DNA from: Sporomusa sp. KB1 | GTDB taxonomy: Bacteria; Bacillota; Negativicutes; Sporomusales; Sporomusaceae | Length of the DNA: 64,000 nucleotides | Direction of reading: 5' to 3' | NCBI RefSeq assembly: GCF_007830295.1 | Contig: NZ_VLKC01000001.1 | Coordinates: 205,773 to 269,772, forward strand | Part shown: positions 1 to 64,000 of the stretch, piece by piece | Layout: every line of letters starts with the position of its first letter | Numbering within the stretch: position 1 is the stretch's first letter | The notes under the pieces: generated by a model | The model's input: only the letters and a program-made list of their open reading frames with translations | Databases searched by the model: none | What the model was told of the DNA's origin: nothing | Position numbers and translations under genes: made by a program

Positions 1-630
1 GCCTTTTTGAGCATCGTCAGAAAGAAAATGCAGATGATAACCGGCGGCATTGGTATTACCCATATATGCTGGCAGCCAAAAGCCTACTAATCGGCCTGAT
101 ACATTAGCGTATTCAAAAACGCTCTGTTCGCTAACTGCAGCTGAAAGCAGTGGATAGGGCGGCTCATAGGGGCCAACACTGCGCACTTTGATGGATTTGA
201 AAGTCCCTTTAATAATAATTGCATAAGGTAAATCATTACGTTTGCGAAGTTGGTCAAGTTCCTTCTTCAGTAAATCCAGGCTAAGCTCCGTAGCTTCAAT
301 CGTTTTCGTTATATCGGCAGAAAAATATTTTACTGCGTAAAACGGAGTTTGAACATTATCATTTTCAACAGTGACCTTACCATCCCTCGCCGCCTTATAA
401 ACTTTTCCATCTAATACAATCATTTCGCCATCAAGGCCGGCAAAAGTTCCTAATCCCATAGTTCCCTGTTGCTTTATTTTTCCAACAGTGGCTACGCCAT
501 CATAATTTCCAGCGAGAAGCGCCTCAATTGTCGCTCCTTGATAGATGGTTTCTTTATCTACCGCAGGATTGGCCAAAGCCAGCGAACTGCCTAATACAAT
601 AAAGCATAACATTAAAATTATTTTTTTCAT
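1..630 (-). CDS. budA: Alpha-acetolactate decarboxylase, exported form (partial, C terminus beyond window)
   Basis: Converts 2-acetolactate to acetoin. The frame is open from the ATG at 628-630 to the left edge (210 codons visible), so the C terminus is missing. A GGAGGG ribosome site lies upstream of the start. The N terminus (MKKIILMLCFIVLGSSLALA) is a clear signal peptide, so the enzyme is probably periplasmic rather than cytosolic. Family signatures are GTFAGLDGEMIVLDG near residue 60 and GYHLHFLSDD near residue 200; the His-x-His of the latter belongs to the metal site of this family. No acetolactate synthase gene lies beside it in the window. Family assignment rests on recognised motifs; the periplasmic location is inferred from the leader. 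Confidence 0.88.
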   Translation of the reverse strand, partial: MKKIILMLCFIVLGSSLALANPAVDKETIYQGATIEALLAGNYDGVATVGKIKQQGTMGLGTFAGLDGEMIVLDGKVYKAARDGKVTVENDNVQTPFYAVKYFSADITKTIEATELSLDLLKKELDQLRKRNDLPYAIIIKGTFKSIKVRSVGPYEPPYPLLSAAVSEQSVFEYANVSGRLVGFWLPAYMGNTNAAGYHLHFLSDDAQKG

Positions 631-809
631 CGACACAAGCCCTCCACCAATTTAGTATCTTCCACTTGTTAAAGCCTGCAGGTACTGTACTCCTTTCTAC
701 CTTATAACGTTAATTATACCATTATATTCTAACTATTTACACTGTCAAAATCCTTTTTTCTCCATATACACACTAACCAATTCTCATTTCCTGGCTCTAT
801 CCAATGCCA

Positions 810-1313
810 TCAAACCTTATTACGTTCGTCTGGTTTCGCCAAGCCTAGGTTAATATGGCAGTACCCTCCCGGGGTCTTTTCCAGATATCTTTGATGATAT
901 TCCTCTGCCGGGAAAAAGCGTCCCACCGCTTCAACTTCTACTACAATTGGCTCAGGATAATGCGGTTGCATTTTATTTATAAAATTGCTGATTACTGCCT
1001 TGTCTTCCGCCTCTGCGTAGTACGCACCTGTCCGATACTGTGTACCTTGATCAGGCCCTTGGCGATTTAGCGTAGTCGGATCAATAATCCGAAAAAAATG
1101 TTCTAATAATTTCGGTAAGGACAAGCTCCTTTCATCATAAGTAACTTCACAGACCTCAGTATAGCCTGTGGTTCCTGTGCATACCTGCTGATATGTGGGC
1201 CGGTCTGTAGTGCCTTGTCCATAGCCTACTTTTGTATTTAGAACCCCATTGAGTTGCATAAAGTAAGCTTCCACGCCCCAGAAACAACCTCCTGCAAGCC
1301 ATATCTTCTTCAT
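810..1313 (-). CDS. msrA: Peptide methionine-S-sulfoxide reductase MsrA
   Basis: Reduces methionine S-sulfoxide in proteins. The catalytic motif GCFWG is at residues 9-13 of a 167-residue product, a normal length for stand-alone MsrA. The motifs GYTEVCEVTYD and DPTTLNRQGPDQGTQYRT are typical of the family. An earlier in-frame codon at 1346 exists, but the ATG at 1311-1313 has a proper AGGAGGG site about 10 bases upstream and gives the standard N terminus MKKIWLAGGCFWG. No signal peptide, so cytosolic. Single gene; no MsrB domain is fused or adjacent. Confidence 0.95.
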   Translation of the reverse strand: MKKIWLAGGCFWGVEAYFMQLNGVLNTKVGYGQGTTDRPTYQQVCTGTTGYTEVCEVTYDERSLSLPKLLEHFFRIIDPTTLNRQGPDQGTQYRTGAYYAEAEDKAVISNFINKMQPHYPEPIVVEVEAVGRFFPAEEYHQRYLEKTPGGYCHINLGLAKPDERNKV

Positions 1314-1438
1314 AACGAGCAGCCCTCCTAATTGAATGAAGTTCACTTTATCTTTTATGCTTCCCTATTTTTAATAAACTACTTACCATCGTGCTAAACG
1401 TTCCATGGCGCAGAGAGGAATTATTGGGAAATTTTATT

Positions 1439-1714
1439 TTATGGTGTCTCACTCTTAATAGCATCTATTTGTTTTTGCATTTCCTGGATCTGTTTTTTGA
1501 TTTCTAAACTATCCTTATTTTCATTTTTCTTCTCTTGCAAGGAACTGAGATATTCTCCTTGCGAAGCTATAACTAAGATAATGCAACCGATTCCAACAAT
1601 AAAATTTCCAAGAACATTTTGCTCGTCAGGTGTTTTATCATGAGCTATAACTGTTCCCAAAACCGCGGAAATTAGCCCAAGCTCATTTGCTCCGATATCT
1701 TTAAATTCAGACAC
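1439..1714 (-). CDS. Small membrane-anchored protein with coiled-coil tail, unknown function
   Basis: A 91-residue protein starting at GTG with a GAGGTG ribosome site. It has one or two hydrophobic segments (roughly residues 12-24 and 35-52) followed by a charged, Lys/Glu/Gln-rich tail (about 58-88) that looks like a short coiled coil. I do not recognise a characterised family. It stands alone between msrA and a TctC-like locus on the opposite strand. The clear ribosome site and protein-like composition support a real gene; no function is proposed. Confidence 0.6.
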   Translation of the reverse strand: MSEFKDIGANELGLISAVLGTVIAHDKTPDEQNVLGNFIVGIGCIILVIASQGEYLSSLQEKKNENKDSLEIKKQIQEMQKQIDAIKSETP

Positions 1715-1918
1715 TATGTTTTCACCTCAGTTTAAATATATGATAAGAAATAGTACTTATTCGATTCGTCTACTAGAGCATCTCTTATTACTCTGAACTA
1801 CGCCAATACCTTCCTATACGGATTTGCGAGTTAATAGCATATTCATAGTCCTACTTGTATCAATTAGACAACTAAAACTGACTTACCTGGCTCTGGTAGA
1901 AAACAGAATTAGTAAATA

Positions 1919-1948
1919 TTGACACAAAATAGAATAAAATGGTAAAAT
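1919..1948 (+). promoter_or_regulatory. Sigma-A type promoter upstream of the TctC-like genes
   Basis: TTGACA at 1919-1924 and TAAAAT at 1943-1948 with an 18-base spacer, about 40 bases before the first coding remnant at 1990. Confidence 0.6.
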
Positions 1949-1989
1949 ATAGATGAATTTAAGCGTACCAAATTAAAACGGGAGTCAAG

Positions 1990-2245
1990 ATGAGTGTGGA
2001 TTTACTGGCGCGGGCATGGCAAAGTCAGCGATAAATTTTATTGGTCAGCCACTTGTTGTTACGAATACATCAGGCGGGGCGGCTACTATCGCTGGAGTGA
2101 GCTTGCCGAGGCCAATGCGGATGGCTATACTATTGGTATTTTGGACCGCAAGCTTTTAGTCAAGTGGATGGCCGATAATGCTCGATTTACGAAAATCGTA
2201 AAAGATACTGGAATTGCCAGGCGTATAGCGACGCATAAGAACTGA
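1990..2245 (+). pseudogene. Broken TctC/Bug-family solute-binding protein fragment
   Basis: Two reading frames together encode a recognisable TctC segment. The frame through 2004 reads TGAGMAKSAINFIGQPLVV and then TNTSGGAATIAGV. From about 2095 the protein continues in another frame as ELAEANADGYTIGILDRKL. This matches the family pattern GQPxVVxNxxGxxGxxxxxxLAxAxPDGYT, which the next gene also has (HLGQPLIVANIPG..LADTNPDGYTI). A short frame starting at ATG 1990 behind a GGGAG site gives 14 codons in yet another frame. The remnant covers only about 80 of some 320 residues, so it is a frameshifted and internally deleted paralogue of the following gene. Confidence 0.7.
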
Positions 2246-2269
2246 ATAAGATTTGGAGGCTATTTAACT

Positions 2270-3205
2270 ATGGAAGAAAAGTCGATATGTATTTCTGAAG
2301 TACCCTTCAAGCCAATTACAATAATTGTGCCTACTACTGCCGGTGGAAGCCCAGATTTGACGGTACGGCTTATGGAGAAAGCGGCAATCAAACATCTTGG
2401 ACAACCACTGATTGTCGCGAATATACCTGGTAAGGAAGCCACTGTGGATAAGAATAAGCTAGCTGATACCAATCCGGATGGCTACACTATCAGCGCAATT
2501 GCTACCGATATCGCTTTGCAGCCGCTCTATGGCTCGGTAGAATATTATTATTCGACAATGCTGGAACCACTTGCCCAGATTAGTTCTTTGCCGGTAGTAG
2601 CAGCGGTCCTGGCAGAAAATCCGTGGCAAAATATTAATGAATTAGTGAATTTCGCCAAAGAACATTCTGGGGAAATAAACTATGGCCACACGGGCATAGG
2701 CACGCCAAATCATGTTGTAGGCGAATTGTTTGCAAAAGAGGCAGGAATTACTATTACTCCGGTTCCATTTAATGAAGGATCAGAAGCAATTCAGGCTCTA
2801 GTTGACGGGCATATACAACTTGTGTTTACCGACCTTTCTCAAGTAAAGCACCTTGTAGAAAGCGGGAAAACCAAAGTGTTGTCCATTGCGACAGAACAAC
2901 GTCTGGCTGATCCTCTGTTCAAGGCTGTGCCGACTTTTAAGGAACAGGATCTAGCTGTAGTATTTAGTCTTTGGCTTGGAGTTGGAGCCCCGAAAGGGCT
3001 GTCGAAAGATGTGAAAGAGAAATTAGTCGAAAGAATTAAGCTAATCGCTCATGATGAGGTTATTAAAAAAGATTTGGGGAATCTTGGGATAACTATTGAA
3101 TACCTCGGATCACAAGAGTTTGATGAAAAGTGGAATAGTGAAACTGAGCACCTTCCAAAAGCAGTAAAAGAAACTGAAATTGCCGAACTTATAGCCGCGA
3201 AGTGA
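2270..3205 (+). CDS. TctC/Bug-family tricarboxylate-type solute-binding protein without signal peptide
   Basis: A 311-residue protein of the Bug/TctC family, the substrate-binding components of tripartite tricarboxylate transporters. Family features visible are ITIIVPTTAGGSPDLTVRLM near the N terminus, LGQPLIVANIPG near residue 45, NPDGYTI near 71, and INYGHTGIGTPNHVVGELF near residue 140. Start ATG 2270 has a GGAGG site 9 bases upstream. Unusually there is no signal peptide or lipobox; the protein begins almost directly with the first beta strand. No TctA or TctB membrane subunits are nearby. It may bind a ligand in the cytoplasm, or it may have lost its leader when the locus rearranged, since a broken paralogue lies just upstream. 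Confidence 0.8.
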   Translation: MEEKSICISEVPFKPITIIVPTTAGGSPDLTVRLMEKAAIKHLGQPLIVANIPGKEATVDKNKLADTNPDGYTISAIATDIALQPLYGSVEYYYSTMLEPLAQISSLPVVAAVLAENPWQNINELVNFAKEHSGEINYGHTGIGTPNHVVGELFAKEAGITITPVPFNEGSEAIQALVDGHIQLVFTDLSQVKHLVESGKTKVLSIATEQRLADPLFKAVPTFKEQDLAVVFSLWLGVGAPKGLSKDVKEKLVERIKLIAHDEVIKKDLGNLGITIEYLGSQEFDEKWNSETEHLPKAVKETEIAELIAAK

Positions 3206-3209
3206 ACGT

Positions 3210-3228
3210 GTTTCAGCATAGCTGAAAC
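3210..3228. repeat. 19-bp palindromic element, copy 1
   Basis: GTTTCAGCATAGCTGAAAC lies directly behind the stop codon of the TctC-like gene. The same 19 bases occur at 35708-35726 in the other orientation, also just behind a stop codon and with matching flanks (TGAACnTG before, ATnGGG after). It looks like a dispersed intergenic repeat. Confidence 0.7.
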
Positions 3229-3263
3229 ATGGGCAGAATTTATGTATAATATCTAAATAGCCT

Positions 3264-3315
3264 AATAGCTTAAATGGTGGCCATTTCGTGTGGTCACCAT
3301 TTTAAGCTATTTTTA
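3264..3315 (+). terminator. Rho-independent terminator after TctC-like gene
   Basis: Arms 3264-3283 and 3291-3311 (AATAGCTTAAATGGTGGCCA against its near-perfect complement), followed by a T-rich tail. Confidence 0.75.
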
Positions 3316-3631
3316 TCAAAAAGTTATTATAAGTTGTTTTAATTTCTCAGGTTACCGCTAGATAGGATAATTGGAGGTATAACCTATTTGTTAAGATTGT
3401 GTAAAGCTACCGTTAAGCTTTGGCAAAGCATCTTTCACCCGCCGCGCAAATTATGTTACTATCAAACCAAAAACTAGGAGTGGGCAACTATGAAGATACT
3501 TTGGCAAGCAATACTCACCTACTACACTACCTAACAGGAATTGCTAACCATTGCTCACCTCGTACCCGTATCATACTCTCTACTATTATTCGTAAATTTG
3601 GGCTATGAATTGTATTTTCGGAGGAATTATC
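3316..3631. other. Intergenic stretch without a supported gene
   Basis: Contains short open frames only. One of 62 codons at 3420-3608 begins with TTG and has no ribosome site. A 14-codon frame at 3490 (ATG after TAGGAGTG) has a good ribosome site but encodes only MKILWQAILTYYTT and could be a leader peptide. No family resemblance is seen. Confidence 0.4.
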
Positions 3632-5455
3632 TTGACTACATTTGCTTCTTATCGTACCAAAGTCCTTCATCTATATAAAACCGCAAATAAACAAACAAGT
3701 GAGATGAAGAGTTTCATGGAATTAAAGAATATTCTCGAACAAAGCGATATCCGGATAGTATTTCAGCCGGTAGTATCCTTAACAAATGCAGAAATCATCG
3801 GCTATGAAGCATTAAGCAGAGGTCCTAAAAACTCCATGCTGGAGCGGCCTGATGCCCTTTTTTCAACAGCGGCAAAATATGATCTTGTCTGGGAATTAGA
3901 GTATTTATGCCGTCGGGCAACCTTGGAAAAAGCAAAAGACCTTGCTCCTTCTAAGATGGTTTTTATAAATGTAGATCCCAAAATCATCAATGACCCTCGC
4001 TTTCAAAAAGGACAAACACAGGATATGCTCTGCCAATTTCAGGCTAACACCGGTAATATTATTTTTGAAATCACGGAAAAAACGGCGATTGATGATTACA
4101 AAGGCTTCTGCTGTATTCTGGACAATTATACAAGTCAAGGCTATAAAATAGCCATCGATGATACCGGCTCAGGGTACTCAGGCCTTAGAACCCTAGCCGA
4201 GATCCGCCCTAATTTTATAAAGGTAGATATGGAATTAGTGCGCGATATTGACAAAGATAACCTCAAACAAGCCATGCTAAAGGCGTTATACGACTTCTCT
4301 GTAAGCACAAATAGCAAAATTATTGCCGAGGGAATTGAAACACAGGATGAATTAGCTGCTTTAATCAGTATTGGTATTCCGTACGGGCAGGGTTTTTTGT
4401 TGCAAAAACCACTACCGGAATTCAGTGAGATTCCCGGCTCAATTAAACAAATCATCGTAGAACTAAATAAGCGCAAAAAACGCGAGCTTTATCATACTTC
4501 CATGACGCTGCCGGTCGGAGAAATCGCCCAGCAGGAGCAAGCTTTCCCCTCTTCAACAGTCGGTAATGTAGCACTTGATTATTTTAGCCAACACCCTGCC
4601 TGCCAGGGAATTACCATTGTTGATAATGAGCGTCCAGTCGGGCTGCTGATGAAAAGTAAATTTTTAGCTAACCTGGCTACACAATATGGTATTGCGCTCT
4701 ATATGAATAGATCGATTCGCGCCCATATGGATAAAAATCCGCTAATTGTCGCTTATGATACGCCAATAGAGGTGGTTTCAAAATCAGCTTTATCACGCAA
4801 AGACGATGATATCTATGACTATATAATAATAACCAAGCAAGACAAATACTTTGGTACTGTCACTATAAAAAAAATCCTGGAAAAAACCACACAATTAGAA
4901 CTTAACCGCGCAAAACATGCGAACCCGCTGACAGGATTACCCGGCAACTTAATTATTGAAGGAGAATTAGATAAACTCCTTAAGGAAAATTCGGGCAACT
5001 ATGCCGTATTGTATTTTGACCTGGATAATTTTAAGGCCTACAATGACGTCTATGGGTTTGAACGCGGCGATAAAGTGATCTGCTTTACCGCCGAAGTCAT
5101 ACAACAGGATTTACATAGCTATTACAATAGAGAATCCTTTCTGGGACATATCGGCGGTGATGATTTCATTGCTATAACCCGCGGTAATGATGTCACAGAG
5201 CTATGTGAGCGCATAATTTCTGATTTTAATCGTCATATTGTAGAATACTATAACCACGAAGACTGTAATAGAGGCTATATATGCACCAAAAACAGGCATG
5301 GTATACATGAAGACTTTCCTATTATGTCTTTGTCTATCGCAGTTGTTACTGACAAACAGAGGAATTATGCAAATATCCTCGAAATAGTAGAAACCGCAAG
5401 CCAACTGAAGAAGCAATGCAAACTTAATTGGCAAAGTTGTTATTGTATCAAATAA
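3632..5455 (+). CDS. EAL-CBS-GGDEF cyclic-di-GMP signalling protein
   Basis: About 607 residues in three modules. The EAL phosphodiesterase domain (roughly 30-280) carries QPVVSL, the EALSRG motif and DDTGSGYSGL, typical of a catalytic EAL domain. A CBS pair (about 300-430) follows, which commonly binds adenine nucleotides. The GGDEF domain (about 435-600) has the signature as GGDDF with YFDLDNFKAYND upstream; GGDDF is an uncommon variant that may still be active or may bind GTP to control the EAL domain. I chose TTG 3632 because GGAGGA sits 6 bases before it; ATG 3605 lacks a ribosome site, and ATG 3704 would begin closer to the domain. No membrane segment. It stands alone. Confidence 0.88.
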   Translation: MTTFASYRTKVLHLYKTANKQTSEMKSFMELKNILEQSDIRIVFQPVVSLTNAEIIGYEALSRGPKNSMLERPDALFSTAAKYDLVWELEYLCRRATLEKAKDLAPSKMVFINVDPKIINDPRFQKGQTQDMLCQFQANTGNIIFEITEKTAIDDYKGFCCILDNYTSQGYKIAIDDTGSGYSGLRTLAEIRPNFIKVDMELVRDIDKDNLKQAMLKALYDFSVSTNSKIIAEGIETQDELAALISIGIPYGQGFLLQKPLPEFSEIPGSIKQIIVELNKRKKRELYHTSMTLPVGEIAQQEQAFPSSTVGNVALDYFSQHPACQGITIVDNERPVGLLMKSKFLANLATQYGIALYMNRSIRAHMDKNPLIVAYDTPIEVVSKSALSRKDDDIYDYIIITKQDKYFGTVTIKKILEKTTQLELNRAKHANPLTGLPGNLIIEGELDKLLKENSGNYAVLYFDLDNFKAYNDVYGFERGDKVICFTAEVIQQDLHSYYNRESFLGHIGGDDFIAITRGNDVTELCERIISDFNRHIVEYYNHEDCNRGYICTKNRHGIHEDFPIMSLSIAVVTDKQRNYANILEIVETASQLKKQCKLNWQSCYCIK

Positions 5456-5474
5456 AGCTACTCTCTTATCGGTG

Positions 5475-5528
5475 TTAACAAAGACTTAACAGTAAATTAA
5501 CCAAAACTATCCAGCAGCTACTTATAAT
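5475..5528 (+). promoter_or_regulatory. Pho box and promoter of the alkaline phosphatase gene
   Basis: Three direct hexamers TTAACA (5475-5480), TTAACA (5486-5491) and TTAACC (5497-5502), each separated by 5 bases (11-bp period). A -10 TATAAT lies at 5523-5528, 20 bases after the last hexamer. This is the PhoP-binding arrangement known from Bacillus Pho promoters. The promoter at 8254-8307 has the same geometry. Confidence 0.85.
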
Positions 5529-5565
5529 GGACATGTACATAATCAAATTCAAAGGAGGTAACAAA

Positions 5566-7050
5566 ATGAACAGGAAAATCAAATGGTTTAGCTTGTCTGC
5601 TGTAATTATTGCTCTAATTGCTGTTATGCTTGTATCTGCTTTCCCGCAGCAGCAGACAGCTAGCGCCGGTGTCAGCAATGGGTACACCGGCAAGCAGGCC
5701 AAGTATGTATTCTTCTTTATTGGTGACGGCATGGGCATGCCGCAAATAAATGCTGCTGAAATTTTTAAAGGTACGCTCGAAAGCGATAATAAGATGCACA
5801 AAGGCAAGCTCGGTTTTACCGCATTCCCGCATCAGGGTATGCAGACCACGCATTCGAACAACACCTTTATCACCGAATCAGCAGCAGCCGGAACAGCTTT
5901 AGCTACCGGACAAAAAACCAACAACGACATTCTTGGCATGGATGCCACAAAAACTGTAAAGCTTAAAACCATGGCTGAACTGGCCAAAGAAAAGGGTATG
6001 AAGGTCGGCATTGTATCCAATGTATCCATTGACCATGCTACACCGGGCGCATTCTACGCCCATGAGCCTACCCGCAAGAACTATTATGAAATTGGCCTGG
6101 CACTGGCTAACAGTGGCTTCGATTATTTTGCCGGGGGTGGTCTATTAGCCCCTACCGGTCCCAAAAAAGATAAAACAAGTGTATTTGAGATTGCAAAAAA
6201 TAATGGCTATAAACTGGTTACTACGCAAGCAGAATTTAACAACCTGAGCAAACAGGACGGCAAGGTATTCGCCATTGCTCCAGAACTGGCTGCTGAAGCC
6301 GCAATGCCTTATGATATTGACCGCAATCCCAACCAAGTTACCTTGGCTGATTTTACCAAAAAAGGTATCGAGCTGTTGGACAACTCTCAGGGCTTCTTTA
6401 TGATGGTAGAAGGCGGCAAAATTGACTGGTCCTGTCATGCCAATGATGCGGCAACAACGGTTCGCGATGTACTTGCCTTTGATGACGCAATTAACGAGGC
6501 TCTCAAATTCTATGCCAAACATCCTAATGAAACGCTCATTATCGTGACTGGCGACCATGAAACCGGTGGTATGACAATTGGTTTTGCCGGTACAGACTAT
6601 GAAACCTTTTTCAGCAAAATCGATAAACAAGCCACTTCCTTTGAAGCCTTTGACAAAAAAATCAAAACCTATCGGGCAACCGTCGATGCACAGTATGCCA
6701 GCCTGAATGACTGGCTGCCTATTCTTGCGGACGAGTTCGGTTTGACTGATTTGACAGAATATGATAAAACCCGCCTGAGCGCTGCCTTGGCTGCCAGCAT
6801 GGTTGATCCGAAAAAGCGGGTCAAAGATCCCAACACTGCTTTGCTCTATGGTACCTATGAACCATTTAGTGTTACAATTACCCACATACTCAACCAAAAG
6901 GCCGGTATCGGCTGGACGACTTACGCCCATACCGGTGTAGCTATACCCGTATTTGCACAAGGCATTGGCGGCGAACTATTCCAGGGCTACTATGATAATA
7001 CCGATATCGCCAAAAAAACCATGAACATTATGGGTGTAAAACAACAATAA
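5566..7050 (+). CDS. phoA: Alkaline phosphatase, exported
   Basis: Hydrolyses phosphate monoesters outside the cytoplasm to release phosphate. The 494-residue product starts at ATG 5566 behind a perfect AAAGGAGG site. Its signal peptide (MNRKIKWFSLSAVIIALIAV and following to about residue 30) ends near TASAG. Core motifs are FFIGDGMGMPQ, the catalytic-serine segment TESAAAGTALATG, DHATPGAFYAH, the metal-binding GGKIDWSCHAND, TGDHETGGM and a C-terminal YAHTGVAIPVFAQG. Nothing essential looks missing. A Pho box precedes it, so expression should rise on phosphate starvation. A strong hairpin closes the unit. Confidence 0.95.
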   Translation: MNRKIKWFSLSAVIIALIAVMLVSAFPQQQTASAGVSNGYTGKQAKYVFFFIGDGMGMPQINAAEIFKGTLESDNKMHKGKLGFTAFPHQGMQTTHSNNTFITESAAAGTALATGQKTNNDILGMDATKTVKLKTMAELAKEKGMKVGIVSNVSIDHATPGAFYAHEPTRKNYYEIGLALANSGFDYFAGGGLLAPTGPKKDKTSVFEIAKNNGYKLVTTQAEFNNLSKQDGKVFAIAPELAAEAAMPYDIDRNPNQVTLADFTKKGIELLDNSQGFFMMVEGGKIDWSCHANDAATTVRDVLAFDDAINEALKFYAKHPNETLIIVTGDHETGGMTIGFAGTDYETFFSKIDKQATSFEAFDKKIKTYRATVDAQYASLNDWLPILADEFGLTDLTEYDKTRLSAALAASMVDPKKRVKDPNTALLYGTYEPFSVTITHILNQKAGIGWTTYAHTGVAIPVFAQGIGGELFQGYYDNTDIAKKTMNIMGVKQQ

Positions 7051-7067
7051 AAAAACTGCAGTAAACC

Positions 7068-7110
7068 TTTAGGCCAACCGGGCGGAGTATCCCCGCCCGG
7101 TTGGCCTAAA
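7068..7110. terminator. Perfect 18-bp hairpin after phoA
   Basis: Arms 7068-7085 and 7093-7110 (TTTAGGCCAACCGGGCGG and its exact complement), 7-base loop. No T run follows on the plus strand, so it may be a factor-assisted terminator or a 3'-end stabiliser. Confidence 0.65.
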
Positions 7111-7133
7111 CTAGGTAAGAAAGGATGCCTGTT

Positions 7134-8246
7134 ATGCCTTATTCCCGGAATACAGATAAACCCTTTGTGCTCGTTATCGCAATACTCTGTATCCTATTGT
7201 ATTTCCTGCCAACCGGGTTTCCGACACAAGACGACGATTATATTCGCAGTAAAGCCAGGGTAACTGCGGTCGATAACCAAGCCATACATCAGCGTGGCGT
7301 TGTCCAGACCGGAGTGCAAGCGGTAACCTTGCAGGTTGTGGGAGGTGAGTTTGCCGGTCAGGAAATCCAGGCCACCAATACACTGTTTGGAAAGCTGGAA
7401 TTGGACAAAGTGTTTCAGCCTGGTGATACCGCCTTAGTCGTTATCAAGGGACAAGACGGCCGGATTATCGCGGCTAATTTAATTGATCACTATCGGGTTG
7501 ATAAGGAAATGCTCCTGTTTGGTCTATTTATACTTGTGCTGTTTTGGTTTGCCCGCTGGACTGGCGTAAAAGCCGTACTTTCCTTTGTTTTTACCATCCT
7601 GGTTTTATGGAAGGTACTCTGGCCGCTGTTTCTGAAAGGCTGGGACCCCATTATTCTTTCATTACTAGTTATTTGTGTTATTGTCGGCTGTGTTACTTTT
7701 TTGGTAACAGGGCTTGGCCGTACCGGCTTAGTTTCTTTTCTGGGAACCATGTGCGGTGCAATTGCCGCTTGTTTGCTGGCTATTTTGTTTGGCCAACTAT
7801 TTAAAGTGCATGGCGCGGTTATTCCGTTTGCCGAAACCTTACTGCATGTTGGGTTTAGTCATCTTGATCTTACTAAAATTTTCCTAGCCGGGATCTTTGT
7901 GGCCTCTTCAGGAGCCATGATGGATGTTGCGGTTGATATTGCAGTAGCCGTTACTGAGCTTGTTGATAAAAATCCATCAATCACCCGCAAAGCGGCAGTT
8001 GCATCTGGCATGAATGTTGGCCGGGCAGTTGTCGGTACAATGACAACAACCTTATTACTGGCATACTCTGGTTCTTTTACCGCCCTTATGATGGTATTTA
8101 TGGCTCAGGGTACGCCGGTAATTAATATATTGAACCTGACCTATATCGCCGCAGAGATCCTCCATACCCTTGTTGGTAGTTTTGGTGTTGTACTTGTTGC
8201 ACCCTTTACAGCATGGCTGGCTGGATGGCTGCTGATTAGACAGTAA
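7134..8246 (+). CDS. YibE/F family multi-pass membrane protein
   Basis: A 370-residue integral membrane protein of the YibE/F family (transport role suspected, substrate unknown). It has an N-terminal transmembrane anchor (about 10-28), an extracytoplasmic beta-rich segment of roughly 100 residues, and then about seven transmembrane helices. The recognisable family core is GIFVASSGAMMDVAVDIA near residue 260, followed by SGMNVGRAVVGTMTTTLLLAY. ATG 7134 is chosen over ATG 7125 because AAGGA stands 8 bases before the former and overlaps the latter. It lies between two Pho-box genes but has no Pho box of its own visible. Confidence 0.85.
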   Translation: MPYSRNTDKPFVLVIAILCILLYFLPTGFPTQDDDYIRSKARVTAVDNQAIHQRGVVQTGVQAVTLQVVGGEFAGQEIQATNTLFGKLELDKVFQPGDTALVVIKGQDGRIIAANLIDHYRVDKEMLLFGLFILVLFWFARWTGVKAVLSFVFTILVLWKVLWPLFLKGWDPIILSLLVICVIVGCVTFLVTGLGRTGLVSFLGTMCGAIAACLLAILFGQLFKVHGAVIPFAETLLHVGFSHLDLTKIFLAGIFVASSGAMMDVAVDIAVAVTELVDKNPSITRKAAVASGMNVGRAVVGTMTTTLLLAYSGSFTALMMVFMAQGTPVINILNLTYIAAEILHTLVGSFGVVLVAPFTAWLAGWLLIRQ

Positions 8247-8253
8247 TGCACTT

Positions 8254-8307
8254 TTAACTAAACGATAACATACATTTAACAGCATCTCTCATTCAATTTG
8301 TTACAAT
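8254..8307 (+). promoter_or_regulatory. Second Pho box and promoter, upstream of glycosyltransferase and phospholipase C
   Basis: Hexamers TTAACT (8254-8259), ATAACA (8265-8270) and TTAACA (8276-8281) with 5-base gaps, then -10 TACAAT at 8302-8307. The distance from last hexamer to -10 is 20 bases, exactly as at the phoA promoter. Confidence 0.82.
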
Positions 8308-8345
8308 GCTTCTAGAGCCTTACTTTAATCTAAGGGGTGAGTGCT

Positions 8346-9473
8346 ATGAGTAAGAAAATATTGCTCGTGTCCGCTTCGATCGGTTCTGGTCATATCCAGG
8401 CAGCAAATGCTGTTCGGGATGAACTTAACCGTATCTCTCCGGCCACAAATGTCGCAGTCGTCGATTTTCTGGACCAGGAAATCTCCTTGGGGCATCTCAT
8501 TAAAGAAACCTATCTAAAAATGCTCGACGTTCTTCCCAATGCCTATGATTTTCTCTACCGCAAGTCCCAGAAATCTCAACCTGGTACTAGTGTAAAGAAT
8601 GTAACAGCACTTATTATGAAAAGGAAAATGGTAAAATTACTTTATGAGTATCACCCTGATATGTTAGTCTTTACGCATCCTTTTCCCTGCTGTGCCGCCG
8701 CTTACTTACGCCGTACCGGTCAGCTTTCCCTACCGATGGCTGCAGTCATGACTGACTTCTCCTTTCATCCTATGTGGCTGCACAAAGAAATTAATGCCTA
8801 TTTTGTGGCCAATAATGAAATTCAACATGCCCTTCATGACAATGGGATTGCAAAAGACCGGATTTTTATAACCGGCATCCCTATCTCTCCTAAATTTACC
8901 CAAACTCCCCCGAACAATCGTACGAAAGACAGGAGTCTCCCTGTCATACTGATTATGGGGGGCGGCCTTGGCTTGGGAGCAATCGAAGAGGCCGTTATTA
9001 GTCTGCAATCTACAAAAACACAAGTAAAAATCATTGTTGTCGCCGGAAATAATGCTAAGCTGAGAGACAGGTTGTTAACCCTAAGAAACACGTCCTGCAA
9101 CCCACTCACGGTCATGGGCTATACCGAGCGAATCAATGAGCTTATGGCAAATGCCTCGCTGCTTATTACTAAGCCTGGTGCTCTTACCTGCAGCGAAGCA
9201 CTAGCCCAGGAACTCCCGTTGCTACTACTTAGTCCCCTACCGGGACAAGAAGAGGATAACGCAAACTTCCTAACCCAGCAAGGAGTTGCCCTTCGTATTT
9301 CACCTGCTCGAACACTTGCCAGTCTAGTTGATGAGCTATTATCTAAGCCGCATATCCTAGATGATATGCGTTCAAAAGCCCACGACCTGAGCAAACCAGC
9401 CGCAGCGAACCACATTGCATTGTGTCTGTCTGCCAGCATACACAATCGTACTGCCATATTCCCTGCAAGCTAG
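8346..9473 (+). CDS. MGDG-synthase/UgtP-type diacylglycerol glycosyltransferase
   Basis: A GT28-type enzyme of 375 residues that should add sugar to diacylglycerol at the inner face of the cytoplasmic membrane. The N-terminal MGDG-synthase domain starts KKILLVSASIGSGHIQAANA and includes PNAYDFLYRKSQK. The C-terminal nucleotide-sugar half carries LIMGGGLGLG and SLLITKPGALTCSEALAQEL with PLPGQEEDNANFL, typical of UgtP/MurG relatives. ATG 8346 follows an AAGGGGTG site. The gene has its own Pho box and is followed after 36 bases by a phospholipase C gene. Together they fit phosphate-starvation lipid remodelling. The sugar and acceptor cannot be read from the sequence. Confidence 0.85.
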   Translation: MSKKILLVSASIGSGHIQAANAVRDELNRISPATNVAVVDFLDQEISLGHLIKETYLKMLDVLPNAYDFLYRKSQKSQPGTSVKNVTALIMKRKMVKLLYEYHPDMLVFTHPFPCCAAAYLRRTGQLSLPMAAVMTDFSFHPMWLHKEINAYFVANNEIQHALHDNGIAKDRIFITGIPISPKFTQTPPNNRTKDRSLPVILIMGGGLGLGAIEEAVISLQSTKTQVKIIVVAGNNAKLRDRLLTLRNTSCNPLTVMGYTERINELMANASLLITKPGALTCSEALAQELPLLLLSPLPGQEEDNANFLTQQGVALRISPARTLASLVDELLSKPHILDDMRSKAHDLSKPAAANHIALCLSASIHNRTAIFPAS

Positions 9474-9509
9474 TGTCTCTTTAGGAAAAAAGTATCTAAG
9501 GAGAGAGTT

Positions 9510-10214
9510 ATGATTACTACATTAAAAACTGTACCTACAGATGCTTGCCTTCACTTTATGCTAGCGGTAGTATCCCCCTTTCAAGGTTTCTTGGATAAAC
9601 CAGGGCTAACCCATGAATTTTGCAACCAGCAAGCCCTTGCTATCATCAAGAACGATGGCCTCTGGCAATGTTCGAACTTTCTATCAAACTACATTGTCGA
9701 ACTTAACTTAGGTGTGTACTGGGCGGATAAGGACTGGAAGAACGTCCACCACTATTTTGAACCTTGTTCAGGCAAAGGATTATGGCACTCCACACATGCT
9801 ATCGAAAACTTTGAATTATATTATCAGTTGGCACTCTGTTCGGCAAAAAAGTATGACTTAAAAAAAGCCACATTTTTCTTAGGCGCCTCCGCCCATATAC
9901 TCCAGGATTTATGTGTCCCTCACCACGCAAGAGCAAAGCTGTTTAATGGTCACAAGCAATATGAAGGCTGGGTGCAGGCGAATTATGATAAGTACGCTGT
10001 ACTAACTGAGGGGTTATACTGCCAGGGACTTGAGTCTCTCATCACCAATAATGCCTGTGTCGCTGCCGAATTTTTTGATTGGGTCCGCTGCGAAGATGAT
10101 ATAGTCCATTACGACAAGGCGACAGAAGTTCTTCTTCCTCTGGCCCAGCGTACGACTGCAGGCTTATTTCACGCTTTTACCACAGAAATACATGACTTTT
10201 GGCAATTCGCATGA
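9510..10214 (+). CDS. Zinc-dependent phospholipase C family protein, no signal peptide
   Basis: A 234-residue protein of the zinc phospholipase C (Bacillus cereus PLC) superfamily, which cleaves phospholipid head groups to give diacylglycerol. Candidate zinc ligands appear in family order: THEF near residue 31, GLWHSTHAIENFE near 90, SAHILQDLCVPHH near 128 (the H-x3-D-x5-H pattern) and GHKQYEGW near 150 (H-x3-E). Unlike secreted toxins it has no signal peptide, so it should act inside the cell. It follows the glycosyltransferase gene by 36 bases with its own AAGGAGAG site and shares its Pho-box promoter. Family confidence is high; the native lipid substrate is inferred from context. Confidence 0.82.
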   Translation: MITTLKTVPTDACLHFMLAVVSPFQGFLDKPGLTHEFCNQQALAIIKNDGLWQCSNFLSNYIVELNLGVYWADKDWKNVHHYFEPCSGKGLWHSTHAIENFELYYQLALCSAKKYDLKKATFFLGASAHILQDLCVPHHARAKLFNGHKQYEGWVQANYDKYAVLTEGLYCQGLESLITNNACVAAEFFDWVRCEDDIVHYDKATEVLLPLAQRTTAGLFHAFTTEIHDFWQFA

Positions 10215-10265
10215 GCAGCCTCACTCCCTTAAATATATATTTATAGCTTGTACTCCCCTGTACAT

Positions 10266-10304
10266 AAAATCCCCCTGGCATAAGTTGCCAGGGGGATTTT
10301 ATTA
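10266..10304 (+). terminator. Rho-independent terminator after phospholipase gene
   Basis: Arms 10266-10280 and 10286-10300 (AAAATCCCCCTGGCA and its complement) followed by a T-rich tail. Confidence 0.9.
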
Positions 10305-10409
10305 TTCACAGAAATTAATACAGCATAATTTCCTTCCATAAATTTCAAGAATCTCTTTGAATGTAAAGTCGGAAATACAATAATAATAAGGTAAATGGAG
10401 GTAATATAA

Positions 10410-10616
10410 ATGACAGTTGCTTCTCAGGTCAAACAAACGCTAGCTACTTTAAAAGGCAGTCAAGGTACATTACGGTTATATGCGTCGCAGACCCGGAATG
10501 AAGAAACCAAGCTAGTTTACAAAGAAGCTTTGGAAACTACCGGAACAATTATCAATGACCTTGAAAGAAGAATGCAGAATTTAGAATATCAAGAGCCACA
10601 ATACAAAGGGAACTAG
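10410..10616 (+). CDS. DUF1657 protein, first gene of spoVA2mob-like operon
   Basis: A 68-residue soluble helical protein of the DUF1657 family (TVASQVKQTLATLKGSQGTL at the N terminus, ending EYQEPQYKGN). ATG 10410 has a GGAGG site. DUF1657 genes are regular members of the spoVA2mob operon in heat-resistant Bacillus spores. A second copy closes this operon at 13370, and both end in the shared motif QEPQYK. Expression is expected late in the developing spore, but I could not fix a sigma-G promoter with correct spacing; TGAATG at 10358 followed by an AT-rich stretch is only suggestive. Confidence 0.85.
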   Translation: MTVASQVKQTLATLKGSQGTLRLYASQTRNEETKLVYKEALETTGTIINDLERRMQNLEYQEPQYKGN

Positions 10617-10631
10617 TCAGGAGATTGAGCA

Positions 10632-11492
10632 ATGCAGACATGGATACAGATAGTATTTAGTTCAGTTTCATTATTTTTTGCGCTACTGCTCTTGATCAGG
10701 CTGCTGGGAAAAAGAAATATCGCTCGCATGACACCCTTTAGATTCGTAAGCTATATCGTAGCAGCAGTAATTGCCGCATTACTATCCCTAAATTTAATTG
10801 CCAATCCCGCCTTCGGATTTATTGCTCTTGGTGTTTGGGTACTATTTCCAGTAGCATTGGATTATCTGTCCCTAAAAAGCAAATGGGTTCATGACATTGT
10901 TAATGGCAAGGAAACTGTACTAATTAAGCATGGAAAAATCATGGAAGAGAATCTTCTGCAAACAAGGCTGACAGGTGAGGAATTGCTGCGAGAGCTCCGC
11001 TTTAAAAATGCCTTTACTCTAGCTGATGTAGAATTTGCAGTAATGGAAGATACCGGAGATATAAATGTTTTTTTGAAATCTGACAAAACACCAGTATCCG
11101 CCCACGATTTAGGGATAAAAGTGGCTCCCCTGGCAGAACCGCAGACAGTTATACTTGATGGCAACATTATCAGTGAACCTCTGGCTTCTTTGGGATTTAA
11201 CACCGAATGGCTAGGTATTCAGTTAGAAACCAGCGGAGTATCGCTAGATAATGTGTTTATCGGGCAGGTAGACTCGTCTGGTGATTTATACCTAGATCTG
11301 TTTGACGACTCTGTACAATTACCACAGCCAAAGGTTAAGGAAATGCTATATGCAAACTTCGAAAAAGTCCAGGCTGATCTCACGACCTTTGCGCTAGAGA
11401 CAAAAAATGAAGCAGCTAAGCAAATGTATTCAACGCATGCAGCAGCGTTACAACAACTTTTGGAAAAGCTTAGGCCATATTTATTGCGTTAG
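10632..11492 (+). CDS. DUF421 (YetF-type) membrane protein with DUF1657-like C terminus
   Basis: A 286-residue protein. Three transmembrane helices occupy the first 85 residues (FFALLLLIRLLGKRNIARMT, then two more). A soluble DUF421 region follows (about 90-160, with GKIMEENLLQTRLTGEELL). The last about 45 residues (FEKVQADLTTFALETKNEAA) resemble the DUF1657 proteins at both ends of the operon. YetF-like proteins with this DUF421+DUF1657 layout are known from spoVA2mob operons, where they contribute to spore heat resistance. It lies 15 bases after the first DUF1657 gene and 13 before spoVAC, so the genes are surely co-transcribed. The biochemical role is unknown. Confidence 0.85.
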   Translation: MQTWIQIVFSSVSLFFALLLLIRLLGKRNIARMTPFRFVSYIVAAVIAALLSLNLIANPAFGFIALGVWVLFPVALDYLSLKSKWVHDIVNGKETVLIKHGKIMEENLLQTRLTGEELLRELRFKNAFTLADVEFAVMEDTGDINVFLKSDKTPVSAHDLGIKVAPLAEPQTVILDGNIISEPLASLGFNTEWLGIQLETSGVSLDNVFIGQVDSSGDLYLDLFDDSVQLPQPKVKEMLYANFEKVQADLTTFALETKNEAAKQMYSTHAAALQQLLEKLRPYLLR

Positions 11493-11505
11493 AAGGTGAA
11501 TTGCA

Positions 11506-11985
11506 TTGTCAAGCAGTAAACGCAAAAATCTAACCCCTGTACAGCAGCAATACCAGGACTTTGCCCGCGCAAGGGAACCGCAGCGTCCACTCGTAATTAA
11601 CTGTATCCGCGCCTTTATTGTAGGCGGCATTATCTGTACAATAGGTCAGGGAATACAGTTGTTTTTCAGTACCTATTTTAACTTTGACGAGAAGACAGCA
11701 GGCGATCCCACTGTTGCGATTCTGATTTTGATTTCAGTAATTCTTACAAGCCTTGGATTATATGATCATATTGCCCAATGGGGCGGTGCTGGCAGTGCCG
11801 TTCCGGTTACAGGGTTTGCCAATACAATTACCTCAGCTTCTCTTGACCACAAAAGTGAGGGGTTTGTATTAGGCGTCGGCGGAAATATGTTTAAAATCGC
11901 CGGACCAGTTATTGTATTTGGTGTCTTTTCCGCTTTTATTGTTGCGATTGTAAAAGTAATCATTACGTCGTTAGGTGGAATGTAA
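11506..11985 (+). CDS. spoVAC: SpoVAC, spore inner-membrane channel component
   Basis: A 159-residue membrane protein of the SpoVAC family, part of the channel that moves Ca-dipicolinate into and out of the spore. Hydrophobic helices cover about residues 30-50, 65-85 and 125-150. Family motifs are IVGGIICTIGQ, SLGLYDHIAQWGGAGSAVPVTGFAN and SEGFVLGVGGNMFKIAGPVI. It starts at TTG 11506 with an AAGGTG site. Its stop is followed immediately by the spoVAD ATG at 11986, indicating translational coupling. A SpoVAC/SpoVAE resemblance is visible in the GGAGS(A)VP(V/I)S/TxF(A/G)N motif, as expected. Confidence 0.95.
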   Translation: MSSSKRKNLTPVQQQYQDFARAREPQRPLVINCIRAFIVGGIICTIGQGIQLFFSTYFNFDEKTAGDPTVAILILISVILTSLGLYDHIAQWGGAGSAVPVTGFANTITSASLDHKSEGFVLGVGGNMFKIAGPVIVFGVFSAFIVAIVKVIITSLGGM

Positions 11986-12987
11986 ATGCTGCAGGGTCAT
12001 CAAACATGGGTTTTCAAATCAAAACCAACCATTATTGGTTCTGCTGCAATCGGCGGACCATTTGAAGCACAGGGTAATCTGGCAGACGATTTTGACCTGC
12101 TTCATGGTGATATTTGGCTTGGGCAGGACAGTTACGAACAAGCAGAAAAAAAATTTTTGGAACAAGCTTGTGAAACTGCAATTAAAAAAGCGGGACTAAA
12201 AAAAGAGGACGTCCAGTTCTTTCTCAGTGGTGATTTAATTAACCAGATTATGCCCAGCAGCTTTACCGCCCGTACCCTTGCCGTTCCTTATTTAGGTATC
12301 TATGGAGCTTGCTCTAGTTCCATGGAAGGCCTTTCCTTAGCCTCGCTGATCATCGATAGTGGGTTCGCACAGAATGCCCTTGTTGGTACATCCAGCCATA
12401 ACGCCGCCTCTGAGAAACAATACCGATATCCTACCGAGTACGGCGCACAGAAGCCTCCTACAGCCCAATGGACTGTTACAGGGGCAGGGGCGGCAGTTGT
12501 TGCCAAACAAGGAACAGGTCCACGGGTTGCAGCGTCTACGATTGGCCGGGTAGTCGACATGGGACTTTCCGACCCGTTTAATATGGGAGCAGCCATGGCT
12601 CCGGCTGCCGTTGACACCATTGAAGCTCACTTCAGGGATTTGAACATTTGCCCAACATACTATGACCTCATTACGACTGGCGACTTAGGCAAAGTAGGCC
12701 ACCGTATTGCCGGAGATTTGCTTACAAAGCATGGACTTAGCATCCCTGTAGAAAAGTTGACCGACTGCGGTATTTTAATGTACAAGGAAGATCAGCCAGT
12801 TTTCGCAGGCGCCAGTGGCTGCGCCTGCGTTGCTACAACTACCTTTGGGCATCTTTTAAATCGCATGCGCCGCGGGGAGCTGAACCGGATTCTGGTTATA
12901 GCCACAGGCGCTTTGCTCTCCCCCATGTCGTACCAGCAAAAAGAAACCATACCGTGTGTGGCCCACGCAGTAGCAATAGAAATGTAA
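11986..12987 (+). CDS. spoVAD: SpoVAD, thiolase-fold dipicolinate-binding protein
   Basis: A 333-residue soluble protein of the SpoVAD family. Members have a thiolase/ketoacyl-synthase fold and bind dipicolinic acid at the spore inner membrane. Motifs visible are WLGQDSYEQAEKKFLEQA, GIYGACSSSMEGL (around the position of the thiolase cysteine), GTSSHNAASEKQYRYP and GASGCACVATTTFGHLL. It is the usual length. The start abuts the spoVAC stop, and the stop overlaps the region before spoVAE by only about 14 bases. Base composition resembles its neighbours, so no recent transfer is evident here. Confidence 0.95.
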   Translation: MLQGHQTWVFKSKPTIIGSAAIGGPFEAQGNLADDFDLLHGDIWLGQDSYEQAEKKFLEQACETAIKKAGLKKEDVQFFLSGDLINQIMPSSFTARTLAVPYLGIYGACSSSMEGLSLASLIIDSGFAQNALVGTSSHNAASEKQYRYPTEYGAQKPPTAQWTVTGAGAAVVAKQGTGPRVAASTIGRVVDMGLSDPFNMGAAMAPAAVDTIEAHFRDLNICPTYYDLITTGDLGKVGHRIAGDLLTKHGLSIPVEKLTDCGILMYKEDQPVFAGASGCACVATTTFGHLLNRMRRGELNRILVIATGALLSPMSYQQKETIPCVAHAVAIEM

Positions 12988-13001
12988 AACGGGAGGCTTA
13001 T

Positions 13002-13355
13002 GTGGAAAAGTTTGTTTTGGCGTTTATCGTTGGCGGAACGATATGTGTAATTGGACAACTCCTTATGGATGGACTGAAACTAACGCCTGCACATACAATG
13101 GTTGCTTTAGTAGTGTCTGGCGCTGTTTTAGGCGGCTTTGGCCTATATGACGATTTAATTAAATTTGCCGGTGCAGGAGCTTCTGTTCCTATCAGCAGCT
13201 TTGGCAATCAATTGGTAAAGGGTGCCCTCCAGGAAGCAGAAAAAACCGGCCTTGTCGGCGTATTGACAGGTATTTTTAAAATCACCAGTGCCGGCATTTC
13301 AGCGGCAATTATTTTTGGATTTTTGGCGTCTTTACTATGTAAACCGAAAGGATAA
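13002..13355 (+). CDS. spoVAE: SpoVAE (SpoVAEb type), spore inner-membrane channel component
   Basis: A 117-residue multi-helix membrane protein. It starts at GTG 13002, with GGGAGG 5-6 bases upstream; an in-frame start at 12954 inside spoVAD lacks a ribosome site. Motifs are FIVGGTICVIGQLL at the N terminus, GGFGLYDDLIKFAGAGASVP and ISSFGNQLVKGA, parallel to those of SpoVAC. With SpoVAC and SpoVAD it completes the minimum set for dipicolinate transport. spoVAA, spoVAB and spoVAF are absent, which is the spoVA2mob rather than the canonical operon pattern. Confidence 0.93.
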   Translation: MEKFVLAFIVGGTICVIGQLLMDGLKLTPAHTMVALVVSGAVLGGFGLYDDLIKFAGAGASVPISSFGNQLVKGALQEAEKTGLVGVLTGIFKITSAGISAAIIFGFLASLLCKPKG

Positions 13356-13369
13356 AGGAGGTGAGGTAA

Positions 13370-13576
13370 ATGACCGTAGGTACGCAAATGACACAAGCCA
13401 TTGCAACTGTTCAAAATGCAGCCGCCACTATGAAGACATTCTCATTAGAGACTCAGGATCAGCAGGCAAAGCAAACCTTCGAACAGTTAGCAACTACTCT
13501 TGACAATGCTGTTGATACATTAAAGCAAAGACAAAAGCAGGTTGAGCAGCAAGAACCACAATACAAACAACAGTAA
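13370..13576 (+). CDS. DUF1657 protein, last gene of spoVA2mob-like operon
   Basis: A 68-residue helical protein starting at ATG 13370 behind AAAGGAGGTGAGG. It is a paralogue of the product at 10410 (same length, same start TV-x-Q and same end QEPQYK), so the operon is bracketed by two DUF1657 genes. It is rich in Gln and Thr and has no membrane segment. Role unknown; context places it in spore formation or heat resistance. A terminator follows directly. Confidence 0.85.
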   Translation: MTVGTQMTQAIATVQNAAATMKTFSLETQDQQAKQTFEQLATTLDNAVDTLKQRQKQVEQQEPQYKQQ

Positions 13577-13598
13577 CGAGATACATTGACAGTAAAAG

Positions 13599-13639
13599 AA
13601 GTGAGTCTGTACCAGTTTAGAGTACAGACTCACTTTTGT
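13599..13639 (+). terminator. Terminator of the spoVA-type operon
   Basis: Arms 13599-13612 and 13622-13635 (AAGTGAGTCTGTAC and exact complement), then TTGTATA. Confidence 0.8.
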
Positions 13640-13746
13640 ATATAGCGCAGCCCACCAAGTGTTCCTCTAGTTTCATGTGCCCTTTTGCTTCAAATTACAT
13701 TGTTTGTAATTTGAAAAATTATAGGAAAAAGAAAAGAGCTGTCGCC

Positions 13747-13917
13747 CTATTTACTAGTCGTTATATTGGAGGCAGGAGGAGTATTAGAATACATTGTCAT
13801 TTCAGTTAATGCAGTCATTTCCGGTGAAGCTCCACCTATTGATGAGCAATCAGTACCGTGAACATCATAGGGAACATGATAGTTAGCATGGTCTATTTTT
13901 TGTTTGTTTTTTTTCAT
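13747..13917 (-). CDS. Small protein, 56 residues, unknown function
   Basis: An ATG at 13915-13917 behind a strong GGGGAGGAAC ribosome site opens a 56-residue frame. It begins MKKNKQKIDHANYHVPYDVH and continues GTDCSSIGGASPEMTALTEM with a Ser/Thr/Pro-rich end. It is hydrophilic, with one cysteine. I do not recognise the family. Its convergent position against the spore operon and its small polar composition would suit a spore or coat-associated peptide, but that is a guess. The ribosome site and start make it better supported than most frames of this size. Confidence 0.55.
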   Translation of the reverse strand: MKKNKQKIDHANYHVPYDVHGTDCSSIGGASPEMTALTEMTMYSNTPPASNITTSK

Positions 13918-14071
13918 GTCTGGTTCCTCCCCTTCTTTTATATTGGTCGTTAATAGTCGACCAATGTTAGTATCAGAAATAGTTGATCGACTTATCCGAG
14001 GAAGTTTTTGTCCCGAAAGACAGGTGAACCAGTTTTTATTTACCCAATTTGTTTCGCATCAGAATCGAAGA

Positions 14072-14096
14072 AAGGGCGGTTCAGAAAATCGCCCTT
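14072..14096 (-). terminator. Terminator after aldehyde oxidoreductase gene
   Basis: Arms 14072-14078 and 14090-14096 (AAGGGCG/CGCCCTT) just behind the stop at 14118; minus-strand tail TTCTTC. Confidence 0.6.
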
Positions 14097-14117
14097 GGAA
14101 ATATTATTATATTACAA

Positions 14118-16850
14118 CTATTTTTTAGCTGCTAAAGCTGCCTTAATTTTTTCAGGTAATGCAGGTACAGAATAAACACGAGCACCGCATGCATTGTAGA
14201 TAGCGTTAAGGATAGCTGGATGTGGAGCAGTCAGTGGGCCTTCGCCTACACCGGCAGAGCCGTACGGTCCATTTTCCCGCGGAGTAATATTGTAAATGAG
14301 TTCCATTTCATCCGGAACATCATCAATCATCGGCAGACCACAACCCGCCAAACTAGTGTGTTTCTTGAGGTCATCGAAGTCCTCGGTAAGAGCAAGTCCG
14401 ATACCTTGCGCTAGAGCGCCATAGATTTGGCCGTCGCAGGTTGTCTTGTTGGTAAGCGTACCAATATCATTAACGGTTGTAAATCTAACCACTTTAGCCT
14501 TAAAGGTCTTCATATCAACTTCAACTTCAGGCATAAATACTGCGTACATGTAAATACAGAACGGGTCACCTTGACAAGTTTCAGGACTGCAGTCGGTACA
14601 CATGGATGCTGCCCAAGAACCATCATAGTGAAGCGGAATGTTTTCGGCTACCATTTCCGCATAGGTGCGGAAAGTGCCGTCTGATTTTCTCATAGCGTTG
14701 ACTAGCATTTCGGCAGCAACCCTTGTGGCGTTACCAGTCATTACATTTTGACGGCTACCGCCGGAAGGACCGCTGGCAGGAGTAAAGGCCATATCATTCA
14801 TGACAAGCTTGATTTGGTCAGGTGTGATGCCTAGCTGACGGAGAGTTTCATGAGCATGAGTCAAAGTAGCAAGATCTGCGCCTTGACCATGGTCTTGCCA
14901 TGAGTTACCGATGGTTACAGTGCCGTCTTCGTTGAGTTCTGCCCACGCATGTGAGCCGTCAGGACCATCAAGGCCGCAACCATAGACACCGAGTGCCAGA
15001 CCAACGCCACGTTTCTTTTCAGGGGTTGAGAGTTCTTTACAACGCTGTTTGGCTTCTTCATATAACGGACGGAGTTTGTCGAACATTTCTTCGAAGCAGA
15101 ATACTTCCGGTACTTGGCCAGTAGGAGTATTAGAGCCAGGACGGTAAATATTCTTATAGCGAAGATCAAATGGATCCATGCCAAGTTTTTCAGCCAATTC
15201 GTCTATGCAGATTTCTGAAGATAAGAACGCTTTCGGCGAGCCGTAAGCACGGAAGGCTGAGCCCCAAGCATGGTTTGTGCACACAGTATAGCCTTTACCA
15301 CGAATGTTAGGGATATTATAACCAGCGCCAGTAAACTGACCTTGGCGCACGGTATTGAGGTCACCGAATTCGCTGTACGGCCCATGGTCGAGCCACCATG
15401 CGGTTTCCATTGCCAGCAGTTTACCTGTTTTATCTGCAGCAAGCTTAGTCTTCACAAGAGCAGGCGAACGTTTACCGGTATAGGTAATTTGTTGGTACAT
15501 ATTAAATACAAGGGAAACAGGCTTGCAGTCGCAAGCGAGGCAGGCAACGCCCAGCAATGCTTCGTTGGTCGGACTGAATTTGTAACCGAAAGTTGCGCCA
15601 GTCGGATTGGCAACAAGACGTAATTTTTCTGGTTCAATGCCGATACCAGCGACGATCATGGCATGATGCAGATGTAGTGCGATACTCTTGGAGTGAATGG
15701 TCAGACGGCCTTCCTCATCCATATATGCGCTTCCGCAGTCAGGCTCCAGTGGCAGATGCGGTTGACGGCTGCAGTAAGTCTCAACTTCTGCTGTGACAAC
15801 ATCAGCGCGATCCATAATAGGTTTGGTCTCTTCGCCTTTCACAACGCCTTGTTCATAGTAGATGTTAGGAGTACCAGGGTGAATTTCAATAGCTTCTGGC
15901 GCCATAGCAGCCCACCCGCTCATGTAAGCCGGCAGTATTTCAAGATCAACCTTAACGGCCTTGGCTGCCGCTCTGGCATGTTCTTCGGTATCAGCGGCAA
16001 CTATGGCAACAGCGTCACCGAATTGGAATATTTTTTCATCGCACAGGATAGGACGATCCCAGCCATCCCCCTTATTGCTCGGGAAGGTAATAAGACCGGT
16101 AATACGGTTTTTACCCTTGACATCTTTGTGGGTAACAACTTTATAAACGCCAGGCATTTTTTCAGCCGCAGACGTATCAATACCTTTAATATTGGCATGC
16201 GAAACTTCGGCCTGTACTAAAGCCAGCCGTAACGTTCCTTCAGGCATTTGGAGCGCAACATCGGCACCGAAATCCCATGTACCAGTAACTTTTTGGAGAG
16301 CTGATGGGCGAATATAAGTAGTGCCATATATCTTGTTGCCCACAGGTTTGTATATCAAGTCTTCTTTGCGTATTTCGCCGCGAATTACTTGAGCGGCAGC
16401 CATTACAGCATCGACTAACGGTTTGTAGCCAGTACAACGGCAGGCATTTTTGTGTTTCTGGAACCAAGCCCGTACATCTTCTCTAGTAGGATTAGTATTT
16501 TCATCTAACAGCACTTTTGCTGATAAGATAAATCCAGGACTGCAAAATCCGCATTGTGCACAGCCATAAGCCATCCAGGCAACTTGCAGTGGATGCAGAT
16601 TATCCGGAGTGCCAATCCCCTCAATTGTTGTAATGCAAGCTTCATCAGGCACTTTCTTCATTTTTAACACGCAAGACAATACTACACGACCATCCATAAT
16701 AATTGAACAGGCTCCACATTGTGCTTGCTTACAGCCAACCTTGCAACCTGTCAGCATTAACTGTCCGCGGAGCACTTCAGCCAAGGAATGATCTGGATCA
16801 ACAATCAATGTTCTGGCAACACCATTGATCTTCAGTATTTTCTTCTGCAT
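14118..16850 (-). CDS. mop: Mop-type molybdenum aldehyde oxidoreductase
   Basis: A 910-residue xanthine-oxidase-family enzyme with all domains in one chain, like Desulfovibrio gigas aldehyde oxidoreductase (907 residues). Residues 1-80 form the plant-type 2Fe-2S domain (CKVGCKQAQCGAC...C). Residues about 85-160 form the second 2Fe-2S domain (CAQCGFCSPGF, CRCTGYKPLVDA). The rest binds molybdopterin (KVTGTWDFGADVAL, GTFGYKFSPTNEALL, WGSAFRAYGSP, SWQDHGQGAD) and ends with GSAGVGEGPLTAPHPAI, which holds the catalytic Glu. No FAD domain is present. It probably oxidises aldehydes to acids. Start ATG has an AGGAGAG site. A molybdopterin-binding protein gene lies upstream on the same strand. Confidence 0.95.
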   Translation of the reverse strand: MQKKILKINGVARTLIVDPDHSLAEVLRGQLMLTGCKVGCKQAQCGACSIIMDGRVVLSCVLKMKKVPDEACITTIEGIGTPDNLHPLQVAWMAYGCAQCGFCSPGFILSAKVLLDENTNPTREDVRAWFQKHKNACRCTGYKPLVDAVMAAAQVIRGEIRKEDLIYKPVGNKIYGTTYIRPSALQKVTGTWDFGADVALQMPEGTLRLALVQAEVSHANIKGIDTSAAEKMPGVYKVVTHKDVKGKNRITGLITFPSNKGDGWDRPILCDEKIFQFGDAVAIVAADTEEHARAAAKAVKVDLEILPAYMSGWAAMAPEAIEIHPGTPNIYYEQGVVKGEETKPIMDRADVVTAEVETYCSRQPHLPLEPDCGSAYMDEEGRLTIHSKSIALHLHHAMIVAGIGIEPEKLRLVANPTGATFGYKFSPTNEALLGVACLACDCKPVSLVFNMYQQITYTGKRSPALVKTKLAADKTGKLLAMETAWWLDHGPYSEFGDLNTVRQGQFTGAGYNIPNIRGKGYTVCTNHAWGSAFRAYGSPKAFLSSEICIDELAEKLGMDPFDLRYKNIYRPGSNTPTGQVPEVFCFEEMFDKLRPLYEEAKQRCKELSTPEKKRGVGLALGVYGCGLDGPDGSHAWAELNEDGTVTIGNSWQDHGQGADLATLTHAHETLRQLGITPDQIKLVMNDMAFTPASGPSGGSRQNVMTGNATRVAAEMLVNAMRKSDGTFRTYAEMVAENIPLHYDGSWAASMCTDCSPETCQGDPFCIYMYAVFMPEVEVDMKTFKAKVVRFTTVNDIGTLTNKTTCDGQIYGALAQGIGLALTEDFDDLKKHTSLAGCGLPMIDDVPDEMELIYNITPRENGPYGSAGVGEGPLTAPHPAILNAIYNACGARVYSVPALPEKIKAALAAKK

Positions 16851-16863
16851 TTTGTTCTCTCCT

Positions 16864-16935
16864 TTAACTTCTTTCTTCCGGACTTACAATTAAAGTTCTG
16901 TCTAGACCATTACTATTTAAAATCTTTTTTAGCAT
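16864..16935 (-). pseudogene. 23-codon remnant duplicating the N terminus of the aldehyde oxidoreductase
   Basis: A frame with an excellent AAAGGAGGAC site reads MLKKILNSNGLDRTLIVSPE and ends at TAA after 23 codons, 13 bases before the real gene. It matches the first residues of the following protein (MQKKILKINGVARTLIVDPD) at most positions. It is therefore either the stump of a tandem paralogue or a duplicated 5' end now acting as a translated leader. Confidence 0.75.
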
Positions 16936-17038
16936 GCTTTGTCCTCCTTTTGGCTATCGAGTCCTTAACGACTTATTTAGTTTTTTCCAACATTGGTTGC
17001 CCTATACACGATATAGATAAAGTAAGATTGTTCATCAC

Positions 17039-18064
17039 CTAACTGCCTTTACCAAAAGTGCAATGAGGGTATTGGCACAGATCACAATTGAGACAGTATC
17101 CCCCATGCGCCAGGTGAGTAATGTCTTTCCGGGTAATTGCTTCTCCTGCTAAAATACGAGGAACAAGCAAATCAAATATTGTTGTTTTGTGATACATCAC
17201 GCAACCGGGTAAACCTAATACTGGAATATCGCCGATACGGGCAAGCATAAACATCGACCCCGGAAGTACTGGTGCTCCGTAAGAAATGACATAGCCACCG
17301 GCCTCTTTAATTCCCGCCGGGGTTACGTCATCCGGATCAACCGACATCCCGCCGGTGGTTATAATCATTTCGGCCCCTTCTTTGATTAACGTTCGGATGG
17401 ACTCAGAAATCATCGTAACATTATCATCAGAAAAGATCTGCCGCAAAATTTGACTGCCTAATTCCGTTATTTTTCTCTGTATAACCGGGCCAAACTGATC
17501 TTGTATGCGCCCATGATAAACCTCGCTGCCGGTGGTAACGACTCCTACCTTTAGCGATCTTAGCGGCTTGATCTCCACGATTGGAAAAAATGCCTCACCT
17601 ATTTTTTCCACATTACGTATTTTGTCAGTATTAATTACCAGCGGAACAACCCGGCTGCCGGCAACAGCATCTCCGGAGCCAACCATCTGATTTGAATGTA
17701 TGGTAGCCAGCACTATTTCATCAATGTCGTTAATTTTTTCTAATGCACTGGTATTAATTTTTAACAGACCCGCCATTTTCGCTCTAAGTTCAACCTTGCC
17801 TTCCTCTGGCTCTGTCAAGGTAATACCTTGGCCGGCAGCGGCTTTAGCGATTCTAATTGCCGCGTCATTTTCATGTAAGGCATTCTCATTTACTTCCCAG
17901 ACATATAGGTGCTCTTTCCCTAAATTCAGTAGTTTAGGTATGTCCTCGCGCTTTACTACATGACCTTTTTTGAATGCCCGGCCTTTTGGCTTGCCGGGAA
18001 CGATCTCTGTAATGTCATGACATAATATCATACCTTCCGCTTCGTATACTGATACGGCTTTCAT
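17039..18064 (-). CDS. Molybdopterin-binding protein (MoeA/MoaB-like domain) with C-terminal Cys cluster
   Basis: A 341-residue protein. Residues about 170-320 contain the MoeA/MogA-type domain: LKVGVVTTGSEVYHGRIQD, then MIITTGGMSVDPDDVTPAGI and PVLGLPGCVMYHKTTIFDLL. The C terminus carries five closely spaced cysteines (CLNCDLCQYPHCTFGK), likely a metal or Fe-S site. The first half resembles proteins found beside xanthine-dehydrogenase-family genes and may help load or select cofactor for the Mop enzyme downstream. ATG 18064 has an AAGGAG site. It is too short and divergent to be MoeA itself. The maturation role is inferred from location. Confidence 0.82.
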   Translation of the reverse strand: MKAVSVYEAEGMILCHDITEIVPGKPKGRAFKKGHVVKREDIPKLLNLGKEHLYVWEVNENALHENDAAIRIAKAAAGQGITLTEPEEGKVELRAKMAGLLKINTSALEKINDIDEIVLATIHSNQMVGSGDAVAGSRVVPLVINTDKIRNVEKIGEAFFPIVEIKPLRSLKVGVVTTGSEVYHGRIQDQFGPVIQRKITELGSQILRQIFSDDNVTMISESIRTLIKEGAEMIITTGGMSVDPDDVTPAGIKEAGGYVISYGAPVLPGSMFMLARIGDIPVLGLPGCVMYHKTTIFDLLVPRILAGEAITRKDITHLAHGGYCLNCDLCQYPHCTFGKGS

Positions 18065-18230
18065 CCGCTCAACTCCTTATATTATGAAAGTACCTGGCAT
18101 AAGCTGTACTATATTTATAGATAAAAAGGCAAAGTGCAACAACTGGCACTTTACACAATGGTTATAATTCTCAATTGAGATGTTATTTATGCTGATTCAT
18201 GTATGCCACATAAAGCGCTTGTTTTTCATG

Positions 18231-18647
18231 CTAATCAACGGGTAACGATACATTTATGTATTTATACAAGCAAAAGAGAACTAGCCTGTATCCAAGCCAG
18301 TTCTCTTTCGTAAAGAAGAAATTAGAATCGTCGTCCTCGCTGCCAGAACCGTTATCTTCCACATGATACTCAACTCCATCAGCTTGCACTGATTGGATGT
18401 TGGCTGAATAGTTGCCCGAACCGGCAGGAGCAATAGGGTCGTCAACTGACGATTGCCATAGGTCAGCCGGATTCAACCGATCCGTCAGATTCGGAGGAGT
18501 ATTGTCCCCAGTTCGGCGGTCCTGATTGCTAGTGCCGGTCTGAGTGTCTGCTTGCTCGGTGGTTTGCTGAGCCGCAGCAGCCTGTTGCGTGGCAGCTTCC
18601 ACGGTAGCCTGTTTCGTCGCTTCCGCAGCAGTCTGGGCGGCGGCCAA
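18231..18647 (-). pseudogene. C-terminal fragment of a second TpsA-type exoprotein
   Basis: The segment LWQSSVDD..GNYSANIQSVQADGVEYHVEDN..EDDDS matches the extreme C terminus of the intact TpsA at 27341-30811 (LWQVSSGD..YSADITAVQADGVEYQLEDA..EDDDSKGKK), and the preceding Ala/Gln/Thr-rich stretch also corresponds. The upstream secretion and repeat domains are missing; a stop lies 12 bases before the first usable codon. The original stop has also been lost, and the frame runs on through a terminator hairpin. It is a decayed 3' remnant, not a functional gene. Confidence 0.75.
18272..18308 (-). terminator. Terminator hairpin of the TpsA remnant
   Basis: Arms 18272-18286 and 18296-18308 (AAAGAGAACTGGC on the minus strand and its complement), minus-strand tail TTTTGC. 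It lies inside the run-on reading frame of the remnant. Confidence 0.65.
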
Positions 18648-18685
18648 GTCGCCCCCTCAGGTCTTTTTACGACAGCCCGGCAAAA

Positions 18686-18958
18686 TCAGTCGGCGACAAA
18701 TCTCACGGCGATCACCATATCGAGGTCATTGTCAAACGACGGCTTCTCAAACGGCGCACTGACCCGCGCCGCTTTCAGCGGGCTCGCGTCCAGGGCGCTT
18801 TTTCTCACCCGTAGCGAGTTTTCCTGGATATCTCCCACCGCGGTGATGGTAAAGGCGATGACCGGACTGCCTTTTTTCCGATACATTCCAGATGGCCCTG
18901 GATTTGTTTTGTCACTCTCGCGACGTACTGCCGCAGGATGGCTATGCCGTGGGATCAT
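18686..18958 (-). pseudogene. Broken TonB C-terminal domain
   Basis: The frame to 18686 reads VIAFTITAVGDIQENSLRV, KAARVSAPFEKP and DMVIAVRFVAD, matching the C-terminal domain of TonB at 25560-26249 (TIAFTITSAGDIKGNSLRV, ESAQVSAPFEEP, DIAIAVSFNVERF). A second frame over about 18885-18940 gives LRQYVARVTKQIQGHLECIG, matching the segment just before (LQQYMARVARKVRGNL). The two pieces are joined by a frameshift with loss of the YPQEARGNGMKG region. The proline-rich and transmembrane parts are missing. Confidence 0.75.
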
Positions 18959-19009
18959 TATTGGCCCGGAGCAGGTATCAGCCGATAGGACACAAATGCC
19001 CCGCTTATT

Positions 19010-20230
19010 TTACTCCTTTTTGGGGTTGAAGTTATGATCGCGGATTAACTGATCCACAACGCTGTTAACATAGCTAGCGTTGATGAAACGGGTGCATTCA
19101 AATTGTCTGTCGGTGTTTTTGTGCCGCGGGCACCAGGAGAAGTCGGTATGCTCAAACTCGATGGTGCTGTCGTTCCAGCAGCCATTACAAACATGGTAAT
19201 TGATAATGCGGTATGGTGTGTAAAATTCATCGCTAGGCAGGCTGAAGCCGCTGATCATAGCCACCGGCTTGCCAACCGCCCAGGCCAACCAGGACAGGCC
19301 GCTGGAGAGACCGATGAAAAAGTCGGCATGATAGAGAAGATCGACCCGCTGTGATAGCGGTAACGTCCCGGTAAAATCCTCAGCACCATGAGGGATGGTG
19401 TTCCAACGGCTGCCGGCGCCGTGGCAATTTTCCCTGTCAATGCACAGTACGCGATAACCTTTGCTCTTGAGATGTTTAATAACCTCTAGCCAACCGTTGC
19501 CGTTGTTCCAATATTTGGCCTGGCTGCTGGACTGGGTGGCAATACAAACATAGGGCTCTGCAATGGTTCTTTCCAAGTTGTGTGGCAAAATCCTAGGGCG
19601 AAGCTCTTCCACCGGCAAACCGAGCAGGTAGGGAATGGTTTTCTGCAGCCCGACGATGCGCCAGTCCACCGGCTGGTGCACACGGTCATCACAAGGAAAG
19701 AATATGCCCATGTAATAAGAAGCGTAAACTTCGGGGGGACGCTCGTCAGGACTTATGAAGTTTAGTTCCGGGTAAGCGGGGCGAAACAGATCGGCCAGTT
19801 CGGGGGCCATGGCGCAGTAAACCTCGCAATCATGTTTGTATTTAAAGGCCTGGGCATAAGGAAACCAGGCAATGATGTCGCCCAGAGTGCCAACCGGATA
19901 TTTGATGAGAACTTTTTTTCCTGACAAGTTCATGTCATGGCGTAGTATCAGTTTATCGTCCAGGTAGATTTCCAGGCCAAAATTGACGTAATATTTTTTG
20001 GTGCTGGTAACCAAAACATTATCTGCGCTAGTATCATAGAGGGTGACAAAGGTATCGCGGTCGGTGATTTTGACGCGCCAGTTGCCTGACGGGACTTGGA
20101 CGCGAGCTCCGTAATTAAAGTCGAACTCTAATCCGCTAACGTCAGTTTTGCAAGTGAGCGGACCGGCGTCAAAGACTACGTAGGGTTTCTTGGCTGGCTG
20201 GGAGGGTGTTCCTTCTTGCGTTTGGTTCAT
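19010..20230 (-). CDS. TibC/Aah-type autotransporter O-heptosyltransferase
   Basis: A 406-residue protein resembling the bacterial autotransporter heptosyltransferases (TibC, Aah), which attach heptose to serines of AIDA-type passengers in the cytoplasm before export. Visible are the N-terminal beta-barrel-like region (VPSGNWRVKITDRDTFVTLY), the GT9-like core (VLIKYPVGTLGDIIAWFPYA, FIGLSSGLSWLAWAVGKPV), and the C-terminal four-cysteine finger (HVCNGCW..FSWC..QFEC), which binds iron in TibC. ATG 20230 follows an AAGGAGAG site; the GTG at 20260 has none. It lies downstream of the autotransporter on the same strand, the expected partner arrangement. Target and sugar are inferred from the family. 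Confidence 0.9.
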   Translation of the reverse strand: MNQTQEGTPSQPAKKPYVVFDAGPLTCKTDVSGLEFDFNYGARVQVPSGNWRVKITDRDTFVTLYDTSADNVLVTSTKKYYVNFGLEIYLDDKLILRHDMNLSGKKVLIKYPVGTLGDIIAWFPYAQAFKYKHDCEVYCAMAPELADLFRPAYPELNFISPDERPPEVYASYYMGIFFPCDDRVHQPVDWRIVGLQKTIPYLLGLPVEELRPRILPHNLERTIAEPYVCIATQSSSQAKYWNNGNGWLEVIKHLKSKGYRVLCIDRENCHGAGSRWNTIPHGAEDFTGTLPLSQRVDLLYHADFFIGLSSGLSWLAWAVGKPVAMISGFSLPSDEFYTPYRIINYHVCNGCWNDSTIEFEHTDFSWCPRHKNTDRQFECTRFINASYVNSVVDQLIRDHNFNPKKE

Positions 20231-20416
20231 GAATAGTTCTTCTCTCCTTTTATCAAGCACTAGATTTATTCAACTCAATAATGTTATTGCGAGACCTTTT
20301 TTCTGATCATTTTAAAAAAACCGGTGGAGAATGAAAAGATGATAGTGCGAAAATTACTATTTGTGCCGCAAGCGAAGCGGCACAAGGGAGGCGTTTATGT
20401 TATTCATGCAAAACAA

Positions 20417-20451
20417 GAGACTGTAACAGCTAGTTATTCTGTTACGGTCTC
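20417..20451 (-). terminator. Hairpin between autotransporter and heptosyltransferase
   Basis: Arms 20417-20429 and 20439-20451 (GAGACTGTAACAG and near-perfect complement), about 105 bases behind the autotransporter stop. No long T run, so it may attenuate rather than fully stop transcription into the heptosyltransferase gene. Confidence 0.55.
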
Positions 20452-20557
20452 CTGCGTTGTTATAGAGTTGTATGGGGATTCTCTGCGTCTAAACCTTTTA
20501 TTGGAGCTGCGAAATGCCGGTTATACTCCGGCCACTTTGCGTCTCAACTCTGTTGAA

Positions 20558-23500
20558 CTAAAAACCCCATCTGACTCCCAGATTAACCCGCCAGGGGGTT
20601 TTCACTTTCTCGCCGGTAGTGCGGCTTATTTCCATGTAGCTATTGGTATTGTCTTTCAACTGCCTGGTCAGTCCCAAGGCAAACTCCAGCCAATTTTGTT
20701 TCAGATCTTGCTCCAATGTGACCGCGCCCAAATTGTTGGTCGACATGGTAACCCTGGACTTGGCGCTTAATTCCCGGAAAATCGAGGCTTTGGCATATAA
20801 ATTGCTATTGCCAAGACTTCTGCCTGCCGACAGACCCAGGCGGCCAATGACGGAGTTCATGGCGTCGTGGTTGACGCTGGTGCTGTCGCTGGTCGTATAG
20901 TTGGCCGAACTGATGCGCCCGAGTATAACCTCGGCCTGCGGTTCGACATACCAGCCGCCGGGGAGCGCTTTGCGGTAGCCGTATTCAGCCGACGCACTGG
21001 TACCCCAGTTATGGTAGCTGCCGCTGACTTTTGTCTGCGCGGAATTGTTGAGGTAGCTGTCATAGCTGGTATTCAGGCGTCCTTGTTTGACAACCAGGTC
21101 GAGGTAATGCCCCTTGTCGCCCAGCCAGGTGGCGTAAGCTCCTACACTCAGGCTGGTAGAGTCGCCTTCGCCACGGGAGAGGGTGTTGTTGGCGTCAGTG
21201 AACCCTACGGTGTAGCCGGCGTGCCAGGTGCGCCCGCTCATTTGGACGACCTTGTCATGACCATACTGGAAACTGGTGTATTTCTGGGTGGCGCGGCGGT
21301 CTTCCAGGCCGGTCATTTCATGTTCGCCTTTATAGATACGGACCCAGTCGCCAGGGTTGACGTCTTTGTTTCTGAGCTCGCCCATACGGCTGTTCAGACA
21401 GTTGTTTTCCCACCGCCAGAGCATGAGATTGCCGGCTGCCATACCGGAGGCGGTGTACGCTGTTTCACTGGAGCCGTTTTGGGTCAGTCCGGTGATTGAC
21501 CAGTTGGTACCCTGCGCGTCGGCTTCGAGCGTGGGAGTATAACGGTAAGCGCCGTATTCGGTGGAAACTGCTGTAAAGGTTGTCCCATCCGCCACGTGGG
21601 CAAAGGAGGCGGAAACGCCGTTGATGCTGCTGCCGGTGTCATAGAGCGGGTCGTAGGCTACCTGCAGGGTATGCTGGGCCGTGCCGCTGGTAATGGCAAT
21701 CTGGTCGGCCTGGCTGTTGGCCAGGTCGGTATTAATGATAAAGCTGGCCGCGCCGGAAAGACTGTTGATGGTCAGGCTGTGCCCGACCGTTTTATCAAGG
21801 GCAGCGCCCTTTTGCAGGCTGGCAACGGTATTGCTTGTGAGATTGAAGGTGCCGCCGTTGACAACCGCTTGGTCGATGATATAACTGCCGAGGCCCCGCA
21901 ATTGGACGGTAGCGTCATCCAGCACGGTTTGGCCGGAAAGAACCGCGCCGTTTGACATTAATACTATGCGGCCACCGCTGGTGGCAGTCGTATCGGTCAC
22001 GATAGCGCCACTATATACATACTGAGCGCCGCCATTGACGGTAGTGTCGCTGGCGCTGCCGCCTCTGTATACAGTCTGATTACCGTCACTGTTGATAATT
22101 GTATCGTCAGCGCTGCCGCCGTTGTTTACATACTGCACCCCGCCGCTGTTGACGACGGTGCCGCCGGCGCTGCCGCCGCTGTTCACATATTGGGTGCCGT
22201 CACTGTTGATGATAGTTTCACTGGCGCTGCCGCCGTTGAACACCTCCTGAATACCCGCGCTGTTGACGACGGTATTGCTGGTATTGCCGCCGCTGTTCAC
22301 ATACTGAATACCGACGTTAACGGTCGTGTCGCCGGCGCTGCCGAACACCTGCTGAATACCGCCGGAAGATACTGTCGTAGAGCCGGCAATGCCGCCGCTG
22401 TACACAATCTCCACCCCGCCGTTATTGACGGTCGTGCCGCTGGCGCTGCCGTACACATACTGCACCCCGCCGCCATTGACGGTGGTATTGATTGCGCTGT
22501 GGCCGTTTCTGTTTAGAACAGTCAAAGTGCCGCCGCTGTTTAAAGTGATGTTCTGGGCAGTACCGTGGATAATACTGACATCCGGGTCGGTTGTTGTCAG
22601 CGTGGCTCCCGTATCGGCAACTAACCCATAGCCTTCCGCCAGGTTTGTATCGAGGGAGCTGCCGCCGTCGGAAATATTAAGGCTGCCGCCGGAAGACACT
22701 GTCGTATCGTTGGCGGCGCCGCCGGAGGAAATGGTAAGTTTGCCGCCGGAAGATACTATCGTATCGTTGGCGCTGTGGCTGTTTAGAACAGTCAGATTAC
22801 CTCCGCTGTATAAAGTAATGTTCTGGGCAGTGCCGCTTCTAATATAGACATTCGGGTCGGTTGCTGTCAGCGTGGCTCCCGTATTGGCAATTAACGCATA
22901 GCCTTCCGCCAGGGTGGCATTGGTGACGCTGCCGCCGGATATAATGTTAAGTGTGCCGCCGGAAGATACTGTCGTATAGCTGGCGCTGCCGCCGTTGGAA
23001 ACAGTCTGAGTACCGCCGCTGTTGATGGTCGTGTCAATGGCGCTGGCACGGTTAACCACAATCTGAGTACCGCCGTTGAGGACGGTATTGACCGCACTGC
23101 CGCCGCTGGACACACGCATCGTACCGCCGTTGATGGTCGTGTCAATGGCGCTGTGGGAGGCAGCCACATTCAGAGCGCCGCCGTCGTTTAAAGTAATGCC
23201 CTGGGCAGTGCCGCTGCTAATATAGACATTCGAGTCGGTTGTTGTCAGCGTGGCGTTCGTAGTGGCACTCAGAATATAGCCTTCATTCAAGGTTGCACTG
23301 GTGACGCTGCCTTTGGAAACAATATTAAGTGTGCCACCGGAAGATACTGTCGTATAGCTGGCGCTGCCGCTGTTAGCCACAGTCTGAATGCCGGTGGCAT
23401 TAACGGTCGTGCTGGTGGCGCTGGCGCCGGCGGCCACAGTTTGAGTGCCGCTGTTAATGACGGTATTGACCGCGCTGCCGCTCACAGTCATAGTACCACC

Positions 23501-25498
23501 CTTATTAATAGTCGTGTTGCTGGCGCTGTGGCCGCTAGACACAGTCAGAGCGCCGCCGCTGTTTAAAGTAATGTTCTGGGCAATGCCGCCGCTGATATAG
23601 ACATTCGGGTCGGTTGTTGTCAGCGTGGCTCCCGTAGTGCCGCTTAAGATATAGCCGTCATTCAGCGTTGTATCAAGGGCGCTGGCGTTGCCGATAAGGG
23701 TAAGCCGGCCTCCGCCATTGACGACGGTATCGGCGGCGCTGCCGCCGCTGGACACAGTCAGAGTGCCGCTGCTGTTGATTGTTGTATTGACGGCGGTATG
23801 GCCGGTCAGAACAGCCAGAGCGCCTGCAGTCAGAATACCGCTGTTTAAAGTAATGTTCTGGGCAATGCCGCCGCTGATATAGGCATTCGGGTCGGTTGTT
23901 GTCAGCGTGGCTCCCGTAGTGCCGCTCACCAGAATATAGCCGGCATTCAGAGTTGTATCAATGGCACTGGCGCCGGCAAGAATGGTAAGTTTGCCGCCGG
24001 AAGATACTGTCGTATCGGTGGCAGTGCCGGACACAGTCAGAGCTCCGCCGCTGTTGACAGTGGTATTGACCGCGCTGTCGCCGCTTAGGACAGTCAGAGC
24101 GCCAGTGTCGCTGTTTAAAGTAATGTTCTGGGCAACGCTGCCGCTGATATAGACATTCGGGTCGGTTGTTGTCAGCGTGGCTCCGGTAGTGCCACTCCGC
24201 AGAACATAGCCTGCATTCAGGGTTGCATCGGTTACGCTGCCGCCGGAGGAAATGATAAGTATGCCGCCGGAATTCACTGTCGCAGAGCTGGCGCTGCCGT
24301 CGCTCTTCACATACAGAAAACCGGAGCTATTGATGACGGTATTGACCGCGCTGTCGCCGCTTAGAACAGTCAGAGCGCCGCCGCCGTATAAAGTAATGTT
24401 CTGGGCAGTGCCGCCGCTGATATAGACATTCGGGTCGGTTGTTGTCAGCGTGGCTCCCGTATCGGCAACTAACCCATAGCCTTCCGCCAGGTTTGTATCG
24501 AGGGAGCTGCCGCCGGAGGCAATATTAAGGCTGCCGGCGGAATTCACTGTTGTATAGCTGGCGCTGCCGCCACTGTTCACAATCTGCGAACTGCCACTAT
24601 TGATGGTCGTGCCGCTGGCGCTGCCGTCGCTGCACACAATCTGCTTACCGCCGCTGCCGACGATCGTGTCGTAGGCGATGCCACCGCTGTTCACAGACTG
24701 ACTGGCATAAAATGCGTCGAGAATTGTGCCGTAGGCGACGCCGCCGTTGTTTACATTCTGAATACCGCCGCCGGGGTTGGCGACGAGGGTGATGGTGGTA
24801 TAGTTCGTGCTGCCGCCATCGTTTACAGTTTGGGTACCGCCGCTGATGGTGGTATTGACGGCTGTGCCACCGCTGTTGACATTCTGAATACCGTAGTCGC
24901 TAATGATGGTACCGGAGGCGATGCCGCCGTTTATATATTGGGTAGTGCCGATACCTCTGATGATGGTATTGGACACAAAGCCGCCGCCGTTGACATACTG
25001 GATGCCTCTAAGGTTGATGACAGTATCGGTCGCACTGCCGCCGCTGTTTACGTTTTGAACACCGCCGCCGTTGATGGTGGTATAGTTCGTGCTGCCGCCA
25101 TCATTTACAGTTTGGGTACCGCCGCTGCTGACGATGGTACCGGACGCGCTGCCGCCGCTGTTGACATTCTGAGTGCCGCCGCTGTTGACAGTGTCGCCAT
25201 AGGCGGGAGTATTATCGTTGGCCGGTTCTACATCTTTCGTTTCCCCGGCATTAATTGTTTGCGCATAGGCGGTGCTGAAGAACAAGCGGTTCAGCAACTG
25301 GCCGGTGCCGTTGAAGCTGGTGACCAGGTTCCGGCCCATTTCGCCCTGCAGGGGCGCAGGCAGGGCGGCGGCCGGCGACGCCGCCGTTAAAGCAACGATT
25401 GGCATGACGTTGCTGAAAGCGTTGACCAATGCCATAGCCACCGCCAGGCTTTTTTGCCGGTTTTGCTTTTGCAGTTGTTTTTTGATTTTTTTTGACAC
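20558..25498 (-). CDS. AIDA-I/TibA-type self-associating autotransporter (type Va)
   Basis: A 1646-residue surface protein. Residues 1-85 form an extended leader (Lys/Gln-rich start, hydrophobic core, AYAQT cleavage region). Residues about 95-1330 are a passenger of about 19-residue AIDA strand-loop-strand repeats such as VNSGGTQNVNSGGSASGTI. Within it a longer unit containing GATLTTTDPNVYISGGTAQN recurs seven times. Residues about 1370-1646 are an autotransporter beta-barrel (MLWRWENNCLNSRMGELR onward) ending in the aromatic GVRWGF. Repeat serines and threonines are the likely heptosylation sites. Start is GTG behind AAGGAG. The region is GC-rich and strongly repetitive; repeat number may vary between strains or be misassembled. 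Confidence 0.93.
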   Translation of the reverse strand: MSKKIKKQLQKQNRQKSLAVAMALVNAFSNVMPIVALTAASPAAALPAPLQGEMGRNLVTSFNGTGQLLNRLFFSTAYAQTINAGETKDVEPANDNTPAYGDTVNSGGTQNVNSGGSASGTIVSSGGTQTVNDGGSTNYTTINGGGVQNVNSGGSATDTVINLRGIQYVNGGGFVSNTIIRGIGTTQYINGGIASGTIISDYGIQNVNSGGTAVNTTISGGTQTVNDGGSTNYTTITLVANPGGGIQNVNNGGVAYGTILDAFYASQSVNSGGIAYDTIVGSGGKQIVCSDGSASGTTINSGSSQIVNSGGSASYTTVNSAGSLNIASGGSSLDTNLAEGYGLVADTGATLTTTDPNVYISGGTAQNITLYGGGALTVLSGDSAVNTVINSSGFLYVKSDGSASSATVNSGGILIISSGGSVTDATLNAGYVLRSGTTGATLTTTDPNVYISGSVAQNITLNSDTGALTVLSGDSAVNTTVNSGGALTVSGTATDTTVSSGGKLTILAGASAIDTTLNAGYILVSGTTGATLTTTDPNAYISGGIAQNITLNSGILTAGALAVLTGHTAVNTTINSSGTLTVSSGGSAADTVVNGGGRLTLIGNASALDTTLNDGYILSGTTGATLTTTDPNVYISGGIAQNITLNSGGALTVSSGHSASNTTINKGGTMTVSGSAVNTVINSGTQTVAAGASATSTTVNATGIQTVANSGSASYTTVSSGGTLNIVSKGSVTSATLNEGYILSATTNATLTTTDSNVYISSGTAQGITLNDGGALNVAASHSAIDTTINGGTMRVSSGGSAVNTVLNGGTQIVVNRASAIDTTINSGGTQTVSNGGSASYTTVSSGGTLNIISGGSVTNATLAEGYALIANTGATLTATDPNVYIRSGTAQNITLYSGGNLTVLNSHSANDTIVSSGGKLTISSGGAANDTTVSSGGSLNISDGGSSLDTNLAEGYGLVADTGATLTTTDPDVSIIHGTAQNITLNSGGTLTVLNRNGHSAINTTVNGGGVQYVYGSASGTTVNNGGVEIVYSGGIAGSTTVSSGGIQQVFGSAGDTTVNVGIQYVNSGGNTSNTVVNSAGIQEVFNGGSASETIINSDGTQYVNSGGSAGGTVVNSGGVQYVNNGGSADDTIINSDGNQTVYRGGSASDTTVNGGAQYVYSGAIVTDTTATSGGRIVLMSNGAVLSGQTVLDDATVQLRGLGSYIIDQAVVNGGTFNLTSNTVASLQKGAALDKTVGHSLTINSLSGAASFIINTDLANSQADQIAITSGTAQHTLQVAYDPLYDTGSSINGVSASFAHVADGTTFTAVSTEYGAYRYTPTLEADAQGTNWSITGLTQNGSSETAYTASGMAAGNLMLWRWENNCLNSRMGELRNKDVNPGDWVRIYKGEHEMTGLEDRRATQKYTSFQYGHDKVVQMSGRTWHAGYTVGFTDANNTLSRGEGDSTSLSVGAYATWLGDKGHYLDLVVKQGRLNTSYDSYLNNSAQTKVSGSYHNWGTSASAEYGYRKALPGGWYVEPQAEVILGRISSANYTTSDSTSVNHDAMNSVIGRLGLSAGRSLGNSNLYAKASIFRELSAKSRVTMSTNNLGAVTLEQDLKQNWLEFALGLTRQLKDNTNSYMEISRTTGEKVKTPWRVNLGVRWGF

Positions 25499-25499
25499 T

Positions 25500-25540
25500 G
25501 CTTATTTCACTCCTTTTCTTGGCCTGAAGTTATAACCGTC
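25500..25540 (-). other. Remnant of a heptosyltransferase 3' end before the autotransporter
   Basis: The minus strand just before the autotransporter reads DGYNFRPRKGVK-stop over an AAAAGGAGTGAAATAAGC ribosome region. The end of the heptosyltransferase gene at 19010 reads RDHNFNPKKE-stop over AAAAAGGAGTAAAATAAGC. The resemblance in both coding tail and leader suggests a recombination scar. Confidence 0.5.
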
Positions 25541-25559
25541 CGACCTCAATCGGCGCACT

Positions 25560-26249
25560 TTAGAACCTTTCGACATTAAATGATACGGCAATAGCGATAT
25601 CAATTTCTTTGGGAGGTTCTTCAAACGGCGCGCTGACCTGAGCCGACTCTAAGGCGCTGGAGTCTAAGACAGCATAGCCGCTGCTTTTTTGCACCCGTAA
25701 AGAATTTCCTTTGATGTCGCCTGCTGAAGTAATGGTAAAGGCGATCGTCGCAGTGCCTTTCATCCCGTTTCCCCTGGCTTCTTGGGGATACGTCAGATTG
25801 CCCCGGACCTTTCTTGCTACCCTGGCCATGTACTGTTGGAGACTGTCTTCCGTCACCGGACTGATGGTTTGTTGTTTTTGCTCTGTTGCCTCGTCCGCCG
25901 TATGGGGCGCCGCCAAAACCGGTTTGAAAGGCGCCTCTTCCACTTTTTCTACCAGCACCGGACTTTTTACGGTTTGATAGTTAGCCGGTGCCGGCGTCGG
26001 TGCCGGCGTCGGCGCCGGCAGAACCTTGTTCACTGGCTGCGGCTCTGCCACTCTCTCGTGTTTCTCTTCCAGTTGACGGTTGGCAACCATCCCAAAAACC
26101 TCAATCCTGAGCCGTTCTGCTCTGTTTGGCTGCGCCTCCGCCGCGTGCAGGGTGGTCAAAAACAGCGGAGAAATCAGGCTTACATGCAGCAGTAAAGAAA
26201 TTGCGAGCCAGTGGAAAAGATTAAGTTTTCCCAACCAATGCACCCTCAC
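25560..26249 (-). CDS. tonB: TonB energy transducer
   Basis: A 229-residue protein. One N-terminal transmembrane helix (about 12-33, FHWLAISLLLHVSLI, with the His typical of TonB) leads to a Pro-rich periplasmic linker (PAPTPAPTPAPA near 80) and a C-terminal TonB domain (about 140-229, LTYPQEARGNGMKGTATIAFTI). It should transmit proton-motive force from ExbB/ExbD to an outer-membrane partner. Start GTG has GAGG 5 bases upstream. It follows exbB and exbD in the same orientation and precedes the autotransporter by about 60 bases. No TonB-dependent receptor gene is present in the window, so its partner is unknown. Confidence 0.9.
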   Translation of the reverse strand: MRVHWLGKLNLFHWLAISLLLHVSLISPLFLTTLHAAEAQPNRAERLRIEVFGMVANRQLEEKHERVAEPQPVNKVLPAPTPAPTPAPANYQTVKSPVLVEKVEEAPFKPVLAAPHTADEATEQKQQTISPVTEDSLQQYMARVARKVRGNLTYPQEARGNGMKGTATIAFTITSAGDIKGNSLRVQKSSGYAVLDSSALESAQVSAPFEEPPKEIDIAIAVSFNVERF

Positions 26250-26329
26250 ATCATCCTCGTATAACGTATTTACGGTGTTATGCTACATCATGTATCATTA
26301 CACCGCATAAGCCTTGTTGTGCCGAATGG

Positions 26330-26710
26330 TTAACTGTGGCCCTTAGTCTGCACCGCGACCTTCTGAAAACTCATTTGTTTCAAAAGGTCGACCACATCAA
26401 TAAAATATTGCAGGGTGACGTCCTTATCCGCCCGGATGACGAAACTGGTTTCCCGGCCCAAAGGCTGGAGGTTCGCCTTGAGGGAGTCCAGCGTGACCGC
26501 TTTCCCATCGAAATAAATGGTTCCGGTCTTTTCTATCTCTATTGCTACAGCCTGATCCGCCTGCGCGACACTTTGGGAAGCCTGCGGCAGATTGACCGGG
26601 ATTCTGCCGCTGGCAATAAAGCTGGAGGTAACCAGGACGATGGTCAAGAGCACCAGCATGATGTCCACGAAGGGGATAACGTTCATATTTTCAAACGGCT
26701 TTTCGTCCAT
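26330..26710 (-). CDS. exbD: ExbD biopolymer transport protein
   Basis: About 126 residues. It has the ExbD pattern of a short cytoplasmic N terminus, one transmembrane helix containing the key Asp ([20 protein letters not shown], about 9-28) and a periplasmic domain ([39 protein letters not shown]). The ATG at 26710 follows GGGAG and overlaps the end of exbB by 20 bases, so the two are translationally coupled. With ExbB it forms the proton-driven motor for TonB. Confidence 0.93.
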
Positions 26711-27131
26711 TGGCAATCTCCCATTCCAGCATTAGTACCCTGACTTTCCGCAACAGCGCATTGTACAGCACTACCGCCACCAGCGCCACTATCAGCCCTA
26801 CTGCGGTTGCTTTCAGCGCCAGGGCCAGTCCGGTCATAATCTTGCCGGTGTCCATGGCGACATCGGTTCCCATGTTGTAGAAGGTCAACATAATGCCCAG
26901 TACGGTGCCCAGCAGCCCCACATAGGGAGCATTCGCCCCTACCGAAGCGACGAGGAACAGTCTCCGGGTTAGTATCAGTTCTAAGGATTTGATATCCTGA
27001 AAGTCCGTAATGTTCAGATTCCGGTAAAAAACGTAGCGTTCCAGCGATATGGCCACCACGGCTATACTCAGAACCAGTAAAATCCCGATAATACCGTAAT
27101 CAATTACATTAGGCAGCACTTTTGCAAGCAT
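26691..27131 (-). CDS. exbB: ExbB proton channel subunit (short form)
   Basis: A 146-residue MotA/TolQ/ExbB-family protein with three transmembrane segments (about 12-32, 65-85 and 100-122). Typical motifs are [11 protein letters not shown] after helix 1, [19 protein letters not shown] in helix 2 and [19 protein letters not shown] in helix 3. It is shorter than E. coli ExbB, as is usual for the compact ExbB class in TonB clusters of anaerobes. It starts the exbB-exbD-tonB unit, 209 bases after tpsA. Confidence 0.93.
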
Positions 27132-27187
27132 ATTGATTTCTCCATTCTTTTTTTGTTTTCCTCAGTTTTATCGTGGCAATCCCCTTT

Positions 27188-27263
27188 TGTCATCCTGAGC
27201 CTAAGCGTTAGCAAAGGAGCTCTTTTGACTGGTTTGAGATTGTTTGCTGTGCTCAGGATGACA
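27188..27263. repeat. Intergenic element with 13-bp inverted ends
   Basis: TGTCATCCTGAGC at 27188-27200 and its exact complement GCTCAGGATGACA at 27251-27263 bound a 76-bp element between exbB and tpsA. This end sequence resembles a widely dispersed bacterial intergenic palindrome family. It encodes no protein. Confidence 0.65.
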
Positions 27264-27340
27264 GATGCGGTACACAATTTCATTCCAATGTCAACAACTT
27301 AGCGATTAACTGCTTGTTATTCTTGAGGTGTGAACATTGA

Positions 27341-30300
27341 TTATTTTTTACCTTTGGAGTCGTCGTCCTCATTGTTAGGTTCGGCGTCTTCCAACTGATA
27401 TTCGACTCCATCCGCCTGCACGGCTGTGATGTCGGCCGAATAACTGCTTGCGTCGCCCGACGACACTTGCCACAGGTTGTCCGGATTCGACCGATCCTCT
27501 GCCGTTTTCAACGTATGGCCCTCAGTTTGGCCGGACTGCTCGCTGATGCCGGCCTGCGCTATCGCGATTGCTTGTTCTTGCGAAGCGTACATGCCGGCAT
27601 TCGCTTGTTCCGCCGTGGCTTGGTTGGCCAGATTTGTAGCTTCAGACCGCGCCTCGGCGGCCTGCTGCGCTTGTTGTGTATTCGATGACAACGGCCCCTG
27701 CGTGGACGATGGCCCGGTATCGGTAGTGCTGGTCAGACCGGTCATACTGCCCTTGCCGATACCGCCGTAAGCGCCTGAAGTCGCGGAACTGTAAGTATTC
27801 CCTTCCATGGTGGCGGCAGCGGAAACGTTCCCTGCGAAGGCACCGGTGTTAGTGACTGTATTGACTGCACTGCTGACAGCCAGTAGCGAGCCGAAGGAGG
27901 AGGAATTGGTGATGCTGCCACCTGCCAGGGTTCCAACAAAGCCGCCTATGCCGGCTGCGCCGTCGTTCAGGCCGCTTGCCCAGCTAATGACCTTCCCCTG
28001 ACTGAGGACCACATTTCCGGTCGCATAGGAGTTGTCAATAGTGCCGCCGCTGTTTGTTCCGACAAACCCGCCCACAGCGGAAAAGGAGGCATATTGGGAA
28101 TTGGGGTTTGTCCCCACGTTCACGTTCCCTGTGGCCCCGGAGTTGAAGATGGAGCCGCTGTTTGATCCGGCGAACCCGCCTGCATTATTATTTGTAGCAG
28201 CGTCTTGATATGACGTTACGTTTCCTAAGGAGACGGAGTTCTGGATGACAGCGGTGGTTCCAGAATTACTCCCGACTAGGCCGCCGACATTACTCGAATT
28301 GTTCGTATCCACGTCCACATTGGCGTAGCCTCCGTAGATGACGCCGCTGTTGATGCCGACCAGGCCGCCGACGCCAGGAGCGATCGAGTAACCTCCGAGT
28401 GAGTTCGTAGGGTTGGTAACGATTATGCTGCCGGTTGCTGCAACATTGATGATTTTGCTGTAGTTATACCCGGCGATGGCACCGATGTAGCCCCGGTCGG
28501 AGGTAATATTTACATTGGTCAGGCTGAGGTCGCGGATGACGCCGTAATTAGTACCTACCAAGGCAAGGTAAAAGCTGCTGCTGTCTATGGTCAGATTGGC
28601 GATATTGTTCCCCAGCCCCTCCAAGACGGCTCCAGAAGAAAATTTGCTTATCAGAGAATCGGTTAAGGCCGTGTCCGGAGCAATCAGGTTTGACGCCAGC
28701 GCATAGAACCCGACGCCGCCATTCTTGTTGATGACGCTTATATCGTGAGGGTTGGCCGAGCCGTCGGCCAGGGTCGGGGAAGCGATGCTGGTGATGAGCG
28801 TGTATTGATTGCCGTTGATGGTCAGAGGATTGGCGGCGGTATTGCCGCTGAAATCAATCCGGCCGACGTAGGTCCCGGTCTTTTTGTCGAAGAGGGGGCT
28901 AAGCCCGCCCAGGGGCGTTCCGTATTTGGAAGTCGGATTGCCCTTGGCGTCCGTACTCGTATCAATGTCGTCATTGTAGTTCATGACGAGACTTCCTTGG
29001 TTAGCGGCGGTCATTACGGCGTTGAGGTTGACGAATTTGCCGGCGTTGAGCGTCAGGGTACCGGCCGACCAGTTGACCGTATCGTTAACGTTGATGTTAT
29101 TGCCGGTGAACGACCACGCCCCGTCGTTAGTCCAGCTTTGCGGCGCGTTGAAATTGATATTGCCGGTGGCATTGGCGGTGAGCGTATTCACCTGCAGGGA
29201 CGAGGGCGAGTTGATGTTGATGTCCAGCAGCGCGTTCAGCGCTAACCCGGAGGAGGCGCCGCTGCCGGTAATAGGCGCGTTGACATTGATCTTGTTGGTG
29301 GCATTGAGGGTCAACGTTGTGTTGGCCGACCAGTTCACTGTATCGTTGACGTTGATGCTGCCGTCGTAGCCGCGGCCACCGGTTGAGAGGATCAGCACAT
29401 TGTTGGAGCCGAGTTGGCTGCCGAGCTCAACGCCGGTAATGTCGCCGCCTACCGCCGAGATGGTGAAGCCGTCCGGGTCAAGCAGCCAGGTGCCTGTTTT
29501 CCCGTTAGCAGCCACGGTGGTGATGAGGGCGTTGTTGCCAATCTTCAGTTTCTTGCCGCTGGTCTCAATGAAGCCACCGTCACCGCTGCTTGTGCCGCCT
29601 TTGGCGCTGGCTGTCCCGTTAAAGGAAGTGGCGCCGTCGGACCAGACTACGATTGTGCCGCCGTCGCCTGCGGTGATGGCGTCGGCGTTAATGGTGACGT
29701 TGTTGGCGACCGTAGTAGTGGCGGCATTTTGTTCCGGACCCCGGCCCTGCTTGTTGCCGCCGAGGAGAACCGTACCGCCGCCGTTAGCGCCGGACACGTC
29801 GATCGCCGTTCCGGCCGCCAGGGTGAGGTCATTGCCCAAAACCTTGACCGTGCCGCCGGTTTGCCCGGCGTCTTTGCCGGAAGCGTCCAGCACGCCGCTG
29901 TTGACAACCGCGCCGACGCTGCCGCCGTCAAGCGTGATGATCCCGTTGGAATTTCCAATGCTTTGCGCCTCAATTACGCCGGTGTTTTTGAGTACTGAGC
30001 CGGCCAGGTCGCTGGCTGCTCTGGCGGTCATAACCACCTGCCCGCCGTTGGCCTGAATAAGCTTGTGGTTCTCGGCCAGGGCATCCAGGGCTTCTTGCGT
30101 TACGGCCAGGCTATACAGTCCGTCGCCGTGAAAGTCAAGGGTGGCGGCACTGCCGGCCCCCAGCGCAACCGTGCCCTGGTTGGCAACGATTACCCCTTGG
30201 TTGGAAACCTGGGCGCCTAAAAGAGCTACATAGCCGCCGCTCACTGCTGTAATCGAGCCCTGGTTAATGACCGAACCGCCATTTCCGGTAAAATCATACT

Positions 30301-30811
30301 TTCCTTTTTGAAAATCGGCGTCGGAAATAGATAACGTGGAAGCCACAATCCCGCCGACATTTACCGACGAGCCAGGCGCGAATAAAATCCCGTTGGTATT
30401 AATCAAAAACACTTGGCCATTGGCATTCAGCTTGCCGTAGATGCTGGAGGCGTTATTGCCCACCACCCGGTTTAAAGCGATAGAGCTTGCTCCGGGCTGC
30501 AGAAAGTTGACCGTCTCATTGGCGCCAATGTTGAAGCTCTGCCAGTCAATGCTCAGTTTGTTGGTGGTCTGGGTGATATTGGTGATATTGCCGCTTTGGC
30601 TGATGCTGCCGGCCCCGGCGGTAATCTGGCCGCCGTCCAGGCTGGCATAGGCCGGCAGGGTCATAGCCGATAGCAGCAGGGTGGCTGCCGCCACCGGCGG
30701 CAGTATAATCTTGGCCAGGGCTTGCAGCGAACTCCGGCCCGGGTTTAGTGACCGGGCTGCTGATTGCCCTTGTTGCTGACGGTCCCACTCGCGTCGCCAT
30801 TTTCGTTTCAT
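27341..30811 (-). CDS. TpsA: filamentous-haemagglutinin-type exoprotein with GLUG repeats
   Basis: A 1156-residue two-partner-secretion substrate. Extended leader (about 1-56, hydrophobic core ILPPVAAATLLLSAMTLPAY) is followed by the TPS secretion domain (about 57-250: LDGGQITAGAGSISQSGNIT, NFLQPGASSIALNRVVG, LINTNGILFAPGSSVNVGG). Next is a beta-helix segment with GGFIETSGKKLKIGNN and GTWLLDPDGFTI. Residues about 730-950 carry GLUG repeats (GGLVGINSGVIYGG, GGFVGTNSGGTIDNSYATGN). The C terminus is a Gln/Ala-rich helix plus a Glu/Asp tail. It is exported by the adjacent TpsB and probably acts in surface adhesion. GC-rich compared with flanking core genes. A decayed homologue of its C terminus lies at 18231. 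Confidence 0.92.
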   Translation of the reverse strand: MKRKWRREWDRQQQGQSAARSLNPGRSSLQALAKIILPPVAAATLLLSAMTLPAYASLDGGQITAGAGSISQSGNITNITQTTNKLSIDWQSFNIGANETVNFLQPGASSIALNRVVGNNASSIYGKLNANGQVFLINTNGILFAPGSSVNVGGIVASTLSISDADFQKGKYDFTGNGGSVINQGSITAVSGGYVALLGAQVSNQGVIVANQGTVALGAGSAATLDFHGDGLYSLAVTQEALDALAENHKLIQANGGQVVMTARAASDLAGSVLKNTGVIEAQSIGNSNGIITLDGGSVGAVVNSGVLDASGKDAGQTGGTVKVLGNDLTLAAGTAIDVSGANGGGTVLLGGNKQGRGPEQNAATTTVANNVTINADAITAGDGGTIVVWSDGATSFNGTASAKGGTSSGDGGFIETSGKKLKIGNNALITTVAANGKTGTWLLDPDGFTISAVGGDITGVELGSQLGSNNVLILSTGGRGYDGSINVNDTVNWSANTTLTLNATNKINVNAPITGSGASSGLALNALLDININSPSSLQVNTLTANATGNINFNAPQSWTNDGAWSFTGNNINVNDTVNWSAGTLTLNAGKFVNLNAVMTAANQGSLVMNYNDDIDTSTDAKGNPTSKYGTPLGGLSPLFDKKTGTYVGRIDFSGNTAANPLTINGNQYTLITSIASPTLADGSANPHDISVINKNGGVGFYALASNLIAPDTALTDSLISKFSSGAVLEGLGNNIANLTIDSSSFYLALVGTNYGVIRDLSLTNVNITSDRGYIGAIAGYNYSKIINVAATGSIIVTNPTNSLGGYSIAPGVGGLVGINSGVIYGGYANVDVDTNNSSNVGGLVGSNSGTTAVIQNSVSLGNVTSYQDAATNNNAGGFAGSNSGSIFNSGATGNVNVGTNPNSQYASFSAVGGFVGTNSGGTIDNSYATGNVVLSQGKVISWASGLNDGAAGIGGFVGTLAGGSITNSSSFGSLLAVSSAVNTVTNTGAFAGNVSAAATMEGNTYSSATSGAYGGIGKGSMTGLTSTTDTGPSSTQGPLSSNTQQAQQAAEARSEATNLANQATAEQANAGMYASQEQAIAIAQAGISEQSGQTEGHTLKTAEDRSNPDNLWQVSSGDASSYSADITAVQADGVEYQLEDAEPNNEDDDSKGKK

Positions 30812-30915
30812 AGATGATCACTCCTTTAATTTGCTTGCTGGTAGAAGAAGCCCCACCCCGAGGCTGTTGAGCTTTCCTCCCGTTCTCCCTCCTTTGTCAT
30901 TACCATTCTGTTAGG

Positions 30916-32646
30916 TTAGAAATACCGTGCGCCGACCAACCACCAGCGGCCGTGTTTGTCGCTTTCCGTAGTGGCCTGGCTGGAGGATAGCTTCCACGCG
31001 TAATCGACCCGAAGGTTGTATTTTTGCCACTTGTTTAGTATTAAACCCAGCCCCGCGCCGCTGAGCGTCCGGGAGGGAGAGCTGTCTTTCCAGTTGTTTT
31101 TACTGCCGCCGACATGGCCGCTGTCAATAAACGCTGCCAGTTGGAATTTGGGCGTAGGCAGGTCATAGCGCAGTTCTCCGGTTAGTATATAGCCCTCATC
31201 GCCGTAAGCTTCGCCCTGGGGATAGGCTCGTACGCCATTGGCTCCCCCGAGATAGAGCTGCTCCGAAGAATCAAGGTTCTTGTTGGCCAACTGGCCTTTG
31301 ATCGACAGATATAAATTCAACCGGTCTTTCAAATGCTGGTAGCGGCTGGCAGTAACGTTTACTTTAGTGTAATGTCCTGCAGTCTGCGCTCCTTTGGCGT
31401 CGGTAACCTCCCAGTTGTTTCCGTAAATATCCTCTTTGCCGGTAAAATTGAGCCGACCGCTCACCAGGCTTAGCTCGAAATTGTTTATGCCGCGGCTGTC
31501 CCGGCTGATACCGTTAAGGCCCAAGGTAACAAAATCGGTTTTCCGCCGGTTGGAGGAGTTGAACAAGTCAATATCGTCAACAAGCCGGCGCGTAGCTACG
31601 CCAATCTGTCCATAAAGATCATAATTGCGGGAACGGACGAACGGGTACTGGCCATAAACGCCATAGGTTTCGGATTTGCCGTTGGCCGAAAGGAGAGCAT
31701 ACTCCTCTTTAAGAGTGTAGTTAAGGCGCGAATAATGCACCCCCAGCCGCCAACCCTGGCTGCCGGCCGGGAGCAGGTAATTTAGGCTGAGATTGCTCAT
31801 GCCGTTGCCGGTATAACTGCCGCCAATGCTCAGCACGTCCCCCTGGCCGGTGGCATTATTGAAGTTGATGTCCAGGTTGCTCTGTTCGGAACCGGTGTAA
31901 CGGTTGCCGTAGTTGTTCGCCAATAAAGTCGCAGTCACTGTGTTGGCATCCTTGATATCGACAACAAGTTCAGTGGTGCCGTCCTCCTTGCCCGGAGTCA
32001 GAACAGATTGAACTTTGATTCCGCCAATATTGTTTAGAAGGAGCAACACGCGTTCCAGTTCGTCTCGTTTCACATAATCCCCAGCCTTGATGCCGCTTAA
32101 AAATTTGGCGGCAGCCGCATTGGACAGCCTGGAGTGGTTCCGGATATCAATCCCGCTGTACTTTCCAGGCATTACAGCTATTTCCACTATGCCGTCCCTT
32201 ATTTCCTGAACCGGAATATAGGCGATGGCCACCACAAAGCCCTGGTTGCGGAAATACTGGGCAATGCGGCCGGCGACCTCTTTCTGTTCATCCAGGGTAA
32301 GTTCTTTGCCCACCGCGTCTTTAACCAGTGCCTGCAGCTTGTCCTCACTGTAGATGCTCTGGCCGGTGATATGAAAACCGCGGACTTTAATCCTGGGGCC
32401 TGCTGCTGGCTTGGGCGCCTCTTGCTGCTGTTCGTTCACCGTTTGCTGTTCATTCACTTCGATGCTGACGTTGTTTTTCGGCTGGGTGGGAAGTTGCTTT
32501 TGTTTTACACTGTCGGCTACCTGGCCGGCGATTTGACCGGTATTGGGAGCAGCGGCCAAAGCCGGCAAAGTTGTTCCGATGGTCAGCGCTAAAACGGGAA
32601 GCAGGCAGCATATCCTGCTGCGCAGTAATGATCTGTTTCGTTGCAT
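30916..32646 (-). CDS. TpsB: ShlB/FhaC-type outer-membrane transporter
   Basis: A 576-residue Omp85-superfamily transporter for the TpsA protein. Signal peptide about 1-31 (LPVLALTIGTTLPALA), then a Gln-rich linker and POTRA domains (about 85-235: IKVRGFHITGQSIYSEDKL, RNQGFVVAIAYIPVQEIRDG). The barrel follows (about 240-576), including the conserved LYLGGANGVRAYPQGE motif, the VRGY/F-type signature of the family, and a terminal Phe (WWLVGARYF). It is first in the island, 104 bases before tpsA. Presence of TPS in a Firmicute requires an outer membrane, which supports a Negativicutes host. Confidence 0.93.
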   Translation of the reverse strand: MQRNRSLLRSRICCLLPVLALTIGTTLPALAAAPNTGQIAGQVADSVKQKQLPTQPKNNVSIEVNEQQTVNEQQQEAPKPAAGPRIKVRGFHITGQSIYSEDKLQALVKDAVGKELTLDEQKEVAGRIAQYFRNQGFVVAIAYIPVQEIRDGIVEIAVMPGKYSGIDIRNHSRLSNAAAAKFLSGIKAGDYVKRDELERVLLLLNNIGGIKVQSVLTPGKEDGTTELVVDIKDANTVTATLLANNYGNRYTGSEQSNLDINFNNATGQGDVLSIGGSYTGNGMSNLSLNYLLPAGSQGWRLGVHYSRLNYTLKEEYALLSANGKSETYGVYGQYPFVRSRNYDLYGQIGVATRRLVDDIDLFNSSNRRKTDFVTLGLNGISRDSRGINNFELSLVSGRLNFTGKEDIYGNNWEVTDAKGAQTAGHYTKVNVTASRYQHLKDRLNLYLSIKGQLANKNLDSSEQLYLGGANGVRAYPQGEAYGDEGYILTGELRYDLPTPKFQLAAFIDSGHVGGSKNNWKDSSPSRTLSGAGLGLILNKWQKYNLRVDYAWKLSSSQATTESDKHGRWWLVGARYF

Positions 32647-32874
32647 AATCTCATCCTTTCCGCGTTAATAAAGCCTATAATAATTGCGAATAATCTGTTT
32701 TCATTAAAAACAACCCTCCTAATTTTGTTTTACCGAGTCTGTATCCCCCCTTTCAATTGGTCATAAATGGTTACCTCTCCACATCCAAAGTAGATTTTTT
32801 GGTATGTAAGTTAGCTAATAAATCTGCCTAGTGAAAAAAGGTAAATTGTACACTTGCTGTCTGTTTTGAAAATT
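32647..32874. other. Promoter-side intergenic region of the surface island
   Basis: AT-rich DNA between the tpsB start and a terminator. I see no gene. It should hold the minus-strand promoter of tpsB, but no clear -35/-10 pair could be fixed. Confidence 0.35.
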
Positions 32875-32933
32875 AAAAAAGGCATATCGATTAACCGAAG
32901 CCAAAGCTTCAGTGTAATCGATATGCCTTTTTT
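32875..32933. terminator. Bidirectional terminator
   Basis: Perfect 19-bp arms 32875-32893 and 32915-32933 (AAAAAAGGCATATCGATTA and complement), with A and T runs on both sides. It insulates the GC-rich surface island from the upstream core genes. Confidence 0.85.
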
Positions 32934-33072
32934 TACTCAACTAACCACACTTACTTCACAGCTAGCTGATACCGCAGTCTAAAATTATCTAACACAGGAA
33001 ACAAAATGCAATGCGATTATTATAATATAATAACCATTTAGAAATTAACCAAGGCTAACGTGTTCTATCGAC

Positions 33073-33690
33073 TCATTTACCAACATGATTTATTAATTCC
33101 ACCCTAAATCTGGAATTGGTACATTTAATTATATTTAAGCAAACATGCCTCTGACTTATTCGAAACAAATATTTAACCGGAGCTCCCAGTATATAGCATA
33201 AAAGTAGCCGATTGACATCATTGTGACCTGTGATGAGAATATTCCCCGTAGAGCTTCTCAAAATATCATGAAAAGCGGATACCACTCGCCTACTGCAATC
33301 AATATAACTTTCACCTCCGGGCACACAATAGTAGCTCAAATCTGTGCCCCGTTCCCTAAAAGCTTCGGGATAATTTTTAGCAATCTCAGTGATCGTCCTA
33401 CCTTCCCATTTGCCGAAATTAATTTCCCGCAGCTTTTTATGAGAGATAACAGCAATCGCCTTGGGTGAAGCTATAATTTCAGCAGTTTGTCTTGACCGGG
33501 AAAGGTCACTGCAATGTACCGAACTAATATCCACATCCCCAAGTCTCCTGCACAAGTTCCGCGCTTGATTAATACCCTCTTCGTTCAACGGTACATCGAT
33601 TTGCCCAATGTACCGTCGTTGATCGTCACCCAACTGAATTTTCCCGGGGCGTACTAAATACACTAGCCTATTTGCTTTCATTCTTGTCAT
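33073..33690 (-). CDS. Histidine-phosphatase-fold protein lacking the catalytic histidine
   Basis: About 205 residues of the phosphoglycerate-mutase/alpha-ribazole-phosphatase superfamily: YLVRPGK at the N terminus, YIGQIDVPLNEEGINQARNL, SSVHCSDLSRSRQTAEII, LREINFGKWEGRTITEIAK and LITGHNDVNRLLLC. In the family the first motif is R-H-G and its His is the phosphorylated residue; here codon CCC gives R-P-G. The other core positions (second Arg, Glu of LREINFGKWEG, His of TGHND) are kept. It may be a pseudoenzyme or bind a phospho-ligand without turnover. Start is uncertain: ATG 33690 or 33681 with a weak GAGAG site; an upstream ATG at 33738 is also in frame. Confidence 0.75.
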   Translation of the reverse strand: MTRMKANRLVYLVRPGKIQLGDDQRRYIGQIDVPLNEEGINQARNLCRRLGDVDISSVHCSDLSRSRQTAEIIASPKAIAVISHKKLREINFGKWEGRTITEIAKNYPEAFRERGTDLSYYCVPGGESYIDCSRRVVSAFHDILRSSTGNILITGHNDVNRLLLCYILGAPVKYLFRISQRHVCLNIIKCTNSRFRVELINHVGK

Positions 33691-33738
33691 CCACTCTCTG
33701 TATTGTTTAACCCGAGAGAACCTCATACAAAATAACAA

Positions 33739-34271
33739 TGCAATTGCCGATATACCAGTTCATATTACCACTTTAGATCACAGGCAAACAAAAAGTTGCC
33801 AGGGCCATAGAAAAGCTGCTTGGCAACACAAAAATACTCGCGTAACCAGAACTTCAAGCAACAAACCTAATTAGCGACATTGCTTGTGTATATACTGTCA
33901 CTTAAATAAATAAAATAGTAATTAATGTCAACCTAACTAAAATAATAATACATAAATAATCATAAATCAACAAAATTATTATATTTATTAATTTTATGAT
34001 TGTTTATGTATAATATATTTATTGGTGAAATAAAACCCTAATACTAATAAGAGGTCGTCCCAAAAGATTAAAACTTTGAGACGACTGTTAATTTGCAGAA
34101 TATGCCGGAAATCAAGTAAACATAAACCGTTCCAATTTGCTATAATGTATTGCACATTATTACATCAACGGAGGCGGATTACGCAATAATAAAAAACACT
34201 GCCGAACCTTACACATATTTATGATTGTGCCGCTGCCTGATACAGCGAATGTGCCGTCAATAGGATTGGCT
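33739..34271. other. AT-rich intergenic region with a hairpin and plus-strand promoter-like site
   Basis: No gene seen. It holds a very AT-rich stretch (33890-34040), an imperfect hairpin at 34054-34086 (GTCGTCCCAAAAG paired with CTTTGAGACGAC) that resembles the ends of some insertion-sequence remnants, and TATAAT at about 34140 on the plus strand leading toward no clear start codon. Confidence 0.4.
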
Positions 34272-35183
34272 CTACAAAACCCTTTCCCCTAATAACGACC
34301 CCATCAGGTCTACCGCCACTTTAGCAGTCTGATTCCTATTATCTAATATGGTGTTCACTTCCACGAACTCGGCGCTGGTAACAATATTAGCTGCAGAAAT
34401 AAGTTCCATGGCTAAATGGCTTTCACGGTATGTTAATCCGCCAAGTACCGGTGTACCAACACCCGGTGCGTGCAAGGGGTCGATGACATCCATATCAAAA
34501 CTCACGTGAACACCATCAGTGCCATCAGTTGCAATCTTAATGGCCGCTTCCATCACCTTAGCCATACCCATTATGTCGATATCATGCATGGTGTATACGA
34601 TAACACCAAGTTCTTTAAGTAGTATTTTCTCCCCTGGGTCCAAATCCCGAATACCAATCATTACAAACTTCTCCGGGTCAAGTTTTGCAGCCCGGCCTCC
34701 GACTCCGGTCAACCGCTCATGACCATGGCCCAAACACACCGCCACCGGCATTCCGTGAATATTACCGGACGGCGAAGTTGCAGCAGTATTAATATCGCCG
34801 TGGGCGTCGAACCATAGAACACCCAACTTCTTTTTATGCTGGAGCACACCGGAGATAGTACCAATAGCAATGCTATGGTCACCGCCGAGAATCAGGGGAA
34901 AACGTGATTTTGCCATTTCCTCAGCTACCATGCGGCAAAGCTCAGTGTTAACTCTTTCAATTTCGTCCAGATATTTTAGACTCGTTCCGTCCATATAGCA
35001 GGAGTCTGGCCTATTAGCCACAATATCTCCCTTGTCGTCAATTTCATAACCGAGTGCCTGGAGTTTTTCACCCACCTTTGCATACCGGATAGCACTAGGC
35101 CCCATATCTACGCCCCGGCGATCCGCACCTAGATCTAATGGTACTCCGATAATTGAAATGCGACTATTAATAGTTGGATTCAT
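34272..35183 (-). CDS. rocF: Arginase
   Basis: Hydrolyses L-arginine to ornithine and urea. The 303-residue product carries the arginase Mn-binding motifs [22 protein letters not shown] and [19 protein letters not shown], and starts [20 protein letters not shown]. Length is typical of bacterial arginases of the RocF type; agmatinases have different specificity segments. ATG 35183 follows a GGGGG site at proper spacing and is preferred to the upstream ATG at 35225. No other arginine-catabolic gene is adjacent. Confidence 0.92.
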
Positions 35184-35319
35184 AGGAAGAACCCCCTTAA
35201 CCGTATACCTTATCATCTTACTCATAATGAAGTGTAGTCTCGGATAAAGCTTCGGTTCGGCAAATTGGTAACCAAAACTAGGTTACTGATTTTCCCTTAA
35301 TTTAATACCTGATTAAATA

Positions 35320-35367
35320 ATAATACCCCATAGGGTAAGCCTGTTACGGCTCTCTATGGGGTATTAT
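35320..35367 (-). terminator. Terminator after the 69-residue protein gene
   Basis: Arms 35320-35333 and 35354-35367 (ATAATACCCCATAG and complement). The minus-strand tail is ATTATTATTT. Confidence 0.65.
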
Positions 35368-35375
35368 CACTGTTT

Positions 35376-35585
35376 CTACAATATTTCATTGGAAGTAATC
35401 TGTACTGAAAAGTCACCTTTACTTGTATGCTTAATGACACCCTTCTTACCAGCACCATCATCAACCGTAATAGCTTGCAGGTTGTGAGTCATCATAAAGT
35501 TAAGCACATCCTGTTTTACGAAGGCTTCCCAACTCACCTTCTTTGAATTAGCTTGTTCTGCATTTCCTACTACATCTTCTGTCAT
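35376..35585 (-). CDS. Small soluble protein, unknown function
   Basis: About 69 residues from ATG 35585 (GGGAGCGG upstream); an in-frame ATG at 35609 is also possible. It has an acidic N-terminal stretch, a helical middle (WEAFVKQDVLNFMMTHNLQA) and a beta-like end (GVIKHTSKGDFSVQITSNE). No family recognised. It is followed by a good hairpin, which supports a real transcription unit. No functional clue from neighbours. Confidence 0.55.
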   Translation of the reverse strand: MTEDVVGNAEQANSKKVSWEAFVKQDVLNFMMTHNLQAITVDDGAGKKGVIKHTSKGDFSVQITSNEIL

Positions 35586-35670
35586 AATTAACCGCTCCCT
35601 TTTCTTCATCCTAAAACGAGTTGTTATCTTAGTACGCGAGTCAAGACTCCCGCCTCTACAGGCGGCGTTA

Positions 35671-35726
35671 ATTCAGGTGGAGTAGACTCTCCACCTGAAT
35701 CCCCAATGTTTCAGCTATGCTGAAAC
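35671..35726. repeat. Two adjacent hairpins after the flavoprotein gene, including palindrome copy 2
   Basis: ATTCAGGTGGAG (35671-35682) pairs perfectly with 35689-35700. Next to it GTTTCAGCTATGCTGAAAC (35708-35726) is the reverse complement of the palindrome at 3210-3228. They could terminate the minus-strand gene ending at 35731. Confidence 0.7.
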
Positions 35727-35730
35727 AAGT

Positions 35731-36282
35731 TCACTTAGCTTTCGCAAGCAATATTCCGGTTACTTCCTGAATAATAAATTCGATATCTGCAAGCATACTA
35801 TACAATGTTCTACCACTAGGCATAGTTTTCTCCTGCTGAATAAACCGGCACCCGTCCTCCCGCAAAGTTTGAATGTTTCTTTGTACTACCGGTTTTTCGT
35901 ACATTTTGGGATTCATGTGAGGAGCAAAAACGGTGACTGCCTCTGTTGACAGGATAGTCGTAGACAGCATGTCGTCCGCTATACCGTTAGCCGCTTTTCC
36001 AATAATGTTTGCAGTTGCAGGAGCAATTAATAATAAATCTGCCTTATCTGCAAGCTTTTTGTGCCCCGTATTCCACGAAACCGGATCTGCAAATTGATCC
36101 AGGACAACCGGATTGCCAGAGGCATTGCGGAAGGTCAATGGCGCAATAAATTTCGTGGCGCTATTTGTCATAATTACATCTACATTAGCGTGCAGTGCGA
36201 CCAGTTTGCTTACAATATCAGCCGCCTTATATGCCGGACTGCATCCGGTCACCGCAACTATAATATTTTTCCCTTTAAGCAT
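35731..36282 (-). CDS. CoaC/Dfp-type flavoprotein (stand-alone HFCD domain)
   Basis: A 183-residue flavoprotein of the family that includes phosphopantothenoylcysteine decarboxylase. Visible are the N-terminal nucleotide-binding strand IIVAVTGCSPAYKAADIVSK, LLIAPATANIIGKAANGIADDML and the substrate-clamp region APHMNPKMYEKPVVQRNI. In CoaC enzymes the first motif is usually GGIAAYK; here it is GCSPAYK. The CoaB half is absent, so it is either a split CoaC or another member such as a peptide or aromatic-acid decarboxylase partner. ATG 36282 start. Confidence 0.8.
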   Translation of the reverse strand: MLKGKNIIVAVTGCSPAYKAADIVSKLVALHANVDVIMTNSATKFIAPLTFRNASGNPVVLDQFADPVSWNTGHKKLADKADLLLIAPATANIIGKAANGIADDMLSTTILSTEAVTVFAPHMNPKMYEKPVVQRNIQTLREDGCRFIQQEKTMPSGRTLYSMLADIEFIIQEVTGILLAKAK

Positions 36283-36337
36283 TTTATCTATCTCTTTTCT
36301 ATATTTATATTTCTACCATCATACCAAATATAGGTAT

Positions 36338-36955
36338 CTATATACTTCTAAACAAACCAATTACTTTGCCTGCAATAGACACATTCTCTGCATATATGGG
36401 TTCCATTGAATCGTTCTCTGGTTGTAGCCGAATGCGTCTTTCTTCTTTGAAAAAACGTTTTACAGTAGCCTCTTCATTATCTATCAAAGCCACTACAATT
36501 TCGCCGTTACAAGCATTGCTTTGTTGCCGGACAAGCAAGTAATCTCCGTCTAAGATACCAGCGTTGATCATACTATCACCTTTAACTGCTAACATAAACA
36601 CATTATCTTCACTACCGATTAATTCTGCAGGTAGAGGGTATGTTTCTTCCACGTTTTCAACGGCAAGTATCGGCTGACCGGCGGTAACTACGCCAACAAG
36701 CGGAACTGGGATAACCGTCTTGTGTCTCCAAGGTGCTTCATCAAGTACGTCAATTGCGCGCGGTTTAGTAGGATCACGTTTTATATAACCTAATGATTCC
36801 AATTTAGTCAGATAGGCATGTACTGTGGAACTGCTGCTAAGTCCGACTGCTTCGCCTATCTCCCGAACAGACGGAGGATAACCTTTAGCCCGAAGGTTTT
36901 CTTTTATATAATCCAATATTTCTTTTTGCCTTTTGTTTAGTGAATCGACGGTCAC
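36338..36955 (-). CDS. lexA: LexA repressor
   Basis: SOS-response repressor, 205 residues. The N-terminal winged helix covers about 1-70 ([40 protein letters not shown]). The autocleavage site Ala-Gly is in [10 protein letters not shown], the catalytic Ser in [11 protein letters not shown] and the Lys in [11 protein letters not shown] 36955 is chosen because GAGGTGG lies 8 bases upstream; the longer frame to 37078 would run through the SOS boxes. It is divergent from a yneA-like gene and surely autoregulated through the shared operators. Confidence 0.95.
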
Positions 36956-36999
36956 TTTTACCACCTCAAGATAATTGTACCATAAAACGGCAGAAAAGA

Positions 37000-37084
37000 G
37001 AACGTTAGTTCGAAAAATTTTATCGAACATACTTGCGGAGAACATATGTGCTATGTTATAATAACAGCAACCAAACATACGTTC
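37000..37084. promoter_or_regulatory. SOS-box cluster and divergent promoter between lexA and the LysM gene
   Basis: Matches to the Bacillus-type box GAAC-N4-GTTC are GAACGTTAGTTC (37000-37011, perfect), GAACATACTTGC (37025-37036), GAACATATGTGC (37040-37051) and AAACATACGTTC (37073-37084). A plus-strand promoter TTGCGG (37033-37038), 18-base spacer, TATAAT (37057-37062) is overlapped by the third box, as expected for LexA repression of the LysM gene. Confidence 0.85.
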
Positions 37085-37105
37085 AATTAAAGAGGTGTTT
37101 ATATT

Positions 37106-37372
37106 ATGAGAAAGACAATATTGGTACTGTCACTAGTTCTTGTTATATTGGCTCTTACACCGTTGGCTATTTCTCGTGCTTTTGTTGAACCCACTATATA
37201 TGAGACGATCTACGTAAAACCAGGAGATACAGTTTGGCAAATTGCTGCTAAATACATGACAGATAAAGATGATGTTAGGGAAGTCGTTTTTGAGATTAGG
37301 CGGATAAATAAATTAGATAACAACGCGAAGGTTTATCCCGGACAAGCTTTGAAAGTGCCTGTTAAATCTTGA
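37106..37372 (+). CDS. YneA-like SOS cell-division inhibitor with LysM domain
   Basis: An 88-residue protein with an N-terminal transmembrane or export segment (about 4-24) and a single LysM domain ([20 protein letters not shown] ... [11 protein letters not shown]). Small membrane LysM proteins divergent from lexA with shared SOS boxes are the YneA type, which delays septation during DNA damage. ATG 37106 follows AGAGGTG. Sequence outside LysM is poorly conserved in this family, so identification depends on domain layout, operator sites and gene position. Confidence 0.85.
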
Positions 37373-37408
37373 ATGATATCACTTTAACTATAAGATATAT
37401 ACATACCA

Positions 37409-37440
37409 GAAAACACGGCTGCGATGGCCGTGTTTTCTAT
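37409..37440. terminator. Bidirectional terminator between yneA-like gene and tetR
   Basis: Arms 37409-37419 and 37427-37437 (GAAAACACGGC and complement) with flanking A/T runs; serves two convergent genes. Confidence 0.8.
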
Positions 37441-38010
37441 TTACTTTGGTATATTTCGGGGGAGTAAACCATATCCGACAATATCCGCCATTGCAGCTAA
37501 GGCATCTGCATGCGTCATATTGCTTTCCTCAAGAAACCGGAAATTAAATAAATCATTCATTGCACTAGTAACAATTTGCCTGAGTACAACTACATTGATA
37601 GGGCGAAGCAAGTTATTTTCTATGTTTGAGATAATAAAAGATGTCAAGTGATTTAGTTGCTTCTGGCGAAACTCTGATACCAATTGCCATTCATCAGGAT
37701 AATAATGGCAAAGGTTATCATAAAGACTATGATTGTTAATGGCTCCAAACACTTTTGGTGAAATTTTAAGCAAAGCCTGAATTTTCTCTGCAACGGATAA
37801 TGCAGGGTTGCTGTAAATCTCCTGTTCCTGTTCCTGAATATCCTGAATAGCGGTAGTTAAGATATCATGTACAAGTTGATTTTTAGAGGTAAAGTGCTCG
37901 TATAAGGAAGTTTTGCTGAGACTAAGACGTCTGGCCAGATCGCTCATTGTAAATTTTACACCTCGGGTTTTCATCTCCTCCGCTGCGGCCATGAGAATAC
38001 GCTTTCGCAA
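37441..38010 (-). CDS. TetR/AcrR family transcriptional regulator
   Basis: A 189-residue regulator with an N-terminal TetR helix-turn-helix (about 5-48: ILMAAAEEMKTRGVKFTMSD, LARRLSLSKTSLYEHFTSKN) and a helical ligand domain. It starts at TTG with GAGGTG 8 bases upstream. It lies 52 bases downstream of the DUF1858/solute-binding fusion gene on the same strand, so it may be in one unit with it and regulate it. Ligand unknown. Confidence 0.85.
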   Translation of the reverse strand: MRKRILMAAAEEMKTRGVKFTMSDLARRLSLSKTSLYEHFTSKNQLVHDILTTAIQDIQEQEQEIYSNPALSVAEKIQALLKISPKVFGAINNHSLYDNLCHYYPDEWQLVSEFRQKQLNHLTSFIISNIENNLLRPINVVVLRQIVTSAMNDLFNFRFLEESNMTHADALAAMADIVGYGLLPRNIPK

Positions 38011-38062
38011 AATAAGATCACCTCAATTAGTTTGTACTCAAATGACAAAAACATTAACTGCT

Positions 38063-39283
38063 TCATGACGTCCCGCCACTCCTTGAAGCCAGGAAACGAT
38101 CATTTAACTCTTCTTGCAGCCTTTCAATTCCACAGCTGCGGATATAATCCCACCCCACCCATTTAAAGCTGGCGTTCACCGGCAAACTTCTACCGCCTTG
38201 CAGATGCGCCGATGGAAAGAATGCCTCATCGAAAATGCGGGCTGCTTGCGGTCCAGTTAGATAGTCAACCAGCTCTTTTAGCTCTACCGCTTTGCTAGCT
38301 TTGACTAAAAGTGATACCGGATAAACAATCGCTCCATCCGCCGGCCAGATAACCTCAATGTCCTTGCGTCCATTAAGTGTCTCGGCAAAAAAGCGCGGCA
38401 TGATATATATCGGCGGCAATCCGTTGTTCGAACTGCTTAATTCTTTTACCATCTGGGCCGGGTGTAACCCATAGCGTACCGCTCGGGCCAGCCCTTTGAT
38501 ACCATCGTTGCCATAGTCCTTATAATAATAAAGTTGCAAAGCATCGCAGAAAATGTCCCCGTGACCACGCATCACAACTTGATTTTCAAATACAGGATCC
38601 AATAGGTCACCCCAAGTGCGCGGAACTGGCAAACTGCCCAACCGTTTTTTTTCAATGACCATGACCAACGCATTCACTGCCAATATAAAAAAATGACACT
38701 GCGGATCAAGTAGCTGAGCCGAAAGAAAGCGCGGATTAGCCTGTTGACCGGTTGCCTGTAGAAAAATCCCGGTTTTGACAAATCGCTCGACAAATTTATC
38801 ATGCAAAAATTCATAACCTGTTGTCAGAATAATGTCCGGAATTTCATCTGGGTCTTCAAAATAGGGAATGTACTCTTCATAGTGAATATACTTGTTGGCC
38901 GAAGTATCAATATTATAATGTAAATCTACTCCTTTCTCGCACCGCAGGTGATTCAGCACTAATTGAAGTTCTCCCTGTAAAGGAACTTTCAGCGGACAAG
39001 GCAAGAGTGCAAGTAAATTAAGGCATTTTCCGTTTTCCACTACAGATGACGACAGTTTAGAATATTGCCTAACTTCATAAATTTTTTCCTCGAGTAGTTT
39101 AATGAAAACGTCGGCATTCAACTTTTTACTTTTTAAGGCAGTCTTCAGTTTTAGTACCGTTCCCAACTCCCTCTGAAATTCCTTATCAGCAAACTGGGGA
39201 AACCCATTCGTGATAAAAACTTCGCGAGTCTCAGGATACATCTCAAGGATTTGAGAAATTGTCAGGTCTAGCTCAATCAACAT
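38063..39283 (-). CDS. DUF1858-type N-terminal domain fused to a solute-binding-like domain, no signal peptide
   Basis: About 406 residues. Residues 1-60 (LDLTISQILEMYPETREVFI, then NGFPQFADKEFQRELG) look like the DUF1858 hybrid-cluster-associated domain. Residues about 90-390 resemble a periplasmic iron-type ABC binding protein (LPVPRTWGDLLDPVFENQVV, VYPVSLLVKASKAVELKELV, GPQAARIFDEAFFPSA). There is no signal peptide, so the ligand is probably sensed in the cytoplasm. ATG 39283 lies 9 bases after GGAGGG. No permease or ATPase is nearby. A TetR gene follows. A promoter and a terminator-like leader precede it. Confidence 0.7.
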   Translation of the reverse strand: MLIELDLTISQILEMYPETREVFITNGFPQFADKEFQRELGTVLKLKTALKSKKLNADVFIKLLEEKIYEVRQYSKLSSSVVENGKCLNLLALLPCPLKVPLQGELQLVLNHLRCEKGVDLHYNIDTSANKYIHYEEYIPYFEDPDEIPDIILTTGYEFLHDKFVERFVKTGIFLQATGQQANPRFLSAQLLDPQCHFFILAVNALVMVIEKKRLGSLPVPRTWGDLLDPVFENQVVMRGHGDIFCDALQLYYYKDYGNDGIKGLARAVRYGLHPAQMVKELSSSNNGLPPIYIMPRFFAETLNGRKDIEVIWPADGAIVYPVSLLVKASKAVELKELVDYLTGPQAARIFDEAFFPSAHLQGGRSLPVNASFKWVGWDYIRSCGIERLQEELNDRFLASRSGGTS

Positions 39284-39404
39284 CACCACTCACCCTCCAG
39301 ATCGTTATTACTTGCCCGCTAACGCATAAGAAAAGACTTGGCTTGTGTCAAGCCGACAGAAGCCTTAGTCATTCAATCCAGGGAAAGATAACCTTTCCAT
39401 TTAG

Positions 39405-39450
39405 ATAAAAAAAATCAACTGAAAAAAGCATCGCTTTCATTCCAGTTGAT
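39405..39450 (-). terminator. Terminator-like hairpin in the leader of the DUF1858 fusion gene
   Basis: On the minus strand ATCAACTG..GAAAGC-GAT-GCTTTT..CAGTTGAT is followed by eight T. It lies about 50 bases after a predicted start site and about 120 before the start codon, so it is either an attenuator or the end of a short RNA. Confidence 0.6.
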
Positions 39451-39506
39451 ACTACACTGTACCAAAGTACTTTCCTTAAAATTATCTATAGGATATCCTT
39501 GCATTC

Positions 39507-39535
39507 ATATTACAACCAAACCGAATTCACGTCAA
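39507..39535 (-). promoter_or_regulatory. Minus-strand sigma-A type promoter
   Basis: TTGACG (39530-39535) and TAATAT (39507-39512) with a 17-base spacer, reading toward the hairpin at 39405-39450. Confidence 0.6.
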
Positions 39536-39689
39536 TGCTAGCATCAATTTAACTTCCTTGCTTATTTTTATTTGTTTATGTTTGTATAAAAATAACTATT
39601 GATGACAGCAGCTTATTACTATATAATTATTACCATAATTAATTTTAGTTTTGTTTTGTTTTATTAGTTCTAGTTTGGTGTCACAATGA

Positions 39690-39726
39690 AGTGCCGGCCG
39701 GATGAATATTCATTCGCGCCGGCACT
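39690..39726. repeat. Inverted repeat just before the integrase-like gene
   Basis: AGTGCCGGC (39690-39698) pairs with GCCGGCACT (39718-39726); the loop contains the palindrome ATGAATATTCAT. It ends 8 bases before the AGGAGG site of the next gene and could be an operator or a translational control hairpin. Confidence 0.6.
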
Positions 39727-39747
39727 ACTATTAGGAGGCGATTATTC

Positions 39748-40731
39748 ATGACGGTCAGTGGTTCGGCAATATCGTTATTTAATTCCCCAAAAGCAGATAG
39801 TGGTTTTCAAGTTCTCTTGGTCGATGCTTATTCACAGTCACTTTTATTTCAGAAAAGGAAGCTAAATAACCTACAGGCAAATGTTTCAAGTGTCCAAAGC
39901 ACGGTGGATTTAAACAGAAACATAAGTCCATTCACCGTCAACCCCGAACAAGAACTTACAGATATGCACAACCAGCTTATAACTATCTGCCTTCATAACC
40001 CAAATTTAAATGACTTTCATCTTCATAGCAAACTCCGTAAAACTAACCCCACTTTGACAATGGATACTCTGTATCGATTAAAGCAAGAGTGTGGTTTAAG
40101 TAATCGTGAGGCGATCTGCAACATTTTGTTAAATCGGATATTTCTAGGCTGTAATAACGAATTAAATGCTACCCAACTAAAATTCATCTATAAGATGCAT
40201 CCTGAATTGCATGACCGCGATGTACGTCCAAGCCGCCCTGGCGAACTTATTGTTTACAAATGTCTTTTCGGAAAAAGGTTGGCGAAAAAGGGAAGCTTAT
40301 ATGTCCATATATTTATAGACATGTTTAACGGCTGGAGTTTTGCCAGAATTAGCTCAAACCGTTTATTAAAAGAAGGAATTAGAATACTTCAAAAACATAT
40401 TGAGCCAATTTATAGCAAAAATGGTTTTTACATTAACAACATTCTTCAAGCAATGCCAACTTATCGTAACAAACAAAACACCATGCCACTTGCAAACCAA
40501 AATGGGTTAACCGCTAAAATTCAATGGGAAATAAGTACGCGTCAATTCGGACTAATCAAACACTTTCAGCGTCAACTTGTAATAAGCAATTTTTTTGAAA
40601 ATTATCGAGAAGAACTATCTTCTTTTCGTATGCTCATTGCCTTTTCAAACCTAATCAAAAGATATAATGCAGAATTCAATTTTTGCCAACAACGTCCTAT
40701 GCTGCGATCTACTACAATTAAACCATTATAA
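39748..40731 (+). CDS. Catalytically dead IS481-type integrase-like protein, possibly domesticated
   Basis: A 327-residue protein in one intact frame, ATG 39748 behind TAGGAGG. The N-terminal part is helix-turn-helix-like (TMDTLYRLKQECGLSNREAI). Residues about 150-310 follow the IS481-type integrase core from MHPELHDRDVRPSRPGELIV through YVHIFIDMFNGWSFARISS to YNAEFNFCQQRPM. At the three catalytic sites the usual acidic residues are gone: the first D (family VQDTF) is VYKCL, the second D (family TDNG) is LQAMP, and the E (family GFVERFNR) is GLIKHFQR. No terminal repeats are seen. Probably a DNA-binding protein derived from a transposase. Family assignment is by remembered pattern, not a search. 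Confidence 0.6.
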   Translation: MTVSGSAISLFNSPKADSGFQVLLVDAYSQSLLFQKRKLNNLQANVSSVQSTVDLNRNISPFTVNPEQELTDMHNQLITICLHNPNLNDFHLHSKLRKTNPTLTMDTLYRLKQECGLSNREAICNILLNRIFLGCNNELNATQLKFIYKMHPELHDRDVRPSRPGELIVYKCLFGKRLAKKGSLYVHIFIDMFNGWSFARISSNRLLKEGIRILQKHIEPIYSKNGFYINNILQAMPTYRNKQNTMPLANQNGLTAKIQWEISTRQFGLIKHFQRQLVISNFFENYREELSSFRMLIAFSNLIKRYNAEFNFCQQRPMLRSTTIKPL

Positions 40732-41268
40732 CTAGCTAAAATCTATAGCAAAAGCAAGTTTCCGGACTAGTATTTGGGGCAAAGCATCACGGTTTTCCCT
40801 GGTAACGGCGATGAGCTTCACTTGGGGATGATTTCTGACTCGATCAATCCAACCTTTGCTTGCCTGTTTTATGACGCCAAAAACCGGTGTATTGCCATCA
40901 AGAGTATCAACAACTTCCTTTTGAAAAGCAAGCGCTTCCCATTCCAAGCTGCCACATTCATCCATCAAAATCAACTTTGAGCTGGTTCTGGCAGACCTGA
41001 TCAGTTCAACGCCATAATTGTCAAATTTCTTCGTTAACGTCTGAGGGGGATTGCCTTCGGAAAAACGCACAACAACATTTTCTGCCCCAAAACGCTTTGG
41101 TTCAGGGGCAGAATTCATATACAGCAGTTTGTTTGGCAATTCCCTGTCCGGACCGTAGTACGTTTTAAAACCACCAGGAATTATCTTCAATTGGGCAAGG
41201 GTTTTAGCAATTACCGTGCTTTTCCCGACTTGTATTTCACCCGTCAGAAATATATGCATTTTATTCAT
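40732..41268 (-). CDS. THEP1-type nucleoside triphosphatase
   Basis: A 178-residue P-loop NTPase of the THEP1/NTPase_1 family. Walker A is IFLTGEIQVGKSTVI at the very N terminus, Walker B is LILMDECGSLEWEA near residue 98, and the C-terminal part is NHPQVKLIAVTRENRDALP. Members hydrolyse nucleoside triphosphates and their cellular role is unclear. ATG 41268 follows AAGGGG; the longer frame to 41349 lacks a ribosome site. It converges tail to tail with the integrase-like gene. Confidence 0.85.
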   Translation of the reverse strand: MNKMHIFLTGEIQVGKSTVIAKTLAQLKIIPGGFKTYYGPDRELPNKLLYMNSAPEPKRFGAENVVVRFSEGNPPQTLTKKFDNYGVELIRSARTSSKLILMDECGSLEWEALAFQKEVVDTLDGNTPVFGVIKQASKGWIDRVRNHPQVKLIAVTRENRDALPQILVRKLAFAIDFS

Positions 41269-41390
41269 AGACCCCTTTGACTCCGAATACAACGAGTCAG
41301 CACACCCCCGCTTTTTACGGTAGAGCACTGATACGACTAATGTTACCACGCCTTAGTAAGACGTGCAATATGCAGCCAGAGCAATCTAAT

Positions 41391-41849
41391 TCAATAATTC
41401 AAAGTTTTCTTTTGGCCATCAAGATAATCACAGATAGAACGAAATTCTTTTATGTCGGTGATTTTTTTTAAGTCCCGGAGATCAAAAATAATGTCTGTAT
41501 GTTTATGTTTTATTAACTCCATATCATATAATTCACATTCAATAAATCCTGCTCTCCAACTATGAATATATGGTAGGAAGTCATCCCAATTGCGCTCGAA
41601 ATATTTTACCTTGGCAAAACATAATTGGTATATATAAAAAATAATCCTTATAACCGAGGATTTTTTTGCGAATTTGTGGCTAAAAAATATTTTTTGGGGA
41701 TATTTTCCCTTGGGCCTTTCCCAATATAAATCAGAATTACAATGAAGATCGTATTTGATGAGCACTTTTCGTTTTTCGTCATCTAACTCTTCCATTACTA
41801 TTTGATTTCTGACGTCATCACATTGTACCTTTAACTTTTGGTAATCCAC
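41391..41849 (-). CDS. Hypothetical protein, AT-rich gene
   Basis: A 152-residue protein rich in Lys, Asp and aromatic residues, starting at ATG 41849 with GGGGAGG somewhat far (about 12 bases) upstream. No signal peptide; one mildly hydrophobic segment (SSVIRIIFYIYQLCF, about 64-78). I recognise no family. Its lower GC content than its neighbours could mean a recent arrival. It lies 42 bases beyond the region of the NTPase start codon on the same strand. Confidence 0.5.
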   Translation of the reverse strand: MDYQKLKVQCDDVRNQIVMEELDDEKRKVLIKYDLHCNSDLYWERPKGKYPQKIFFSHKFAKKSSVIRIIFYIYQLCFAKVKYFERNWDDFLPYIHSWRAGFIECELYDMELIKHKHTDIIFDLRDLKKITDIKEFRSICDYLDGQKKTLNY

Positions 41850-42043
41850 CTGTGAACCTCCCCACTAGTAACTCAAGCTTGACAGTGCATTCATGATAAT
41901 CAAATCAACCAATACTATCCCGTCTATAAATTCGCAAATTGTTTAATAGAATCCTCTTATGTATTAATATATTTTTCAACTTATATCGATATACTTTATA
42001 TTCAAATTACTATCTTCAGCTAGAATTTCTTAAACAAATAAAA

Positions 42044-42078
42044 AATTCCTAGCCAATTGTCACAATTAGCTAGGAATT
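42044..42078 (-). terminator. Terminator of tRNA-Glu
   Basis: Arms 42044-42060 and 42062-42078 (AATTCCTAGCCAATTGT with near-perfect complement); minus-strand tail TTTTTTATTTG. Confidence 0.85.
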
Positions 42079-42090
42079 GCTAAATTCATT

Positions 42091-42165
42091 TGGTAGCCCT
42101 AAGGGGAATTGAACCCCTGTCTCCGCCTTGAGAGGGCAGCGTCTTAACCTCTTGACCATAGGGCC
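42091..42165 (-). tRNA. tRNA-Glu (anticodon CUC)
   Basis: 75 nt with encoded CCA. Acceptor GGCCCTA pairs with TAGGGCT (first pair G-U). Anticodon arm CTGCC-CTCTCAA-GGCGG gives anticodon CTC. T arm is AGGGG-TTCAATT-CCCCT. It lies 68 bases downstream of gltX, on the same strand. Confidence 0.93.
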
Positions 42166-42233
42166 ATAGAAAATATCTCTAATACATATTGATTTTACAT
42201 CTTTATAGTGCATTTTGCAAGAGCTACTTCCAA

Positions 42234-43706
42234 TTATTTAGCTTGTTTGCCAACAAAACTTATGGCTCGCTTTAGCCTCATCAGGCAACAAGCTTTGCCC
42301 AAAAGTGCCATTACGTCGAATAATCCCGGACTCACCGTTCTTCCTGTCAATGCAAGTCTGGTAGGATGAATGATCTCGCCAGACTTTATACCCAGTTCCT
42401 CGACCAGCTGTTTATAAGCCGCCTCCGTATGCATAACATCAAAAATTTTAATCTGTTCCAAACGCTCCAACGCCTTACACAAGAGTTTTCCCACTTCGGG
42501 GGAGGAAAAGTATTTGCGCTGACCCTTTTCATCATACTCAGTGACATCCCCAAAATAATAGTCTACCGACTCAGTCAATTCAACCAGCGTTTTAACTCTA
42601 TCTTGCATGACACCGACAACAGCCCGGATAAAATTATACTGCTCCACTGATTGTTCTTCTGTAATCAACCCTTTTCGTAGAAAGAAAGGAATCGCCTCGT
42701 GAGTAATATCGTCAAGATTCATACTGCTTAGATACTGACCGTTAATCCAGGTAAGTTTTTTTGTATCGTAAATTGCCGCATTCTTTGAAACCTTATCTAA
42801 ATGGAATTTTTCCATGGTCTCTTTAGGCGTAAAGATTTCCTGCTCGCCTCCTGGTGACCAGCCCAAGAGAGTCAAGTAATTAACGATCGCGGGTGCCAAG
42901 AACCCTTGCTCACGAAATTCTTCTACTGAGGTTGCCCCATGACGTTTACTGAGTTTACTTCTATCAGGAGCAAGAATCATTGCCACGTGGGCAAATTGAA
43001 CTGTCTCATATCCCAGTGCTTTATAAAGCAGCACTTGTTTCGGAGTATTGGAAAGATGCTCTTCCGCCCGAATTACATGGCTGATAGCCATCGCATGATC
43101 ATCAATAACACAGGCGAAATTGTAGGCTGGCATACCATTCGACTTCAGGATGACAAGGTCGTCAAATTGATCGAGGGAAAAATTCACTTCTCCGTGAACC
43201 AAATCTTGGATTTTTACCTGTCCGCTATCTGGAATTTGCAGCCTAATTACCGCTTTTTCCCCTGCTTCAATCCTTTTTTGAGCTATAGAGAGCGGAAGAT
43301 CGCGACACTTGCCATTATATCTAAATGCCTCGCCGGCTTGCCGCTGACTTTCTCTGACATGTTCCAACTCCGTGGTTGTGCAGAAACAGTAATATGCCTT
43401 ACCTTCCTCAACCAGCCTTTGTGCCTCTCGTCGATATAAATCTAATCGCTCCGACTGATAATATGGTCCGCAAGGACCGCCTATTTCCGGTCCTTCATCC
43501 CAATCTATCCCCAGCCATTTCAGGCTGGCCAAAATCTGCGAAACAGAATCCTTCTTCAGTCGCTGTGTATCCGTATCCTCAATTCTAAGAACAAACTGTC
43601 CCTGACACTGCCGGGCAAAAAACCAATTAAACAATGCTGTCCTTGCTCCACCAATATGCAGATAACCTGTCGGACTTGGAGCAAACCTTACTCTTACTGT
43701 ATTCAA
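42234..43706 (-). CDS. gltX: Glutamyl-tRNA synthetase
   Basis: A 490-residue class I synthetase. The HIGH signature is FAPSPTGYLHIGGARTALFN at the N terminus and the KMSKS signature is SKLSKRHGATSV near residue 255. FVLRIEDTDTQRL, DDHAMAISHVIRAEEHLSNT and LGWSPGG are family motifs. Length is normal for a discriminating or non-discriminating bacterial GluRS; which it is cannot be decided here. Its substrate tRNA-Glu is encoded just downstream and may share the transcript. A minus-strand TATAAT lies at 43738-43743 upstream. Confidence 0.96.
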   Translation of the reverse strand: MNTVRVRFAPSPTGYLHIGGARTALFNWFFARQCQGQFVLRIEDTDTQRLKKDSVSQILASLKWLGIDWDEGPEIGGPCGPYYQSERLDLYRREAQRLVEEGKAYYCFCTTTELEHVRESQRQAGEAFRYNGKCRDLPLSIAQKRIEAGEKAVIRLQIPDSGQVKIQDLVHGEVNFSLDQFDDLVILKSNGMPAYNFACVIDDHAMAISHVIRAEEHLSNTPKQVLLYKALGYETVQFAHVAMILAPDRSKLSKRHGATSVEEFREQGFLAPAIVNYLTLLGWSPGGEQEIFTPKETMEKFHLDKVSKNAAIYDTKKLTWINGQYLSSMNLDDITHEAIPFFLRKGLITEEQSVEQYNFIRAVVGVMQDRVKTLVELTESVDYYFGDVTEYDEKGQRKYFSSPEVGKLLCKALERLEQIKIFDVMHTEAAYKQLVEELGIKSGEIIHPTRLALTGRTVSPGLFDVMALLGKACCLMRLKRAISFVGKQAK

Positions 43707-43824
43707 AACGCAGGCCCCCCGATATATATGTAAATTTTATTATAGCACATTGAATCGAAAAAGTAATTTTTTACAGTTCTACGTATATCGGAGAGTAGTT
43801 ACCTTCTTAATTAATATCTTGGTA

Positions 43825-45099
43825 TTACATTCTTACGAAATTCATTACCGATTCCAACAAGTCTGGTACTGCTGTAGCAACTAACAAAAGTACGGTTAGT
43901 AAAATCAACACAACGGTAAAAACCCAGGCAACCACATTGTATAGGCGTGAATTTGAATAATCCCCCATTATATTCTTATCACTTGCGATTAAAACCATAA
44001 AGATTAAGATAGGCGGTAATAATACGCCGTTTACCACCTGCGAGGTAAGCATAACATGATAAAGTGACAATCCAGGCAACAGTACTAAAGCGGCGCCGAT
44101 AGCGATTAGTGCTGTATATAATCCGAAAAATACCGGAGCTTCTTCATACGACTTACTGATACCATGTTCAAAACCAAATGCTTCGCAGATAGCATAGGCG
44201 GTGCTAAGAGGCAAAATAAACGCCGCAAGCATGGAAGCGCCAAATAAACCGAAAGCAAAAAGCATGCTCGCGTATCTTCCGGCTAGTGGTTCCAAGGCAA
44301 GTGCTGCATCTTTTACCGTTTCGATTGATATATTGTTAACATACAATGTTGCTGCTGTAGCCACGATGATAAAGAATGCAACAAATCCAGTGAAGAAAGA
44401 GCCGATGAATACATCCCAGCGAGTATAGGCGTAATCTTTTGCCATTATCCCTTTATCTACGATCGAAGCCTGAACATAAAATTGTCCCCAGGGTGTAATT
44501 GTTGTTCCAATTACGCCAATCGCCATGAAAAGGAATTCGGCATTCCAGGAGAAAGATGGTGTTACCGAGGCAACTATTACTTCCTGCCAAGGCGGGTTAA
44601 CAATTACACCTGACAATACATAACTAAAAAAAGTTACGCACAAAGCAAGGAAAATTTTTTCAATTCGATCATAGCTTCCCATAACTACCAGCCACCAGAC
44701 TACTCCTGCAGTTAAAGGGACCGATACAAATTTGTTCACACCAAATATTTCAAAGCTTGTGGCAATGCCCGAAAACTCTGAGGCGGTTGTGCCTATATTA
44801 GCAATAAGCAGTACAACCATTGCAAAAAGTGTCCATCGTACACCAAATTGTTCACGAATTAAATCTGCAAGCCCTTTACCGGTGACAGCTCCAGTACGAG
44901 CGGAAATCTCCTGCGCAATAGCCAAACAAACAGTAGCAACAAACATAGTAAATAAAAGTGTATAACCATATTTTGCTCCTGCGGCCGCGTAGGTAGCAAC
45001 ACCGCCTGCGTCGTTATCAGCAAAAGCGGTCACAATACCTGGCCCCATAACAGCTAAAAAAATGCTAATACGCCCGCGAATACCTTTAACCAATTTCAC
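43825..45099 (-). CDS. NRAMP-family divalent metal transporter, probably magnesium
   Basis: About 424 residues with 11 or so transmembrane helices. The unwound first helix has VTAFADNDAGGVATY in place of the DPGN motif of Mn/Fe NRAMPs, and helix 6 has IGTTITPWGQFYV in place of the MPH methionine motif. Changes at these two sites are characteristic of NRAMP-related magnesium transporters. GTG 45099 is chosen because GGAGG is 8 bases upstream, overlapping the end of the preceding MgtE_N-type gene. Both are downstream of an M-box riboswitch, which supports magnesium as substrate. Confidence 0.85.
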   Translation of the reverse strand: MKLVKGIRGRISIFLAVMGPGIVTAFADNDAGGVATYAAAGAKYGYTLLFTMFVATVCLAIAQEISARTGAVTGKGLADLIREQFGVRWTLFAMVVLLIANIGTTASEFSGIATSFEIFGVNKFVSVPLTAGVVWWLVVMGSYDRIEKIFLALCVTFFSYVLSGVIVNPPWQEVIVASVTPSFSWNAEFLFMAIGVIGTTITPWGQFYVQASIVDKGIMAKDYAYTRWDVFIGSFFTGFVAFFIIVATAATLYVNNISIETVKDAALALEPLAGRYASMLFAFGLFGASMLAAFILPLSTAYAICEAFGFEHGISKSYEEAPVFFGLYTALIAIGAALVLLPGLSLYHVMLTSQVVNGVLLPPILIFMVLIASDKNIMGDYSNSRLYNVVAWVFTVVLILLTVLLLVATAVPDLLESVMNFVRM

Positions 45100-45101
45100 T
45101 A

Positions 45102-46388
45102 TCACCACCTCCAGAGCCGCCTGTTGACAATGTACCCAGAGCTTACATCCCCTCTGCCGCGCTCAGGGATCAATATTTCTAATACATCGTCAACAGTTAT
45201 AATTCCGAGCATTGTACTTTGTTCGTCAACTACGGGAACGGCCAGTAACCCGTACTTGTGTATAATGTCTGCCACCTTGCGATGACTATCATCATGCCGT
45301 ATATAGATCACTTTTTCATGCATAATATGGCCTAAATTAGCCTGTGGCGATGCAAGAATAAGTTCACGTAACGAAAGCGCTCCCAGTAACGTTTCGTTAT
45401 CATTAAGAACATAAATATAATAAATCGTCTCAGCAGTAGGTGCCAGCTCGCGTATTTTCTCAATTGCTGCTTCGGCTGTAATATTGGCGGACAATCCGAT
45501 ATACTCGGTAGTCATTAAAGCTCCTGCCGTGTCATCAGGATAATTCATCAATTCCTGAACTTCCTCAGCATCATCAGATTCCATTAAACTGAGTAATTCT
45601 TGTGATTTTTCGTCCGGAAGCTCACCTAATATATCGGCAGCTTCATCAGGCGGCATATCCTCCAAAAGATCTGAAGCTTGCTCCTGGTCCATCTGGGTGA
45701 TAATTTCGATCTGCGTATCCAGGTCCATTTCCGCCAGTGCCTCAATGGCCTGCCGAGAGTCTAAATTTTTAATAAAGCTAGCCCTGCTGTTATAATCTAG
45801 CTGCTCGATAATGTCCGCAATATCGGCGGGATGTAACTGACTGAACTGCTCTTTGTCACGGCTAAGCTGCAGGCTGGATGTCCGGTTTTCCAATGGTTTA
45901 ATAAACTGCCAGCCAATAAAATTGTGCGCCATGTTTTTAACCAAAAACTCTAAACCGAGACGCCTAAATAGTCCTCGTAAACCAATATCTACAGCCACTA
46001 ATACTAAGTCCCGTTGATTCTCATGCGCTACCCATGTTAGGGTTATGTCGTTGACCCGAACCAGTTTCGATCCTTTAAAATCAATAATCTGCTTATCAAG
46101 CAGCCATTTGCGGACATAGATTTCATCATCTTGCAGCGGAATCATTACATGGGGTGCAAATTCACCGGCAAGTTGTATATGCTTGCTGCTCACTTCTGAT
46201 ACAAACTTTATGGGAACCAATCCCTGGGTATTTCGCCCATACTTGATTCCAGTTACTCGCGGTGCGGCGCTGTCCCATTTTACTACCATATCTTTTACCT
46301 TACCTATGTGCTGTCCAGCCGCGTCAAGAATTGGTTTGCCCATGAGTTGACTGAAATAAAATTCACCGATAATCGCTGCCATAGTCAT
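45102..46388 (-). CDS. Soluble PRC-barrel/MgtE_N/CBS protein (Mg sensor-like)
   Basis: A 428-residue protein without transmembrane helices. Two PRC-barrel-like segments (about 8-75, LMGKPILDAAGQHIGKVKDM, and 90-170) precede an MgtE N-terminal superhelix (about 190-290: LHPADIADIIEQLDYNSRAS, DMPPDEAADILGELPDEKS). Two CBS domains (about 295-415) complete it, from DDTAGALMTTEYIGL to LGIITVDDVLEILIPE. In MgtE these cytosolic domains gate the channel by sensing Mg; here the channel domain is missing and an NRAMP-type transporter follows directly. ATG 46388 has GGAGG 7 bases upstream. First gene after the M-box. Confidence 0.85.
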   Translation of the reverse strand: MTMAAIIGEFYFSQLMGKPILDAAGQHIGKVKDMVVKWDSAAPRVTGIKYGRNTQGLVPIKFVSEVSSKHIQLAGEFAPHVMIPLQDDEIYVRKWLLDKQIIDFKGSKLVRVNDITLTWVAHENQRDLVLVAVDIGLRGLFRRLGLEFLVKNMAHNFIGWQFIKPLENRTSSLQLSRDKEQFSQLHPADIADIIEQLDYNSRASFIKNLDSRQAIEALAEMDLDTQIEIITQMDQEQASDLLEDMPPDEAADILGELPDEKSQELLSLMESDDAEEVQELMNYPDDTAGALMTTEYIGLSANITAEAAIEKIRELAPTAETIYYIYVLNDNETLLGALSLRELILASPQANLGHIMHEKVIYIRHDDSHRKVADIIHKYGLLAVPVVDEQSTMLGIITVDDVLEILIPERGRGDVSSGYIVNRRLWRW

Positions 46389-46495
46389 ACCATTACCTCC
46401 TATATACATAGGTCCGGCCTATCAATTTTACTTTAAACGACAGGCAGAACGTTTGCTCGTTGCAACACCACCTCCTTGGATATCAGAGTATGCAT

Positions 46496-46526
46496 AAAAC
46501 AAAGTAGACCTTCTCCTGTTTTGAAG
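46496..46526 (-). terminator. M-box expression-platform terminator
   Basis: On the minus strand AGGCCTTCT pairs with AGAAGGTCT, followed by ACTTTGTTTT, between the aptamer and the MgtE_N-type gene. Confidence 0.6.
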
Positions 46527-46566
46527 AAGGCCTATCATTAGTCAATGAATAGCAATGTTTGCGACC

Positions 46567-46732
46567 TCCTCTACTCGTTTAGTTTTAGCACTGCATAACG
46601 TAGAGCTGGATTCTTACTCAGCCACATTAAGTAAAACCTTAATTCGGTAGTACCTGTTAACCCATTGGCGTCTCTCGACGTTTCCGGGTAGTGGCATTTT
46701 TTTATGCAGGAGCCTCACCTAACAGAGAATTG
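46567..46732 (-). promoter_or_regulatory. M-box (ykoK leader) magnesium riboswitch
   Basis: The minus strand contains the conserved M-box core: GTTAGGTGAGGCTCCTGCAT, then CTACCCGGAAACGTCGAGAG and ACGCCAATGGGTTAACAGG, followed by the variable arms. High Mg is expected to favour the downstream terminator and shut off the operon. The outer helix limits are approximate. Confidence 0.93.
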
Positions 46733-46740
46733 TTTAGTTT

Positions 46741-46770
46741 AGTGTATGATTTAACAGGCATGAATGTCAA
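46741..46770 (-). promoter_or_regulatory. Promoter of the M-box operon
   Basis: TTGACA (46765-46770), 18-base spacer, TACACT (46741-46746) on the minus strand, placing the start about 5 bases before the aptamer. Confidence 0.75.
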
Positions 46771-46968
46771 TACCAGCAGTGAAATTTAACATATTGTTAA
46801 ATTTACAATGGTTTTTGCCATATTTTTAGCCCCAGCCATTGCACCAGTACTATTCATGAATATTATAGCCAATATCACAATAATGATAAAGTCTTTCTTT
46901 TAGTCTCTTCAACTAAAAGAAAAACCAGTCAAGGTACTATCAAACTACCTCAACCAGCTCATCGTAAA

Positions 46969-47859
46969 CTACACATTATCCACAGTCTTAATACAGTTCT
47001 TGCCCGAGCGTTTCGCTAAGTATAGCCCTTGGTCGGCACGCTGGATAAAGTCTTTAACTGAATCATTCCTTTGAAAATAACTTACACCGCCACTCACAGT
47101 AACAGAGACTGAATTACTTCCAGCTACATTACTATTGATTGTCTTGTCAGCAATTCTACCTCGAATGCGATTCGCTACCTCAATCGCCTGGCTTCGACTT
47201 GTATTGTTCAAAACTACAAGAAATTCTTCGCCGCCATACCTTCCGCATATGTCAGTTTTGCTAATACTTTCCAGGATTGTTGAGGCTACTTGCTGCAAGA
47301 CTATATCGCCAACCGCATGACCATACCGATCATTAACCAGTTTAAAATTGTCAATATCCAGCATTATTACAGCCAAGCAACTTCTTTGTTGGCGGACTGT
47401 TTCACTATGGTGTTCCAACAGCTTATCTAAATAATAGCGATTGTAAATATGGCAGAGTCCGTCTTTTTGAGCCTGTTCCTTTAATAATTGTCCCTCGACT
47501 TTCTCGGTTACATCCATACAACTGCCAATATAGCCGGTAAATACCCCCTCGTCGTCATATACGGGAACGCCTCTATCATTAATCCAGCGATAATTCCCGT
47601 CAAATCGCCTCAGTCGGTATTCCATTTCAAAGGGCGCCCTTTTGGCAAAAGACTCAAGATAGACCTGCAGACATTTGTTATAGTCATCTGGATGCACTCC
47701 CGCGGTCCAACCATCGCCGATTTCTTGTTCAATTGTACGTCCTGTGAATTTTAGCCAAGTCCGATTGAAATAATCACACTTTGCATCAAGCCCCGCCCGC
47801 CAAATCATATTGGGAGTTGATTCAACAATTAATTTGTACTGCTTAAAATCCAGTTCCAT
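46969..47859 (-). CDS. PAS-GGDEF diguanylate cyclase
   Basis: A 296-residue soluble protein. A PAS domain (about 8-125: KLIVESTPNMIWRAGLDAKC, FEMEYRLRRFDGNYRWINDR, GYIGSCMDVTEK) is followed by a GGDEF domain (about 130-290). The active signature is RYGGEEFLVVL, with VIMLDIDNFKLVNDRYGHAV before it. It should make cyclic-di-GMP in response to a PAS-bound signal. An RxxD-type inhibitory site is not obvious. ATG 47859 follows GAGAGGGTG. No operon partner. Confidence 0.9.
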   Translation of the reverse strand: MELDFKQYKLIVESTPNMIWRAGLDAKCDYFNRTWLKFTGRTIEQEIGDGWTAGVHPDDYNKCLQVYLESFAKRAPFEMEYRLRRFDGNYRWINDRGVPVYDDEGVFTGYIGSCMDVTEKVEGQLLKEQAQKDGLCHIYNRYYLDKLLEHHSETVRQQRSCLAVIMLDIDNFKLVNDRYGHAVGDIVLQQVASTILESISKTDICGRYGGEEFLVVLNNTSRSQAIEVANRIRGRIADKTINSNVAGSNSVSVTVSGGVSYFQRNDSVKDFIQRADQGLYLAKRSGKNCIKTVDNV

Positions 47860-48209
47860 TATCTCACCCTCTCTTAGATTTACTTTAATAGTGAGCTAGT
47901 AACTGCCTTCACCATGTATTCCTTTTAGAATTAATATATAGACTGGAGCTTACCTAAGAGAAGTTTTACTATCACGAATAACGATATTATCTACTACTTC
48001 TCCAATAACTGACATATTCCTCTAGGATTTTTATAGATAACATTCAGACCTTTTATTTCTTTTGCACCAAAACCGTTGCTTGCTCCGCCCACCTCCTCGA
48101 TAGCTTTTAATCAGACTTCACCCTCATCTTACTGTTTTTATGTAACATTACGTTGATAATCGCAATATAATATATAAACCAGTAATGCTTTAGCTAGGGA
48201 GGGATCTTT
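47860..48209. other. Intergenic region with only a doubtful short frame
   Basis: A 32-codon minus-strand frame (47994-48092, GTG start, including KEIKGLNVIYKNPRGICQLL) reads like protein but has no spaced ribosome site. It may be a remnant. Nothing else seen. Confidence 0.35.
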
Positions 48210-48296
48210 ATGCCAGAGTTATTAGCGGCAATCTCCCTACTTGGTCTTATCGGCATTGGTGTATTCACTTACCTTCAGTCCTGCCGCAAAAACTAG
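48210..48296 (+). CDS. 28-residue single-helix membrane peptide
   Basis: ATG 48210 behind GGGAGGG opens a 28-residue frame (MPELLAAISLLGLIGIGVFT then YLQSCRKN) ending just where a strong terminator begins. It is one transmembrane helix with a short basic Cys-containing tail. The tight ribosome-site/frame/terminator arrangement supports a real mini-gene. Function unknown; such peptides often bind larger membrane proteins, but no partner is suggested here. Confidence 0.6.
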   Translation: MPELLAAISLLGLIGIGVFTYLQSCRKN

Positions 48297-48324
48297 GCGA
48301 CACTTTGTTGTCGCCTAGTTTTTG
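48291..48324 (+). terminator. Terminator of the mini membrane peptide gene
   Basis: Arms 48291-48302 and 48309-48320 (AACTAGGCGACA and exact complement) followed by TTTTTG. Confidence 0.9.
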
Positions 48325-48347
48325 TTGTCTGTAACCCCATATTCGAC

Positions 48348-50816
48348 TTATATGAATAAATTTACATTGGAATCTTCCGCTTCGTTAAGATAATAACCGA
48401 CACCGCCATATTTTATGCCGTCAATCAGTTCTTCCGGCTGTAAACCCATTACATCCATGGACATTTGGCAAGCGACTATCTCAATTCCTGAAGCTAAGGC
48501 CGCTTGAATAAGTTCTTCGAGAGAACTTACATTTTTATTTTTCATCACCATACGCATCATTTTACTCCCCATCCCCATCATATTCATATTGGAGAGGTTT
48601 AGCTCTTTACTGCCTTTGGGCATCATTAGACCAAACATTTTATCAATAAAGCCTTTCTTTACGGAAACATGTTCGGATTTTCTTAGAATATTTAAACCCC
48701 AGAAGGTGAAAAATAAAGTTACCTTTTTTCCCATCGAAGCCGCGCCGTTGGCTATAATAAAGGCAGCCATAGCTTTGTCGAGGTCTCCACTAAAGACAAC
48801 TATGGTTTTGTTGTCTTTCATTGGTAAGGTGGACACGCTTTGATTTGTAATTTTAGGATCACTGCCTTTTTTCACATAGGCTATAATTTGACCTTGCTCT
48901 TTCTTTATATCGAGAAGTTCATTATTTGTTCGAATGCACCAGGCTTTACTATCTTCATAGAAACCTGGATCAGAGGCAACTACTTTAAGGATTTGGCCAT
49001 TGCCCATTTCATCAATCGATGCTTTAACTTGCATCAAAGGGCCGGGGCAACTTAGCCCGCTAACATCCAATAATTTATCATAGTCTTTTGTTGGGAATTT
49101 TGCCTCTTTAATAAGCTGCGTATCAGGATCTATGATAGATTTTTTCTTAGAAACAGCGGTAGTACTATCTGGTTTAAAGCGCAGTGCGGATGCGGATTTG
49201 TAACCGCCAGTCATGTTTTTAACGTTAAAACCATGTTGGGTTAAAATTCGCGATGCGATATAGCCCCGCAATCCTACCTGGCAGTATGCTAGAATTGGTT
49301 TGCTTTTATCCAGCTTGTCTAACTCTTGTCTCAGTTTATCAACAGGGAGGTTGATGGCTCCTTCCAAATGGCCATTTTCAAACTCAAATTCAGTTCGGAC
49401 ATCCACTAATTGAGTTTCCTCTTTATTGTAGTTTTCCAATTCCTCGTAAGTAAACGTTTCAACACGACCTGCCAAGACATTTTCTGCTACATAGCCAGCC
49501 ATATTAACAGGATCTTTAGCCGAAGAAAAAGGCGGTGCATAGCAAAGTTCAAGTTCTGCTAAATCGGATACTTTCCCCTTAAGACGAATTACAGTAGCAA
49601 TTACGTCAATGCGTTTATCTACGCCGTCAGAGCCAACTGCCTGTGCTCCCAAAATAGTACCTTCCTCGTTAAAGATAAGCTTTAATGACAATGGCAATGC
49701 TCCCGGATAATAGGAGGCATGGGATACAGGATGCACGTAAATTACCTTATAAGGAATAGTTAATCGTTTGAGTGTTCTTTCATTACTGCCTGTACTTGCG
49801 GCCGTTAGACTGAAAACCTTGAGTATCGAGGTTCCCTGAGTACCCTTATAGGTGGAAGTTAATCCAGCAATATTATCGGCTGCAATTCTTCCTTGCTTGT
49901 TCGCTGGACCAGCCAAAGGAATTGCCACATTTTGTTTTGTTACAAAGTCAACAACTTCAATGGCATCACCTACGGCATAAACACCTGGACAGGAAGTTTC
50001 CAGCTTTTCATTAACAAGAATGTGTCCTTTAGCCCCTAATTCAATGCCACTGCCTTTAAGAAACCTGGTATCCGGTGTTACTCCAATGGCTAGAATAACC
50101 GTATCAGCAGTAAGTGATTTACCGCTATTTAAAACGACCTCTATCGTGCTGCCTTTATCTTCAAAGGATTTTACACCATCGCTTAGCAAAAGTTTTACAT
50201 TGCTATTCTCCAATTCCTTTTCCACAATAACTGCCATATCTGTGTCAAAAGGCGGCAAGATATGAGGTGCTGCTTCTACCAGGGTTACTTCTAATCCCCG
50301 GTCTTTTAGGTTTTCCGCCATCTCCACACCGATAAAACCGCCACCAATAACGACGGCCTGCCTGACTTCTTGTTTTTCAATAAAACTTTTTATTGTATCG
50401 GTATCAGGAATATTTCGTAATGTGAAAATCTTATCGCTGTCAATTCCCGGAATGGGCGGTCTAATCGCTTTAGCCCCCGGAGATAATACTAGATAGTCGT
50501 AGGATTCTTCATAGATGCCTCTATCTTTACTGTTTACGGTTACTGTTTTTCGATCAGGATTAATACTAGTTACTTCGCTATGAATTCGGACATCAATAGC
50601 AAACCGTTCTTGCATACTTTGTGGTGTCTGCACCAAAAGCTTACTTCGCTCCTTGATGTTTTGTCCGATATAATACGGCAAGCCACAGTTGGCAAAGGAA
50701 ATATGCTGATCCCTCTCAAACATAATGATTTCAGCTGTTTCGTCTAATCTTCTCAGTCTTGCTGCCGCAGATGCTCCTCCGGCAACTCCACCAACTAATA
50801 ATACCTTTTTAGCCAT
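48348..50816 (-). CDS. CoA-disulfide reductase / rhodanese / TusA / DsrE four-domain fusion
   Basis: An 822-residue enzyme of sulfur metabolism. Residues 1-445 form an FAD/NAD(P)H CoA-disulfide reductase-like domain (VLLVGGVAGGASAAARLRRL; active Cys in ISFANCGLPYYIG; second nucleotide site VVIGGGFIGVEMAENLKD). Residues about 460-545 form a rhodanese domain with active Cys in LAYCQVGLRGY. Residues about 580-650 form a TusA domain (LDVSGLSCPGPLMQVK). Residues about 660-822 form a DsrE-type domain (VVFSGDLDKAMAAFIIANGA ... EIVACQMSMDVMG). The chain could pass sulfane sulfur between its cysteines. It lies 41 bases downstream of an ArsR gene on the same strand. Confidence 0.92.
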   Translation of the reverse strand: MAKKVLLVGGVAGGASAAARLRRLDETAEIIMFERDQHISFANCGLPYYIGQNIKERSKLLVQTPQSMQERFAIDVRIHSEVTSINPDRKTVTVNSKDRGIYEESYDYLVLSPGAKAIRPPIPGIDSDKIFTLRNIPDTDTIKSFIEKQEVRQAVVIGGGFIGVEMAENLKDRGLEVTLVEAAPHILPPFDTDMAVIVEKELENSNVKLLLSDGVKSFEDKGSTIEVVLNSGKSLTADTVILAIGVTPDTRFLKGSGIELGAKGHILVNEKLETSCPGVYAVGDAIEVVDFVTKQNVAIPLAGPANKQGRIAADNIAGLTSTYKGTQGTSILKVFSLTAASTGSNERTLKRLTIPYKVIYVHPVSHASYYPGALPLSLKLIFNEEGTILGAQAVGSDGVDKRIDVIATVIRLKGKVSDLAELELCYAPPFSSAKDPVNMAGYVAENVLAGRVETFTYEELENYNKEETQLVDVRTEFEFENGHLEGAINLPVDKLRQELDKLDKSKPILAYCQVGLRGYIASRILTQHGFNVKNMTGGYKSASALRFKPDSTTAVSKKKSIIDPDTQLIKEAKFPTKDYDKLLDVSGLSCPGPLMQVKASIDEMGNGQILKVVASDPGFYEDSKAWCIRTNNELLDIKKEQGQIIAYVKKGSDPKITNQSVSTLPMKDNKTIVVFSGDLDKAMAAFIIANGAASMGKKVTLFFTFWGLNILRKSEHVSVKKGFIDKMFGLMMPKGSKELNLSNMNMMGMGSKMMRMVMKNKNVSSLEELIQAALASGIEIVACQMSMDVMGLQPEELIDGIKYGGVGYYLNEAEDSNVNLFI

Positions 50817-50857
50817 GATAATACCTCCTTTAAAAATTTAAGTGAAAACAAACATCG

Positions 50858-51148
50858 TTATGTCCTGCTTTTAAATAGGACATCGACCAAGGCGATTGCT
50901 TTCTGATCACGTACTTTATAATTAATCTCCAAACCATTGCGAACACCTTCGATAACACCGGCTGCTCTTAGTTTTTGTAAATGCTGGGATATTGTTGATT
51001 GAGGAGCATTAAGACAATTCTGCATGTGTGAAACGTTGCATTCACCTTTTTCAATCAGACCTTTTACAATACATAGCCTGATCGGATGAGCAAGCACTTT
51101 CAAAAGTTCCGCTGCTTCAGTAAATAGGGAAAGATCACCAACATCCAT
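50858..51148 (-). CDS. ArsR-family repressor, possible sulfide/persulfide sensor
   Basis: A 96-residue winged-helix regulator (LKVLAHPIRLCIVKGLIEKG, NAPQSTISQHLQKLRAAGVI, GVRNGLEINYKV). Three cysteines (in LCIVKG, GECNVS and MQNCLN) could form a thiol switch. Because it directly precedes the CoA-disulfide reductase/rhodanese fusion gene, a reactive-sulfur sensor of the BigR/SqrR kind is plausible, although Cys spacing is not proof. ATG 51148 has a GGTGAT-type site; GTG 51157 is an alternative. Confidence 0.8.
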   Translation of the reverse strand: MDVGDLSLFTEAAELLKVLAHPIRLCIVKGLIEKGECNVSHMQNCLNAPQSTISQHLQKLRAAGVIEGVRNGLEINYKVRDQKAIALVDVLFKSRT

Positions 51149-51306
51149 GTATATCACCTTCTACGTTGTATTGTTTTATTTATATATTACAATATTACGA
51201 TATATATGTCAATCTACTTCCAGTTAGCTTCGGGTCATACTTTCTGCCACACAGAAATTCCGCCAAGGCTTCTGAAACATTATAAGTATCATTGTCCTCC
51301 CCAAAA

Positions 51307-51358
51307 TTGACAATGTATAGCACCAGTGCTATACTCAAATAAAACAAACGATTGTTTG
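51307..51358 (+). promoter_or_regulatory. Consensus promoter and operator of the tetR gene
   Basis: TTGACA (51307-51312), 17-base spacer, TATACT (51330-51335). The inverted repeat CAAAC-GATT-GTTTG (51345-51358) sits right at the predicted transcription start, ideal for autorepression. Confidence 0.82.
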
Positions 51359-51401
51359 AATTAAAGCAAGGCCTATTACATTTCTAAAAGAGGTTATTGT
51401 C

Positions 51402-52010
51402 ATGGAAAATAAGACCCGCTTAAAATTGATTGAAGTTGCAACAGAACTGTTTGCTGTCAAAGGATTTGCCGCTGTATCAGTACGCGAACTGACCGTGGCC
51501 GCTCAAACTAACGTATCTGCTATTTCTTATTATTTTAACGGCAAGGAGGGACTTTACGAGGCCGTATTGATAGAACAACTTTCTCCCATTCTGCAGGCAA
51601 TAGGAAAAGTACAAAAAAATGATTCTACCTCGCCCGTCGCGCAGCTCACCCTTTATGCCAACCAGATTGCGCATATACATGCGCTGCGCCCCCTTATATC
51701 CCGTTTTATATACAGCGAAGTGACGAATCCCACAGAATACGGTGCACCTATTATCGAAAAACATCTATCGCAGGTCTATCAGTTTATAGATGCTACCTTA
51801 CGGGAAGGCATTGCCAGAGGTTACCTTAGGGAAGACTTAAATATTACATATGCAGCAGTTTCGCTAGTTGGTATTCTAAACTTTTATTTCATTGCCAAAC
51901 CTTTTGTTTCCAAAATTTTTCCCTTGCCGGAACATGCCGATAGTGAATCCGAATATGTAGCGCATGCCTTTCGTATTTATCTGCACGGTATTATGAACTC
52001 GGAAACCTAG
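51402..52010 (+). CDS. TetR-family repressor of the EmrAB-type pump
   Basis: A 202-residue regulator with N-terminal helix-turn-helix (RLKLIEVATELFAVKGFAAV, VSAISYYFNGKEGLYEAVL) and a C-terminal domain of the CerR/AefR-like kind. ATG 51402 follows AAGAGG. Its own promoter and the region before the pump genes carry related palindromes, so it most likely represses itself and the pump until a toxic ligand binds. Confidence 0.88.
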   Translation: MENKTRLKLIEVATELFAVKGFAAVSVRELTVAAQTNVSAISYYFNGKEGLYEAVLIEQLSPILQAIGKVQKNDSTSPVAQLTLYANQIAHIHALRPLISRFIYSEVTNPTEYGAPIIEKHLSQVYQFIDATLREGIARGYLREDLNITYAAVSLVGILNFYFIAKPFVSKIFPLPEHADSESEYVAHAFRIYLHGIMNSET

Positions 52011-52084
52011 TAATTATGTAATTACAAGGTAAAACAAAGGCTACAAGTTGATTTATAAAGATGGATGATCGTCTCAGCCGATCC

Positions 52085-52100
52085 AAACAAACGTTTGTTT
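52085..52100. promoter_or_regulatory. Perfect palindromic operator before the pump genes
   Basis: AAACAAACGTTTGTTT, a perfect 16-bp palindrome 32 bases before the pump start codon, shares its half-site with the operator at 51345-51358. Confidence 0.8.
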
Positions 52101-52131
52101 ATTGATAATTTTTTAGGAAAAGAGAGATTGT

Positions 52132-53187
52132 ATGAAAATACCATCAAAATTCATGAAACTTATAACTGTTCTTTTGCTAGTTATTGCTGGCGCTGGTGGC
52201 TATTATTATTTTCACCGTGGTGAGGTATCAACAGATAATGCCGCCATTGAAGGGCGCACAGTCGTTTTAAGTCCAAAAGTACAAGGTTATGTAAAAACTT
52301 TGAATATACAAGACAATCAACTGGTTAAAGCTGGTGATGTTCTTATGGAGATTGATCCGACTGACTATATTATCCGTCGTGATCGGGCCAAAGCTGCATT
52401 AGTGGCTGCTGAAGCGGCTGCCAACGCTTCCCACAATAATCTGGAAACAACCACTGTTTCCGCATCATCCAATATTGATGCCTCTGCTGCTCAAGTGGCA
52501 TCCGCTCAGGCAACCTGGGAAAAATCACTAGCTGATAAGCAACGTATGGAGAGCTTGTTCACTGCAGGTGCCTGTTCCCGTCAGCAGCTGGATCAAGCAA
52601 TTGCAACAGAAAAAGCAGATCGTTCCGCTTTGGATAAATTACATGCCGATCTTCGTACAGCCAAAACAGCACCCAGTGTAATTGCCGCAGCTAAAGATAC
52701 TGGTGAGCAACTTTTGGCTCAGGTGCAGCAGGCCCAAGCGGATTTAGCGCAAGCTGAAACAGATCTGGGCAATACCAAAATCACTGCCCCGATGGATGGA
52801 CGAATTACCAAACGCAGCGTGGAAACCGGCAACTATGTCCAGGCAGGCCAGCAATTGGCCTCGCTAGTTGGGACAGAATTATGGATTGTTGCTAATTTCA
52901 AAGAAACACAACTGGATCATATGCGTCCCGGTCAACCTGTCGATATCCGTATTGACGCCTTTCCCAGCGTGAAATTGCACGGCAGAATAGATAGCTTTCA
53001 AGCAGGAACCGGTTCTCATTTTTCTCTTTTTCCGGCGGAAAATGCTACTGGAAATTTTGTTAAAACCGTACAGCGTGTTCCCGTAAAAATTGTGTTTGAC
53101 AATCCGCCTGATGCTACTCTTCCGCTAGGACCGGGGATGTCAGTTATACCTACTGTATATACTGAAAGCCCGGGAGCAAAGATATGA
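52132..53187 (+). CDS. emrA: EmrA/HlyD-type membrane-fusion protein
   Basis: A 351-residue periplasmic adaptor of a multidrug pump. One N-terminal helix (about 8-26) is followed by a beta-barrel/lipoyl segment (STDNAAIEGRTVVLSPKVQG, DVLMEIDPTDYIIRRDRAKA), a long alpha hairpin (about 85-205) and the second lipoyl half (TKITAPMDGRITKRSVETGN, VGTELWIVANFKETQLDHMR). The end has GPGMSVIPTVYTE. Its stop overlaps the start of the MFS gene by four bases (ATGA), so the two are coupled. An outer-membrane TolC-type partner is not encoded here. Confidence 0.9.
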   Translation: MKIPSKFMKLITVLLLVIAGAGGYYYFHRGEVSTDNAAIEGRTVVLSPKVQGYVKTLNIQDNQLVKAGDVLMEIDPTDYIIRRDRAKAALVAAEAAANASHNNLETTTVSASSNIDASAAQVASAQATWEKSLADKQRMESLFTAGACSRQQLDQAIATEKADRSALDKLHADLRTAKTAPSVIAAAKDTGEQLLAQVQQAQADLAQAETDLGNTKITAPMDGRITKRSVETGNYVQAGQQLASLVGTELWIVANFKETQLDHMRPGQPVDIRIDAFPSVKLHGRIDSFQAGTGSHFSLFPAENATGNFVKTVQRVPVKIVFDNPPDATLPLGPGMSVIPTVYTESPGAKI

Positions 53188-54749
53188 ACGAAGCGGCTCC
53201 CAAGCCAGTAAACCCTATTTGGGTATCAATCGCCGTCAGTCTTGCCGCCTTTATGGAAGTGCTGGACACGACCATTGCCAATGTTGCGCTTACACATATT
53301 GCGGGTTCACTTGGAGCAAGTTCAGAGGAAAGTACCTGGGTTCTAACCTCTTATCTTGTGTCCAACGGTATTGTTTTGCCGCTATCCGGCTGGTTATCCG
53401 GTCTTATGGGACGTAAAAATTTCTTCATTCTTTGTATCATTGGCTTTACATTTACCTCATTTATGTGCGGTATTGCGACATCACTCCCCATGCTAATTAT
53501 ATTTCGATTGTTGCAGGGGCTGGCAGGCGGTGGTTTGCAACCAGCCCAGCAGGCCATCATTAAAGATAGTTTTCCCCCTGAAAAATTGGGGATGGCCTTT
53601 GCTATCACAGGTATAACGACAGTATTGGCGCCGATACTGGGGCCGACTCTGGGCGGCTATATCACCGATAATTATAACTGGCGCTGGATTTTTTTCATGA
53701 ATGTACCTGTCGGCCTGTTAGCCGCCTTTCTGGTCAAAGTTCTTGTACAAGACCCGCCCAGTGCGCAAAAACAAGTTGTCGATTCCATTGATTATATTGG
53801 TCTTGGACTAATCGCTCTCGGCCTCGGGGCGCTGCAGATTGTTTTAGATAAGGGACAGCAGGAAGACTGGTTTGACAGTTCGTTTATTATACTTTTTGCC
53901 GTTATATCTGCCATCAGTCTCGTGTTGGCAATCTATTGGTTATTGCAGCAAAAACGTCCGGTAGTCGAACTGAAGCTCTTTAAGATACCCAGTTTTGGTA
54001 TGCCCTGTGTTATGATGTTCTTCGTCGGTTTTGCTTTATATGGCAGCACCACGCTGTTACCGATGATGGTACAGGCCAACTTTGGCTATGACGCCACCTT
54101 GTCCGGCCTCCTCCTATCGCCAGGCGGAATCGTAGTCCTCTTTATGATGCCGGTCGTCGGCAAACTGGTTAATGTAGTTCCAGCAAAGTATTTAATCTCC
54201 TTAGGCATGCTGATTAACGCCTTTGGTATGTGGGCTACCGGCCTTATAACTCCGCAGACGGATTATAGTACCTTCGTTTTTGTACGCATCCTGCAAACTC
54301 TCGGCTTACCCTTTTTGTTTGTGCCAGCCAGTACGCTTGCCTTCTCGAAAATTTCTCCGGAAAATAGTAGCAATGCTTCGGCGATTATTTCTCTTACGCG
54401 CAATCTGGGGGGAAGCATTGGCATTGCGTTGGTAACCAATAAACTTATACACAGTCAACAAATTCAGCAATCCTATTTAGTGCAGCATTTGACAATGGCT
54501 GATGCCGGTTACCGCTACGCACTTGATACCTACACACAGGTAATGACGAATTTAGGGGTGCCATCCACTCTGGTCTCAACAAAGGCTATGGGGAAAATAT
54601 ATCAGGATCTTCTTCATCAAGCTAGTATTCTTGCCTACCGGGACGCTTATAACTTCGTTGCTGTCCTATTAATTGTTTTAGGGATTGCGGCTCTGTTCAT
54701 GCCAACCAATAGACCACCCAAAAAAGGATCTCCTGTTGAGTCACATTAA
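53184..54749 (+). CDS. emrB: EmrB-type MFS multidrug exporter (DHA2 family)
   Basis: A 521-residue transporter with 14 predicted helices. DHA2 features visible are AFMEVLDTTIANVALTHIAG in helix 1, WVLTSYLVSNGIVLPLSGWL in helix 2, GRKNFFILCIIGFTFTS, FRLLQGLAGGGLQPAQQAII and the motif-C region GPTLGGYITDNYNWRWIFFM. It uses the proton gradient to expel drugs, with the adaptor EmrA spanning toward the outer membrane. Substrate unknown. A terminator follows. Confidence 0.93.
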   Translation: MNEAAPKPVNPIWVSIAVSLAAFMEVLDTTIANVALTHIAGSLGASSEESTWVLTSYLVSNGIVLPLSGWLSGLMGRKNFFILCIIGFTFTSFMCGIATSLPMLIIFRLLQGLAGGGLQPAQQAIIKDSFPPEKLGMAFAITGITTVLAPILGPTLGGYITDNYNWRWIFFMNVPVGLLAAFLVKVLVQDPPSAQKQVVDSIDYIGLGLIALGLGALQIVLDKGQQEDWFDSSFIILFAVISAISLVLAIYWLLQQKRPVVELKLFKIPSFGMPCVMMFFVGFALYGSTTLLPMMVQANFGYDATLSGLLLSPGGIVVLFMMPVVGKLVNVVPAKYLISLGMLINAFGMWATGLITPQTDYSTFVFVRILQTLGLPFLFVPASTLAFSKISPENSSNASAIISLTRNLGGSIGIALVTNKLIHSQQIQQSYLVQHLTMADAGYRYALDTYTQVMTNLGVPSTLVSTKAMGKIYQDLLHQASILAYRDAYNFVAVLLIVLGIAALFMPTNRPPKKGSPVESH

Positions 54750-54797
54750 TAAAGAAAAGTGATGATCTTTCATAAGCTGCTGTATGAAACGGAAATA

Positions 54798-54844
54798 ATT
54801 ATGGCCTTGAACCTTTATCTCATAAGGTTCAAGGCCATAATTTA
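54798..54844 (+). terminator. Terminator of the pump operon
   Basis: Perfect 18-bp arms 54798-54815 and 54824-54841 (ATTATGGCCTTGAACCTT and complement), then TTTAC. Confidence 0.88.
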
Positions 54845-54892
54845 CTTAGATTGGTTGTGATATTGCGAAACCATCATAGTTAAGAACTATGA

Positions 54893-55115
54893 TCTATTTT
54901 TAAACCAAGATGGTACTGACATTTCGAGGATACCAGTCCCTAAGCTAACACCAATCATAACAAGGAAAAGCGCATAAAAATGCCGCCAGTCAATTCTTCA
55001 CCAAGAAATAAGGCAGAACCAAAAATACCAATAATTAGGGAAGCGCTTTGAAAGAGAGCTGTCGTAATGACTCCATAGTTCTGCAAAACCTTCTGCAATC
55101 CAATCAAATTATATT
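54893..55115 (-). pseudogene. Frameshifted 3' remnant of an EamA/DMT-type transporter
   Basis: The minus strand encodes LIGLQKVLQNYGVITTALFQ, SASLIIGIFGSALFLGEELT in one frame and YALFLVMIGVSLGTGILEM, then SVPSWFKN in another, joined by a frameshift near 54990. The pattern (pair of helices with FLGEEL between) is the C-terminal end of EamA-type drug/metabolite transporters. The N-terminal two thirds are missing. Confidence 0.65.
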
Positions 55116-55142
55116 ACCAGATTGCTAATTTCAGCTTAGTTT

Positions 55143-55913
55143 TTATGTTACGCTAGCAATTTTCTCGAGTTCTGTAACAATTGCTGTCAATTGTTGCATA
55201 GTAGCAGACATTTCTTCGGTGGCTGCAGCCTGCCGTTCGCCAAGTTCTGAAGTCATTGAAATGATCTGTACCACTGATTGAGTATCATTCTGGACAGTTT
55301 GCAATATTTGTTTGATATCTTTAACCGATTGAGAACTGTTAAGCGCCATTTTACGGATTTCATCGGCAACTACTGCAAAGCCGCGCCCTTGTTCTCCAGC
55401 CCGAGCAGCTTCAATAGCAGCGTTAAGTCCTAATAGGTTTGAGTTATCAGCCACCTCGCTAACAAACTGCAAGATATTATCTGTCTTACCAATATGCCCC
55501 AATACCGTTTGCCCAACGTCTTTTGCTTTGTTTATATTCTCGGCAAGCTTAACCGCCGTCGTAGCCAATTCTCCGGCAGTAGAATTTATCTGTTCAGCAG
55601 TTGCAGAAATTGACCTGGCAGCAGCATGGATTGAATCCTGTAGTTTCATGGATGTTCCAATGCCTATTGTTCCAGAAACAGATCCATCCTCTTCAATAAT
55701 CGGGGCAACAGCTATCTTGAGCTTTACCCCATATAAATGTTCCGGAAGAATCGCACTCAATTGCTGCCTTGAAGAAATACATTGCTGAATGGTAGTTCCT
55801 TGGTTTAATATCATGTCTACTTTCAAACCAGTATCATAGGTATTGGCAGGAATATAACAAAGGATTTTTCCTTCGACATCTGTTACAGTGGCATGACAGT
55901 CGTAAGGATTCAA
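55143..55913 (-). CDS. Short cytosolic methyl-accepting-chemotaxis-type sensor
   Basis: At least 256 residues. A sensor part (about 1-95: [40 protein letters not shown]-like segment) is followed by a chemoreceptor signalling domain with hairpin motif [20 protein letters not shown] and [13 protein letters not shown]. There are no transmembrane helices. The coordinates use TTG 55913, which lacks a ribosome site. The reading frame stays open upstream and encodes [16 protein letters not shown], which fits the family N terminus. The only well-placed ribosome site (GAGG at 55970) precedes an ATT at 55959-55961, so the true start may be that ATT. Confidence 0.8.
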
Positions 55914-56019
55914 AGCACAGAATGCTTCGGCAGATACAATAATAGACTCTAGTTTTTTAATGATTTTTCGCCTCTTTTCGAAGTCAAGATTAGCTAATAC
56001 ATACTATATACTATAAAAT

Positions 56020-57132
56020 CTATTTTCCGGTAGCTGCGGAAATCATAGCTTTTATATTCTCTACTTTCGCATTGAGGGGAACACAGCAACCAACCGCAAG
56101 AATAAAGCCTTTAGGCCCAAGGTCCTTGACCAACTTGCAGCTATAGTCATACACTTCCTCGGGAGTTCCTAATGTGAGCTTGGCTGCAGGTAAGTCACCC
56201 ATCAGACACATATGGTCACCAAGCACCTCTTTTGCTTTAAACAAATCGGTATTGCTGTCAGAAGCAAGAATACATTTGCCCTTAGGTAGTTCTTTTAGGT
56301 ACTCTAACGAACGATCCCAGTTATTGTCCCAGTGTAACAGCGGGTAGGAACCTGCATTTACAACTGTTTCGACGATTTCTTTAATGTTCGGGAAGCAAAA
56401 ACGCTCCCACATCTTCTTCGACATATATTCCGTTGCGGAGCGGGTGGCACCAATAAAGTAGGCGAATGGTTTTGTCTGAGCGATTGTAGTCTTGATTGTT
56501 TCCTTCATCTCTTCGGTCATTATCTTGATTACAGCTTCTACTTTATCAGGAACGCGATATAAATCTGTGAGTAAATTTGCCATCCCACGTGCATTGGAAA
56601 GACGGTCAAACGGCGGTGCAGTAGTTGCTGGACTGACCGGAACAATACCGGCATTTTTGTAGTTTTCTGTTATTTTTGACCAGTTAGCGGACCGATGCCA
56701 TAGAAAATCATCCCAAGACTGCTTCAACTCATTTTGAAAAATCTGTTGTGACCAGGCGTTAAAACCCTTGTCAATGATTACATCATAGTCTTCGATTTTC
56801 ATCGGATTAATTTCGTCAATTTGCCACTGTGCATCAACAGGCAGTTCTCTGCCGGGCAGTTTCAATTTTGCCATAGATGCCATACCTAACGCCCTGATAA
56901 CGGGAACTAAATATTCAACCCCATCAACCTCTCCGAGTTGGGCAATAGATGCTATGTTAGTACGGCTGGCAGTTTCTAAATCATTAATATAATCAGCCAA
57001 TGGAACCCCCATATGGCGGGCGTAAAAAGAGTCCGCAGCCAGTATCACCGGTACACGGTCGGGCGTACCCAATTCAATGGCATTTGTAATGCGATTAAAA
57101 TGTTTGACATATAATTCATTACTATTTTTCAT
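56020..57132 (-). CDS. UroD-fold corrinoid-type methyltransferase (MtaA/O-demethylase family)
   Basis: A 370-residue protein of the uroporphyrinogen-decarboxylase superfamily. In anaerobes this subgroup moves methyl groups between corrinoid proteins and substrates or cofactors rather than making haem. It begins FNRITNAIELGTPDRVPVIL. Candidate metal ligands are in PLLHWDNNWDRS (His-x-Asp) and AVGCCVPLNAKVENIKAM (Cys), placed as in MtaA-type proteins. No corrinoid protein gene is adjacent. ATG 57132 follows GAGGG. It is a paralogue of the gene at 58840, with the OmpM porin between them. Confidence 0.82.
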   Translation of the reverse strand: MKNSNELYVKHFNRITNAIELGTPDRVPVILAADSFYARHMGVPLADYINDLETASRTNIASIAQLGEVDGVEYLVPVIRALGMASMAKLKLPGRELPVDAQWQIDEINPMKIEDYDVIIDKGFNAWSQQIFQNELKQSWDDFLWHRSANWSKITENYKNAGIVPVSPATTAPPFDRLSNARGMANLLTDLYRVPDKVEAVIKIMTEEMKETIKTTIAQTKPFAYFIGATRSATEYMSKKMWERFCFPNIKEIVETVVNAGSYPLLHWDNNWDRSLEYLKELPKGKCILASDSNTDLFKAKEVLGDHMCLMGDLPAAKLTLGTPEEVYDYSCKLVKDLGPKGFILAVGCCVPLNAKVENIKAMISAATGK

Positions 57133-57234
57133 TTAAAATCCCTCACAAATAAATTAGTCAAAAGCGACTGCTTACAATAATGTCTAAACCACAAAATCAC
57201 TAACCTTTTATTGCAGTATATTGTTGCACATAAT

Positions 57235-57272
57235 GTTTAATGGGGCCCCGAGCGGGTCGGAGCCCATTAAAC
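57235..57272. terminator. Terminator after the porin gene
   Basis: Arms 57235-57251 and 57257-57272 (GTTTAATGGGGCCCCGA with one mismatch in its complement), just behind the porin stop. Confidence 0.75.
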
Positions 57273-57285
57273 TAACTAACATTAA

Positions 57286-58752
57286 TTAGTAATAGAATTC
57301 AAATTTGGTCATGTAGGTTTTACCAAGATCATTGGAACTCAAACCGGTTAAGTTTTTATTCTTGATCTTAAGATCTTGTCCCTCAATCGTCCAGATTACA
57401 TTTTTGCTGATTGTATTTTGAAAAGCTACAAAAAGACCTTTTATGTTATCCGTACCTTTTATGATGGTGGAGTAGGGATCTGTAGCATAGCTAACGGCTT
57501 GGGCGTCAAATCCACCGGCACCGGAAGGAACTGCACCCGCGTCAATACTCCGATAGGCAACTGACCAACCGAAATCGCCCTTTTTCTTATAATCCACAAG
57601 ATTTTTCACTGAGAAGAAGGCCGGAGGCTGATTGACGGCGCTTGAAAGTTCGACTGCCCAGCCTTTAGGTGATGATGGGAGTCCTCTTGCATTGGTAAGA
57701 CTTGTTGAAACATAGTCCCCAATAAGCATTAAGTTACCCACCTTGGCATCAAAGCCGGCTGTCCAGCCTTTAGACTGAGCAAAAGAACCAACATTGGTAT
57801 TAAGTGATCCTGTTCCCGCTGCAGTGCTGGTACCCGGAACATCTGACCAGTAGTAACCAGTTTTCCAGCCAGTTTTATCATTTAATTTTCCCGTTAATTG
57901 AGCGGTAGTAAGGGTTTTGGCATCGCCGCTGTCCCCGGTACCTGTATTTTGATTAACATTGCTCTTAACGTTGTTTACCGCGCCGGTAAATAATACTTTA
58001 CCTATATTTTTGTCAATGCGAATACCGTCAACACCCACTGCCTTACCAAAGATAGCATGCGTAAAGGAATCCAATGGGAAACGGCCAATACGGACTTTAT
58101 CAAAACCGAGAGTATCCTTGGCAGTTACAGCAAATATATCAAAAGCAGCGTTGCTTCCATCGGTTGCGTTGTTGTAATTTCCTGCTTTACCTGTTATCAG
58201 AAGTCGCGCTGTCCAGGAAACGTCATCATTAATGGTTCCATTAAGTTTAACTCGTTGGCGGAAGTCGAAGCGGTCTGAACCATGCATCTTTGTTCCGCCC
58301 GCTTTGGGATCGTTACCCAAATAACGGAAACGGGTTTCCCCGCTCACCCAGGTATTTGTTTTAGCTTCCACTTTTGCTACCCTTGCGCCCAAACGGTTAA
58401 GTTCACTGGCAAATTCAGCAGACAATTTGTCAATCAGTTGCTTATTACTTTCATCAGCTGCCTCAAATTTGTCCATTGCTTTGGCAACAATAAATGCGAA
58501 TTCATAGCGACTCATGGTTCTATCGCCTTTAAATGTTTTATCACTATACCCATCTACTATTCCAGCTTTTGCTAACTTAGCCACTGCATCATAAGCCCAA
58601 TTACCAGCAGGAACGTCACTAAAGGATGGAGTTGTAGCCGCGTAAACAGGCGTGATTACCGTAGGCGTTCCTGTCATTGTAAAAGACATTAGAGCTAACG
58701 GGACAATTGCCAGCAAACTTTTTGCTTTTATCATTTCTCTTGTTTTTTTCAT
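57286..58752 (-). CDS. OmpM-type outer-membrane porin with SLH domain
   Basis: A 488-residue outer-membrane protein of the Negativicutes OmpM kind. Signal peptide about 1-38 (SLLAIVPLALMSFTMTG). An SLH domain (about 40-95: FSDVPAGNWAYDAVAKLAKA, GIVDGYSDKTFKGDRTMSRY) binds modified peptidoglycan. A short coiled coil (about 100-130) is followed by a porin barrel ending in aromatic residues (KFEFYY). It tethers the outer membrane to the wall and allows solute entry. ATG 58752 has GGAGAG 8 bases upstream; the frame to 58806 has none. Located between two UroD-like genes, it may serve uptake of their substrate. Confidence 0.9.
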   Translation of the reverse strand: MKKTREMIKAKSLLAIVPLALMSFTMTGTPTVITPVYAATTPSFSDVPAGNWAYDAVAKLAKAGIVDGYSDKTFKGDRTMSRYEFAFIVAKAMDKFEAADESNKQLIDKLSAEFASELNRLGARVAKVEAKTNTWVSGETRFRYLGNDPKAGGTKMHGSDRFDFRQRVKLNGTINDDVSWTARLLITGKAGNYNNATDGSNAAFDIFAVTAKDTLGFDKVRIGRFPLDSFTHAIFGKAVGVDGIRIDKNIGKVLFTGAVNNVKSNVNQNTGTGDSGDAKTLTTAQLTGKLNDKTGWKTGYYWSDVPGTSTAAGTGSLNTNVGSFAQSKGWTAGFDAKVGNLMLIGDYVSTSLTNARGLPSSPKGWAVELSSAVNQPPAFFSVKNLVDYKKKGDFGWSVAYRSIDAGAVPSGAGGFDAQAVSYATDPYSTIIKGTDNIKGLFVAFQNTISKNVIWTIEGQDLKIKNKNLTGLSSNDLGKTYMTKFEFYY

Positions 58753-58839
58753 AAACATCGCTCTCCTTATATATACGTATATATATGTTAGAATAGAGAA
58801 TTTCAAGGCAATAGCAATAGCGATATAATTTAATGGATG

Positions 58840-59976
58840 TTAGTTATACCTTCCATATTTTTCAACAGCATCAAAGAAGGCTTTTACATTCTCTAATTTT
58901 GAATTCATTGGCATATTGCAGCCTGAGGAATACAGCAATCCTTCACCATTACGGAAGGTAGTCATAAGCTTTTTAGCGTACTCGTCAAGTTCACTTGGAG
59001 AAGCTACTGTAAATAATGATGCGCCTACATCTCCTTTAATCGCACAATGACCTTTCAAAATTTCGTGTGCTTTAAAAATATCAGTAGCACTATCCAATTC
59101 TAAAACAAATTTAGCTTTTGGCAGATCCAAGAAATATTCAAGATTTTTGGTCCAGTCGGAATCAAAATGCAAAATTGGCACAATATTTTTTTCGACCAAA
59201 GCCGTAACCATGGTTTTTAATTGCGGCCAAACAAACCGGTCAAATTGTTTTTTTCCAATAAACTGACCTGAACCTCTTGTTCCGCCAACAAACACCCGAT
59301 TAACCCCTGTAGCCTTCACTGCCGCCTCAGATCCGGCAATGATTGCGTCATTAACGATCAACAGTAATTCCTCTATTTCGCTGCCAATTTGAAACGTATC
59401 TTTATAAAATCGTTCCATCGAACGGCAAATAGAAAGTGCATCAAAAGGAAGTGTCCCCATAATAGCGCCCCAAGTTAAACTTTGACCCCGGGCGTAACTA
59501 CGTTCAATTTCATCCTGACGGAGTCTGGCCATTTCTTTCTGTCCTGCTAAAACCTCTTCACGACTCACCTGATGAGCGCGTTCCAGAAAAGTAAGCCGAT
59601 ACTCCGTCCACCCCTTTTCTTTAATTATGGAATAATCCTCGCGAGTCATAGCCTCGAATTCATGGATTTGATATTGGGCATTGTCTTCCAATTCAGCACC
59701 TGGCATCCTAAATCTTCCCGGACCACATTTTTTTGCTACCTGAGCAATACGTCCATGTAACATGTAAGCATTACTGTCCCAGACAGGAAACGCTTCCCAA
59801 AATTTTTGAATAGCTTCCTGCGCTTTATCCCAATTCCAAATAAATTCCTTATTTGTCATTCCTGCAAATTGTCCGGCATTTTGCTCAATGATCGGTGCAC
59901 AAACTACCCGATCCACTGGCTGAAGATTAATGGAAGCAACAATTCGCTCCTCAGCGGTCATAATATCTTTTGACAT
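58840..59976 (-). CDS. Second UroD-fold methyltransferase-like protein
   Basis: A 378-residue paralogue of the protein at 56020. It begins TAEERIVASINLQPVDRVVC. Candidate metal-site residues lie in VPILHFDSDWTKNLEYFLDL and LYSSGCNMPMNSKLENVKAF, the same His-x-Asp and Cys positions as in its paralogue. GSGQFIGKKQFDRFVWPQL is another shared family stretch. ATG 59976 follows GGGGA. It directly follows the OFA-type MFS gene, 61 bases downstream on the same strand, suggesting that transported substrate is processed by it. Confidence 0.82.
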   Translation of the reverse strand: MSKDIMTAEERIVASINLQPVDRVVCAPIIEQNAGQFAGMTNKEFIWNWDKAQEAIQKFWEAFPVWDSNAYMLHGRIAQVAKKCGPGRFRMPGAELEDNAQYQIHEFEAMTREDYSIIKEKGWTEYRLTFLERAHQVSREEVLAGQKEMARLRQDEIERSYARGQSLTWGAIMGTLPFDALSICRSMERFYKDTFQIGSEIEELLLIVNDAIIAGSEAAVKATGVNRVFVGGTRGSGQFIGKKQFDRFVWPQLKTMVTALVEKNIVPILHFDSDWTKNLEYFLDLPKAKFVLELDSATDIFKAHEILKGHCAIKGDVGASLFTVASPSELDEYAKKLMTTFRNGEGLLYSSGCNMPMNSKLENVKAFFDAVEKYGRYN

Positions 59977-60037
59977 ATTCTTTTCCCCCTGTTTAAAATA
60001 TATATTTAATTTTTTGACAACATTATTTATAGTTTTA

Positions 60038-61327
60038 CTATCTTACCTTAATTGACTGATTTGAATCAGCATTATTCAATTGCGGAGCCTTAGCAAATAG
60101 TAACGCAATAATACTGATGACACACAACACAATATTTAGCTCTATTGCCGGAGTATAGCTTTTAAAGATATCGAATATTTTTCCGCCAATAAATCCGGAA
60201 GGTGCGCAGATAATAGTGGATATCACCATTAGCATGCTAAATAATTTAGCGAACGGAGCCGGTCCAAAGAAATTAGCGAGAATAGCATTCATGCAGGAAA
60301 ATGTCCAACCGAAACCGGCACCTAACAAAATTGCAGCAGCATAGGACATCAGCACTAGGTTTGCGTTTAAGAACAGAGCCAACACGCTGCCAGCAATTGT
60401 AGAGCCCAGACCCAAAATAAATGCATAGCGAGGAGGCATTTTATCCATTAACCAGCCGCCAACTAATCGTCCGCCGATCCCCCCCATAGTGTAAAGCCCC
60501 ATAGCCCAAGCAGCGTTTGCAGGCGCAATGCCAATTCCTTTTAGAAATAATACCATGTGAGCGATTACCCAATAGAACGGAAAAGAACAACCAATACACC
60601 CTACTACCACAAGCCAATACGCTGCCGTTTTATACGCTTGTGCCGGAGTCCATACAGCTTGACTGCTAACTGGGCTGCTTTTTGCTGTTTGTCCTGCCTG
60701 AATATCAGCCGCCACACCATCTGGCAATTGACCCAAATCTTCAGGACGTTCTTTTATGAAAGCGTAGGCAATAATTCCCGCTACAACAATAATACCGGCA
60801 ATAACAAGCCAAGCCTGCCGCCAATCGCCTCCATTAGCCTCCAGTACTTTATTAATTATTGGAGCACCAACAAACCCTGAAAAACCGGATGCCGTCAAAG
60901 CAATCCCCATTGCTCTTCCCCGAAAGCGGACAAACCATCTGGTGATAGCTGTAGACATCGGAACAATTGTACAAAAACATTGCCCTATTCCAATAATACA
61001 ACCATAGGCAACCAAGTATTGCCATGGTTCGGATACCCAGAAAGTCATTAGCAAACCACCGAAGATCATAACCCCTATGCCAATACAAAAGGTGCTTTTG
61101 ATGCCCCACTTAAATATTGATGAAGCAACCAAAAATGAGGGAACGCCCACAAAGAAATTATACAAAGTAAACGATAAACCAAAGATTGACCTATCCATGG
61201 TAATCTCTTTTAGCATATAAGTATTAGCAATAACACCACCATAAAGCGGAAAACCCATGTTCAGGAAGTATAAAAACCACAAGGCGCCCAGCATCTTCCA
61301 CCCATAAAACTTCTGTGTATCTCCCAC
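60038..61327 (-). CDS. OFA-family MFS transporter (oxalate/formate antiporter-like)
   Basis: A 429-residue major-facilitator protein with 12 predicted helices. It begins FYGWKMLGALWFLYFLNMGF, the opening usual in OFA/monocarboxylate-type carriers. Other features are TAITRWFVRFRGRAMGIALT, ASGFSGFVGAPIINKVLEAN and a long central loop (about 195-225, KERPEDLGQLPDG). Start GTG 61327 follows GGAGTG. Probably imports a small organic acid, perhaps a methylated one given the UroD-like neighbours. Divergent LysR gene at 62021 is the likely regulator. Confidence 0.88.
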   Translation of the reverse strand: MGDTQKFYGWKMLGALWFLYFLNMGFPLYGGVIANTYMLKEITMDRSIFGLSFTLYNFFVGVPSFLVASSIFKWGIKSTFCIGIGVMIFGGLLMTFWVSEPWQYLVAYGCIIGIGQCFCTIVPMSTAITRWFVRFRGRAMGIALTASGFSGFVGAPIINKVLEANGGDWRQAWLVIAGIIVVAGIIAYAFIKERPEDLGQLPDGVAADIQAGQTAKSSPVSSQAVWTPAQAYKTAAYWLVVVGCIGCSFPFYWVIAHMVLFLKGIGIAPANAAWAMGLYTMGGIGGRLVGGWLMDKMPPRYAFILGLGSTIAGSVLALFLNANLVLMSYAAAILLGAGFGWTFSCMNAILANFFGPAPFAKLFSMLMVISTIICAPSGFIGGKIFDIFKSYTPAIELNIVLCVISIIALLFAKAPQLNNADSNQSIKVR

Positions 61328-61530
61328 TGTTTACCACACTCCTTTTTGTCTATATAGTTGTCCACCAAACGAATAAGAAGTAGCTACAAAACTCTTATGT
61401 TCCCTTATCAGTCTTGCTGCACCAATAACCAGCCTGTTCACCTCCTTTTTAAGTGCCAAGTTCCGTATTCCTTGCCATATTCAATGACTAGAACCAGGAA
61501 AAAGAGTACAATTACGTAAGCTATTGCTAT

Positions 61531-61584
61531 CTATCCGTAGTGGCAGCAATCCTAGCTTTGACATTTTGGGATTTTGCCTTAAGC
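61531..61584 (-). pseudogene. C-terminal remnant of a third UroD-like gene
   Basis: Minus-strand codons to the TAG at 61531 read LKAKSQNVKARIAATTDR. The end of the UroD-like protein at 56020 is PLNAKVENIKAMISAATGK, and the one at 58840 has MNSKLENVKAFFDAVEK. A stop closes the frame upstream, so only the tail survives. Confidence 0.55.
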
Positions 61585-61668
61585 GACTAATTTGTCGAAA
61601 AATTCTTATGAATCATATAATAGTCCTGCCAGATACTTTTCGTCAAATTCTATTAAACCCAACGACTA

Positions 61669-61955
61669 TTCCAAACTATGATATCAAATTACCATTTTAA
61701 AATACCTTGCCTAAAGCAGCATTTTTCACTTTTTTCTTTCTGTAAATGTTAGCAATGCAAAGGTCTAAGGATGTTTTTGACGAATATATATATAATTTAT
61801 GATCTTTTATCCCATTCTTAGGTATGCAAATTGGACGGAAAAGTAACGCTTGCTTGGCAAACACTAAATATTGTAATCGAATAATATTCACTCTAATATT
61901 ATTCATCAATTTCTAATAATTCCAATAATTTTTCCAAACAATGATACCAATTACC
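61669..61955. repeat. Duplicated 24-bp motif upstream of the LysR gene
   Basis: TTCCAAACTATGATATCAAA-TTACC (61669-61693) and TTCCAAACAATGATACCAAT-TACC (61932-61955) differ at few positions and lie about 260 bp apart in the same orientation. They flank AT-rich DNA between the MFS and LysR genes and are candidates for regulator-binding sites. The rest of 61328-62020 shows no supported gene. Confidence 0.6.
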
Positions 61956-62020
61956 TATTTACATCTGTCATTTTATTGTGGCTGCTTACATTGTTCACAG
62001 CAATCAGTTAGGAGGTAAGC

Positions 62021-62920
62021 ATGGATATCCGACATTTACGTTCCTTTATAATGGTGGCACAATGTTTGAGTTTTACTGAGGCTGCCAAACGTATATTCAT
62101 AGGTCAATCAGCACTAAGCAAACACATTGCTGATCTTGAAGAAGAGATGGGCGTCGAATTGCTGATTCGTCATCACCGTTCTCTTGAATTAACGGCAGCA
62201 GGTAAAACTCTATTAAGAGAAAGCGTTAACCTCCTCGACAGAGTTTCTGATATTATAGAAAAAACCCGTCAAGCCGACCGCGGAATACGTGGAAGTTTAA
62301 AAATCGGTTGCTTCGGGGGAGAAAGTGCCTTTTTCCCTTACGCTTTAAAAAGATTCCATTCTCTTTATCCTCAAATAAGTATAGACCTGCAATTACTTAC
62401 TCTTAGAATGATAGAAACCGCTTTAGAATCTGAAGAATTAGATCTCGGCTTTGTAGTAATACTTGGAAACGAATTAAAACCCAACAAATTCATGCAGCGC
62501 TTGATTTATAGAGTTCCTTTATGCTTTCTGATGCCCAGTCATCATCCTTACGCTGGTGAACCTTCTATCGACATTGCTGCTTTATCTAATGAATCATTTA
62601 TTTTGTTGTCTGCAGCAGAATCTGATGAAGGTATTAAGTGGTTCAATGCCTTTTGTGAAAAACGCGGGTTTTTACCATCTATATCAACTACAACGACTCG
62701 AATGGACGGTGTATTATGGCTAGTTGAAGCAGGCTTTGGTATTTCCTTCTGGTCCAAAAATCCTACGCTAACGCGTTATACCCACCCGGGTATCTCTTTC
62801 GTTGATATGCAGGGCAAAGAGGCTTATAGTAATATCGTCGCTCAATGGAAAAAGAACCGCCATAATCCTGCAATTTCACTTTTTCTTAACATGCTTGAGA
62901 CTATTGATAAAAGCAACTAG
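62021..62920 (+). CDS. LysR-family transcriptional regulator
   Basis: A 299-residue LysR regulator. The N-terminal helix-turn-helix (MDIRHLRSFIMVAQCLSFTE, AAKRIFIGQSALSKHIADLE) and the type 2 periplasmic-binding-like effector domain (LKIGCFGGESAFFPYALKRF onward) are normal. ATG 62021 follows AGGAGG. It is divergent from the OFA-type carrier/UroD-like/porin cluster and probably activates it in response to the imported compound. Confidence 0.92.
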   Translation: MDIRHLRSFIMVAQCLSFTEAAKRIFIGQSALSKHIADLEEEMGVELLIRHHRSLELTAAGKTLLRESVNLLDRVSDIIEKTRQADRGIRGSLKIGCFGGESAFFPYALKRFHSLYPQISIDLQLLTLRMIETALESEELDLGFVVILGNELKPNKFMQRLIYRVPLCFLMPSHHPYAGEPSIDIAALSNESFILLSAAESDEGIKWFNAFCEKRGFLPSISTTTTRMDGVLWLVEAGFGISFWSKNPTLTRYTHPGISFVDMQGKEAYSNIVAQWKKNRHNPAISLFLNMLETIDKSN

Positions 62921-63449
62921 ATTAAGAGTAGTATGAATTCAATCGCGTTTATAAAAACTTTGCAGATTCTTTAACTTAAATCCAACAGGCTATAAGAAAA
63001 ACCGCTATCGCGGTCCTATGGCTTCGAGTACATCCGAAATTCGGTACTCAAATCCATAGACTCCTTTGTAAATATCTTTGTAATATCGTGGATACATTGC
63101 CTTGCCACAGGATTCACATCTGAATTGCGGAGGGTAGCTTAGATCCCTTGTATTATCCTGCTATCAAAGTCCCTTACCACTTGGTAGGGGATTTCTTCTT
63201 GTTTTTCACAGCCCAGACAGATGTAATGTATCGCTTCACTCGTTCCTGCCACTTCCCAAGAATCTTACTGCATATACCCCGGATTCTTCGACCATAGATG
63301 CCATAATGCGTAAGCATCCAGTGTGGGATCTCCACAATGCTGAAACTTTTCAACCTCTTTCCGTACAACAGGTCGAATTTGTCTTCCATACTTTTCCACG
63401 AATCGAAGTTGTTCTGTCCAGGGAAAGTTATACTTTCCATTGGATAAAC
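62921..63449 (-). other. Intergenic region with a zinc-ribbon-like coding remnant
   Basis: On the minus strand an open frame without a start (63005-63160) reads YPPQFRCESCGKAMYPRYY, KDIYKGVYGFEYRISDVLEA then IGPR-stop, with one CxxC pair, and ends at a small GC hairpin with T run (ACCGC-GAT-AGCGGTTTTT). It looks like the 3' end of a small gene. An 88-codon frame at 63174-63440 begins directly behind a terminator with no ribosome site and is not called. Confidence 0.4.
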
Positions 63450-63451
63450 AA

Positions 63452-63477
63452 AAAACCCGCGAAATTCGCGGGTTTTA
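63452..63477. terminator. Bidirectional terminator after enolase-superfamily gene
   Basis: Arms 63452-63463 and 63465-63476 (AAAACCCGCGAA and complement); the minus strand continues TTTTTTG. Confidence 0.85.
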
Positions 63478-63489
63478 GGGCAACAAGCC

Positions 63490-64000
63490 TTACTTAATCA
63501 ATATTCTATCTGAATCCGTAAATACTTTTTCCGTGAAATCCTGTCCTATACCTGGAAGTTCCGGAACAGTATAGCGTCCGTTTACTGGTTGATAATTATG
63601 AACACACAGTTCAACATACTCAGGTAATAAAGTTTTTTGGTGATGTTCATGAATGCAGAAATTAGGAATTGCTGTTTCAGCATGTAACGCTGCCGCTTCT
63701 GCTACACCCGTTCCGGCCACATGCGCTTGTACTGTAACCTCATAGGCATGTGCAATATCTGCGATTTTTTTGAATTCGGAAAAGCCACCGCAGGAACCGA
63801 TGTCAGGCTGAATTATATCAATAGAACGATCAGCAAAGAAAGGTAAATACCCCCAGCGAGTATATATTCTTTCACCTGAAGCTATAGGAATATTGATCTT
63901 TTCTTTGGCTTTTTGCAGTAATTTGGGATTCAAAGGTGTGTTAATTTCTTCATAAAAGAAAATATTATATTCCTCAATCGCTTTCGCAAACTGAATTGCA
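63490..64000 (-). CDS. Enolase-superfamily (mandelate racemase/galactonate dehydratase-like) enzyme, 5' end beyond window
   Basis: The frame is open to the right edge, so about 170 C-terminal residues are visible. Typical features are FFYEEINTPLNPKLLQKAKE, IPIASGERIYTRWGYLPFFA, IDIIQPDIGSCGGFSEFKKI and VQAHVAGTGVAEAAALHAE. The last contains the His expected of the general base in the galactonate-dehydratase-like subgroup, and SGER carries the Glu of the metal site. Probably a sugar-acid dehydratase; specificity cannot be judged. A terminator follows the stop. Confidence 0.82.
   Translation of the reverse strand, partial: AIQFAKAIEEYNIFFYEEINTPLNPKLLQKAKEKINIPIASGERIYTRWGYLPFFADRSIDIIQPDIGSCGGFSEFKKIADIAHAYEVTVQAHVAGTGVAEAAALHAETAIPNFCIHEHHQKTLLPEYVELCVHNYQPVNGRYTVPELPGIGQDFTEKVFTDSDRILIK

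Follow-up and report, generated by a model that had tools for sequence, protein, structure and literature searches.

The adjacent genes for a glycosyltransferase and a zinc-dependent phospholipase C considered in this study probably constitute a unit for remodelling the membrane under phosphate starvation, in which a glycolipid would replace phospholipid. The computed basis of this reading comprises the promoters and their specificity within the genome, the families of the genes, the phospholipase's fold, its zinc ligands and its lack of a signal-peptide-like stretch, the recurrence of the pairing, and its linkage to pst genes. The genes lie in a stretch of 64,000 nt from Sporomusa sp. KB1 (GCF_007830295.1, NZ_VLKC01000001.1, positions 205,773 to 269,772, forward), hereafter the window, whose relevant features, all on the + strand, are as follows.

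5475..5502, +: Pho-box-like triple TTAACA/TTAACA/TTAACC of the phoA promoter; 11-bp period; composite scan of the whole genome, 1 mismatch
5523..5528, +: -10 box TATAAT of the phoA promoter; third hexamer exactly 20 bases before
5566..7050, +: phoA, encoding an alkaline phosphatase whose N terminus is signal-peptide-like (PF00245, E 4e-73; hydrophobic stretch 3.42)
7125..8246, +: YibE/F-like membrane protein, a neighbour (PF07907, E 1.9e-75) whose membership in the Pho unit is unproven
8254..8281, +: Pho-box-like triple TTAACT/ATAACA/TTAACA of the pair promoter; 11-bp period; 2 mismatches in the composite scan; recurs in relatives
8302..8307, +: -10 box TACAAT of the pair promoter; third hexamer exactly 20 bases before
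8346..9473, +: MGDG-synthase/UgtP-like glycosyltransferase (GT1), a predicted diacylglycerol glycosyltransferase (PF06925, E 4.7e-32; PF04101, E 3.2e-14; PDB 9wde, E 1.6e-45; 4wyi, E 7.6e-29)
9510..10214, +: zinc-dependent phospholipase C of 234 aa, predicted cytosolic (PF00882; without a signal-peptide-like stretch)

A promoter of the PhoP-box type has three or more TTAACA-like hexamers at an 11-bp period upstream of a -10 box, and both window promoters have this form. The preliminary description had reported the two promoters, each with three hexamers at this period and the -10 at 20 bases, and both direct reading of the sequence and a scan of the 6.06-Mb genome bear it out. The hexamer triple by itself was rejected as evidence of Pho control and must be considered weak, because at up to 3 mismatches and without a -10 it finds 32 matches in the genome, as compared to 22 for the reversed pattern. 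The composite of the triple and a -10 at 20 bases finds 10 matches, as compared to 0 in the control. These are pstS (0 mismatches), phoA (1), a phnD-containing operon, the glycosyltransferase-phospholipase pair and a 40-aa open reading frame (2 each) and, with 3 mismatches apiece, pstB, pstC and three further sites. The motif therefore precedes the established phosphate genes pstS, pstC and pstB and the phnD operon of the same genome, and the view that TTAACA boxes are putative marks of its Pho regulon is supported. The pst cluster of this genome also carries a regulator gene, whose top model is PhoB (267.3 bits, under the cut-off of 296.2), and a kinase gene, whose top models are WalK, PnpS and PhoR, all under cut-off.

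Positions 5475 to 10,214 had been taken in the preliminary description for a single block linking phoA to the pair. Both Pho-type promoters are real, but phoA is an occasional neighbour, found in 3 of the 80 named loci (L103, L106 and L156; the named loci are the best 80 of the 130 relatives scanned). The survey of neighbour genes at these 80 loci did not find it at the locus of Sporomusa silvacetica (L102). Because an inverted repeat separates phoA from yibE/F, a separate promoter precedes the pair and phoA is scarce among the loci, the region amounts to a neighbourhood with two promoters of the Pho type; a single operon from phoA to the phospholipase is not supported. Linkage to the pst/phoR cluster is steadier: the phospholipase or the pair adjoins pst/pho genes in 25 of the 80 named loci, a count that leaves out loci with a pstB-like gene (generic ABC) alone or a phoP-like gene (generic regulator) alone, as well as L137 (kinase at 31% identity). 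The chance rate of proximity to pst I put at roughly 1 in 80, an estimate rather than a computed value, and in all counts of genomic context related genomes were counted separately.

The pair and its promoter, which had been proposed as a thing to look for in relatives, both recur there. The co-directed genes stand behind a triple with a placed -10 in the window and in 15 of the 24 other loci where the glycosyltransferase precedes the phospholipase, and no box at threshold was found in 8 of all 25 (L109, L117 and six of the Pelosinus-type clade). One of those six, L148, is uninformative for the box, since its contig starts within the glycosyltransferase. These counts use hexamer steps of 10 to 12 bp and a -10 at 20 or 21, a rule loosened post hoc, with the shuffles repeated under the same rule. 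Strict 11-bp spacing, under which 13 of the 25 loci have the triple and 11 of the 25 a -10 at 20, was rejected as too narrow because several loci use steps of 10 or 12 bp. The region searched ran from 250 bases upstream to 120 downstream in the strict scan and from 200 upstream to 150 downstream in the loosened one. Of five pairs in reverse order, three have the triple and none a placed -10, and 51 of 81 phospholipase loci (some on short contigs) have no adjacent co-directed glycosyltransferase, the triple occurring in 9 of these 51 and the placed -10 in 3. The phospholipase is a minority gene, found in 46 of 252 genomes in the class sample. Phylum-wide it has a match in 44 of 398 genomes, from which 29 new loci were retrieved; the glycosyltransferase lies directly upstream in L097, downstream in L078, L089 and L095, and divergent in L100, the other short loci have none within them, and few of the 29 have a triple.

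The phospholipase scores 47.1 bits against PF00882 (gathering cut-off 26.8), and the profile search found no metallophosphoesterase domain of the PlcP type, only PF00882 and a sub-threshold match to JTB (E up to 0.1). Fold comparison and alignment of homologues show the Bacillus cereus PLC fold and its zinc ligands, and the eight residues that I take to be the side-chain ligands (H35, D73, H81, H129, D133, H139, H148 and E152) are all present in 80 of 81 homologues. The Sporomusa ovata protein has lost two zinc ligands to a 40-residue in-frame gap. The model aligns with the B. cereus structure from residue 29, equivalent to chain residue 4, leaving residues 1 to 28 ahead, of which 9 to 27 are predicted with low confidence to form a helix. 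Conservation extends to this N-terminal segment: of the 81 homologues, 70 have P23 and 73 have Q25. The N-terminal Trp of the B. cereus enzyme, a zinc ligand there, has no counterpart in the model alignment, although the protein may be cleaved after synthesis. By a hydrophobicity rule, which is not a trained predictor, no signal-peptide-like stretch was found in the window phospholipase (controls: PhoA, PstS and PhnD), and a strong hydrophobic leader is absent from all 81 homologues. The rule passes over any 12-mer containing K, R, D, E, H, N or Q, and for the PstS controls it was applied to the open frame's first 80 residues. A secreted phospholipase was rejected on this ground, and the enzyme is predicted to be intracellular, in keeping with the earlier suggestion of a B. 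cereus-type enzyme without a signal peptide.

The closest PDB sequence matches to the glycosyltransferase are 9wde and 4wyi, but its 250.6 bits against the UgtP equivalog NCBIfam PRK13609 fall short of the cut-off of 500. The profile search found PF06925, PF04101 and a sub-threshold Epimerase_2, with no GT4 domain of the Agt type. The mere presence of such a gene is uninformative and was rejected as proof of coupling, because all 60 genomes examined have matches (E up to 0.001; the weakest may be MurG-like), 22 of them without the phospholipase, and most genomes have several paralogues. MGDG-synthase-type glycosyltransferases appear to have been recruited beside the phospholipase from separate lineages. 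In the glycosyltransferase tree, L165, a reverse-order partner, groups on a long branch (89) with partners of the Pelosinus type, a placement that speaks against a simple two-clade picture.

I infer PhoP binding, the catalytic activity of the phospholipase and its substrate, the identity of the sugar and the exchange of lipids, and these fit together as follows. When phosphate is scarce, a PhoP/PhoB-like regulator would bind the TTAACA repeats and turn on the phospholipase and glycosyltransferase alongside pst, phoA and the uptake of phosphonate. Kept inside the cell, the phospholipase would remove head-group phosphate from membrane phospholipids to give diacylglycerol, the freed phosphate becoming available for recycling, and the glycosyltransferase would add a sugar to the diacylglycerol, yielding a phosphate-free glycolipid that substitutes for phospholipid. 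Such a swap had been proposed in the preliminary description, and the parts of that proposal open to computation came out mostly in its favour. Evidence against a remodelling unit consists of the 8 boxless loci among 25, the frequent phospholipase without an adjacent glycosyltransferase, the universal glycosyltransferase matches, the loss of zinc ligands in S. ovata, the absent Trp ligand, the UgtP score below cut-off and the minority status of the gene.

Some of this evidence would suit a phospholipase that serves only to reclaim phosphate from phospholipids of the cell itself, the diacylglycerol re-entering phospholipid synthesis and the glycosyltransferase making some minor glycolipid or a lipid anchor with no connection to this. 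Nine of the 51 loci without an adjacent glycosyltransferase adjoin pst or phoA genes, and in L103 and L104 a Pho promoter serves the phospholipase without a glycosyltransferase. I nevertheless consider this account unlikely, given that the adjacency recurs with glycosyltransferases of apparently separate origin and that resynthesis of phospholipid would consume phosphate again. Less probable still is that the enzyme acts like an S1/P1 nuclease on some other phosphodiester, such as a cyclic dinucleotide or nucleic acid, and recycles that phosphate; an identity of this type was rejected, S1/P1 being only the second-best fold. Non-classical export, by which the enzyme would digest outside phospholipids like PhoA and the secreted B. 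cereus enzyme, would accord with its fold and zinc site and with a secreted phosphatase as neighbour, but the lack of a strong hydrophobic leader in every homologue (by the same simple rule) and an N-terminal segment conserved unlike a cleaved leader make it highly improbable.

If the remodelling reading is true, bacteria have arrived at phosphate-free membrane lipids by a second, convergent way, and a fold known best from secreted phospholipases would gain a testable intracellular role. I lean slightly towards a wider claim, that anaerobic Bacillota (Negativicutes, Desulfotomaculum relatives and Desulfosporosinus) possess a remodelling route independent of PlcP, built on an intracellular branch of zinc phospholipases with the B. 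cereus fold, in which an N-terminal helix replaces the N-terminal zinc ligand of the secreted enzymes. On this view the branch recurs in the phosphate regulon and was joined on two or more occasions, with the genes in opposite orders, to glycosyltransferases of the MGDG-synthase type, and Proteobacteria and Bacillota would each have put lipid remodelling together independently, from enzymes that are not related. In anoxic waters, membrane lipids free of phosphate are prevalent, according to passages of PMC5193443. The genetic handles plcP and agt would overlook the Sporomusa-type pair, and carriers may therefore be scored as incapable of remodelling; the pair would offer candidate marker genes of phosphate stress for anaerobic metagenomes. 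The earlier remark that no description of the pairing in Negativicutes was known agrees with the open-licence literature, where no description was found among the matches listed, a weak negative with subscription journals largely outside; the papers listed by one of the literature searches likewise contained no TTAACA.

Remodelling by PlcP and Agt, as set out in passages of PMC4796936 and PMC8528852 for Sinorhizobium, Agrobacterium, Phaeobacter, SAR11 and Pseudomonas aeruginosa, combines a phospholipase C and a diacylglycerol glycosyltransferase in a single unit that has a Pho box. The Sporomusa pair, a predicted phospholipase C and glycosyltransferase, likewise forms a unit with a Pho-type box, but the parts differ. 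PlcP is a metallophosphoesterase and Agt a GT4 enzyme (according to a title cited in PMC9239053 and to passages of PMC8231724, respectively), whereas the Sporomusa enzymes are of the PF00882 and PF06925/GT28 types, and the Pho boxes of the PlcP-Agt systems are CTGTCAT repeats (in a passage of PMC8528852) rather than TTAACA repeats. Compared with B. cereus PC-PLC (1ah7) and related secreted zinc phospholipases, the Sporomusa enzyme lacks a signal-peptide-like stretch, has a Pho-type promoter and is paired with a glycosyltransferase. Its N terminus is about 21 residues longer ahead of the first ligand His and lacks the Trp ligand found at the N terminus there. The glycosyltransferase shares PF06925 and PF04101 with UgtP (processive diacylglycerol glucosyltransferase) and plant MGDG synthase, though at half of the curated UgtP cut-off, and ugtP of Bacillus subtilis is not known to be under Pho control or linked to a phospholipase. 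The PhoP boxes of B. subtilis are TTAACA-like direct repeats about 11 bp apart ahead of the -10, and the putative regulator sites in Sporomusa are of the same kind, with three repeats and the -10 exactly 20 bases on.

The pair considered here is a glycosyltransferase (8346-9473) followed by a zinc-dependent phospholipase C (9510-10214), and it closes a longer stretch:

Phosphate-related neighborhood in the window
5475-10214, + strand: phoA to phospholipase C, comprising phoA, a YibE/F-like membrane protein, an MGDG-synthase-like glycosyltransferase and a zinc-dependent phospholipase C

The preliminary description had claimed two promoters in this stretch, each with three TTAACA-like hexamers repeating every 11 bp and, exactly 20 bases past the third, a -10, and both were borne out, at 5475-5528 and 8254-8307. 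Between phoA and yibE/F lies a strong inverted repeat with no T run (7069-7109), which may be the end of phoA transcription or a stem. Another Pho-like triple of hexamers (3389-3416, - strand) is flanked on both sides by + strand genes and has no evident target; a similar triple occurs at position 2771 of the Sporomusa silvacetica locus. The region 3' of the pair (10632-13355) encodes a YetF-type DUF421/DUF1657 protein, and the ORFs after it resemble the spore-channel genes SpoVAC/AD/AE.

When as many as 3 mismatches are allowed, the triple alone is a noisy criterion in the 6-Mb genome, with 32 matches as against 22 for the reversed pattern. The composite of the triple and a -10 at 20 gave 10 matches as against 0 for the control:

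Composite sites in the genome of Sporomusa sp. KB1
0 mismatches: pstS
1 mismatch: phoA
2 mismatches each: phnD-containing operon; glycosyltransferase-phospholipase pair; site before a 40-aa ORF
3 mismatches each: pstB; pstC; three other places

Because of this excess and the presence of pst, phoA and phnD among the matches, the motif marks the phosphate regulon of the genome, and the pair is one of that regulon's top-ranking members. The top model for the response regulator of the pst cluster is PhoB and those for its kinase are WalK, PnpS and PhoR, all with scores under the curated cut-offs. The 40-aa ORF (G000:C1:649064-649255, - strand; L063:3562-3756), directly 3' of its composite promoter, has one hydrophobic stretch. 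Three more genomes of the genus carry counterparts, at 98%, 98% and 90% identity, with the upstream repeats visible in the two at 98%. The ORF is a candidate phosphate-controlled microprotein.

The phospholipase was found in 38 of the 60 genomes of the nearest set (own genome counted), in 46 of 252 in the class sample and in 44 of 398 in the phylum sample. The genome is Sporomusa-like: the closest match to its phospholipase, at 94%, was from S. silvacetica DSM 10669, in a scan of named genomes (best 80 of 130) that may have excluded records of the window itself or of very close strains. A glycosyltransferase lies directly upstream in 31 of the 38 genomes (26 of 30 fetched loci, plus G046, G049, G031, G030 and G028, placed by coordinates); none does in G001, G002, G012 and G048 nor, among the matches listed, in G036, G053 and G038. 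The search for the pair with Pho boxes elsewhere, proposed as a check, was run on the window and the named loci (best 80 of 130 fetched), and 16 of the 25 loci with the window's gene order (window included) proved to have the triple and a placed -10.

Pho-type motifs by gene order in the window and 80 named loci (triple; triple with -10 at 20 or 21; shuffle means of each, 40 shuffles per locus set)
Glycosyltransferase upstream of phospholipase (n = 25): 17/25; 16/25; 0.12 and 0
Phospholipase upstream of glycosyltransferase (n = 5): 3/5; 0/5; 0.1 and 0
No adjacent co-directed glycosyltransferase (n = 51): 9/51; 3/51; 0.2 and 0

In the first set the spacing from last hexamer to -10 peaks at 20 (11 loci) and 21 (3). 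No box was found there in L109, L117 and six loci of Pelosinus type, one of which (L148) starts inside the gene, so that a box would not be visible. Two loci (L103, L104) have a Pho promoter directly 5' of the phospholipase. A run of TTAACA-like hexamers also lies between pstA and the phospholipase of a Desulfovirgula genome (L150:5456-5505), outside the scanned stretch.

The phospholipase of Sporomusa ovata DSM 2662 (L106:5983-6585) lacks 40 residues in frame, the zinc ligands D73 and H81 among them, and is decayed, repurposed or an assembly error. Lucifera butyrica has two phospholipase copies (L117, L122), one beside a glycosyltransferase and one not, neither with a box at threshold. In the genome of strain KB1, PF00882 also scores above its cut-off at two other places, C1:4268463-4268999 (315-aa ORF) and C1:2333930-2334316 (176-aa ORF).

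Linkage to phosphate genes was assessed by searching the genome's own Pho proteins against the 80 named loci, counting those with pstS, pstC, pstA, phoU, phoR or phoA and excluding those with pstB only or phoP only and one weak kinase match. Such linkage was seen in 25 of the 80: 15/24 named loci with the window's order, 1/5 with the reverse order and 9/51 others. By rough estimate rather than computation, chance alone would put such genes in about 1 of every 80 loci of 12 kb. Arrangements seen include phoR, glycosyltransferase, phospholipase, pstS, pstC, pstA in Anaerospora hongkongensis; pstS-pstC-pstA, then phospholipase in Desulfofundulus; and phospholipase, glycosyltransferase, phoP-like gene, pstS, pstC, pstA, pstB in Desulfosporosinus lacus.

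The glycosyltransferase of the window has domains PF06925 and PF04101, and its closest solved structures are 9wde (processive diacylglycerol beta-glucosyltransferase) and 4wyi (plant MGDG synthase); its score is half the UgtP equivalog cut-off. The genome has two more members of the family at E <= 1e-20. One of these two, GT2, adjoins pst beside a CYTH/CHAD protein (L061:12548-15543), with no phospholipase and no box. In Sporomusa malonica the order is glycosyltransferase, phospholipase, CYTH/CHAD, then pst on the opposite strand, and GT2 is sister to the glycosyltransferase of that pair (support 100). From this relationship, and a pst site without phospholipase, it appears that in the window's lineage the phospholipase has disappeared from the pst site, and that the pair carried here is a different one.

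How often the pairing arose may be judged from a tree of 45 glycosyltransferases, made by a quick method. Seven of the eight reverse-order partners lie within a clade (support 99) separate from the partners in the window's order, and those of Desulfosporosinus fall among unlinked paralogues of that genus. The eighth (L165) groups with Pelosinus-type partners (89) on a long branch, its placement, like those of L097 and L089, being unsure. From the separateness of that clade of seven, at least two origins of the pairing follow, unless losses and swaps imitate that pattern.

The preliminary description knew of no account of this pairing in Negativicutes, and the literature, among the matches listed, likewise yielded no report of it, nor of a PF00882-type phospholipase in phosphate-starvation remodeling. 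Desulfovibrio alaskensis is described as making glycolipids at low phosphate via an Agt homologue (PMC5193443), in a paper whose main text lacks the word phospholipase. In PlcP-Agt remodeling, according to passages in PMC4796936 and PMC8528852, a phospholipase and a glycosyltransferase lie in one Pho-box unit; PlcP is termed a metallophosphoesterase in a title cited in PMC9239053, and Agt is given as GT4 in PMC8231724. The window pair is not a member of that system, because neither PlcP's metallophosphoesterase domain nor Agt's GT4 domain was found in it by Pfam, but with a phospholipase C and a glycosyltransferase behind a Pho-type promoter, it would by analogy function likewise.
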